Below, one piece after another: positions 1 to 28,553 of a stretch of DNA of 28,553 nt. This DNA is from a virus. The stretch is from positions 1-28,553 of the IMG/VR virus record IMGVR_UViG_3300021375_000121. One strand, given 5' to 3'. Within the stretch, counting starts at the first letter, position 1. Each line of letters begins with the position of its first letter. The notes under the pieces were generated by a model. That model did not search any database, was not told where the DNA came from, and saw only the letters and a program-made list of their open reading frames with translations. Both the position numbers and the translations under genes were made by a program.

Positions 1-149
1 AATTTATTGAGTTGTATTTCTTTAAATGAACGGTGACCTTTTAAGATTGTTTCTTCTTGTTGGTCTTTATTGATTTCAAACTTTTCAATTATCTGTTTAC
101 AGATGTCTGGCGCCAATACGTCATCATATACTTTTATAAAATTTTCCAT
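1..149 (-). CDS. 2OG-Fe(II) oxygenase-like protein, N-terminal part (cut by window edge)
   Basis: The first 49 codons of a leftward gene are visible; the rest lies outside the window. The N-terminus (MENFIKVYDDVLAPDICKQI, then an acidic helix) resembles the start of the prolyl-4-hydroxylase-type 2-oxoglutarate/Fe(II) oxygenases common in T4-like marine phages, which open with a 'Y-D-x-x-L-x-x-x-x-C' segment. The catalytic HxD...H motif would lie downstream and is not visible, so the family call is inference. An in-frame TAG four codons upstream fixes this ATG as the first possible start. There is no Shine-Dalgarno sequence. It is divergent from another oxygenase-type gene starting at 200. Confidence 0.55.
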   Translation of the reverse strand, partial: MENFIKVYDDVLAPDICKQIIEKFEINKDQQEETILKGHRSFKEIQLNK

Positions 150-155
150 TTGTCT

Positions 156-184
156 ATACTATCAATATTTAGACCATTTGGCAA
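156..184 (-). promoter_or_regulatory. sigma70-type promoter for the oxygenase-like gene
   Basis: On the minus strand TTGCCA (184-179), a 17-bp spacer and TAGTAT (161-156). Three further leftward promoters in this window have the same CTTG-containing -35 and 17-bp spacing. The predicted transcription start would fall on the A of the ATG at 149, so the transcript would be leaderless. Confidence 0.5.
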
Positions 185-187
185 GTC

Positions 188-194
188 CTAAATA
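188..194 (+). promoter_or_regulatory. weak T4-late-like promoter element CTAAATA
   Basis: CTAAATA lies immediately upstream of the ATG at 200 and keeps the TAAATA core of the T4 late promoter TATAAATA. Using the T4 spacing (last A at -6), transcription would start at 200 itself. The element is weaker than the four exact TATAAATA copies in this window and could be chance in AT-rich DNA. Confidence 0.3.
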
Positions 195-199
195 AGTGT

Positions 200-808
200 A
201 TGAAACATTATTCAACACACAAGCTCGATATAGATATTGACAAACTAGGCAAAGCTTACTTTGACTTTAAGAGCAAGTTAGGGTTCCGTAAAGACGATAA
301 AACGCTACGTGACTTTAATGCTATATGCGTAAACCGAATTCCTGGAGACGAAAACTCAATTACAGGCGGTAATATTCGTGGACTATATTGGACATATCCA
401 GATAGTACAAATGTAGAAGAACAAAGATTAGAGCCAGTACAAGAACATCTTTATACTGAATTATGTCCTGAATTTAAAGGTACATATATTGAAGAAGTCT
501 ATAATCAAATCACATCAAAATTTAAATTAGGTAGAGTAAGGTTTCTTATGAAACCACCAAGGTCTTGTTTATCGTGGCACCGTGACCCCGAAATGAGATT
601 ACATATTCCTATTATTACAGGTCTTGGTTGTCAAATGGTGATTGAAGATGAATCGTTTCATTTGCCGGCAGATGGTAATGGCTATATTACCGACAATACA
701 AAATATCATAATGCATTTAATGGTAGTGAAATAGACAGAGTACATTTAGTTTCTACGGTGTTGGAGCATAATTGTAATGGTGATGATTGTTGTAAAATGT
801 GTGACTAA
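200..808 (+). CDS. aspartyl/asparaginyl beta-hydroxylase-like 2OG-Fe(II) dioxygenase
   Basis: A 202-residue protein with the iron- and cosubstrate-binding pattern of the Asp/Asn beta-hydroxylase (cupin-like) family: H127-x-D129 in SWHRDPEMRLHIPI, a distal H170 (KYHNAFN) and R180 as the likely 2-oxoglutarate anchor. This set is complete, so catalytic activity is plausible; the hydroxylated substrate is unknown. The C-terminus carries a cysteine cluster (C192, C197, C198, C201) that is not part of the core fold and might bind metal. There is no ribosome binding site before the ATG and no alternative Met until residue 117, so the start is probably right but leaderless or weakly translated. It is divergent from a second oxygenase-like gene. 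Confidence 0.75.
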   Translation: MKHYSTHKLDIDIDKLGKAYFDFKSKLGFRKDDKTLRDFNAICVNRIPGDENSITGGNIRGLYWTYPDSTNVEEQRLEPVQEHLYTELCPEFKGTYIEEVYNQITSKFKLGRVRFLMKPPRSCLSWHRDPEMRLHIPIITGLGCQMVIEDESFHLPADGNGYITDNTKYHNAFNGSEIDRVHLVSTVLEHNCNGDDCCKMCD

Positions 809-814
809 TTAAAA

Positions 815-821
815 CTAAATA
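815..821 (+). promoter_or_regulatory. weak T4-late-like promoter element CTAAATA
   Basis: CTAAATA sits seven bases after the stop of the preceding gene and just upstream of the riboswitch-like RNA. With T4 late spacing, transcription would begin near 827, the first base of the conserved aptamer (ATCG). That fit makes the element more credible than sequence alone. Confidence 0.35.
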
Positions 822-826
822 GTTAT

Positions 827-877
827 ATCGTTTATCCTGAAACGGACGGAAGTAAACCACAAAGGTTGAAGAAACGC
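827..877 (+). promoter_or_regulatory. glutamine riboswitch aptamer (glnA / Downstream-peptide RNA type)
   Basis: The segment matches, from memory, the glnA RNA consensus in order. ATCGTT opens P1. CGTTT (829-833) pairs with AAACG (872-876); the usual pair is CGTTC/GAACG, so this looks like a compensatory change. P2 is TCC (835-837) with GGA (844-846). Next comes the invariant CGGAAGTA (847-854). P3 is AACC (855-858) with GGTT (864-867) closing loop ACAAA, followed by the conserved GAAG (868-871) and the closing AAACGC. The RNA ends about 20 nt before the start codon of a 51-residue peptide gene, the usual setting of the Downstream-peptide class. glnA RNAs are known from cyanobacteria and marine metagenomes and bind L-glutamine. 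Ligand binding here is inferred from the motif. Confidence 0.85.
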
Positions 878-890
878 TCTTTATTAAAGG
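878..890 (+). promoter_or_regulatory. possible Shine-Dalgarno-masking hairpin (riboswitch expression platform)
   Basis: Directly after P1 of the aptamer, TCTTT (878-882) can pair with AAAGG (886-890, one G-U pair) around a 3-nt loop. The right arm is the Shine-Dalgarno sequence (AAAGGAG) of the peptide gene at 898. This would allow translational control by the aptamer. The stem is short and AT-rich, so this is a hypothesis. Confidence 0.4.
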
Positions 891-897
891 AGATAGT

Positions 898-1053
898 ATG
901 GACTTAATAAAAGACCTACGAGCTTTAAGAAAAGAGAAAAGTAAATTAGACTCTGCTAAAGCTCAATTAAGAAAAAGAAGTAAAGATAGTATTGCTAGAC
1001 CAAAAGCAAAGAAAAATCTTTTTTCTAACGACCCACGTATGCAGAGCATATAG
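898..1053 (+). CDS. riboswitch-controlled 51-residue basic peptide
   Basis: A short ORF with a good Shine-Dalgarno sequence (AAAGGAG, 5 nt before ATG) lying directly behind the glutamine-type riboswitch. The product has 16 Lys/Arg and only 6 Asp/Glu. Its first half (to about residue 30) looks like one charged amphipathic helix (KDLRALRKEKSKLDSAKAQL); the tail is rich in K, N, P and S and ends RMQSI. In cyanobacteria, glutamine riboswitches of this kind control small proteins, including the glutamine-synthetase inactivating factor IF17. A similar role in retuning host nitrogen metabolism is attractive, but by eye there is no clear sequence match to IF7 or IF17. Its stop codon is followed within 7 nt by a strong hairpin. 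Confidence 0.75.
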   Translation: MDLIKDLRALRKEKSKLDSAKAQLRKRSKDSIARPKAKKNLFSNDPRMQSI

Positions 1054-1059
1054 ATAAAA

Positions 1060-1087
1060 AAAGGGAGAGGTTCTGGCCTCTCCCTTT
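1060..1087 (-). terminator. intrinsic terminator of the tRNA unit, possibly bidirectional
   Basis: A perfect 11-bp stem, AAAGGGAGAGG (1060-1070) with CCTCTCCCTTT (1077-1087), loop of 6. Read leftward, the stem runs into seven T (CCCTTTTTTTATC), a textbook Rho-independent terminator for the leftward tRNA transcript. Read rightward it also closes the 51-residue peptide gene, but only TTT then C follows, so rightward termination would be weaker. The 120 bp between it and the first tRNA hold no gene I can support, only very short start-stop pairs and a 10-bp direct repeat (1090-1099 and 1116-1125). Confidence 0.8.
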
Positions 1088-1213
1088 CAAAGACTTACAG
1101 GTCACTTATAAAAATAAGACTTACACACTACTGCTTTGAATCTCCTTTACGTTGTTTATTGTGATGTTTAATCACTAGGTCATTTTAACCTCCCATATTA
1201 CATTACGAAAACT

Positions 1214-1290
1214 TGGTACTCCCCGCCGGACTCGAACCGACAACCTGACCGTTATGAGCGGACAGCTCTAACCAATTGAGCTAGAGGAGT
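1214..1290 (-). tRNA. tRNA-Met(CAT) (or tRNA-Ile2 if the anticodon is modified)
   Basis: The minus strand folds as a complete tRNA. The acceptor pairs ACTCCTC with GGGGAGT, the D stem is GCTC/GAGC, the anticodon loop is CTCATAA (CAT), and the T arm is GTCGG/CCGGC with loop TTCGAGT. Discriminator A and an encoded CCA follow. The anticodon stem GTCCG/CGGTC has one T-T mismatch at positions 28-42. The CAT anticodon with loop CTCATAA fits both elongator Met and Ile2; the two cannot be told apart safely by eye. Confidence 0.88.
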
Positions 1291-1294
1291 AATT

Positions 1295-1381
1295 TGGTGC
1301 CGGCGACTGGACTTGAACCAGCAAGGCATTAATGCCGACGGATTTTAAGTCCGTTATGTTTACCATTTTCATCACACCGGC
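1295..1381 (-). tRNA. tRNA-Leu(TAA)
   Basis: An 87-nt class II tRNA: acceptor GCCGGTG/CGCCGGC, anticodon stem ACGGA/TCCGT around loop CTTAAAA (anticodon TAA), a long variable arm (CGGCATTAATGCC), T arm GCTGG/CCAGT, discriminator A and encoded CCA. It reads TTA codons, which are abundant in these phage genes. It is separated from tRNA-Met by 4 nt and from tRNA-Arg by 5 nt, so the three are one processed transcript. Confidence 0.92.
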
Positions 1382-1386
1382 CAAAT

Positions 1387-1464
1387 TGGCCTACTCGGTA
1401 GGACTCGAACCTACGACCCACAGCTTAGAAGGCTGTTGCTCTAATCCAGCTGAGCTACGAGTAG
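1387..1464 (-). tRNA. tRNA-Arg(TCT)
   Basis: The acceptor CTACTCG/CGAGTAG pairs perfectly. The D stem is GCTC/GAGC, the anticodon stem ACAGC/GCTGT carries loop CTTCTAA (anticodon TCT), and the T arm is GTAGG/CCTAC with loop TTCGAGT. Discriminator G and encoded CCA follow. It reads AGA, the main arginine codon in the structural genes here. Its 5' 24 nt lie inside the end of the upstream small coding region. Confidence 0.93.
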
Positions 1465-1611
1465 ATTCTGTTTGTAAACGTTTAACGCTTCAATTGTTTT
1501 ATAGGAAAAGGCGTAAGGATTACGCTCAATAAAAATTAATAATTCTGATAGAGTCATACCTAAAAATGTACACTCTTTGTTTAAGACGGTAGTAGCACCT
1601 TTGATTTTCAT
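1441..1611 (-). CDS. small 56-residue phage protein overlapping tRNA-Arg
   Basis: A leftward ORF starting MKIKGATTVLNKECTFLGMT, with a strong Shine-Dalgarno sequence (GAGGAG, 9 nt spacing) and a near-consensus promoter 31 bp further upstream. Its last seven sense codons and TAG stop lie within tRNA-Arg, so the mature tRNA cannot be made from an mRNA copy that still encodes the whole protein. A predicted helix-rich middle (LSELLIFIERNPYAF) and an AFSYKTIEALNVY segment are visible; I recognise no family. It leads the tRNA transcript and may be its only protein-coding part. Confidence 0.65.
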   Translation of the reverse strand: MKIKGATTVLNKECTFLGMTLSELLIFIERNPYAFSYKTIEALNVYKQNLLVAQLD

Positions 1612-1641
1612 AGCGAATCACTCCTCTTCAACTATGCTTGT

Positions 1642-1670
1642 ATTATGCAGGACTTTTACAAGATTGTCAA
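1642..1670 (-). promoter_or_regulatory. near-consensus sigma70 promoter of the tRNA unit
   Basis: Minus strand TTGACA (1670-1665), 17-bp spacer, CATAAT (1647-1642). It lies directly after the stop of the 87-residue gene and reads into the 56-residue ORF, tRNA-Arg, tRNA-Leu and tRNA-Met, ending at the 1060-1087 terminator. It is the best promoter in the window and suits recognition by unmodified host RNA polymerase (early expression). Confidence 0.8.
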
Positions 1671-1673
1671 GCC

Positions 1674-1937
1674 TTATCTGTGATAAATGGCAAATGTTTG
1701 TGCCATTAGTTTATGGCAAAAAGATTGAGGTCTATCATAAATTCCATCCATTGATTCACCTCTAAATCTGTATCTTATTTTTTTACCTGTACCAGTAGAA
1801 GACACTTCTTTAAAATATTTTAAATACTTAATTGGAATACCTTTTGCAATAGAAATTTCTTTACTAAAAGGATCCGTCAAGTATTTAATTATGAGAGGAT
1901 TAACAACCCTCTCAAAAATCTTTTTACGTCTATTCAT
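1674..1937 (-). CDS. hypothetical phage protein, 87 residues
   Basis: The start chosen is the internal ATG (MNRRKKIFERVVNP) because GGAGG lies 7 nt upstream. That ATG also overlaps the stop of the preceding gene by one base (TAATG), typical of translational coupling. A longer reading frame exists upstream but runs inside the neighbour. The protein is basic, with a tyrosine-rich middle (IKYLKYFKEV) and a central KKIRYRFRGES strand-like segment. No family is recognised. It is the last gene of the leftward unit that begins upstream of 2815. Confidence 0.6.
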   Translation of the reverse strand: MNRRKKIFERVVNPLIIKYLTDPFSKEISIAKGIPIKYLKYFKEVSSTGTGKKIRYRFRGESMDGIYDRPQSFCHKLMAQTFAIYHR

Positions 1938-2218
1938 TAGGCAGCCTCCAACTTCATTAAAGAATATGGAACAGTCCATTTGCCACGGCCTTCTTCCATA
2001 ACAACTGCCTTTTTAGGATTGCATTTCACAATTACGCCTTGATGTTTAGCACCGTTAGGTCTACCAAACACAACTTTAGCACCAACACTAAATTGGTCTA
2101 AAGAAACTTGATTTGCTTTTGCAATCGCAGCCTCTAAAATATAAAGATGTTCTTTATGAGAAGGCTCTCTAATCCAATCAAGTACCTTATTCAAGTCATT
2201 AAATTTCAATGTAGTCAT
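1937..2218 (-). CDS. small phage protein with KOW/SH3-like C-terminal half
   Basis: A 93-residue protein starting MTTLKFNDLNKVLDWI; the start is supported by AAGGAC upstream. The N-terminal half is helical. Residues from about 43 (FSVGAKVVFGRPNGAKHQGVIVK...) have the pattern of a small SH3/KOW beta barrel: 'G-x-K-V-x-F-G', a Gly-Val strand pair and a 'W-x-V-P-x-x-L-x-K' ending. Similar helix-plus-barrel proteins are common in T4-like marine phages, and their function is unknown. It is translationally coupled to the downstream 87-residue gene. Confidence 0.65.
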   Translation of the reverse strand: MTTLKFNDLNKVLDWIREPSHKEHLYILEAAIAKANQVSLDQFSVGAKVVFGRPNGAKHQGVIVKCNPKKAVVMEEGRGKWTVPYSLMKLEAA

Positions 2219-2232
2219 AATATAGTCCTTTT

Positions 2233-2610
2233 CTATTTTAAGTAAAGAGGTCCAGTCCAACGAATTGGGTAATTACCCTCTAGGACATTTCCTCTTGGTT
2301 GATTTAAAGCAGGTGCATTGTAACCAGCAGGTTTCAATATATCACCTTTTTTAAAATGTTTGAAGTCAGTTTTACAGATGAAACAGAATACACCGTTTTC
2401 ACGTACAACTTTTATATACTTCTTTCCTTCTTTAACTTTAACTGAATCATTCCATTTTGAAATTTGCTCTTTTGCATATTCAGATAAATCGTTAGTAGTT
2501 TCGTTAATCATACCTTTTGATGACCATTGTTGATAGTCAGCTAAAGCACCATTCATCATATTAGTAATGCCGTCTTGTAGTGTCTCGGCAGTTTTTTGAA
2601 CCATTGTCAT
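2233..2610 (-). CDS. conserved T4-like marine phage protein, 125 residues
   Basis: The start MTMVQKTAETLQDG is supported by AAGGAT, which overlaps the stop of the upstream gene. The N-terminal half is helical. The C-terminal half (FICKTDFKHFKKGDILKPAG to the RWTGPLYLK end) is a compact beta-type segment with a 'KGD-x-LKPAGYNAPA-x-N-x-x-RGNV' signature that I recall from hypothetical proteins of cyanomyoviruses. No enzymatic motif is seen. It is co-transcribed with the 64-residue membrane protein gene 10 bp upstream. Confidence 0.65.
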   Translation of the reverse strand: MTMVQKTAETLQDGITNMMNGALADYQQWSSKGMINETTNDLSEYAKEQISKWNDSVKVKEGKKYIKVVRENGVFCFICKTDFKHFKKGDILKPAGYNAPALNQPRGNVLEGNYPIRWTGPLYLK

Positions 2611-2620
2611 AGTGTAATCC

Positions 2621-2815
2621 TTATTGTTGGTTATTAATTGCGATTAGTCCACCAGAAACAAATAGTATAAGACCTGTCACGGCATACATAAGTGTCTCTA
2701 AAAAAGTGTTTGCTTGTTCCATACATTTACCATCACAATCGCCGCCAGAGCCGGCCATCATTGCGATACCTAAAAATATCAGAGTTGCAGAGGTTATTGT
2801 CATTAGTGTTTTCAT
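2621..2815 (-). CDS. small two-helix membrane protein
   Basis: 64 residues with two hydrophobic segments: about 5-21 (MTITSATLIFLGIAMMAG) and about 40-59 (ETLMYAVTGLILFVSGGLIA). They are joined by a short loop holding two cysteines (C27, C31) in GGDCDGKCMEQ. A paired-cysteine loop suggests either a disulfide outside the cytoplasm or a metal site. The Shine-Dalgarno is AAAGGA. It is the first gene after a strong promoter. No family is recognised. Confidence 0.65.
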   Translation of the reverse strand: MKTLMTITSATLIFLGIAMMAGSGGDCDGKCMEQANTFLETLMYAVTGLILFVSGGLIAINNQQ

Positions 2816-2846
2816 AGTGTTGTGTCCTTTCTTATTTTATGTGTCC

Positions 2847-2875
2847 ATTATAACAGATTGATTCGCAAATGGCAA
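2847..2875 (-). promoter_or_regulatory. sigma70-type promoter of the 64-residue gene and downstream genes
   Basis: Minus strand TTGCCA (2875-2870), 17-bp spacer, exact TATAAT (2852-2847). It lies about 30 bp upstream of the ATG at 2815, leaving room for a short leader with AAAGGA. It probably drives the four genes from 2815 down to 1674. Confidence 0.78.
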
Positions 2876-2889
2876 GCGGTTTTTTCATA

Positions 2890-3159
2890 TTAATTTAAAG
2901 CAATTAGCATTAACAATAGACTATTCAAAGAAAATCCAATTGCGTTAGATACGATATATAATATATCTTTAGCGAATATAGCTCTTACTAGAAATAGAAA
3001 CAATCCTAACCATACTAGTAGTATGAAGTTTAATGGTGGTAAGTTTGTTGACCAACCCATTAATACAGATAAAGAAGTCGGAGCAGTTGCACCGTGAATA
3101 AGTATCATACCTACCCAACCACAGGCTTCAGAGATTTTGTTTGATTTAATTTTTTTCAT
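2890..3159 (-). CDS. three-helix membrane protein, SemiSWEET/PQ-loop-like
   Basis: 89 residues starting MKKIKSNKISEACGWVG; AAAGGACAT upstream selects this internal ATG over a longer frame. There are three hydrophobic helices, roughly 11-33, 41-62 and 67-88. Helix 1 contains a Gly and a Pro. Helix 2 is LLVWLGLFLFLVRAI. Helix 3 starts after a charged KD and carries N and G (YIVSNAIGFSLNSLLLMLI). This is the layout of SemiSWEET/MtN3 half-transporters, including the conserved Asn in helix 3 and a Trp near the middle of helix 2. SemiSWEETs dimerise to carry sugars. The match is by pattern only, and an unrelated three-helix protein is possible. Confidence 0.6.
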   Translation of the reverse strand: MKKIKSNKISEACGWVGMILIHGATAPTSLSVLMGWSTNLPPLNFILLVWLGLFLFLVRAIFAKDILYIVSNAIGFSLNSLLLMLIALN

Positions 3160-3188
3160 AATATATGTCCTTTCTTTATTATATGGAT

Positions 3189-3217
3189 AGTATACCACAT
3201 CTAAATATAGAAAGCAA
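3189..3217 (-). promoter_or_regulatory. sigma70-type promoter of the SemiSWEET-like gene
   Basis: Minus strand TTGCTT (3217-3212), 17-bp spacer, TATACT (3194-3189) preceded by GG. It shares the leading GCTTG with the promoters at 1665 and 2870. The leader is about 25 nt with AAAGGACAT. Confidence 0.65.
3201..3207 (+). promoter_or_regulatory. weak T4-late-like element CTAAATA
   Basis: CTAAATA lies 37 bp upstream of the lipoprotein gene and would give a leader of about 30 nt. It lies inside the divergent early promoter at 3189-3217, so early leftward and late rightward transcription would compete here. Weak evidence on its own. Confidence 0.3.
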
Positions 3218-3244
3218 GCACTAATTTCACTTTTTTTCAAAAAA

Positions 3245-3448
3245 ATGCATAAAAAAACCCTTATAAATCAACACTTTATTATTTTTTTTGTTCTTGCTTT
3301 GTTCTTTTTAGTGTCCGGATGCTCAAAAAGCGTTGAAAAATGCAAATATTCGCCGGATTTTGACTTTAAGAGCGAATCACTTAGCGAATCACTTGACGGA
3401 ATTGTTCAAATTGAAAAAATGCAATTAAAATCACGCTGTAAATTCTAA
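3245..3448 (+). CDS. small lipoprotein with lipobox
   Basis: 67 residues: a basic N-terminus (MHKKTLINQH), a hydrophobic stretch (about 11-22) and lipobox V23-S24-G25-C26, the pattern for lipid modification at C26. The mature part is only about 42 residues, charged, with two further Cys (C33, C65). In phages such small lipoproteins can be outer-membrane spanins (Rz1-like), superinfection-exclusion proteins, or unknown; position at the head of the late block permits a lysis role, but no inner-membrane spanin partner overlaps it. There is no clear Shine-Dalgarno. A 12-bp tandem duplication gives the repeated SESL-SESL. Confidence 0.65.
   Translation: MHKKTLINQHFIIFFVLALFFLVSGCSKSVEKCKYSPDFDFKSESLSESLDGIVQIEKMQLKSRCKF
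3371..3394 (+). repeat. 12-bp tandem duplication AGCGAATCACTT x2
   Basis: Two perfect adjacent copies (3371-3382, 3383-3394), in frame within the lipoprotein gene, coding for SESL twice. The 11-mer AGCGAATCACT also occurs at 1612-1622. Confidence 0.8.
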
Positions 3449-3456
3449 TATAAATA
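3449..3456 (+). promoter_or_regulatory. T4-type late promoter TATAAATA
   Basis: Exact TATAAATA just after the lipoprotein stop and 37 bp before the ATG at 3494. It probably starts the unit for the 83-residue protein, the 47-residue protein and the PAAR protein. T4 late promoters use this -10 element with the sigma factor gp55 and need no -35. Confidence 0.7.
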
Positions 3457-3493
3457 TAATTGAAATTAAAAACTAACAAAAAGCTAAAAAATT

Positions 3494-3745
3494 ATGAAAA
3501 AAATGAGAAAATTCTTTTTTTGGAACGAAAAAGGCCAAGAAAAAGAGACGGAACAAATGTCTTTAACAAAAGCAGTTAAATCTGTACAAGGAGATTTCAA
3601 AGACCAATTTATCGGCGTAGAATATACGTCAAAAAAAGGTAAAGAAGTGTCATCAACGATAAAATTACCTTGGGGTAGAAAAGTGAGACAAGCAATAGCA
3701 ATAGAAAAGAAGAGAGCCGCATTAAAGGCTAAACAACAAAGGTAA
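3494..3745 (+). CDS. small basic phage protein, 83 residues
   Basis: Starts MKKMRKFFFWNEKGQEKETEQ. The middle (GVEYTSKKGKEVSSTIKLPWG) is beta-like, and the C-terminus is a Lys/Arg/Ala-rich helix (RQAIAIEKKRAALKAKQQR). No family is recognised. A long open frame on the opposite strand covers the same bases but lacks a credible ribosome site, and the direction agrees with the late promoter at 3449, so this strand is chosen. It is 3 nt from the next gene. Confidence 0.6.
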   Translation: MKKMRKFFFWNEKGQEKETEQMSLTKAVKSVQGDFKDQFIGVEYTSKKGKEVSSTIKLPWGRKVRQAIAIEKKRAALKAKQQR

Positions 3746-3748
3746 TTT

Positions 3749-3892
3749 ATGGCCAAATTGAGTAAGTCTTTTGTACCACACGAAAGAATGCCAAAAAAGA
3801 CATCACAAGGAAAAAGAAAAGGTGTTAAATTAAGTTCAATGAATAAATCAAGAAAACGAAGTTTAAAATATTACAACTCACAAGGAAAATAG
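3749..3892 (+). CDS. 47-residue very basic conserved phage protein
   Basis: Starts MAKLSKSFVPHERMPKKTSQ and ends SLKYYNSQGK; about a third of residues are Lys or Arg. The Shine-Dalgarno AAAGG lies at the end of the preceding gene. I recall near-identical short proteins (F-V-P-H-E-R-M-P-K-K-T-S-Q-G) next to the spike and baseplate genes of marine T4-like phages, so it is a real gene despite its size. Function is unknown; the charge suggests binding to nucleic acid or to an acidic virion surface. Confidence 0.7.
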   Translation: MAKLSKSFVPHERMPKKTSQGKRKGVKLSSMNKSRKRSLKYYNSQGK

Positions 3893-3894
3893 TT

Positions 3895-4197
3895 ATGCCA
3901 GCAATCAGTAGAAAAGGTGATAGTTTGTCAACAGGACACGCTTGTGTAGGAACAACAACATTGGATACACCTGGACAAGGTACTGTATTTGCAAACGGCA
4001 TATTGATTGCGAGAATTGGTGACCCAACGGTATCACATCCTAACCCACCCTTACCACCTTGTCCTAATCACGTAGCAAATGTTAATGCTGGTTCGCCAAA
4101 CGTGTATGTGGTTGGTATAAAGTCTGCTAGAATTGGTGATAGTGCAGACGCTGGTGCTATGACTAGTGGTTCTGGTAATGTTTTTGCAAACGGTTAA
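3895..4197 (+). CDS. gp5.4: PAAR-domain tail spike tip protein (gp5.4-like)
   Basis: A 100-residue PAAR-repeat protein, close to T4 gp5.4 (97 residues), which forms the sharp metal-bound tip of the central spike that pierces the outer membrane. Visible motifs are the opening GDSLSTGHACVGTTT, two 'A-R-I-G-D' turns (residues about 39-43 and 79-83), and the likely metal ligands H15, H48, C56 and H59. The Shine-Dalgarno is AAGGA. It is followed immediately by a late promoter and the baseplate wedge genes, as expected for a tail module. Confidence 0.9.
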   Translation: MPAISRKGDSLSTGHACVGTTTLDTPGQGTVFANGILIARIGDPTVSHPNPPLPPCPNHVANVNAGSPNVYVVGIKSARIGDSADAGAMTSGSGNVFANG

Positions 4198-4205
4198 AAA
4201 AAGGT

Positions 4206-4213
4206 TATAAATA
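4206..4213 (+). promoter_or_regulatory. T4-type late promoter TATAAATA (gp25 unit)
   Basis: Exact TATAAATA ending 8 nt before the gp25 ATG. With T4 spacing (last A at -6) transcription would start at 4219, leaving a 3-nt leader without a Shine-Dalgarno. It probably drives gp25, gp6 and the 888-residue gene. Confidence 0.75.
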
Positions 4214-4221
4214 TTACCGTT

Positions 4222-4647
4222 ATGGCAAGATATGATTCAGCAATAGTTAGCAACTCAAAGCGTAATTCAAGAAAGTTTAGTGATATTGACCTAAACTTTA
4301 CAAGAAATACGGTTACAAGTGATGTGGTTGTTGTAGAAGATGTTGTAGCTGTAAAAAGGGCGGTAAAGAATTTAGTTCAAACAGGTTATTATGAACGACC
4401 ATTTAATCCTGAATTAGGTTGTGGTATTAGAGAATTGTTATTTGAAAACTTTACACCTATGACTAAAGTTTTCTTGCAAAAGAAAATTGAAGAAGTATTA
4501 AAAAATTTTGAACCTAGAATAGAATTAACTAGTGTTCAGGTAGATGACGACCAAGATGGTAATAGATTGGTAGTGGATATTTACTTTTATGTAATTGGAA
4601 CACCAGGTCCACAATCAGTATCAACATTCTTACAAAGGTTAAGATAA
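4222..4647 (+). CDS. gp25: baseplate wedge subunit gp25
   Basis: 141 residues, close to T4 gp25 (132). The gp25/lysozyme-like wedge signature is clear: V-x-x-A-V-K-N-L-V-Q-T near residue 50, then YYERPFNPELGCGIRELLFE and NFTP, followed by the two-strand C-terminus. gp25 sits at the inner baseplate next to gp6 and the sheath and primes sheath assembly; no lysozyme activity is expected despite the name. It is one nucleotide from gp6, matching the conserved 25-6 order in marine T4-like phages. Confidence 0.93.
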   Translation: MARYDSAIVSNSKRNSRKFSDIDLNFTRNTVTSDVVVVEDVVAVKRAVKNLVQTGYYERPFNPELGCGIRELLFENFTPMTKVFLQKKIEEVLKNFEPRIELTSVQVDDDQDGNRLVVDIYFYVIGTPGPQSVSTFLQRLR

Positions 4648-4648
4648 A

Positions 4649-6502
4649 ATGGCGACAAGTAAACTATCAGTATCAGAATTAGATTTTGATAATATTAAAG
4701 TTAATTTAAAAACATTTTTACAAAGTCAAACCGCATTTCAGGACTATGATTTTGAAGGTTCTGGTTTATCTGTTTTAATAGATGTCTTATCTTACAATAC
4801 ACACTATATGAGTTACCTTGCCAATATGGCAACTAACGAATTATATCTTGATAGTGCAGACATAAGAAATAATATTGTATCATTAGCAAAGATGTTAGGT
4901 TATACTCCTAATTCTCCAAGAGCACCAAGAGCTTCAGTAGATGTTGTTTTAAATAATGGAACAGGTACGTCTGTCACAATGTCAAAAGGTACAAACTTTA
5001 CAACAAACGTTGACGGAACATCATATCAATATATTAACAACGAAGATATAACAATTACACCTGCTAACGGTGTTTATACTTTTTCAAATGTAAATTTATA
5101 TGAGGGTACTTTAGTAAGATTTAAATATACAGTTGATAGTACAGACGTTGACCAAAAATTTATTATTCCAACAGAAAACGCAGATACATCAACTTTAAAA
5201 GTATCGGTGCAAAATTCATCTAATGATTCAACATTAACAAACTTTACATTAGCCGGTGGTTACACAGGTGTATCATCAACTTCAAAAGTTTTCTTTATAC
5301 AAGAAGGTAGAGACGGCAAATATGAAATTTATTTTGGTGATGGTGTTACCGGTTTTAAACTTCAAGATGGTAATGTAATTGTTTTAGAATACATTGTTAC
5401 CAATAAAACAAATTCAAACGGTGCAAACAAATTTACTTTAGAAGGTTCTATTGGTGGATTTACAGATGTTTCTATTACAACCAATTCAAGTTCACAAGGT
5501 GGTTCTGAATCAGAAGCGAATGATTCAATTAAATTTAATGCGCCTTTAAACTTTGCGGCTCAAGACAGAGCGGTAACTACAACAGACTATGAAACACTTG
5601 TAAAACAAATTTATCCAAATGCATTATCAGTTAGTTCTTGGGGTGGTGAAGATGATGAAACGCCAAGATATGGTATAGTGAAAATTGCAATTAAGGCAGC
5701 TTCAGGTTCTACTTTAACTGACCAAACAAAATTAGATATTGTAAATGGTTTAAAACCATACAATGTTGCTTCAGTCAAACCTGAAATTATTGACCCACAA
5801 ACAACTTCGGTTTTAATAACATCAAATGTAAAGTATGACGCCAAGTCAACAACAAAATCATCATCAACTTTAAAAACAGAAATAATTAATACAATTACAG
5901 ACTACAACACTTCTACACTTCAAAAGTTTGATAGTGTTTTTAGATTTTCTAAACTTTCAGGTCTAATAGACAATACAGACTCTAGTATATTATCAAATAT
6001 TACAACAATTAAAATTAGAAAAAACTTCACACCAACTTTAGGTAGTTCAGCTGCGTATAACATTTACTTTAGAAATTCATTATACAATCCACATTCTGGT
6101 CACAACTCAACAGGCGGTGGTATTTTAAGTTCAACAGGTTTTAAGGTAACAGGTAGTAATTTTGAAATGTTTTTAGATGAAGATGGTCTAGGTAATGTTA
6201 GACGATATTATCTAGTAAGTGGTGTTAAAACTTATGCAAACAACACGCAAGGTACAATTAATTATACAACAGGACAAGTCACACTTAACTCTTTAAACAT
6301 AGCTTCAATATCGAACATTAGAGGTTCTGCTTCTACATTAGTTGAGATAACGGTTCAACCAAATTCAAATGATGTTATACCGGTAAGAGACCAAATTGTA
6401 GAGATTGATGTATCAAATTCTTTAATTACAGTAGAAGAGGATACTTTTGTTGGTGGTTCTGCCGAAGCAGGCGTTGGCTATTCTTCCAGCTCAAGTTATT
6501 AA
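4649..6502 (+). CDS. gp6: baseplate wedge subunit gp6 (baseplate J-like)
   Basis: 617 residues, near T4 gp6 (660). The N-terminus (LDFDNIKVNLKTFLQSQTAF...YNTHYMSYLANMATNELYLDSA) is typical of gp6 of marine T4-like phages. The central region has the baseplate-J pattern: GRDGKYEIYFGDGVTGFKL, then NFAAQDRAVTTTDYETLVKQIYPNALSVSSWGGEDD. gp6 forms the continuous ring that holds the wedges together and links sheath contraction to baseplate opening. The C-terminus is Ser/Gly-rich. Confidence 0.93.
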   Translation: MATSKLSVSELDFDNIKVNLKTFLQSQTAFQDYDFEGSGLSVLIDVLSYNTHYMSYLANMATNELYLDSADIRNNIVSLAKMLGYTPNSPRAPRASVDVVLNNGTGTSVTMSKGTNFTTNVDGTSYQYINNEDITITPANGVYTFSNVNLYEGTLVRFKYTVDSTDVDQKFIIPTENADTSTLKVSVQNSSNDSTLTNFTLAGGYTGVSSTSKVFFIQEGRDGKYEIYFGDGVTGFKLQDGNVIVLEYIVTNKTNSNGANKFTLEGSIGGFTDVSITTNSSSQGGSESEANDSIKFNAPLNFAAQDRAVTTTDYETLVKQIYPNALSVSSWGGEDDETPRYGIVKIAIKAASGSTLTDQTKLDIVNGLKPYNVASVKPEIIDPQTTSVLITSNVKYDAKSTTKSSSTLKTEIINTITDYNTSTLQKFDSVFRFSKLSGLIDNTDSSILSNITTIKIRKNFTPTLGSSAAYNIYFRNSLYNPHSGHNSTGGGILSSTGFKVTGSNFEMFLDEDGLGNVRRYYLVSGVKTYANNTQGTINYTTGQVTLNSLNIASISNIRGSASTLVEITVQPNSNDVIPVRDQIVEIDVSNSLITVEEDTFVGGSAEAGVGYSSSSSY

Positions 6503-6508
6503 TGAATA

Positions 6509-9175
6509 ATGGCAAAGTTTAATGAAAAAATTTCAACAATACTTAACAGTCAACTACCAGAATTTATAGTTGCTGACCACCCAAAGTTTGCAGATTTTTT
6601 AAAATCTTATTATCAATTATTAGAATCTGCCGAATTACAAGTTAAAGATGTTCAAACAACTGTTGGTGTTTTAATTGAAACCGAAACAGGTCAAGAAAAT
6701 AATATCGTATTTAATGCTACTAGAATTGGTAGTGCTAAAACAGGCATTGATGAAGGCGATAAAATTCTATTAGAAGAAACTACTTACGGAAAATTTATCG
6801 TAGGTGAAACTATAAAAGGTTTAACTTCAGGTGCAGAGGCAAGTGTATTAAGTGAAGACTTAAATAGTAATAGACTTTTCATTTCGTCAAATGACAAATT
6901 TAAATCAGATGAAATAGTTGAAGGACAAATTTCTAAAGCTTCTGCTACAATAACTGGTTACAGACCTAATCCCGTAAATAACATTTCAGACCTAGTTAAT
7001 TTTAGAGACCCCGATAAAGCAATTGAATCATTCTTAAATAATTTTAGAAATGAATTTTTAGCAACACTACCTGAAGTATTAGATAATGAAGTAGATAAAA
7101 GAAATCTAATTAAAAACGTTAAGAATATGTACCGTGCTAAAGGTACGGCTGCTGGTCACGAATTATTTTTTAGATTGTTATTTAATGAACAATCAGAAAC
7201 AATTTATCCTAGAGAACAACTATTAAAAACTTCAGATGGTCAATATGACTCTTTAAAGATTTTAAGAATTATTGAAAAAGTTGGAAACACCGAAGGATTA
7301 ATTAGTAGAACAATTACAGGTAAAGATTCAAGAGCAACTGCTGTTATTGAAAACTTATCACGTTTTCAAATTGGTGATGAAACGGTTACAGAGTTAATTC
7401 TAAACCAAGATAGTGTTGTTGGTACTTTTCAAGTAGGTGAAGAAGTTTCTGGTACTGCTTCTGAAACAGATGACTATTTTATTAAGGCAGATATTACTGG
7501 TATTCCTGGAACAAAAACAATTACAAATGCAGGTTCATTATATAAAGAATCAGATAATGTAAGTGTGTCAGGTGGTGGATCCGGTGCATTATTTCAAATT
7601 TCAGATACAGGTGCAGGTAATGTTGATGAATTAATTATTGATACGCCAGGCTCAGGTTATTCTATTGGTGATGTAATTCGTTTTGATAACACAGGAACCT
7701 TTGGTGCAAATGCTTCAGGTTTTGTAAGTATTGTAAATGGTAGTTTAGTTGACCAAAATGGTTCTAAAGCTCCAGCAACTGGTAGTGAAGATAGAATAAT
7801 TTTAGAAGATGAAACTTGTGCTGGCGATTCATATCAAGGGAATGATATAGTTCAAGAAACACAAACAACTTCACCAGCAGTTCCAGGTTTTGCAAATTCG
7901 GCCGATACAACAATAGGTGAAATTACTAAAGTATTTTTATCGAATGGTGGTAATGGTTATAAAAACACACCTAAACTTTCATTTTATTATTTAGATGAAG
8001 ATGGAAATTCAATTACAACTTCAAATGGTACTGGTGCTATTATCAGAGCATTTGGTACTGATATAGGAAAAGTTAACGCATTAAGAACAGTAGAGTTTGG
8101 TAAGAGTTATGAAACAAGTCCAGCACCAACATTATCGTTTTTTAATAATGTATTGATAATTAACATTGTAGGTACATTTATTGATGGTGGCACAGTTACC
8201 TTTTCTGGTGGTGCAACAGGAACAATTGTTAATTTAGATAGTGCTAGAAATATTTTAAAATTAAAAAATGTTAATGGTTCTATTACAACAAATGAAACAA
8301 TAACATCAAACACATCTGGAACGGCAAAAGTATCAAAAATCAATTTAGCGTCTGCTACAGTAAACGTGGTTCCTATAATTGATACAGATGGTGAATTTCT
8401 TAATGAAGATGGTAAAGTTTCAGAAAGTACAATGAGAGTACAGGATAGTTTATACTATCAAGATTTTTCTTATGTTCTTAAAGTAGGACAATCTATTAAC
8501 TCTTGGAGAGATTCATTTAAAAAGACTATGCACACAGCAGGTTTTTATTTTACAGGTCAAGTAAACATACAAACAAGATTGAGTGCGAAGACAAAAACTC
8601 CAGTTATTGGTCCAGTTTCAGGTGTTGCAGAAACTCCATTCTTACAAGTTCTTAATACTTTATTTTCAAGTATATTTGGTAGAAGATTAGGAACAACAAG
8701 TGATGGTACTACATTAAGAGCAAATGCAAGATTAAAAGGTGCTATTGATTCAGACACAACTACAACTGAACATTTTACAGCTAATACTAGAGACTTGACT
8801 TTAAGGTCAGATACCAACCTAGATTATTTAAGTAGAGTTAGAAGAAATATTCCAGACGCAACTCAAACTTATAACGTTAGACAAGGTCACGCCTACGCAG
8901 GACCAAGATATTCATTCTTGAATAAAAACATTCAAACTGTCTTTAAGGGTGCTGGATTTACAGTTGAAGCTTTTAATGATATTAAAATTATTGGTACTAG
9001 AACAGGATTAGATGGTCAACCAGCAACTTTTATTGCAACTTCACATCCAGATGGTCAAAATTTAAAAACATATTTTACCATACCTAGTGAATTTGCTTCT
9101 AATAAGAACGACTTTTCTAACACAGTAACCAATTTCAGTTCAACAACAGCAACGTTTGATGATACAACACCATAA
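6509..9175 (+). CDS. large baseplate/virion structural protein (888 residues, marine T4-like)
   Basis: It follows gp6 by 6 nt in one transcript. The N-terminus (MAKFNEKISTILNSQLPEFI, then HPKFADFLKSYYQLLESAE) and the block near residues 195-240 (RNLIKNVKNMYRAKGTAAGH...ETIYPREQL) are hallmarks of a conserved structural protein that follows gp6 in cyanomyoviruses. Repeats of the 'GE-T-I-G-x-TSG-x-A-x-V' type occur near 96 and 556 and of the 'GxGY' type near 381 and 480. A helical segment at about 650-685 (SYVLKVGQSINSWRDSFKKT) may be an assembly contact. By position it could stand in for T4 gp7, but I see no direct similarity. Confidence 0.75.
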   Translation: MAKFNEKISTILNSQLPEFIVADHPKFADFLKSYYQLLESAELQVKDVQTTVGVLIETETGQENNIVFNATRIGSAKTGIDEGDKILLEETTYGKFIVGETIKGLTSGAEASVLSEDLNSNRLFISSNDKFKSDEIVEGQISKASATITGYRPNPVNNISDLVNFRDPDKAIESFLNNFRNEFLATLPEVLDNEVDKRNLIKNVKNMYRAKGTAAGHELFFRLLFNEQSETIYPREQLLKTSDGQYDSLKILRIIEKVGNTEGLISRTITGKDSRATAVIENLSRFQIGDETVTELILNQDSVVGTFQVGEEVSGTASETDDYFIKADITGIPGTKTITNAGSLYKESDNVSVSGGGSGALFQISDTGAGNVDELIIDTPGSGYSIGDVIRFDNTGTFGANASGFVSIVNGSLVDQNGSKAPATGSEDRIILEDETCAGDSYQGNDIVQETQTTSPAVPGFANSADTTIGEITKVFLSNGGNGYKNTPKLSFYYLDEDGNSITTSNGTGAIIRAFGTDIGKVNALRTVEFGKSYETSPAPTLSFFNNVLIINIVGTFIDGGTVTFSGGATGTIVNLDSARNILKLKNVNGSITTNETITSNTSGTAKVSKINLASATVNVVPIIDTDGEFLNEDGKVSESTMRVQDSLYYQDFSYVLKVGQSINSWRDSFKKTMHTAGFYFTGQVNIQTRLSAKTKTPVIGPVSGVAETPFLQVLNTLFSSIFGRRLGTTSDGTTLRANARLKGAIDSDTTTTEHFTANTRDLTLRSDTNLDYLSRVRRNIPDATQTYNVRQGHAYAGPRYSFLNKNIQTVFKGAGFTVEAFNDIKIIGTRTGLDGQPATFIATSHPDGQNLKTYFTIPSEFASNKNDFSNTVTNFSSTTATFDDTTP

Positions 9176-9181
9176 AATCAT

Positions 9182-9189
9182 TATAAATA
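9182..9189 (+). promoter_or_regulatory. T4-type late promoter TATAAATA
   Basis: Exact TATAAATA seven bases after the preceding stop and 15 bp before the next ATG, in the short gap between two structural genes. The leader would be about 9 nt with a weak GAGAG ribosome site. Confidence 0.75.
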
Positions 9190-9204
9190 GTAGAGAGAAT
9201 TAAT

Positions 9205-10803
9205 ATGGCAAAATTTACAATTAATACAGGTTCAAGTCCGAATGACGGTACAGGTGATAACTTACGTACCGGTGCAACTTATGTAAACAATAACTTTAAT
9301 GAGTTATATAGTGCAATAGGTAACGGAACCATTTTAACCCCATACATTGACTTTGCTGACGATACGTCATCAACGTTGAGAACGAATATTGGTAACCCTA
9401 TTACTATTGAGGGTGGTTTAGGTATTGATACTACTATTACAGGTGGTAAATTTCAAATTAAAGTTAATGCTTCAGTATTAACAGCAACAGCTTCTGCTAC
9501 ATTAACTAACAAAGCAATTTCATTAACTAATAATACTATTACAGGTAATTTCACAGAATTCAATACAGCATTGTCTGGAACAGACTTTGCTTCAACTGAC
9601 CAAGTACAGACAATAACTAATAAGTCTATGAGTGGTGCAGACAACACATTTACAAATATTCCTAATTCTGGTTTATCAAATAGTGGTATTACAGTTAGAG
9701 ATAATACATCTACAACAGATTTCGTACCACTCGGTGAAACTTTATCTATTTTAGGTACAGGTTCAGTATCAAGTTCGGTTACAGGTAACACGGTAACTCT
9801 AAACGTATCAAACTTATCTAACTCTGACTTATCAGGTAGTGCAGGTATCTCAAATGCTAATTTAGCAAATTCAAGTATAACACTTGGTAATAGTTCAGTA
9901 TCTTTAGGTCAAACATTATCATCAGCAGGAAATTTAAATTTAACTGGTACATCTTCATTATCGGGAACAGGTACCGTTGATACAACTGGTTCAGGTTCTA
10001 AAGTTAGAGGTAACTTTTCTAATCAGGCTTCATTCCCTACAGCAACAGACTATTCTGGTTTATTTGCTTTAGATGAAACTCAATTAAAACCTTTTGTTGC
10101 TACTCAATCAGGTTACATTAATATGTTAACAGAGAATGATTCAGTATCAAGACACGCTGACGTAACCATTACAGGTATTTCTAACGGCCACGTTTTAAAA
10201 TGGGTATCAGCAAATGGTCGTTTTGAACCATCAGCTGAATCAGGTGGCGGTTCATCTTTAACGGTTGCAGATGAGGGTGGCGATTTATCAACTGCCGCTA
10301 CTAAATTAGATTTCGTAGGTTCTGGTGTAACCGCTTCAGGAACAGGTGCAACAAAAACAATTACTATATCAGGTGGTGCAGGTGCATTAAACGATTTATC
10401 AGATGTAGTAAATAGTTCGCCAACAGCAGGTATGTCATTAGTTTATAATGGCACAAATTGGGTACAAGCAACAACACCAGTTTCACAATTACTAGTCACA
10501 GCAAATGGTTCAAGTGCATACTTATTTACAGGTGCAGGTTTCCCTTCAACTTCAGGTGACAATCCAGCATTACACTTGAAAAAAGGTCAAACTTACTATT
10601 TTATTAATAACTCTGGTGGTTCACACCCATTCAGAATACAATCAACAACAGGAACCGGTGGTACTGCTTATAATACAGGAGTTACCAATAATGCAGGTGC
10701 TTCAGGAGCAATCATATTTCACGTATCTATGGATACTCCAGCAACTCTTTATTACCAATGTACAGCACACGGCGGTATGAACGGAACAATTAACATAACA
10801 TAG
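9205..10803 (+). CDS. tail fibre-like structural protein with C-terminal cupredoxin-like domain
   Basis: 532 residues. The N-terminus (FTINTGSSPNDGTGDNLRTG, then ATYVNNNFNELYSAIG) is a typical attachment segment of marine phage fibre-like proteins. The middle (about 60-420) is Ser/Thr/Gly/Asn-rich with repeating beta strands, as in trimeric fibres. The last ~105 residues change character: LHLKKGQTYYFINNSGG-SHPF, then a beta stretch and YYQCTAHGGMNG. This is a plastocyanin/cupredoxin-like fold with a full set of possible type 1 copper ligands, H474, C519, H522 and M525. The C-x2-H-x2-M spacing is tighter than in plastocyanin (C-x2-H-x4-M). It has its own late promoter. Confidence 0.78.
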   Translation: MAKFTINTGSSPNDGTGDNLRTGATYVNNNFNELYSAIGNGTILTPYIDFADDTSSTLRTNIGNPITIEGGLGIDTTITGGKFQIKVNASVLTATASATLTNKAISLTNNTITGNFTEFNTALSGTDFASTDQVQTITNKSMSGADNTFTNIPNSGLSNSGITVRDNTSTTDFVPLGETLSILGTGSVSSSVTGNTVTLNVSNLSNSDLSGSAGISNANLANSSITLGNSSVSLGQTLSSAGNLNLTGTSSLSGTGTVDTTGSGSKVRGNFSNQASFPTATDYSGLFALDETQLKPFVATQSGYINMLTENDSVSRHADVTITGISNGHVLKWVSANGRFEPSAESGGGSSLTVADEGGDLSTAATKLDFVGSGVTASGTGATKTITISGGAGALNDLSDVVNSSPTAGMSLVYNGTNWVQATTPVSQLLVTANGSSAYLFTGAGFPSTSGDNPALHLKKGQTYYFINNSGGSHPFRIQSTTGTGGTAYNTGVTNNAGASGAIIFHVSMDTPATLYYQCTAHGGMNGTINIT

Positions 10804-10813
10804 TGAGAAGTCT

Positions 10814-10821
10814 TATAAATA
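10814..10821 (+). promoter_or_regulatory. T4-type late promoter TATAAATA (gp8 unit)
   Basis: Exact TATAAATA in the 37-bp gap before gp8, with a proper AAGGAAG ribosome site downstream. It probably drives gp8 and the following tightly spaced genes as far as the epimerase and the 165-residue protein. Confidence 0.78.
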
Positions 10822-10840
10822 TTGATTAAGGAAGAAACAA

Positions 10841-12301
10841 ATGCCAGCAATTATAACAAATAAATTTAGAATTCACAACTCCGAACAGTTTTCAGAGTCT
10901 TTCTCCGAAGCTGCAGGAAATACGTATTATCTAGGTATTGGTAGACCAACACCATTCAACACTGCTACGAGAGCAGATGGTAGAACAGATAATCAAGGTA
11001 CAGACGTAATACCTTTAACACCGTCTGATAACAATAATATCGAGTCTCTTACTTATGATGACTTATTAGCAGTTAAAAAAATAACTTCAACAGATGTTGC
11101 TTTCGTAGCACCTAGAAGAAACTGGACAACTGGCACAACTTACGATATTTACAGACACGACTATGGTGATAGAATTACCGGTACAACAAACCAACAATCA
11201 GCTAATAGTGGGGTTTTCAATTTATATGACGCAAACTTTTATGTGTTAAACTCGGCAAGAAATGTTTACAAATGTTTAGATAACAATAATAATGTAGCTT
11301 CAACAGTAGAACCTACAGGTACAAATACATCAATTATTCTATCAACTGCTGATGGTTACAGATGGAAATATATGTACACACTTTCTGCTTCTGAACAATC
11401 AAATTTCTTATCAACAGACTTTATGGCAGTTTCAACTAATTCTTCGGTATCAGGTAATGCTGTTGATGGTTCAATTGACATTGTTTCAATTAAAACACCA
11501 GGTTCTGGTGGTGCAGATGGCACACATACAGGTATCGCAATCAAAGGCGATGGTACTGGTGGTGTTGTTTCGGTAACTGTGACTTCAGGTGCTGTGACAG
11601 CCGTGACTGTGACAAGTGCAGGTTCAGGATATACTTTTGCTACAATTTCAAATGCACAAATCATAGCTGCAGGTGCAACTAATCTTGTTGGTGCAGAATT
11701 AGATGTAATCATTCCACCAAAAGGCGGACACGGATTTAATGCAGTACACGAATTAGGTGCTTTCTTTGTTATGACAAACGTAAGTTTAGAAGGAACAGAA
11801 TCAGCAAATACTGGTGATGTTACCGTTGCTAATGACTTTAGACGTGTATGTTTAATTAGAGACCCAAAATCAGGTGGTTCAGCTGCAACAGAAACAACAT
11901 TAAGAGCAACTAAAGCTGTTCAGTTAACAGGTACTTCAGGTACTTTTGCAGTAGATGAAAAAATTTCACAAGCTTCAACTGGTGCAGTTGGTAAAGTAGT
12001 AGAATGGGATACAATTAACTCTATATTATACTATGTACAAACAAAATATAATGATGAAGGCGTTGACGCAAATGGAAATCAAACAGCATTTAGTGGTGTC
12101 AATGTAATCACAGCAACAAGTGGTGCGACAGGTACTCCAGTTTCTACAAGTGGTACAGTTAACAACGTTGTTATTGCTGGTGGATATTCAGTACCAGAAA
12201 TTGACCACGATAGTGGTGATGTCTTGTACGTAGAAAACAGAGCGCCAATAACAAGAGCTGCCGACCAGACAGAAAATATTAAATTGATAATTGAGTTTTA
12301 A
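10841..12301 (+). CDS. gp8: baseplate wedge subunit gp8
   Basis: 486 residues against 334 in T4. The N-terminal third has the gp8 signature: NKFRIHNSEQFSESFSE, YYLGIGRPTPF, FVAPRRNWTTGTTYDIYRHDYG, LYDANFYVLNSARNVYKCLD and DGYRWKYMYTLSASEQSNFL. The extra length is an insertion at about 205-420 carrying a 'V-T-S-A-G-S-G-Y-T' repeat (near 261) and a 'F-A-V-D-E-K-I-S-x-A-S-T-G-A-V-G-K-V' repeat (near 368), both also seen in neighbouring baseplate proteins. gp8 dimers sit on the outer face of the baseplate wedge. The C-terminus (ENRAPITRAADQTENIKLIIEF) is the usual gp8 ending. Confidence 0.9.
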   Translation: MPAIITNKFRIHNSEQFSESFSEAAGNTYYLGIGRPTPFNTATRADGRTDNQGTDVIPLTPSDNNNIESLTYDDLLAVKKITSTDVAFVAPRRNWTTGTTYDIYRHDYGDRITGTTNQQSANSGVFNLYDANFYVLNSARNVYKCLDNNNNVASTVEPTGTNTSIILSTADGYRWKYMYTLSASEQSNFLSTDFMAVSTNSSVSGNAVDGSIDIVSIKTPGSGGADGTHTGIAIKGDGTGGVVSVTVTSGAVTAVTVTSAGSGYTFATISNAQIIAAGATNLVGAELDVIIPPKGGHGFNAVHELGAFFVMTNVSLEGTESANTGDVTVANDFRRVCLIRDPKSGGSAATETTLRATKAVQLTGTSGTFAVDEKISQASTGAVGKVVEWDTINSILYYVQTKYNDEGVDANGNQTAFSGVNVITATSGATGTPVSTSGTVNNVVIAGGYSVPEIDHDSGDVLYVENRAPITRAADQTENIKLIIEF

Positions 12302-12316
12302 GGGGAATAAAAGACT

Positions 12317-15300
12317 ATGCCAAGTCCAACTGATTTTAACCTTTCGCCCTATTATGATGATTTTGCTGAAAATAAAAAGTTTCATAGAATACTTTTTAGA
12401 CCAGCATTTGCCGTTCAAGCGAGAGAGTTAACACAATCACAATCTATTTTGCAAAATCAAATAGAAAGGGTTTCTGACCATCTATTTGAAAAAGGTGCAA
12501 TGGTTATTCCTGGTGAAATAGGTTATGACCTAAATTACTATTCAGTTAAATTAACTTCATTTACAGATTCACAAGCAGTTGGTGTCACACTAGCTGACTT
12601 TGTTGGTTTGACACTAACAGGACAAACTTCAGGTGTTGTTGCGAAAGTAATCAATCAAACAACAACAGATGGTACTGACCCTAATACACTATATGTTAAA
12701 TACATAGATTCAGGAACAAACAGTACAGAAACATCATTTACTGCTGGAGAAACTATTTCAGTTTCAACAACTTTACAAGGACAAGTTACCACGGTTTCTG
12801 CCGTAGCTACTTCTTGTCATACAGGTGCGGCCGCTTACGTGGGTGCTGGTGTATATTACATTAATGGATTTCACGTAGAGGTAACTGAACAAACAATTAT
12901 ACTAGATAAGTATTCTAACACACCATCATACAGAATTGGTTTACAAGTTGCTGAATCATTTGTCACTCCTAATGAAGATTTAAGTTTGACAGATAATGCA
13001 CAAGGCGTATCTAATACAAATGCTCCAGGTGCTCACAGATTTAAAATTCAATTAACACTTAAAAAATTAAGTTTAGCTTCTGCTGAAGATAATAACTTTG
13101 TAGAATTGTTAAGATTAAAAGCTGGTATTATTCAAAACCAAGTTAGAACAACAGAATATGCAGTATTAGAAGATACATTAGCAAGAAGAACATTTGATGA
13201 ATCAGGTGATTATTCAATAAGAGATTTTGAATTAGATATTAGAGAACATTTAAAATCTGGAACTAACAGAGGTATTTACACTTCAGCTAATGGTGGTTTA
13301 GAAACTAAACTTGCATTAGGTCTAGCACCAGGTAAAGCATATGTTAAAGGTTATGAAATTGAAACTCTTGCAACAACTTATGTTGAATTAGACAAAGCGA
13401 GAGATTTTGATACAGAAAATAATTTTAGTACAAAATTTGATGTTGGTAACTTTGTTTATGTAAATAATGTTTATGGGTCTCCAGATGTTGGTTTTGTATC
13501 AGGTTCTACTGAATCATTTAAAGGTCTTAATTTATATGATACAGCTTCGGCAACAAGAGGTACTGAAAATAATGGAACAGGAACAGCAACTAATCAAATT
13601 GGTCGTGCTAAGTCAAGAGGATTTGAATATGCAACAGGAACACCATCAAGTTTTACTTTTTCTTCAAGTGCATTAACAAATACAGTATTTAAAAATTATC
13701 TTTTTGATATTGAAATGTTTACACACTTAAACATTACAACAGCACAAGCATTTACAACTGGTGAAAAAATTACAGGAAGTTCATCAAACTCTACTGCTTT
13801 TGTTCAAAGTATTTCATCAACAGAATCAGCTTCAATTACTAATATATCAGCAGCTAGTCCTGGTGTTGTAGTTTGTTCAGCAAATCATAATTTTATTGAT
13901 GGTCAACAAGTAAGAATTTCAGGTGTGACTGGTTGGGCAATTGATTCAACTGCTACTGATTCAAGTGTTAGAACATATACAGTAAGAGGTTTAGGTCCAG
14001 CAGGTGCAGGTCCTTATGACAGATTTGAATTGTTTGACGCAGATGGCACAACACCAATTAATGTTACCACAGGCGGAACAGGTGGTACCGTAGAACACGG
14101 AACGGTTATTGTTGCAAATGTTCAAGGTGCTTTTAGTGCTGGCGAAACAATCACAGGTTCTACTTCAGGAAACACAGCAGTTATTCAAAATGATGTTGTT
14201 GGATTTAAAGGCGCAAGACACTTTGAATTTTCAGCAGTAAAACAAATTGGACAGCCTGGTACTCCTAACTATACAGCAGACACAGATTTATCAAATACTT
14301 ATGGTGAACAAGTTACCATTACAGGTAACGTAAGTGCTACAAAAAATACTTTTGTAGTAAGAGGTTCAGGAACAAGATTTACAACAGAATTAAAAATTGG
14401 TGACTCAGTTCAAATTAATGATACAGTAGGTAATGTTATAACTACTATTGTAGAAGCAATTGAATCAGATACTTTATTTAAAACAATTGATGTAATACCC
14501 AATGTTAATGATGTATCATCTGCTATCGCAATTAGAAAAAGAGCAAAATTACAAGATACTAATAAAAATATTGCAATATTCCAAATGGGATATGACGCAA
14601 TCAAAACATTAAAAACAACTTCAAACTCCGGACTATCTGATACAAACTTTAAAGTAAGAAGACAATTCTCTATTAGTTTATCTTCAGGTACAGGACAAAT
14701 TTCAGCAGGTAATAATGAAACTTTTGCAAGTTTATTTGAAGGTGATTACATTGTTTCTATTATTAATGTAAACTCAGCTTCTGTTGGTGCAACAGGTAAT
14801 ATTTTAAGTTTAACAGGTAACAATGGTAACGGCAACCCAATCTTTACTTTATCAGGTTCGCCAACAGGTAAAACTTTAGACTTTGATTTTGGTACTGCTT
14901 ATGCAGACGCAGATTTAAAAATTATTGCAACAGTAAATCGTTCTATTGCAAATTCAAAAACAAAAACTTTACAAAATAATACTACTTATCAAGCAAACAA
15001 TCAATCAGAAATACAAAGTGGTATTATATCACTAGGCAAAGCTGATATTCTAAATTTAGATTCTATTAAGATGTCTGCTGACTTTAGTACAGACGCAGTA
15101 TCAGGAGATACAGATGTCACAGATAGATTTGAGTTAGACAATGGTCAAAGAGACAACTTCTATGACATTGGTAGAATAAAACTAAAAACCGGTGCATTGG
15201 CACCAACTGGAAGACTATTAATTCAGTTTGATTACTTCTCTCACGGTGCAGGTGATTATTTTGATGTTGACTCTTATGCAGGTGTTGTTGAATATACATC

Positions 15301-18300
15301 AATACCATCTTATCTTTCAGATACAACAGGTAAAGAATATAGATTAAGTGATTCACTTGACTTTAGACCTAGAGTAGATGACGCAAGTACAATTAATTCA
15401 GGTAATCAAGATAGAAGTTTTGATGGCACAGGTGCTTCAACAATAGATGTTGTAAAATTTGGTGAAGATATAACAGCTGATTTTGAATATTACTTATCAA
15501 GAATTGATAAAGTATTTTTAGATAAAGACGGTAAATTTAAGATAGTTAAGGGAGCTTCTTCTCTTGACCCACAAGTTCCAAAAGGTTTAGATAGTGGTAT
15601 GCATTTATACACATTATCATTAGCACCTTATTCTCGTTCAGTTGAAGAAATTGAAATAGAAAGACAAGATAATAGACGTTATACAATGAGAGATATTGGT
15701 AAGTTAGAAAATAGAATTGAAAATATTGAATATTATACTCAATTATCTTTACTTGAACAAAATGCTCAATCATTACAAATTCAAGACGCAGATGGATTTG
15801 ATAGATTTAAAAACGGATTTGTGGTAGATAACTTTACAGGTCACGGTATTGGTGACGTAGGTAATTTAGATTACAAATGTTCTATGGATATGTCACAAGG
15901 TCAAGTAAGACCAACATTTAAAGAGGATGCAATTCAATTAATTGAAACGGATGATAAAGGTTTTTCTGATGGAGCTTTTATTACCGCACAAGATAGAGTA
16001 TCAGCAAATTATCAAAAGACAGGTGATATTATTACATTACCTTATTCTGAAACAACACTTGTTGACCAACCTTTTGCAAGTAAATTTATTAACGTAAACC
16101 CATTCAACGTATTTACTTGGATTGGTACAATTGATTTAGACCCACCAGGAGATGAGTGGAAAGAAACAGAAAGAGCTCCAGATTTATTAGTTAACCAAAA
16201 TGGTGCCTTTGATACTATGGTTGCAAACCTAGGAAATCCTAATTTAGCACAAGTAGAAATGGGTACAGTTTGGAATGAATGGCAAGATATGTGGGCTGGA
16301 CAACCAATTGATGGTACACGAAGAAATGTTGGTGGTCAGATAAGAGAACAAACATTCGCTAGAGGTGTTCCAAGAAGAGTATTACAAAGACAAGAAATTA
16401 CAACTGTTCAACAAGTAAATCAAACTAGAACAGGTGTTAGAAGTGTTTTAGTTCCTCAAGTTGTTAGAAATTCTTTAGGTGACAGAGTAATTAATGTTGC
16501 ATTTATACCGTTCATTAGAAGTAGAACATTAAATTTCACAGGTGCTAGATTTAAACCTAATACAAGATTATATGGTTTCTTTGATGACCAAGATATTAAC
16601 CAATATATCACACCAACAGGTGGTTCATTAGGAGGCAATATTATTTCAAATGCTCAAGGTGAAGTATCTGGTACGTTTGCAATTCCTGACCCAGCGATTG
16701 ATTCTAATCCAAGATGGAGAACAGGTACAAGAGTATTCAGATTAACAGCTTCAAGTACAGATGATAGAAATTCACAAATTGCTACTGCTGGTGAAGCAGA
16801 CTACACAGCAAGAGGTACTTTAGATACAGTACAAGAAACTATCGTATCAACAAGAGAGCCAAGACTTGTAAGAACAAATGTTACCGAAACTAGAAACATT
16901 GCGAGAACATCAACACGAACAACTACTACGCAGGTTGGTTGGTGGGATCCTCTTGCTCAAACATTCCTAGTTGATGACCCAGGAGGAGTTTTCATAACTT
17001 CACTTGATTGTTTCTTCCAGTCTAAAGACGCAAATATTCCGATTACTCTACAAATTAGAGAAGTCACAAACGGTTATCCGTCAACTACAATTTTACCTTT
17101 TGGTGAAGTGACACTAAATCCTAGTGCAGTAAACACAAGTGCTGATAGTTCAGTTGCTACAACGTTTACATTCCCTAGTCCAATTTATATTCAAGAAAAT
17201 GTTGAATACTCTTTTGTACTATTGGCTAACTCACAAGATTATAATGCTTGGGTTGCTAGAATTGGTGAAAATCAAATTAATTCTAATAGAACAATATCAC
17301 AACAACCTTATGCCGGTGTTATGTTCAAATCACAAAACGGTTCTACTTGGACTGCTGAACAAAATGAAGACATTAAGTTTAAAATTAAACGTGCAGAGTT
17401 TGACATTGCAAACACAGGTAAGTTAACATTAGCTAATGACTTCTTACCAGTAAGAAAATTAAAAACTAATTCTTTAAGAACAACATCTGGTTTTAAAAAG
17501 ATTAGAGTTTCACATCCAAACCACGGTATGCACGGAACAACTAATAGTGTTACCATTGCAGGTGTGCCTTCAGGTACTTACAATGGATTAGCAAGTGCAG
17601 ATATTAACGGAACATATACTTCGATTTCAAATATAACTCTTGATAGTTATGAAATAGAATCAACAAGTTCTACAAATGCAACAGCAACAGGTGATATTGG
17701 TGGTGCAGCTATAACGGCTTCACAAAACAGAGCATTTGATTTATTAAATTTAAATATTCAAACTATGACTTTACCTGATACAGGCATTTCATATACTTTA
17801 AGACCTACAACTGGTAAATCAGTTCACGGTTCAGAAACAGAATTTATAAGAACAACATCAGCAAATGAAATTTCAGTAATTGCTGGAGATAATATATACT
17901 TTACATCACCTCAATATGTTTGTTCAAGAATTAATGAAACATCAAAACTTGCTGGTGCTTTATCATTGATTACACAATTAAGTTTAACTTCAAGCAATAC
18001 TAAACTATCGCCTGTTGTTGACTTAGCAAGAATTAGTGCAGTTACCGTACAAAATAGATTGAATAGTCCAACAACAAGTAATCATCCTGATTTTGTTGCA
18101 GATACAGAACCATCAGGTTCATCTACAGCGGCTATTTACTGTACAAGACCAATTAAACTTGATAACTTAACTACTGCTCTTGATGTTAGATTAACTTCAA
18201 ACATTAGAGGTTCATCAATAGTAGAAGTTTATTACAGAATATCAGGTGGTGAAGAACAAAGAAAATTAGATGACTTAAACTGGATTCCTTTCAACGGCAC

Positions 18301-18481
18301 CGGCAGAGAAGACACAACTGTTGTTCCAGCAGAAAATTCAGGAGATTTCAAAGAATACAAATATAGTGAAAGTGCTATAACAGAGTTTAATACGTTCCAA
18401 ATTAAAATAGTAATGAAAGGAACCAATTCATCATATCCTCCAAGAATTAGTGATATGAGAGCAATTGCGTTGGCTGTATAA
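12317..18481 (+). CDS. giant baseplate/fibre-linked structural protein (DUF4815-like), 2,054 residues
   Basis: The N-terminus (SPTDFNLSPYYDDFAENKKF, then HRILFRPAFAVQARELTQ and the SDHLFEKGAMVIPGE segment) matches the DUF4815-type start of large phage structural proteins. Modules in order: GE-x-I-G type repeats near 141, 478 and 604; a FCCH-like beta module near 520 (SANHNFIDGQQVRISGV); a long central region; a conserved core at about 1540-1700 (GWWDPLAQTFLVDDPGGVFI); a second FCCH-like module near 1731 (SHPNHGMHG); and a C-terminal domain (VEVYYRISGGEEQ). It follows gp8 by 15 bp with an AGGGGA ribosome site. It probably acts as the outer wedge or fibre anchor, covering roles of T4 gp7 or gp10; this is inference. 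Confidence 0.78.
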   Translation: MPSPTDFNLSPYYDDFAENKKFHRILFRPAFAVQARELTQSQSILQNQIERVSDHLFEKGAMVIPGEIGYDLNYYSVKLTSFTDSQAVGVTLADFVGLTLTGQTSGVVAKVINQTTTDGTDPNTLYVKYIDSGTNSTETSFTAGETISVSTTLQGQVTTVSAVATSCHTGAAAYVGAGVYYINGFHVEVTEQTIILDKYSNTPSYRIGLQVAESFVTPNEDLSLTDNAQGVSNTNAPGAHRFKIQLTLKKLSLASAEDNNFVELLRLKAGIIQNQVRTTEYAVLEDTLARRTFDESGDYSIRDFELDIREHLKSGTNRGIYTSANGGLETKLALGLAPGKAYVKGYEIETLATTYVELDKARDFDTENNFSTKFDVGNFVYVNNVYGSPDVGFVSGSTESFKGLNLYDTASATRGTENNGTGTATNQIGRAKSRGFEYATGTPSSFTFSSSALTNTVFKNYLFDIEMFTHLNITTAQAFTTGEKITGSSSNSTAFVQSISSTESASITNISAASPGVVVCSANHNFIDGQQVRISGVTGWAIDSTATDSSVRTYTVRGLGPAGAGPYDRFELFDADGTTPINVTTGGTGGTVEHGTVIVANVQGAFSAGETITGSTSGNTAVIQNDVVGFKGARHFEFSAVKQIGQPGTPNYTADTDLSNTYGEQVTITGNVSATKNTFVVRGSGTRFTTELKIGDSVQINDTVGNVITTIVEAIESDTLFKTIDVIPNVNDVSSAIAIRKRAKLQDTNKNIAIFQMGYDAIKTLKTTSNSGLSDTNFKVRRQFSISLSSGTGQISAGNNETFASLFEGDYIVSIINVNSASVGATGNILSLTGNNGNGNPIFTLSGSPTGKTLDFDFGTAYADADLKIIATVNRSIANSKTKTLQNNTTYQANNQSEIQSGIISLGKADILNLDSIKMSADFSTDAVSGDTDVTDRFELDNGQRDNFYDIGRIKLKTGALAPTGRLLIQFDYFSHGAGDYFDVDSYAGVVEYTSIPSYLSDTTGKEYRLSDSLDFRPRVDDASTINSGNQDRSFDGTGASTIDVVKFGEDITADFEYYLSRIDKVFLDKDGKFKIVKGASSLDPQVPKGLDSGMHLYTLSLAPYSRSVEEIEIERQDNRRYTMRDIGKLENRIENIEYYTQLSLLEQNAQSLQIQDADGFDRFKNGFVVDNFTGHGIGDVGNLDYKCSMDMSQGQVRPTFKEDAIQLIETDDKGFSDGAFITAQDRVSANYQKTGDIITLPYSETTLVDQPFASKFINVNPFNVFTWIGTIDLDPPGDEWKETERAPDLLVNQNGAFDTMVANLGNPNLAQVEMGTVWNEWQDMWAGQPIDGTRRNVGGQIREQTFARGVPRRVLQRQEITTVQQVNQTRTGVRSVLVPQVVRNSLGDRVINVAFIPFIRSRTLNFTGARFKPNTRLYGFFDDQDINQYITPTGGSLGGNIISNAQGEVSGTFAIPDPAIDSNPRWRTGTRVFRLTASSTDDRNSQIATAGEADYTARGTLDTVQETIVSTREPRLVRTNVTETRNIARTSTRTTTTQVGWWDPLAQTFLVDDPGGVFITSLDCFFQSKDANIPITLQIREVTNGYPSTTILPFGEVTLNPSAVNTSADSSVATTFTFPSPIYIQENVEYSFVLLANSQDYNAWVARIGENQINSNRTISQQPYAGVMFKSQNGSTWTAEQNEDIKFKIKRAEFDIANTGKLTLANDFLPVRKLKTNSLRTTSGFKKIRVSHPNHGMHGTTNSVTIAGVPSGTYNGLASADINGTYTSISNITLDSYEIESTSSTNATATGDIGGAAITASQNRAFDLLNLNIQTMTLPDTGISYTLRPTTGKSVHGSETEFIRTTSANEISVIAGDNIYFTSPQYVCSRINETSKLAGALSLITQLSLTSSNTKLSPVVDLARISAVTVQNRLNSPTTSNHPDFVADTEPSGSSTAAIYCTRPIKLDNLTTALDVRLTSNIRGSSIVEVYYRISGGEEQRKLDDLNWIPFNGTGREDTTVVPAENSGDFKEYKYSESAITEFNTFQIKIVMKGTNSSYPPRISDMRAIALAV

Positions 18482-18705
18482 TGAGTTATAAATTAAAAGT
18501 TGAAGGACAATCAAGTTTAGTAAGAGATTCGCATAATAAAGCAATTATCAATACTAACACTTCGGAATATCAACTTTATATGGCAAGAATTAGTCAAAGA
18601 AAAAGTCAAAGTGACCAAATTAAAGGCGCTTGTAGAGAAATAAATAATCTAAAGAAAGAATTATTAGAAATAAAAAGTTTGATTAAAGAGGTAATTAAAA
18701 GCTAA
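18481..18705 (+). CDS. small coiled-coil phage protein, 74 residues
   Basis: Its ATG overlaps the stop of the giant gene by one base and its own stop overlaps the next ATG, so all three are translationally coupled. The N-terminal half (YKLKVEGQSSLVRDSHNKAIINT) resembles small conserved proteins of cyanomyoviruses. The C-terminal half is a heptad-like helix (EINNLKKELLEIKSLIKEVI) likely to form a coiled coil. Its place between structural genes suggests an accessory or chaperone role for fibre assembly; no direct evidence. Confidence 0.7.
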   Translation: MSYKLKVEGQSSLVRDSHNKAIINTNTSEYQLYMARISQRKSQSDQIKGACREINNLKKELLEIKSLIKEVIKS

Positions 18706-19628
18706 TGGCAATAAGACAAATAAATCCAACAGATAGTTTAGAAACTTTAAGAAGTCAATTTAATACATTGGCTGCTCAAGACTTTGGTGATATTGACGCT
18801 TTAGATTCTTCAATTTCATCAACAAGTATTGTTGGCGCTATGAACGAATTGATTACTTTCGTATCGGCTGCTGAAGGTTTTTTTGTAGTTGACTCAACAT
18901 CTACAAGACAGTTAGTAGGTTCTGGTCAAGAATTAACTTTTTTAGGAACAACAAATGAAACAACTGTACAAGTTCAAGCTACTGATACAGTAGTTGTAGG
19001 ATTACCGTCAGATGTAACCATTTCAAGTTCGTTGTCAGTAGGTTCTTCAGGTATTGCAACAACAAGTGGTGGTAATATAACTGCTGATGGTGAATTAAAA
19101 ACAAATACTATCAATGATAAATCTGGTGGTGCAATCGCTATTAACGCTACTATTAACGTTACCGGTGACGCAACTTTAGGTTCAATCAATGTATCAGGAA
19201 ATGTAATTCAATCAAACAATTCTAATACAGTCACAATTAGTGATAATCTATCAATTGGTGGTACTAATAAAATTACTGTAAACGGAACAGAATTAGGTGG
19301 TATTGCTAGTGATATTAATACTCTATCAGGAGAAACATCTTTTGGTTCATCTATTAGACTGTTGCCTAATAAATTATTTATTTTTGAAGGTGCTACATCT
19401 GATAATTTTGAAACAGCATTAACGGTAACAAATCCTACACAAGATAATGTGATTAGTTTTCCAGACGCAACAGGTGATGTTATGATTACAGGTGCAGTTG
19501 GTCAAGTAGCTACATCAAACTTAGCTGACGGAGCTGTGACGGCGGCTAAACTAAATAGTGTTGTAAGTTTAGTATTGTACAATAGTTCAGGCGTTGCCTT
19601 AAAAACATTGTATGGTGCAGGTGCATAA
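18705..19628 (+). CDS. fibre-like structural protein, 307 residues
   Basis: The N-terminus (INPTDSLETLRSQFNTLAAQ, then ...SISSTSIVGAMNELITFVSAAEGFF) is helical and recurs in marine phage fibre-like proteins. The rest is Ser/Thr/Gly/Asn-rich beta repeats ('S-L-S-V-G-S', 'I-N-V-T-G-D-A-T-L', 'N-L-S-I-G-G') that look like a trimeric beta-helix or shaft. The C-terminus contains the common 'LADGAVTAAKLNS' linker, often found just before receptor-binding tips. It resembles the 532-residue protein in composition but lacks the cupredoxin-like tail. Confidence 0.7.
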   Translation: MAIRQINPTDSLETLRSQFNTLAAQDFGDIDALDSSISSTSIVGAMNELITFVSAAEGFFVVDSTSTRQLVGSGQELTFLGTTNETTVQVQATDTVVVGLPSDVTISSSLSVGSSGIATTSGGNITADGELKTNTINDKSGGAIAINATINVTGDATLGSINVSGNVIQSNNSNTVTISDNLSIGGTNKITVNGTELGGIASDINTLSGETSFGSSIRLLPNKLFIFEGATSDNFETALTVTNPTQDNVISFPDATGDVMITGAVGQVATSNLADGAVTAAKLNSVVSLVLYNSSGVALKTLYGAGA

Positions 19629-19640
19629 TGGAGATATATA

Positions 19641-20621
19641 ATGGCAGTAGTACGACCAGTTTACTTAAATAATGGAAACGTCCAGCAAATGGACGATACA
19701 ATGTTTGGTTTACTAAAAGATAGATTCAGATATCAATTTCAACAAGCAAGTCCAATAACATTATCAGTAGTAAATTCAGGTGGTAATCTTTCAGGTTTAC
19801 CTATAACAGATACACGTATGCAGGCCGGCGCTATGGTAACAAGAGCAGGTGATGGAACATCCGGTGATGATGGCGCTGCTGAATTTCCACCAGAATCTTC
19901 AACAGGCGAACCAACACAATTAGATATAAACTATTCAAAAATCAATGAAACAATATCTACAGCACCGACTTTACAATCGGATGATGGCAAAAGATATTTC
20001 TGTTATATTGATGATAATAATAATATCAAAGCAATGAATCACGGAGATATGTTAGATACATTAGTTAGACCAGTTATTGATGAATTGGTTGCAGGCACAA
20101 ATACAAGTGACCAGGCAGGAACATATTTTATAGATACTTCATCATCATTAGGTGCAAATCAACAATTAGTTTCTTCAACTGCCGTATTTTTAGATACAAG
20201 AGCAAACTTAGCTGCTTATACAGCAAGTGGTATTGGTGAAGTACAAGACCAACCTACAACAATTAATAGTTATTATCTAAAGAAAAATATTATAAGTTCT
20301 CCAACACTTTCAGTATTGCCATTAATATTAAGAAGTGATAATAATATACAAGAATTCGCAATTTCTACAATTGATACTATTGCAAGTGAATTAATGCAAG
20401 TCGAAACAATTAATAGTGCTGGTGGTTTTAAAATTAGATATAATATCAATGGTACAGGAACAAACAGAGGTTCTGGAATGATTGACACTAGATTAACAGG
20501 TGGTTCAGGTAATTATCAAACTCGTAAAGTTAGTGATAACGATTACAGAGCTCAAGAGTTTCCAAACGGAACACCAACAACAATTAACTCTTACTTTTTG
20601 AAGATACAAAAAACATCTTAA
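19641..20621 (+). CDS. virion structural protein, 326 residues
   Basis: Ribosome site GGAG precedes MAVVRPVYLNNGNVQQMDDT. The protein starts with a short extended segment, then a helix (DTMFGLLKDRFRYQFQQ), then mixed beta strands. Two paired sections end in 'TTINSYYLKK' and 'TTINSYFLKI', suggesting an internal duplication of the C-terminal strand unit. The overall layout matches a conserved structural protein near the fibre genes of cyanomyoviruses. Exact position in the virion is unknown. Confidence 0.68.
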   Translation: MAVVRPVYLNNGNVQQMDDTMFGLLKDRFRYQFQQASPITLSVVNSGGNLSGLPITDTRMQAGAMVTRAGDGTSGDDGAAEFPPESSTGEPTQLDINYSKINETISTAPTLQSDDGKRYFCYIDDNNNIKAMNHGDMLDTLVRPVIDELVAGTNTSDQAGTYFIDTSSSLGANQQLVSSTAVFLDTRANLAAYTASGIGEVQDQPTTINSYYLKKNIISSPTLSVLPLILRSDNNIQEFAISTIDTIASELMQVETINSAGGFKIRYNINGTGTNRGSGMIDTRLTGGSGNYQTRKVSDNDYRAQEFPNGTPTTINSYFLKIQKTS

Positions 20622-20630
20622 TTATGAATT

Positions 20631-21359
20631 ATGAATATATTATTAACAGGCGGTGATGGCTTTATAGGTAAGAACCTACAAAATCATTTAAGCAAAAATC
20701 ACACAGTAATAAACATAGATAAAATTTCAGGTTACGATTTATTAACTTGTGATTTACACTATAACGCAGACGTTGTTATTCATTTAGCAGGTCTATCTGG
20801 CGTTAGAGATAGTATGCAATATCCTGAAGAATATTGGAAACAAAATGTAATTGCTGGTCAAAGACTATTTGATTTCTTTAAAGATACTAAAATACTGTAT
20901 GCGAGTTCATCAACAGCATATGAACCTTGGAGAAATCCTTATGCAATGAGTAAATACAGTCTTGAACAAATTGCACCAGAGAATAGTGTAGGTATGAGAT
21001 TTACAACTGTTTATGGTCCTAATGCAAAACCAAATATGTTGATACCTAAAATATTACAAAATGATGTATCATATATTAATACAAATCACAAAAGAGATTT
21101 TATACACGTAGATGATATTATTAGTGCAATTGATATATTAATGATAGAAAATGTAAAAGGTGTATTAGATATAGGCACAGGTCATACTCACGACTTGGTA
21201 GATATTGTTGATTACTTTAAGATTGATTGCGAAAGACGTATAGGCGGCGAAAACGAAAGACTGGATAATACAGCTGATACAACTACACTAAATAGATTAG
21301 GGTGGAAACCTAAAGTAAATTTATATAACTATATAAAGGAAATGAGAAATGTTAACTGA
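20631..21359 (+). CDS. NAD-dependent sugar epimerase/dehydratase
   Basis: An extended short-chain dehydrogenase/reductase of 242 residues, shorter than the usual 300-340. The Rossmann motif is G7-G8-D9-G10-F11-I12-G13. The catalytic set is S93/S94/T95 and Y104-x3-K108 (PYAMSKYSLEQ), followed by the substrate loop MRFTTVYGPNAKPN. These mark UDP-glucose 4-epimerase-type enzymes acting on nucleotide sugars. The shortness lies mostly in the C-terminal substrate domain, so its substrate is uncertain. No Shine-Dalgarno; translation may depend on coupling to the structural gene 9 nt upstream. It points into the sugar operon at 21824-28553 and probably feeds it. Confidence 0.85.
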   Translation: MNILLTGGDGFIGKNLQNHLSKNHTVINIDKISGYDLLTCDLHYNADVVIHLAGLSGVRDSMQYPEEYWKQNVIAGQRLFDFFKDTKILYASSSTAYEPWRNPYAMSKYSLEQIAPENSVGMRFTTVYGPNAKPNMLIPKILQNDVSYINTNHKRDFIHVDDIISAIDILMIENVKGVLDIGTGHTHDLVDIVDYFKIDCERRIGGENERLDNTADTTTLNRLGWKPKVNLYNYIKEMRNVN

Positions 21360-21846
21360 AGTAAATTTAAAAGAACATTTGATTAAAGCATATTTTGTCA
21401 ATGAAGACCGAACCGTTATAGAAGTATTATATACTTCAAAAGATTTCAAAGAAAATCATAGTCATATTGTTGAATACGACCCAAATCATCCTGATTGTAA
21501 AGCTTTATTAGAAGTAATGAGTTTAGATGACCTACACGAGTCGACTTATAATCAGAAAAAAGAAGAGCGAAAACTATTTGAAGCAGAGGCTACCAAAATT
21601 GCTCAAAAAATAGGCCTGGTTTTTGATATGAATAAACTTGATACTAAATTTTATCCTCTATTGGTAAAGTCTATATTTGAAGAAGTTAATAATGAAGACC
21701 ATTTATTTGCATTAAAACTGGCATTATTTGAAGTAGAAAAAATCAGAGATTCTAAAAATACTGATTTAAAAAAGAAGCTAAGACAATCTAAAACAAAGTC
21801 AGATTGTTTATTAAATGCTTTAACTATTGTTCAAGAAAATAGTTAG
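21349..21846 (+). CDS. conserved phage protein, 165 residues
   Basis: Overlaps the epimerase by 11 nt, with AGGA upstream. The N-terminal half (MLTEVNLKEHLIKAYFVNED, then a 'YDPNHPDCKALLEVMSLDDLHEST' region) resembles a conserved protein of marine T4-like phages of unknown function. The middle is a charged helix (NQKKEERKLFEAEATKIAQK) and the C-terminus is helical and basic. Its last 23 bp overlap the end of the convergent leftward glycosyltransferase-like gene. Confidence 0.65.
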   Translation: MLTEVNLKEHLIKAYFVNEDRTVIEVLYTSKDFKENHSHIVEYDPNHPDCKALLEVMSLDDLHESTYNQKKEERKLFEAEATKIAQKIGLVFDMNKLDTKFYPLLVKSIFEEVNNEDHLFALKLALFEVEKIRDSKNTDLKKKLRQSKTKSDCLLNALTIVQENS

Positions 21847-22393
21847 ACCACCAACCAGTCCAACCTTTTTCCATCAGATGTTGCATTTGTCCTAAAGTTA
21901 CCATACTAGCATTTTCTGGTGGTTTATATAAATTATTTTTTATAGATGGACAGAATTTACCAAACTTTTGATATTCTATCTCACGATAATAAAACTCATC
22001 ACTACCTTTATTATATACTTTCAAATATTCTTTATCATTTGATTTAAATTTTTTCCATATGTGAGATACGTCACCTGTCCAAGATACAACAGACGAGTTC
22101 AAAGGTGTATGTGCTGGTTCTCTCCACCAACTATCATCTAGTAATGTAAAGTGATGTCTTCTTAAATCAGGTAACTTATCATATATTACCATATCTAAAT
22201 CAAAATATATATTTTGGCCATCTTTAAATTTATTATACATTTGAAGTTTGTTATACCAATTGCCATAAAGGTCTTTAGTAATAACTTCAAACTTATCATA
22301 TTTAATACCTGAATACGTGTCAATCATATGTTTTAGATTCTTGACGTGCCAATCTGTATAATAATCACCAAACTTACAACATATTATTCTCAT
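21824..22393 (-). CDS. glycosyltransferase-like protein (GT-A, DxD)
   Basis: 189 residues from the ATG at 22393, chosen because it overlaps the upstream stop as ATGA; a TTG two codons earlier is possible but less likely. The GT-A fold pattern is present: an N-terminal strand (MRIICCKFGDYYTDWHVKNL), then a hydrophobic strand ending in D65-L66-D67 (IYFDLDMVIYD), the usual metal and nucleotide-sugar site. The C-terminal part is rich in Trp and Tyr (DDSWWREP, EKGWTGWWSN). Small phage glycosyltransferases of this kind occur in cyanomyoviruses. It is the last gene of the leftward sugar operon. Confidence 0.7.
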   Translation of the reverse strand: MRIICCKFGDYYTDWHVKNLKHMIDTYSGIKYDKFEVITKDLYGNWYNKLQMYNKFKDGQNIYFDLDMVIYDKLPDLRRHHFTLLDDSWWREPAHTPLNSSVVSWTGDVSHIWKKFKSNDKEYLKVYNKGSDEFYYREIEYQKFGKFCPSIKNNLYKPPENASMVTLGQMQHLMEKGWTGWWSNYFLEQ

Positions 22394-23124
22394 ATCCAAT
22401 TATCTCTTATAAATTTTTCATTACTATCGTGTATAGTTTTTCCAGGTCCAGCAAAGTTAATCACTTTAATATTTTTATGAGGGTCTCCCATAATCATATA
22501 ATCAGCTTCGAATTTATTACAATACATTTTTTGTAAATCTAAATTTTTCTTATAATTATAATCATATAGACCTAACCATTCACCTGGTACCGTACTAACC
22601 TTTATATCTTTGTCTAACATACATTGATAAACATAATTTTGTTCGCCATAATATTTTTTATGAACAATACCCTCATTATAATAAAATAATTGCCAGTATT
22701 CAGGATTTTCAATAAATCTATCCCATACAAATTTCAATCTACCTGATTTAAATTTATAAAAACTACCGTTGATTTTTAAATTCTTATCCCACCAAGAGTT
22801 ATAACTAATTAGTTCGTTTGAGTGTACAGGATGATTTATTAATTTTTCTACATCTCCTACAATCACTTGGTCAATATCCATAATTATAATATCATCATCT
22901 GGTTCTTGATATGCAAAATTAGGACTAAAAAACTTTAACTTATGCCAATGTTTTTTAATTGAGTTGTGTTTTAGAGGTAATACTAAATCAGCCTCAACGT
23001 CTGTATCACTTAAACATATAAACTCGAAAGGCACTTTACTATTTCTTTTTAAACTTCTATATAATTTACTTACATAATCTGGTGTATAAATGCCATCAAA
23101 ATATACGGTACATATCTTAAGCAC
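22390..23124 (-). CDS. glycosyltransferase-like protein (GT8-like, DxD), GTG start
   Basis: 244 residues. The start is GTG at 23124, supported by GGAG nine bases upstream and the lack of any Met codon before residue 82; it overlaps the preceding gene by 8 nt. The N-terminus (MLKICTVYFDGIYTPDYVSK) and the strand with D83-I84-D85 (IIIMDIDQVIVGD) are of the GT8/GT-A type. The C-terminal VINFAGPGKTIHD resembles the 'H-F-x-G-x-x-K-P-W' element of GT8 enzymes, with one conserved His. It likely adds a sugar from a nucleotide donor. Confidence 0.75.
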   Translation of the reverse strand: MLKICTVYFDGIYTPDYVSKLYRSLKRNSKVPFEFICLSDTDVEADLVLPLKHNSIKKHWHKLKFFSPNFAYQEPDDDIIIMDIDQVIVGDVEKLINHPVHSNELISYNSWWDKNLKINGSFYKFKSGRLKFVWDRFIENPEYWQLFYYNEGIVHKKYYGEQNYVYQCMLDKDIKVSTVPGEWLGLYDYNYKKNLDLQKMYCNKFEADYMIMGDPHKNIKVINFAGPGKTIHDSNEKFIRDNWI

Positions 23125-23944
23125 TTATATTTCTCCAAACTATATCAAATCTTTTATTAATAGCGTGTATAAATTTTATATCTTTTGGTATAAACAACCA
23201 GTTATCAAAAAAATAATGCCATTTATTATCTAACCATTGAACAGATACATTATTTTGTTTTAACTTGACACTAAATAAAGTTTCATTATCATATCCAAAG
23301 TAATCAACAATTTTTTTAGGAAAAATAGATGTATCAAATTTTAGTTGTGTCATCTTAACCATATCTTGGTCAAACTGATTAAAGTATCCTAATTTGTATA
23401 AGTGTGATTTATTAATACCAATAATACCAGTATTAATTACATCATTTTCGGTTTTCATTCCCATATCAAACAACATAGCTTGTGTGTTATAATATTTTGA
23501 TGTTGGACTCCTGATTGTTTGTGTTTCTTCAGTTATTTGACTCATTCCTAATACTTTATCATTGTTATTTAAAACAGCAATACCTTTAGATAAGTCCCAT
23601 ACCTCAAAAAAGTTTTCTTTTGTATTAGGCACAACATCAAAGTCAAGAAATAGTATCTCATCATACTTTGATGAAAACTTATATAGAAGAAATATTTTAT
23701 AAAAGTTTATAATATTATAAGTGGTAAGAAAAGGATATTTACTTTTCATTTCATCATAGTAATCAAGATACTTATTTACCATAACAAAATCAACACCAAT
23801 ACTATCAGCGTATTCTTTTTTACAATCTACCAATTTTTGGTAATTATCATTCATTTCTTTTTTGGTGTTTAAGTTTGTTTCAATATTATCTACAAACTGG
23901 TCGTCTGGCACCTCAACATATAAACTAAAGATTAATCTATTCAT
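23117..23944 (-). CDS. glycosyltransferase-like protein (GT-A, DxD)
   Basis: 275 residues from the ATG at 23944 (MNRLIFSLYVEVPD); an upstream in-frame TTG is rejected. D101-F102-D103 (ILFLDFDVVPN) is the donor and metal site. The sequence 'LTTYNIINFYKIFLLYKFSSKYDEILFLDFD' has the helix-then-DxD order of capsule and LPS glycosyltransferases, and 'INTGIIGINKSH' matches the 'N-x-G-x-x' acceptor-side motif. It overlaps the upstream methyltransferase by 8 nt. Acceptor unknown. Confidence 0.78.
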   Translation of the reverse strand: MNRLIFSLYVEVPDDQFVDNIETNLNTKKEMNDNYQKLVDCKKEYADSIGVDFVMVNKYLDYYDEMKSKYPFLTTYNIINFYKIFLLYKFSSKYDEILFLDFDVVPNTKENFFEVWDLSKGIAVLNNNDKVLGMSQITEETQTIRSPTSKYYNTQAMLFDMGMKTENDVINTGIIGINKSHLYKLGYFNQFDQDMVKMTQLKFDTSIFPKKIVDYFGYDNETLFSVKLKQNNVSVQWLDNKWHYFFDNWLFIPKDIKFIHAINKRFDIVWRNISA

Positions 23945-24572
23945 ATTTACCAACTAGAAGAAATCTAGTACCTCTTTCGTCTAAAATTTTATCTTCTACC
24001 ATAACCTTTGCATTTTTAGGTAATTGGTATTTAAATTCTTCAATAGATGATACGCAATTAATATGTCCTTCAATATCATACATATTGTTAGATTGATAAG
24101 CAAAGTAAGCTCCTTTTATTCTTTCTGACCAAGGATTTTTATATTCAGGTGCAGGTCCCCATTGTTTCATAGGCTTCATATGTTCGCAAGAAGTATTAAT
24201 AAACAAGTTTGCTGTTTCATATTGATTTCTAAATACATTAAATATATTGTCTGTAATAAAATCAACATTAAAATCTTTAAATAGATTATACTTTGCTCTA
24301 CTAATTACTTTAGCGTCTTGGTCTATACAAGTAATCTTTTTAACTTTATTGTAAAAAGCAGGTATTAATATACTACCATACCAACTACCAAATATGACTA
24401 TCTCTGAATCTTTTGTTAGAATATTTAATTTATCTATATGTTCAACTAATTTAAGTTTAGATTTAAACTGATTAGGACTAAAAGAATCCAATAAGTCTTT
24501 ATCTTCTCTCACTTCTCTCATAGAAGAAGATATTAAGTTATTTAATATTGTTTGTAAAAATTTTATGTCCAT
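23937..24572 (-). CDS. class I SAM-dependent methyltransferase-like protein
   Basis: 211 residues. Residues 57-70 (EIVIFGSWYGSILI) form a variant of the SAM-binding Gly-rich loop, and strand 2 ends at the acidic D84 (KITCIDQDAKVISRAK), the usual ribose-binding position. NLFINTSCEHM (about 122-132) is in the place of motif IV. The Gly loop (G62-x-x-x-G66) is less canonical than G-x-G-x-G, so activity is likely but not certain. It overlaps the nitroreductase-like gene by 10 nt. In this operon, methylation of a sugar or glycan end is a reasonable guess. Confidence 0.7.
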   Translation of the reverse strand: MDIKFLQTILNNLISSSMREVREDKDLLDSFSPNQFKSKLKLVEHIDKLNILTKDSEIVIFGSWYGSILIPAFYNKVKKITCIDQDAKVISRAKYNLFKDFNVDFITDNIFNVFRNQYETANLFINTSCEHMKPMKQWGPAPEYKNPWSERIKGAYFAYQSNNMYDIEGHINCVSSIEEFKYQLPKNAKVMVEDKILDERGTRFLLVGKYE

Positions 24573-25144
24573 TTTATTACACTATCAATATCTGGTTTAA
24601 AGTCACCTTTTTCTACTCTTTTTGTTTTAGGATATCCAAATTGCATACTAAACAAAACTATCTCACCTTTATGTTTCCATCCAGGCATATCAAAACATAA
24701 CTGATATGAAACTCCAAAATTATTCTCCATACATAATCCAGTTAATATTGTTGCAAACATACCAACTTCTATGGATACTTGTGGAGCCTCTTTTAAATAA
24801 TGTTCTTTTTGAGTACACCTGTGTGAGTGTCCTTTTTCTAATAATTTTTGAACAAAGTCATTAGGATTATCAACGTGTCTCATTGTAAATATAATATTAT
24901 ACGGTGCTAAAATATTAAAATTATGACCACCGCCAGTTTGTTTTTTAATGTATTCAAAAATCTTTTTCTTTTCTTCTTTTCTTTCTGGACCTAAAACGAA
25001 AACATTGTATGGCACAAGATTTTGTTTAGAAGCTACTAACTCAAAGGTCGTATCAATTATTTCTTTTGCTTTTTGTTTATCTGGCAATATATAATCACTA
25101 TACTTATATACCTGGTACCTTTTTTTAAATTCATCTGTAATCAT
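24563..25144 (-). CDS. nitroreductase-family (FMN) protein
   Basis: 193 residues. ELVASKQNLVPYNVFVL (about 35-51) matches the FMN-binding 'S-x-x-N-x-x-P-x-x' region, though the usual Arg is missing. SIEVGMFATILTGLCMENNF (about 124-143) is the conserved helix ('D-x-x-x-x-x-x-x-L-x-A-x-x-x-G-L-G'), and MQFGYPKTK is the 'G-Y-P' end element. Such proteins reduce nitro, enone or flavin substrates, and some act as dehydrogenases in natural-product pathways. The start overlaps the carbamoyltransferase stop as ATGA. What it reduces in a sugar operon is unknown. Confidence 0.7.
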   Translation of the reverse strand: MITDEFKKRYQVYKYSDYILPDKQKAKEIIDTTFELVASKQNLVPYNVFVLGPERKEEKKKIFEYIKKQTGGGHNFNILAPYNIIFTMRHVDNPNDFVQKLLEKGHSHRCTQKEHYLKEAPQVSIEVGMFATILTGLCMENNFGVSYQLCFDMPGWKHKGEIVLFSMQFGYPKTKRVEKGDFKPDIDSVIKWT

Positions 25145-26625
25145 TTTTTTATTACCCTATCGTTTATTACCAATATATTTAATGCAGTTTTTCTAAAAGT
25201 TTTTATAGCCTGTTGTGGTGTTTCTACAATTGGTTCTTGACAATTAAAACTAGTATTTAATAACATTGGTATACCTGTTATTTTATAAAATTCATTTATA
25301 ATATTATAAAACTTTTCATTAAACTCTTTATTGACCGTTTGTATTCTTGCAGTACCATCAATGTGAGTTATGCCTGGTACTTTATCAGATTTAACTTTAC
25401 ATATACGAGACATAAAAGGACTAGGTTGATTAGTGTCAAAATATTCTTTGTAATGTTCCTCTAATACTGCTGGTGCAAATGGTCTAAAGTCTTCTCTCAT
25501 CTTTATAGTATGATTAATAATATCTTTTATATCAGGATTACGAGGGTCTGCTAATATGCTTCTATTGCCTAATGCACGATTGCCACTTTCTGAACGGTCT
25601 TGATACCAACCAACAATCTTGCCATCAGCAATAGATTGTGCTATATCCTTATAATTAAATTCTTCTCCGTACGTGTGTGGGTATGCGTGGCCACCAAATG
25701 TTTCTGACATATGAGTTTGTTTGTTCAAGTTATAATATGCGTGTTGATAAACACCTATTGCTTGGCCTTCATCACCAACAGCAGGTGGTACATAAACTTT
25801 TTCATAATGTTTTGTAAACTCTTCATTCATATATCCATTATATGCAACACCACCAGCAATACATAGATTGTCACAACTTTTTAATGGGTAAATATATTCT
25901 TTAATTTTATCTAATGTAATTTTTTGTAATGTAAATGCTAAGTCTTCTATACTATGTAATTTAATATACTCAAACTTTTTTTGTTTTTTTTCAGTAATAG
26001 TTCCACTCAATATTGTTTCAAATACATCATAGTAATATTGACTAAATTTACCATAACCTACTTTACCCATAAGTTTACTTGCACCTAGTGTTCCAAATCC
26101 AGTTAGATTAGACATATGATTCCATAACCAACCTATTGGCAATTCTTGTGATAAGTCTTTTATATCTCCGTCTTTGTTTACAAAGATACATCTGAATTTA
26201 GCACCAATGCCGTCAATGGCAAGTATATCTGATTTTTTAAAACCAGAATTTAAAAATGCATATGTGGCGTGAGATTGATGATGGTCACAATAATATACAT
26301 TATCTTTCATCACATAGTCAAACAACTTTTTAGGAACAAAATCAAGAAACTCTTGGTCGATAAGTTCTTTACACATTCTAATACCACCAACAGTATAAGA
26401 AAATGCTAGTACGCCTGTTTCTGGTTTATGAAAGTAATCTCTGACAAACTCATTATTTAATCTATAATCACTTGAATTTAAAATATCTGATTGATGAGCA
26501 TAAGCTTCAGCGTGATAAGGTAGATTATGTTTGAATCTACTGTATCTTTCTATCTGTCTATGTACTTGACCATCATAAACATTATGGTCGTGTAAATTTA
26601 AAGCAACAGCGTATATATTATGCAT
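25141..26625 (-). CDS. O-carbamoyltransferase (NodU/CmcH family)
   Basis: 494 residues (family usually 550-620). N-terminal Kae1-like domain: IERYSRFKHNLPYHA, the metal-site segment CDHHQSHATYAF (H115, H116, H119) and D138 (ILAIDGIGA). Then LTGFGTLGASKLMGKVGYG and CIAGGVAYNGYMNEEF. The C-terminal domain is recognised by RALGNRSILADPR, KMREDFRPFAPAVLEE and IPMLLNTSFNCQEPIVETP. These enzymes move a carbamoyl group from carbamoyl phosphate via ATP to a sugar hydroxyl, as in Nod-factor and antibiotic sugars. The missing length is in the N-terminal part before the His motif. The Shine-Dalgarno GAGGA is clear, and the start overlaps the radical SAM gene by 8 nt. Confidence 0.9.
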   Translation of the reverse strand: MHNIYAVALNLHDHNVYDGQVHRQIERYSRFKHNLPYHAEAYAHQSDILNSSDYRLNNEFVRDYFHKPETGVLAFSYTVGGIRMCKELIDQEFLDFVPKKLFDYVMKDNVYYCDHHQSHATYAFLNSGFKKSDILAIDGIGAKFRCIFVNKDGDIKDLSQELPIGWLWNHMSNLTGFGTLGASKLMGKVGYGKFSQYYYDVFETILSGTITEKKQKKFEYIKLHSIEDLAFTLQKITLDKIKEYIYPLKSCDNLCIAGGVAYNGYMNEEFTKHYEKVYVPPAVGDEGQAIGVYQHAYYNLNKQTHMSETFGGHAYPHTYGEEFNYKDIAQSIADGKIVGWYQDRSESGNRALGNRSILADPRNPDIKDIINHTIKMREDFRPFAPAVLEEHYKEYFDTNQPSPFMSRICKVKSDKVPGITHIDGTARIQTVNKEFNEKFYNIINEFYKITGIPMLLNTSFNCQEPIVETPQQAIKTFRKTALNILVINDRVIKK

Positions 26626-27442
26626 TTAAAATCCTCGCATATTTTCTAAAAGGAAAATGTCCTTTTGGTGGTACAAATTCAGTACAAGTTTTGCAATAGT
26701 TTTCATATTTAAATAACTGCCAATTCATCATCTTGTCCACATTCTCTTGTGTTAAGTCAAAAGTTTTAGATAACTCTTTGTTGTTTGCAAACTTCTTACT
26801 ACAATGTACAATATGTTTCTTTTCAAAATCTATTACAGGCACTTGTGGAAAAGCTGCACACATTTTTCTATCTATCTCTTCAGCCTGTATAACGTCTGTA
26901 AATTCTGGTGACCTACCATTAAATGCCTTCCACATTGTATTCTTGTGATTCAACTTCTCTAATACTTCAGGATATTTGTCTTTATATTTAAAATAATTTG
27001 GTGTTCTAACTACCACATTAAAGTTGTTGTAATCATTTTCTGGTACATAGTCAAAGTTACCTAGTTTCTTAACTTCATCTTCATACCAATCGAGTATATT
27101 GTGTTCAACATATAATATATCTTTATCTTCTAATATATGTGGATATCTTTTACGTATAAATGAATTAGATAATACTGAACATACAAAGTTTGGATACTTT
27201 TTAATTTCTGTAATAACTTCATCTAAATTTTTTATTAGGCCTGGCTCACCACCTAATAGATTAATTCTTACCTTATAATCTTTTAGGAAATCTAACGTTT
27301 GTTTTAAGAATTGCATATCAACGGTAAGGTTACGCATTTCTAAAGTATAACTTGTACAGTAGTGACAATCTTTATTACAAGACATAGATAGAAAGAAATC
27401 TATCGCTCGGTAATTATCTTGTATTTCTTTAAATGTTTTCAT
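26618..27442 (-). CDS. radical SAM enzyme
   Basis: 274 residues. The [4Fe-4S] motif is C22-x3-C26-x2-C29 (SMSCNKDCHYCTSY), followed by the SAM-contacting GGEPGL motif at about 64-69. The C-terminal part has more cysteines (C197 region, HCSKKF, YCKTCTEF), which may bind an auxiliary cluster as in SPASM/twitch proteins. In a sugar operon it could act on an amino sugar or glycan precursor, or modify a peptide; nothing in the sequence decides this. It overlaps the unknown 102-residue gene by 14 nt. Confidence 0.85.
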   Translation of the reverse strand: MKTFKEIQDNYRAIDFFLSMSCNKDCHYCTSYTLEMRNLTVDMQFLKQTLDFLKDYKVRINLLGGEPGLIKNLDEVITEIKKYPNFVCSVLSNSFIRKRYPHILEDKDILYVEHNILDWYEDEVKKLGNFDYVPENDYNNFNVVVRTPNYFKYKDKYPEVLEKLNHKNTMWKAFNGRSPEFTDVIQAEEIDRKMCAAFPQVPVIDFEKKHIVHCSKKFANNKELSKTFDLTQENVDKMMNWQLFKYENYCKTCTEFVPPKGHFPFRKYARILNA

Positions 27443-27737
27443 AATTTATCATACCAAAAAAGAATTTGTTAAAGGCTATTTTCAACTTATACTTTGGATT
27501 ATCATTTAACATAGCAGTCATATCAATCCATTCGGGCATATGATATGTTTTATCAACTAAATGGTGGTAAATATCTTCAACATCTTTATCAATTAAACTT
27601 TCGTCAAACATATTATCACCTAAAACTTTGTACATAACCTGACACAACTGAATAGGACACCTATTAGTAATATCAATCATATTACCTTTTTTGTTTATAT
27701 AACTAAATGCAGTTAATGAATCGTTGTGTTCTATCAT
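27429..27737 (-). CDS. unknown protein, 102 residues, in the sugar operon
   Basis: Starts MIEHNDSLTAFSYINKKGNM with its ATG overlapping the aminotransferase stop (ATGA) and its end overlapping the radical SAM gene. The core NMIDITNRCPIQLCQVMYKVL is a mixed strand-helix segment with a C-x3-C pair, and the C-terminus is aromatic (KFFFGMINYENI). No family is recognised. Position between the aminotransferase and the radical SAM enzyme suggests a small partner of one of them. Confidence 0.65.
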   Translation of the reverse strand: MIEHNDSLTAFSYINKKGNMIDITNRCPIQLCQVMYKVLGDNMFDESLIDKDVEDIYHHLVDKTYHMPEWIDMTAMLNDNPKYKLKIAFNKFFFGMINYENI

Positions 27738-28553
27738 ACCAATAATAAGATTGTGTTAATTACTCTATCTTGTTCCTCTTTTTTCATATACGGATGTAAT
27801 GGTAAAGTCAATATAGTATCACATACAATCTGACTTATAAAACTTGTATCTTTCTTATGTTCTATATTTTCATACATCTTATTTGCAGAGATAGGTTTAT
27901 CATAATGTATTTGGCCTATCTTTTCTTTTACTCTATCTCGTACCTCTTTGTTTTGAAACCTAACTACATATTTGTGGTAGTTATGATTTAATTCTGGTGT
28001 ATTAGGTTGTACTGTAACCACATCTTGTAATTGTTCATCATAATATTTTGCTAGTTCTTGTCGTTTACTAATATAATCATCTAACTTATTTAATCTATAA
28101 TTAATTACTTCAGCATTAAACAATAACATTTTAGAGTTGTAACCTAGATGTTTGCCCTCACCGTGTTTTCTTAATCTCTTAAATATATCAGTATCACCAT
28201 CTGTTAAGATAGCTCCACCACCAGCGATACCTGATACAACTTTATTAGCATTAAAACTTAATGTAGATAAGTCACCTATTGTTCCAGCCTTATTGCCATT
28301 ATAACTGGATCCTAGAGATTGGCAAGCGTCCTCAATAAAATGTATCTTTTTTGCTTGACAAAACTGTTTAATTGTGCTAGTATCTGACATATTACCAAAT
28401 AGATGAGGATATATGATTGCTTTTGTATTATCTGTACACATATCTTCAATACTTTTCATAGACATATGATAAGACAATATATCAATATCACAAAATATAG
28501 GTGTAGCGCCGGTCATTGATATAACACTCGCAGTTGAAATCCAAGAGAAGTTA
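27734..28553 (-). CDS. DegT/DnrJ/EryC1/StrS-type PLP aminotransferase, C-terminal part (cut by window edge)
   Basis: The reading frame is open to the window end, and the codons before the first Met (NFSWISTASVIS then MTGATPIFCDID) fit the DegT family pattern 'P-x-F-T-x-x-A-T-A-x-A-I-x-x-x-G-A-x-P-V-F-x-D-I-D', so the true start lies outside. Numbering from that Met, D63 in FIEDACQSLGS contacts the PLP ring nitrogen and K92 in FNANKVVSGIAGGGA is the Schiff-base lysine. These enzymes aminate keto sugars bound to nucleotides, a step in building amino-deoxy sugars. It is the first visible gene of the leftward operon. Confidence 0.88.
   Translation of the reverse strand, partial: NFSWISTASVISMTGATPIFCDIDILSYHMSMKSIEDMCTDNTKAIIYPHLFGNMSDTSTIKQFCQAKKIHFIEDACQSLGSSYNGNKAGTIGDLSTLSFNANKVVSGIAGGGAILTDGDTDIFKRLRKHGEGKHLGYNSKMLLFNAEVINYRLNKLDDYISKRQELAKYYDEQLQDVVTVQPNTPELNHNYHKYVVRFQNKEVRDRVKEKIGQIHYDKPISANKMYENIEHKKDTSFISQIVCDTILTLPLHPYMKKEEQDRVINTILLLV

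Follow-up and report, generated by a model that had tools for sequence, protein, structure and literature searches.

A glutamine-I riboswitch aptamer ahead of a gene for a 51-residue basic protein in a T4-like phage

Why would a virus place a glutamine sensor in front of a gene of only 51 codons? The literature describes phage riboswitches as rare, and their targets have so far been unclear. Glutamine riboswitches in phages are already known, with those of Pelagibacter phage Mosig and the Methylophilales phage Melnitz reported in 2022 (PMC9004378); the passages of that paper on Mosig do not link the switch to a peptide. We analyzed a 28.6-kb virus record in full (here called the window) in which such an RNA lies upstream of a small open reading frame (ORF). 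New relative to the cited literature are the link between the switch and this peptide family, a phage expression platform anchored on nucleotide C60, the association with a late-promoter-like box, a proposed correction for Melnitz, and the copies found in SAR11 bacteria.

The aptamer, its phage, and a late-type box

A first-pass annotation, made from the letters of the window alone, had placed the DNA in a T4-like phage. Homologues of gp25, gp6, gp7, gp8, and gp9/10, baseplate-type genes, bear this out, as does a DNA match to Mosig, the closest isolate, over the first 6.5 kb of the window (77% identity over 66%). Because this region aligns with a Pelagibacter phage, the host is likely SAR11. 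At its C terminus, the gp9/10-like baseplate protein (9205 to 10803) weakly resembles the plastocyanin/azurin family of copper-binding proteins (PF00127, E value of 0.001, below the cutoff).

The same annotation had proposed a glutamine riboswitch, and a covariance search (cmscan/Infernal, Rfam) confirmed one. Positions 827 to 880 of the plus strand match RF01739 with 49.8 bits (gathering score, 35), over the full model (1 to 53, not truncated) and with E values of 2.8e-8 for the whole window and 4.9e-10 for a 501-base stretch. Every one of the ordered elements listed earlier lies within the match, which reaches 880 and not only 877 as first given. The earlier name, glnA/Downstream-peptide RNA, holds for one of its two parts: the element belongs to RF01739 (glutamine-I), while RF01704 (Downstream-peptide, glutamine-II) gave no match up to an E value of 1 in positions 700 to 1200. 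Glutamine-II RNAs resemble the present arrangement as glutamine ON switches ahead of small proteins but differ in their pseudoknot architecture.

P1, P2, and P3 of the three-way junction are all seen in the Rfam alignment of the window aptamer. P1 joins CGUUU (829 to 833) and AAACG (872 to 876) through the pairs C829-G876, G830-C875, U831-A874, U832-A873, and U833-A872; the P2 hairpin occupies 835 to 846 (835 to 837 with 844 to 846), the conserved junction CGGAAGUA 847 to 854, the P3 hairpin AACC/GGUU 855 to 867 (855 to 858 with 864 to 867), GAAG 868 to 871, and AACGC 873 to 877, all on the plus strand. The bases of the binding site are all there: the junction with G848 and G849, which are G22 and G23 in the numbering of the solved structure (PMC5393176, PMC11477058), GAAG, the C1-G59 pair (C829-G876), and C60 (C877). 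The P1 substitution noticed in the first reading, C to T on one side matched by G to A on the other, is real and lies in the fifth pair (833/872). Among the matches listed, this pair is kept in 122 of 123 distinct phage aptamers, as C-G in 92, U-A in 16, and G-C in 14, with 1 unpaired; as in most of our counts across loci, relatedness is ignored. A C stands directly 3′ of P1 in 183 of the 186 phage copies among the matches listed. Plain minimum-energy folding of the leader was no better than that of shuffled sequences (z of 0.24), so the evidence for the aptamer is the covariance model together with the covariation. Judged by these two lines, 827 to 880 is a genuine glutamine-I riboswitch aptamer, and L-glutamine binding is a published property of its family.

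A late-promoter-like box, CTAAATAG (T4 consensus, TATAAATA), stands at 815 to 822 on the plus strand, 12 nt upstream of the aptamer. With T4 late-promoter geometry, transcription would presumably begin at or near the first base of the aptamer; the box and its spacing fit a promoter of this type, with a predicted start at ~827. Of the 143 distinct phage copies listed, 99 have TAAATA no more than 45 nt upstream of the aptamer, compared to 15 ± 3 after shuffling, and its offset in the copies listed is mostly 10 to 20 nt. Boxes in the window at 188, 815, 3201, 3449, 4206, 9182, and 10814 each precede a plus-strand gene start by 12 to 83 nt; their number is not above chance, and only their position favors late promoters. 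The four TATAAATA boxes of the window (3449, 4206, 9182, and 10814), all on the plus strand and 16 to 45 nt before baseplate-region genes, are placed as expected of T4-type late promoters. Taken by its upstream sequence, the 51-residue gene is probably expressed late. A survey of pelagimyophages reported no riboswitches, and late promoters could not be found there (PMC7029224).

The 51-residue protein and its relatives

The small ORF with a strong Shine-Dalgarno sequence that had been noted just downstream of the RNA was upheld. It spans 898 to 1053 on the plus strand (51 codons), follows the Shine-Dalgarno sequence AAAGGAG (886 to 892, plus strand), and encodes MDLIKDLRALRKEKSKLDSAKAQLRKRSKDSIARPKAKKNLFSNDPRMQSI, a basic protein with a net charge of +10 for which AlphaFold2 predicted a helix at residues 3 to 33 and a conserved tail (pLDDT of 84, pTM of 0.46). 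Relatives were found by tblastn in 4 phage genomes, namely, Mosig (74.5% identical) and Pelagibacter phages HTVC103P, HTVC104P, and HTVC023P, and in 291 IMG/VR stretches, of which 80 were kept for analysis. Mosig has the same aptamer and its version of the peptide at the same locus as the window. Substitutions in the gene are strongly skewed to synonymous ones (pN/pS of 0.12); the ORF is real and under purifying selection. A strong hairpin at 1060 to 1087 (−20.1 kcal/mol, z of −3.74) closes the unit; it has a U-run on the minus strand only and is terminator-like there. Matches to Termite-leu in 1018 to 1118, far under the cutoff, are due to this hairpin and were rejected. On the minus strand, three tRNA genes (Met, Leu, and Arg) at 1214 to 1464 point toward the riboswitch unit.

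The first-pass annotation had singled out IF7 and IF17 for comparison with the peptide. We found no match for it in Pfam, PHROGs, NCBIfam, or PDB sequences, and its profile is unlike IF7-like proteins (hhalign probability of 0.1%): hhalign of the latter against three phage peptide profiles returned nothing, a comparison of short, shallow profiles that has little power. The 120 genomes searched from the likely host order yielded one weak fragment with a stop codon and thus no sign of a host origin for the peptide.

Relatives that begin with MD, the T4-like type, have the aptamer directly upstream in 60 of 60 cases with enough upstream sequence. Those that begin with MN, a type that includes HTVC103P, HTVC104P, and HTVC023P, are without it in 20 of 20. 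The MN-type gene overlaps or abuts its neighbors, and the module that they form encodes small proteins of two kinds, membrane and basic. The module of HTVC023P also has an M15 endolysin gene, located two genes downstream of the riboswitch-free homologue. The peptide thus appears useful independently of the switch. Homologues that keep the peptide without the RNA had been held in advance to speak against the proposed pairing; the 20 found here weaken the peptide's dependence on the switch and leave the switch itself unaffected. Since these loci manage without the aptamer, one could regard the riboswitch as a hitchhiking or degenerating element that does not regulate the peptide. We consider this highly improbable, given the retention of the aptamer at every MD-type locus and the compensatory changes in P1 and in the platform across phages.

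Expression platform and direction of control

The last base of AACGC, C877, also opens a hairpin with a covarying stem, C877UCUUU882/A887AGGAG892 (877 to 892, plus strand), which pairs the Shine-Dalgarno sequence. In the solved glutamine-I structure, C60 directly follows P1 (PMC11477058, PMC5393176); when glutamine binds, G22 and G23 become ordered and the linchpin pair G23-C60 forms (PMC11477058, PMC5393176; see also PMC6698751). The positions of G23 and C60 are those of G849 and C877 in the window.

Of the 104 distinct phage platforms listed, 60 have a stem of 5 bp or more that begins at C60, compared to 25 ± 3.6 in an arm-swapped control (5′ arms exchanged between sequences, 500 trials, largest value of 36) that ignores relatedness. 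Arm-swapping was used for the leader comparison; MAFFT misaligned the hairpin arms across different families. The first pair is C-G in every one of the 60, pairs 2 to 5 differ on both sides (e.g., A-U, U-A, and G-U; C-G, U-A, and A-U), and the hairpin encloses the Shine-Dalgarno sequence in all 60, with the stem pairing to it or to the bases just 3′ of it. The other 44 of the 104 platforms have no C60 stem of 5 pairs.

We propose that the switch acts on translation and is ON with glutamine. Without glutamine, 877 to 882 would pair with the Shine-Dalgarno region (887 to 892); with glutamine, G849 (G23) would pair with C877 (C60), the hairpin would lose its closing pair, and the Shine-Dalgarno sequence would be freed. 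A base common to the glutamine-bound aptamer and the hairpin would explain the invariant first pair, and competition for it would make the switch ON, the behavior reported for cyanobacterial glutamine switches (reviewed in PMC6316151). In a platform identical to that of the window, blocking C877 raised the modeled unpaired probability of the Shine-Dalgarno sequence from 0.09 to 0.60. Blocking C60 gave a modeled gain in exposure of more than 0.1 in only 40 of the 140 platforms listed, and the median gain was near zero; losing a single pair may therefore be too little in some families. For this phage, the ON direction and the competition for C877 are likely. Transcription attenuation was rejected, as there is too little room and no terminator between the aptamer and the start codon.

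The opposite direction is harder to reconcile with these data. In an OFF switch, P1 stabilized by glutamine would stack on the Shine-Dalgarno hairpin and keep it closed, and the peptide would be made at low glutamine. P1 and the hairpin do abut without a linker, making coaxial stacking possible, and SAR11 aptamers precede glnA and amt, where repression by glutamine would be physiologically sensible. Against this, the solved structure pairs C60, the first hairpin base in the phages, with G23 when glutamine is bound; the characterized glutamine-I and -II switches are ON (PMC6316151); and the SAR11 leaders have a different platform, arranged in tandem with ~80 to 130 nt to the start codon and without the phage hairpin. 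An OFF switch is, on balance, unlikely. We regard a compact, late-transcribed unit in which a translational ON switch controls a 51-residue basic protein as the best explanation overall and as reasonably probable. The box at 815 would start an mRNA that opens with the 54-nt aptamer, with the start codon soon after, and the protein would build up in the late stage of infection at high levels of free glutamine.

In cyanobacteria, the leaders of IF7-like genes and of DUF4278 genes carry a Shine-Dalgarno hairpin, CGCCUC/GAGGCG, with the same layout as the phage platform. Cyanobacterial glutamine-I RNAs (e.g., that of gifB/IF17) and the window thus have in common the aptamer, a Shine-Dalgarno hairpin starting at C60, and a small protein downstream. 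The window copy differs in its phage setting and in the late-type box ahead of it, and we detected no relationship of its peptide to IF7, IF17, or DUF4278. In seven cyanobacterial RF01739 records, we observed ~50-aa proteins resembling the first half of IF7A (NF052599, two tested), preceded by Shine-Dalgarno hairpins of the CGCCUC/GAGGCG type.

A review calls glutamine switches restricted to cyanobacteria (PMC6316151), and the cyanobacterial framing of the first-pass annotation proved too narrow as well: among 120 genomes sampled from the SAR11 order (that of a Pelagibacteraceae record), 65 have RF01739, in 2 to 8 copies each and often in tandem, and these copies precede amt (ammonium transporter), glnA, and an ORF of ~436 to 469 aa. 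Three records, SAR86-type among them, have RF01739 directly before a GlnII-type glutamine synthetase gene. The leaders of the SAR11 order and SAR86 share the aptamer with the window and belong to the likely host lineage, but they are mostly tandem and long, lack the phage hairpin, and precede amt, glnA, or glnII. The glnA motif, tandem copies included, was described in 2010 (PMC2864571). Tandem glutamine aptamers were also seen in 8 viral contigs.

Other phage copies and the role of the peptides

We scanned IMG/VR with a pattern for RF01739-like elements in phages (sample of 120 stretches), and all 20 of the loci checked by cmscan exceeded the RF01739 cutoff. With genes called by a simple Shine-Dalgarno rule, the downstream ORF was at most 81 aa long in 140 of 140 phage copies that had a callable gene among the matches listed, and the riboswitch-linked peptides make up ~15 families among these matches. 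All 127 distinct peptides listed carry a net positive charge (median of +7); the corresponding median of 54 other small Melnitz proteins is 0 (P value of 5e-7 on family medians).

The Melnitz riboswitch itself lies at 46398 to 46446 (52.8 bits, RF01739) and was assigned to tmRNA control in PMC9004378. Directly after it, at 46469 to 46567, is an unannotated 32-aa ORF, MTLYQQWCYLKAQKEYRRRQKILMYFRIRLKG, with its own Shine-Dalgarno sequence and hairpin, which makes the tmRNA assignment doubtful; the one functional proposal in the literature cited here thus looks misassigned. Our data suggest a simple, testable rule: the glutamine switches of phages control tiny basic proteins, chiefly through occlusion of the ribosome-binding site, and a single base, C60, serves both the ligand-bound aptamer and the hairpin. 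If true, viruses of the most abundant marine bacteria would gauge the nitrogen status of their hosts late in infection and respond by means of very small proteins, one or more of them without annotation.

For the 51-residue protein, the gene context of the riboswitch-free relatives favors a late function (assembly, lysis, or host shutdown) over a metabolic gene. Three readings remain: a late structural or lysis-related protein, a glutamine synthetase (GS) inhibitor resembling inactivating factors, and some other host-directed function. We tentatively read the peptide as a minor virion or lysis-associated protein whose synthesis glutamine merely times, a possibility that we hold with less than even confidence. 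Its gene follows a late-type box and adjoins baseplate genes, and the riboswitch-free homologues overlap genes of the late-looking module, with the HTVC023P endolysin close by. This reading has to contend with the lack of homology to any known structural or lysis protein, and it leaves the shared size and charge of otherwise unrelated riboswitch-linked peptides unexplained.

That shared charge would suit a different role, in which the phage peptides act like GS-inactivating factors: produced when glutamine is plentiful, these small, positively charged proteins would bind and inhibit the glutamine synthetase of the host or another nitrogen protein. Cyanobacterial RF01739 RNAs with the same platform control the ~50-aa proteins matching IF7A (E values of 1e-10 and 3e-7, below the cutoff) and also DUF4278 proteins, and cyanophage-type copies control a peptide with a subthreshold DUF4278 match (E value of 0.001). 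The empty hhalign comparison, the absence of a Pfam, PHROGs, or NCBIfam match, and the occurrence of the peptide without a riboswitch in a late-looking module all argue against this role, as does the finding that two other pelagiphages raise SAR11 glnA and amt transcripts on infection (PMC12753301); we judge it unlikely. The nitrogen-metabolism gene that usually follows RF01739, although not strictly defining for the family, is replaced here by a peptide without a family match. The earlier suggestion that the peptide regulates nitrogen assimilation is possible but unsupported.

More broadly, marine phages of several host groups might share a glutamine-gated late regulon in which one sensor precedes many unrelated tiny basic proteins, inactivating factors made by the phage against the host's glutamine synthetase or another nitrogen protein. 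This is a speculative reading that we think rather improbable; if true, the same sensor in the SAR11 glnA and amt leaders would mean that phage and host read one signal. Finally, three phage contigs carry an RF02980 freshwater-2 RNA within ~1 kb of the glutamine riboswitch, and two of these also carry an RF01745 manA RNA.

Follow-up and report, generated by a model that had tools for sequence, protein, structure and literature searches.

A conserved operon in relatives of the SAR11 phage Mosig that probably encodes a sugar-tailoring and transfer pathway

Layout and conservation of the operon

The window, by which is meant the entire 28,553-base IMG/VR record IMGVR_UViG_3300021375_000121, carries the 3′ portion of a viral operon that is conserved among related viruses, evolves under purifying selection and very probably specifies some form of sugar-tailoring and transfer pathway. 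Among isolates, the SAR11 phage Mosig EXVC030M is closest (95% query coverage, 73.8% nucleotide identity). Nine leftward, overlapping ORFs occupy positions 21824–28552, the first gene being cut by the record's end, and neighboring ORFs share 4–17 nt, varying with the choice of start codon. Rechecking of the ORF coordinates recovered all of the genes and overlaps described in an earlier note on this DNA, together with the convergent epimerase that it had placed opposite them; a second plus-strand gene, between the epimerase and the operon, had been missed. The features are as follows.

27734–28552, minus strand: DegT/DnrJ/EryC1 aminotransferase, 272 of about 346 residues, truncated at its 5′ end where the record stops
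27429–27737, minus strand: DegT partner domain, 102 aa (the "unknown" of the earlier note)
26618–27442, minus strand: radical SAM enzyme with a Twitch-like four-cysteine C-terminus, 274 aa (PF04055, 33.2 bits against a cut-off of 29.5)
25141–26625, minus strand: NodU/TobZ-type O-carbamoyltransferase, 494 aa (PF16861, 6e-66; PF02543, 6e-20)
24563–25144, minus strand: nitroreductase-fold oxidoreductase, probably FMN, 193 aa (structure model and family Pfam)
23937–24572, minus strand: class I SAM-dependent methyltransferase, 211 aa (MJ0882 profile match)
23117–23953, minus strand: glycosyltransferase GT3, GT8-related (PF01501 in family members)
22390–23124, minus strand: glycosyltransferase GT2 (phrog_1962 glycosyltransferase, 3e-20)
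21824–22399, minus strand: glycosyltransferase GT1, the last gene of the operon (phrog_1962, 7e-6)
21349–21846, plus strand: conserved protein, convergent, paired with the epimerase (49% identical to Mosig_00095)
20631–21359, plus strand: short SDR nucleotide-sugar epimerase, 242 aa (PF01370, 1.7e-25; phrog_540, 2e-45)

The additional plus-strand gene shares 23 nt at its 3′ end with the end of the operon, and it adjoins the epimerase in loci of either orientation; where the epimerase was seen, in 41 loci anchored on the radical SAM gene, it is downstream and convergent in 29 and upstream and co-directional in 12. The operon head lies outside the window. Relatives possess at least one to two further upstream genes, encoding a GT-B-like protein (61/61 loci) and an SGNH-like protein (59/61).

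The same genes recur together. DegT adjoins the radical SAM gene in all 73 IMG/VR loci with room to see, the methyltransferase and the three glycosyltransferases are likewise present in 44 of 44 such loci (the GT2 count being made with a looser overlap filter), and the gene order is identical in 38/38 separately anchored loci. Order was compared in two sets of anchored loci, taken from the best 80 of 155 and the best 80 of 192 matches; these loci are non-independent, as several contigs are near-copies or one contig is present in both scans. Relative to the near relative L005, dN/dS ranges from 0.03 to 0.41, with the lowest value belonging to the radical SAM gene. Recurrent order and these ratios indicate more than chance, and the gene set constitutes one conserved operon. 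The occurrence of these genes singly in unrelated places, which the earlier note had named as grounds for abandoning its view, was not observed for the gene set, and its description of a sugar-modifying and glycosyl-transfer operon, distinct from a standard LPS set and kept as a unit, is supported. Around the conserved core are exchangeable tailoring genes, including nitroreductases, split radical SAM and SPASM-like ORF pairs (in many relatives) and PP-loop or FkbM genes (confined to single loci), which is the pattern expected for a variable surface glycan. Because the same order recurs in related viruses and hardly in cells, the viruses probably make their own decorated sugar.

Enzymes encoded by the operon

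The DegT, radical SAM and carbamoyltransferase assignments are firm predictions from sequence. The truncated DegT protein matches phrog_3139 aminotransferases (1e-29) and is 72% identical to Mosig_00087, a full-length ortholog that belongs to the DegT/DnrJ/EryC1 family (PF01041, 1e-74; 252 bits against a cut-off of 19.8). The lysine expected to bind PLP, K104 in SFNANK, is kept in 71/71 sequences. Two equivalogs, tried on the truncated protein, were rejected: PseC (2e-36, 125.7 against 423.5 bits) and LegC (1e-35, 123.2 against 420 bits). The adjacent "unknown" gene can now be assigned, by its sequence relationships, as a DegT partner domain. It has no Pfam family above cut-off and corresponds to the C-terminus of the 419-aa Mosig DegT (47% identity); across 73 loci, the domain is fused to DegT in 46, encoded by a separate neighbor in 27 and missing in none.

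The radical SAM enzyme displays a CX3CX2C motif (C22/C26/C29) and four further cysteines (C195/C214/C250/C253), and all seven are invariant in 70/70 sequences. This newly recognized set is Twitch-like by motif alone, in that CX3CX2C is accompanied by C-gap-C-gap-CX2C without a second cluster motif; the wording of the motif follows PMC6231123, and the conserved Gly given there is absent from the phage enzyme. According to PMC9012708 and PMC6231123, one of the Twitch enzymes whose auxiliary cluster is fully ligated is the aminocyclitol dehydrogenase BtrN, which oxidizes an aminocyclitol hydroxyl to a ketone. PMC6231123 also cautions that sequence networks are no guide to fold or function within this radical SAM subfamily. 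At E 0.1, the phage profile had five matches in the PDB, with no BtrN chain among them, and a structure model built from 15 sequences (mean pLDDT 53) was kept out of fold searches. Prokaryotic viperin was considered and rejected (NF038283, 35.9 bits against a cut-off of 180, spanning only residues 13–96), as were MoaA, QueE and RiPP maturases, whose matches are confined to the core domain and fall far under cut-off (PapB, 25 against 340). The enzyme is almost restricted to viruses: it was found in one of 50,697 phage records and, among bacterial MAGs, on only three contigs, at least two of which are phage.

Both domains of the carbamoyltransferase are above cut-off, the protein matches phrog_1601 (9e-108), and the histidines of a predicted HHxxH metal site at residues 115–119 are kept in 66/66 sequences, which places it in the NodU-type carbamoyltransferase superfamily. 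The NodU equivalog itself was rejected (130 against 1000 bits). For the neighboring oxidoreductase, membership of the nitroreductase superfamily is a firm prediction from a structure model (pLDDT 90), whose top Foldseek matches are NADH oxidase and nitroreductases (probability 1.00; query TM 0.56–0.72 among the matches listed), and from PF00881, which is found in 13 of 20 family members; the window protein alone has no Pfam nitroreductase match. It is of the type that elsewhere resides at the operon head, its nearest relatives preceding the m83 gene. Scanning viral contigs with this protein alone gave 15 pattern matches and no relatives, the method being unsuited to so variable a family; relatives were instead collected as neighbors of the radical SAM gene. 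The methyltransferase designation is supported by a 20-sequence profile that matches MJ0882 (E 7e-7), and the protein is 75% identical to Mosig_00090.

The last three genes are predicted glycosyltransferases, as supported by PHROG 1962, the GT8 Pfam family and invariant DxD motifs (GT3, D104/D106 in 71/71; GT2, D83/D85 in 73/73; GT1, D67/D69 in 77/77). Within the GT3 family, PF01501 (GT8) matches 10 of 19 proteins (best 5e-8); it is absent from the GT1 and GT2 families, of which 0/17 members each match Pfam; the window's GT3 has no significant Pfam match of its own. The GT1 and GT2 profiles align at E 4e-4, with an hhalign probability of only 35%, and comparison of GT2 with GT3 revealed no relation.

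Promoters and genomic setting

Of 36 distinct sequences upstream of the operon, 25 contain a host-type early promoter and 12 contain a T4-type late promoter, TATAAATA, immediately ahead of the first gene (shuffle mean 0.98, maximum 5). The late-promoter sequences include the window's five nearest kin in the tree. Nine additional sequences show no promoter motif of the operon's own; in these, the operon comes after the epimerase pair on the structural-gene strand. The promoter count left out nine loci (five cut before the start, three near an edge and L020 by motif). By motif, lineages differ in the promoter that precedes the operon, which is of the host type in some and of the T4 late type in others. 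This is a new finding; late promoters were not predictable in PMC7029224. The window's own clade has late rather than early promoters, an observation that runs against an envelope target.

In Mosig, the operon (60990–71305) lies near the annotated VrlC gene (74619–80756), the tail fibers (46.8–54.5 kb) and the neck genes (38–40 kb). This region is thereby a host recognition cluster (HRC), located between VrlC and neck genes and containing glycosyltransferases and tail fibers. The window displays the baseplate side only, where a 2054-aa protein is probably VrlC, judging from order and size.

Proposed pathway and its target

Against the observed gene families, synteny, selection, and catalytic and promoter motifs, we infer every chemical step, the step order and the target. 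The epimerase would adjust a nucleotide sugar taken from the host, after which the Twitch-type radical SAM enzyme would convert a hydroxyl to a ketone in a BtrN-like manner, and DegT with its partner domain would convert the ketone to an amine. The methyltransferase, the carbamoyltransferase and the nitroreductase-fold enzyme or enzymes would then add decorations, and the three DxD glycosyltransferases would transfer and extend the sugar. The earlier note had envisaged a full route, which is not borne out: PF00483 (NTP_transferase) is absent from Mosig and from relatives of 109 and 82 kb (control positive in 14/14), all three records being incomplete or fragments (Mosig, CheckV 75.7% complete), and PF16363 matches nothing but the epimerase in either Mosig or the 109-kb relative, as compared to 13 such matches in a Pelagibacter MAG, which has many dehydratase/epimerase genes. 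The nucleotidyltransferase not having been found, host nucleotide sugars are probably used.

That the target is the host envelope is tentatively favored, at slightly short of an even chance. The full sequence, from a SAR11 host nucleotide sugar through a decorated amino sugar to an envelope glycan of the infected cell, with further sugars, is proposed with the same reserve. The host-type early promoter in 25/36 sequences fits action on the cell, and the authors of PMC7029224 prefer a change of O-chain as the role of the island. Counting against an envelope target, no flippase, polymerase or ligase was recognized.

The same chemistry could instead build a glycan on virion proteins, masking or diversifying tail fibers or baseplate, a possibility that we consider rather unlikely. 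The placement of the operon among tail and baseplate genes (in Mosig, between VrlC/baseplate and the tail fibers), with late promoters in the window's clade, fits virion modification as well, and the nine promoterless sequences on the structural-gene strand are also consistent with it. Virion glycosylation has been proposed for phages with glycosyltransferase genes beside virion genes. However, coating of the virion needs no early expression, which is what the host-type promoters suggest.

A small molecule, released or intracellular and resembling an aminoglycoside or nucleoside, might act on the host or on competitors; this seems improbable. The combination of DegT, Twitch radical SAM enzyme and carbamoyltransferase does resemble aminocyclitol antibiotic pathways, and PP-loop, M24 peptidase, and isochorismatase-like and ATP-grasp-like genes (as read from sequence) occur in or beside some relatives, but the retention of three glycosyltransferases in every locus with room to see argues otherwise, as does the lack of any recognized export or resistance gene.

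It is very improbable that the substrate of the radical SAM enzymes, split SPASM pairs, nitroreductases and hydroxylases is a phage or host protein or peptide, modified in a RiPP-like manner and furnished with the sugars. SPASM/Twitch enzymes often have peptides as substrates (PMC6231123), split pairs are frequent and 2OG oxygenases are plentiful beside the Mosig operon, but the maturase models score far too low, and no precursor gene is found beside the maturase in the window, where adjacent genes overlap throughout and thus leave no room within the operon for a precursor-peptide ORF.

Sugars on phage DNA bases, one of the targets raised by the earlier note, are highly improbable: glycosyltransferase, carbamoyl, methyl and aminotransferase genes do occur in hypermodification clusters of other phages, but the thymidylate-synthase/hydroxymethylase family (PF00303; control positive in 9/14) is absent from Mosig and the two long relatives, which are incomplete or fragmentary records, and PMC7029224 describes restriction-modification in just one SAR11 genome out of more than 100. 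PF12851 (TET/JBP) has no match in these records, and its control matched nowhere.

Relation to known systems and significance

Islands of this kind, carrying glycosyltransferases together with radical SAM cassettes, have been published before. The pelagimyophage HRC, as described in the available part of PMC7029224, shares with the present region its site between VrlC and the neck genes, its glycosyltransferases (GT8 commonest) and radical SAM cassettes that vary between close genomes. There, however, it is a hypervariable, non-syntenic island, whereas here one syntenic core operon resides inside it, adding DegT with its partner domain, a Twitch-like radical SAM enzyme and a carbamoyltransferase; "aminotransferase" and "carbamoyl" each have 0 occurrences in the main text of PMC7029224. 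Mosig genes 82–96 (MT647606, PMC7892664) form an orthologous operon that differs in its DegT-partner fusion, a nitroreductase at the operon head and extra genes in between, and the deposited names, such as molybdenum cofactor enzymes and UDP-Ara4N aminotransferase, are partly misleading. The SAR11 myophage HTVC008M (NC_020484, 124–133 kb) also clusters a carbamoyltransferase and methyltransferase with a glycosyltransferase and UDP-glucose dehydrogenase, but at only 30% identity, by ribonucleotide reductase genes and with no relative of the window's radical SAM protein. A functional likeness is to the butirosin pair, in which the aminotransferase partner of BtrN is of the DegT type. BtrN has the fully Cys-ligated auxiliary cluster of a Twitch enzyme; the window enzyme differs in having no detectable BtrN sequence match and in being accompanied, in a phage, by glycosyltransferases and a carbamoyltransferase.

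SAR11 bacteria are among Earth's most abundant cells, and we found no test of how their phages alter the cell or virion surface. Conceivably, though doubtfully, this is a virus-only pathway, in which ketone formation by a Twitch dehydrogenase on a sugar from the host and amination by DegT with an obligatory partner would yield a sugar found only in infected cells, and SAR11 phages would have kept this core while swapping tailoring genes and expression timing (host-type versus T4-type late promoter) several times. The analysis replaces a vague "glycosyltransferases in a variable island" with a pathway of named enzymes and a testable step order. The obligate DegT partner domain presents a concrete problem for solving, and Mosig on HTCC1062 offers a cultured model in which timing and target become a clear question.

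Genomic setting of the operon

The window spans the entire 28,553-base IMG/VR record and is a fragment of a T4-like phage. Its left end carries a gene that looks, from the appearance of its sequence, like a 2OG oxygenase/hydroxylase, followed by three tRNAs, plus-strand baseplate genes (gp25-, gp6- and gp8-type PHROGs), a 2054-aa protein, a small protein matching a virion-structural PHROG (phrog_473) and two further proteins. The hydroxylase-like protein (200-808; 2OG/Asp-Arg type) is without a PHROG match at E 0.01; an annotated one occupies the matching place by tRNAs in the SAR11 phage Mosig EXVC030M (MT647606). To the right lies the epimerase pair, into which nine genes point leftward:

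20631-21359, plus strand, epimerase
21349-21846, plus strand, unknown protein
21824-22399, minus strand, glycosyltransferase GT1
22390-23124, minus strand, glycosyltransferase GT2
23117-23953, minus strand, glycosyltransferase GT3
then, minus strand, methyltransferase, nitroreductase and carbamoyltransferase
26618-27442, minus strand, radical SAM enzyme
27429-27737, minus strand, DegT partner domain
27734-28552, minus strand, DegT aminotransferase

GC content drops to 26-31% in the operon, compared with 31-38% over 4-20 kb. A blastn search with 20631-28553 aligns 95% of this query to Mosig, with 73.8% identity, and the other six records match only 1-2% of it. Gene order around the operon is common to both phages: in Mosig, VrlC, three more proteins, the epimerase and an unknown protein share one strand, the glycan genes are convergent, and tail fibres lie past them. 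Among 50,697 phage records, the radical SAM protein and the nitroreductase each have a relative in one, Mosig, and the carbamoyltransferase has relatives in 143, with identity under 60% for 142 of them.

A syntenic core in viral relatives

An IMG/VR scan with the radical SAM protein supplied the best 80 of 155 relatives as loci, from which family HMMs were built and every ORF labelled. Among loci with sufficient sequence for each count, DegT is present in 73/73, the carbamoyltransferase in 64/68, and the methyltransferase, GT1, GT2 and GT3 each in 44/44; a downstream nitroreductase occurs in 42/44. Upstream are a GT-B-like gene (61/61), an SGNH-like gene (59/61), both identified by reading the sequence, and a radical SAM core gene (38/61). 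Pfam and PDB searches with the GT-B-like gene gave no match.

A second scan, anchored on GT1 (best 80 of 192 relatives), left 38 loci whose upstream sequence reaches 8.5 kb or more; these are not independent events, since they include near-copies and many first-scan contigs. All 38 keep the same gene order and contain the methyltransferase and all three glycosyltransferases; the carbamoyltransferase is found in 36, and DegT and the radical SAM enzyme in 35. The three loci lacking DegT (L120, L158, L160) have extra genes in between, and their sequence may simply start too late to include it.

In the 84,980 bacterial and archaeal genomes scanned by radical SAM alignment, three loci were recovered, all in MAGs. 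Phage structural genes adjoin the operon in two (L085, L086), and the third (L084) is a 7.6-kb contig holding only operon genes in phage order. The enzyme is thus almost virus-only in the data searched, although the scan relies on short peptide patterns and may have overlooked distant cellular relatives.

Several neighbours vary. In Mosig (L082:17426-18389) and many IMG/VR loci, separate adjacent ORFs encode a radical SAM core (~211 aa) and a SPASM-like protein (~112 aa), ordered core to SPASM 51 times and SPASM to core 13 times; they are a split enzyme or a partner pair. PP-loop proteins carrying a Cys cluster at the C-terminus lie inside the operon in three relatives (L022:13681-14535 and L036:13333-14103, with weak QueC matches; L052:313-1161, read from sequence), as do large twitch-domain radical SAM proteins in two (L022:16695-18101, L052:1969-3576; NF033640 over cut-off). 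Beside another operon, on the opposite strand (L057:3739-5997), are an M24 peptidase (PF00557) and a protein that reads as ATP-grasp-like, the latter with no Pfam match.

A domain accompanying the aminotransferase

The product of the gene following DegT, listed as an unknown in the earlier note and matching no Pfam family above cut-off, is 47% identical over 83 residues to the C-terminal part of the 419-aa DegT protein of Mosig. Fusion, called from a DegT length of at least 395 aa or an HMM hit, is seen in 46/73 loci; the domain is a separate ORF directly after DegT in 27/73 and absent from none. Because it is fused or adjoining in all 73, it is predicted to be an obligate partner of the aminotransferase.

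Catalytic motifs and gene mobility

Across every distinct member recovered for each family, the DegT lysine (71/71), the HHxxH histidines of the carbamoyltransferase (66/66) and the DxD motifs of GT1 (77/77), GT2 (73/73) and GT3 (71/71) are invariant, as are radical SAM residues C22, C26 and C29 together with C195, C214, C250 and C253 (70/70). The last four of these cysteines agree with published descriptions of the Twitch domain, among them that of BtrN, an enzyme with four cysteine ligands that oxidises an aminocyclitol (PMC6231123 and PMC9012708, accessible text). The likeness to BtrN is in the cysteine motif only: a PDB profile search returned viperin and other radical SAM chains but not BtrN, and the structure model is too poor for a fold search.

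The nitroreductase model (pLDDT 90) matches nitroreductases at probability 1.00. Its nearest relatives, in L010 and Mosig (58%) and L031 (45%), sit at the operon head ahead of the GT-B-like gene, whereas that of the window lies between the carbamoyltransferase and the methyltransferase; tailoring genes therefore change place within the operon. By dN/dS against the relative L005, all operon genes are under purifying selection, from 0.03 for the radical SAM enzyme to 0.30 for the methyltransferase and 0.41 for the nitroreductase, which is non-orthologous.

Promoters

The late promoter is NATAAATA in cyanophage S-PM2 and TATAAATA in T4 (PMC2984593, accessible text); the accessible text of PMC7029224 describes middle and late promoter prediction in pelagimyophages as unsuccessful. 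In Mosig, TATAAATA lies at most 45 nt upstream of 6/22 structural compared with 0/12 early-type genes, both lists being picked by hand, and also precedes the operon's first gene. That intergenic region is shared with a divergent operon (MT647606 54701-60954) encoding two Asp/Arg hydroxylase-like proteins, a GNAT protein, a methylase, a taurine-type dioxygenase, a peroxiredoxin, an FMN reductase, an aminotransferase and a desaturase. The window has four copies, all on the plus strand, three of them directly before ORFs 4222, 9205 and 10841.

Of 45 distinct sequences upstream of operon heads, nine come immediately after a co-directional epimerase pair and contain no motif. Among the remaining 36, TTGA-N17-21-TATAAT occurs in 25 (shuffle mean 0.24, maximum 2) and TATAAATA within 45 nt in 12 (shuffle mean 0.98, maximum 5); two have both and one (L019, one mismatch) neither. 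TATAAT ends 5 nt before the first-gene ATG in 17 of the 25 sigma-70-like promoters (for example L055, L057, L064 and L066), a spacing that suggests leaderless mRNA in SAR11 phages.

On the 46-row radical SAM tree, the three promoter settings require 8 changes (minimum 2; mean of 17.0 after shuffling), and the class of the operon promoter appears to have switched between lineages, being early in most and late in that of the window. The window falls in a clade with five late rows (support 100/99); the operon's own promoter lies beyond the window end, and its late class is presumptive.

Substrates and target

The earlier note saw a full route to a decorated amino sugar. That reading is not supported: NTP_transferase was not found in Mosig, whose 75.7% completeness (CheckV) makes absences there provisional, or in 109-kb and 82-kb relatives (control 14/14). 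For PF16363, nothing but the epimerase matches in Mosig or the 109-kb relative, and a Pelagibacter MAG has 13 matches; the phage thus probably uses host nucleotide sugars.

As to where the glycan is placed, promoter class does not decide between the host envelope and the virion. DNA modification, also proposed, is disfavoured by the absence of PF00303 from Mosig and the two long relatives; the control of a TET/JBP search returned no match.

Relation to known islands

According to the accessible text of PMC7029224, VrlC and gp14 flank a glycosyltransferase-rich host recognition cluster in which GT8 is the most frequent family. Its authors note radical SAM cassettes among the features that distinguish two genomes, and propose that the O-chain is altered to counter superinfection. 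This kind of island is therefore already known. No paper on this operon was found in open-licence literature, including the accessible text of PMC7892664 and PMC9301287. New here are the syntenic core with its predicted obligate DegT partner domain, and a Twitch-like radical SAM enzyme that is nearly confined to viruses, in an operon whose promoter class appears to have switched.
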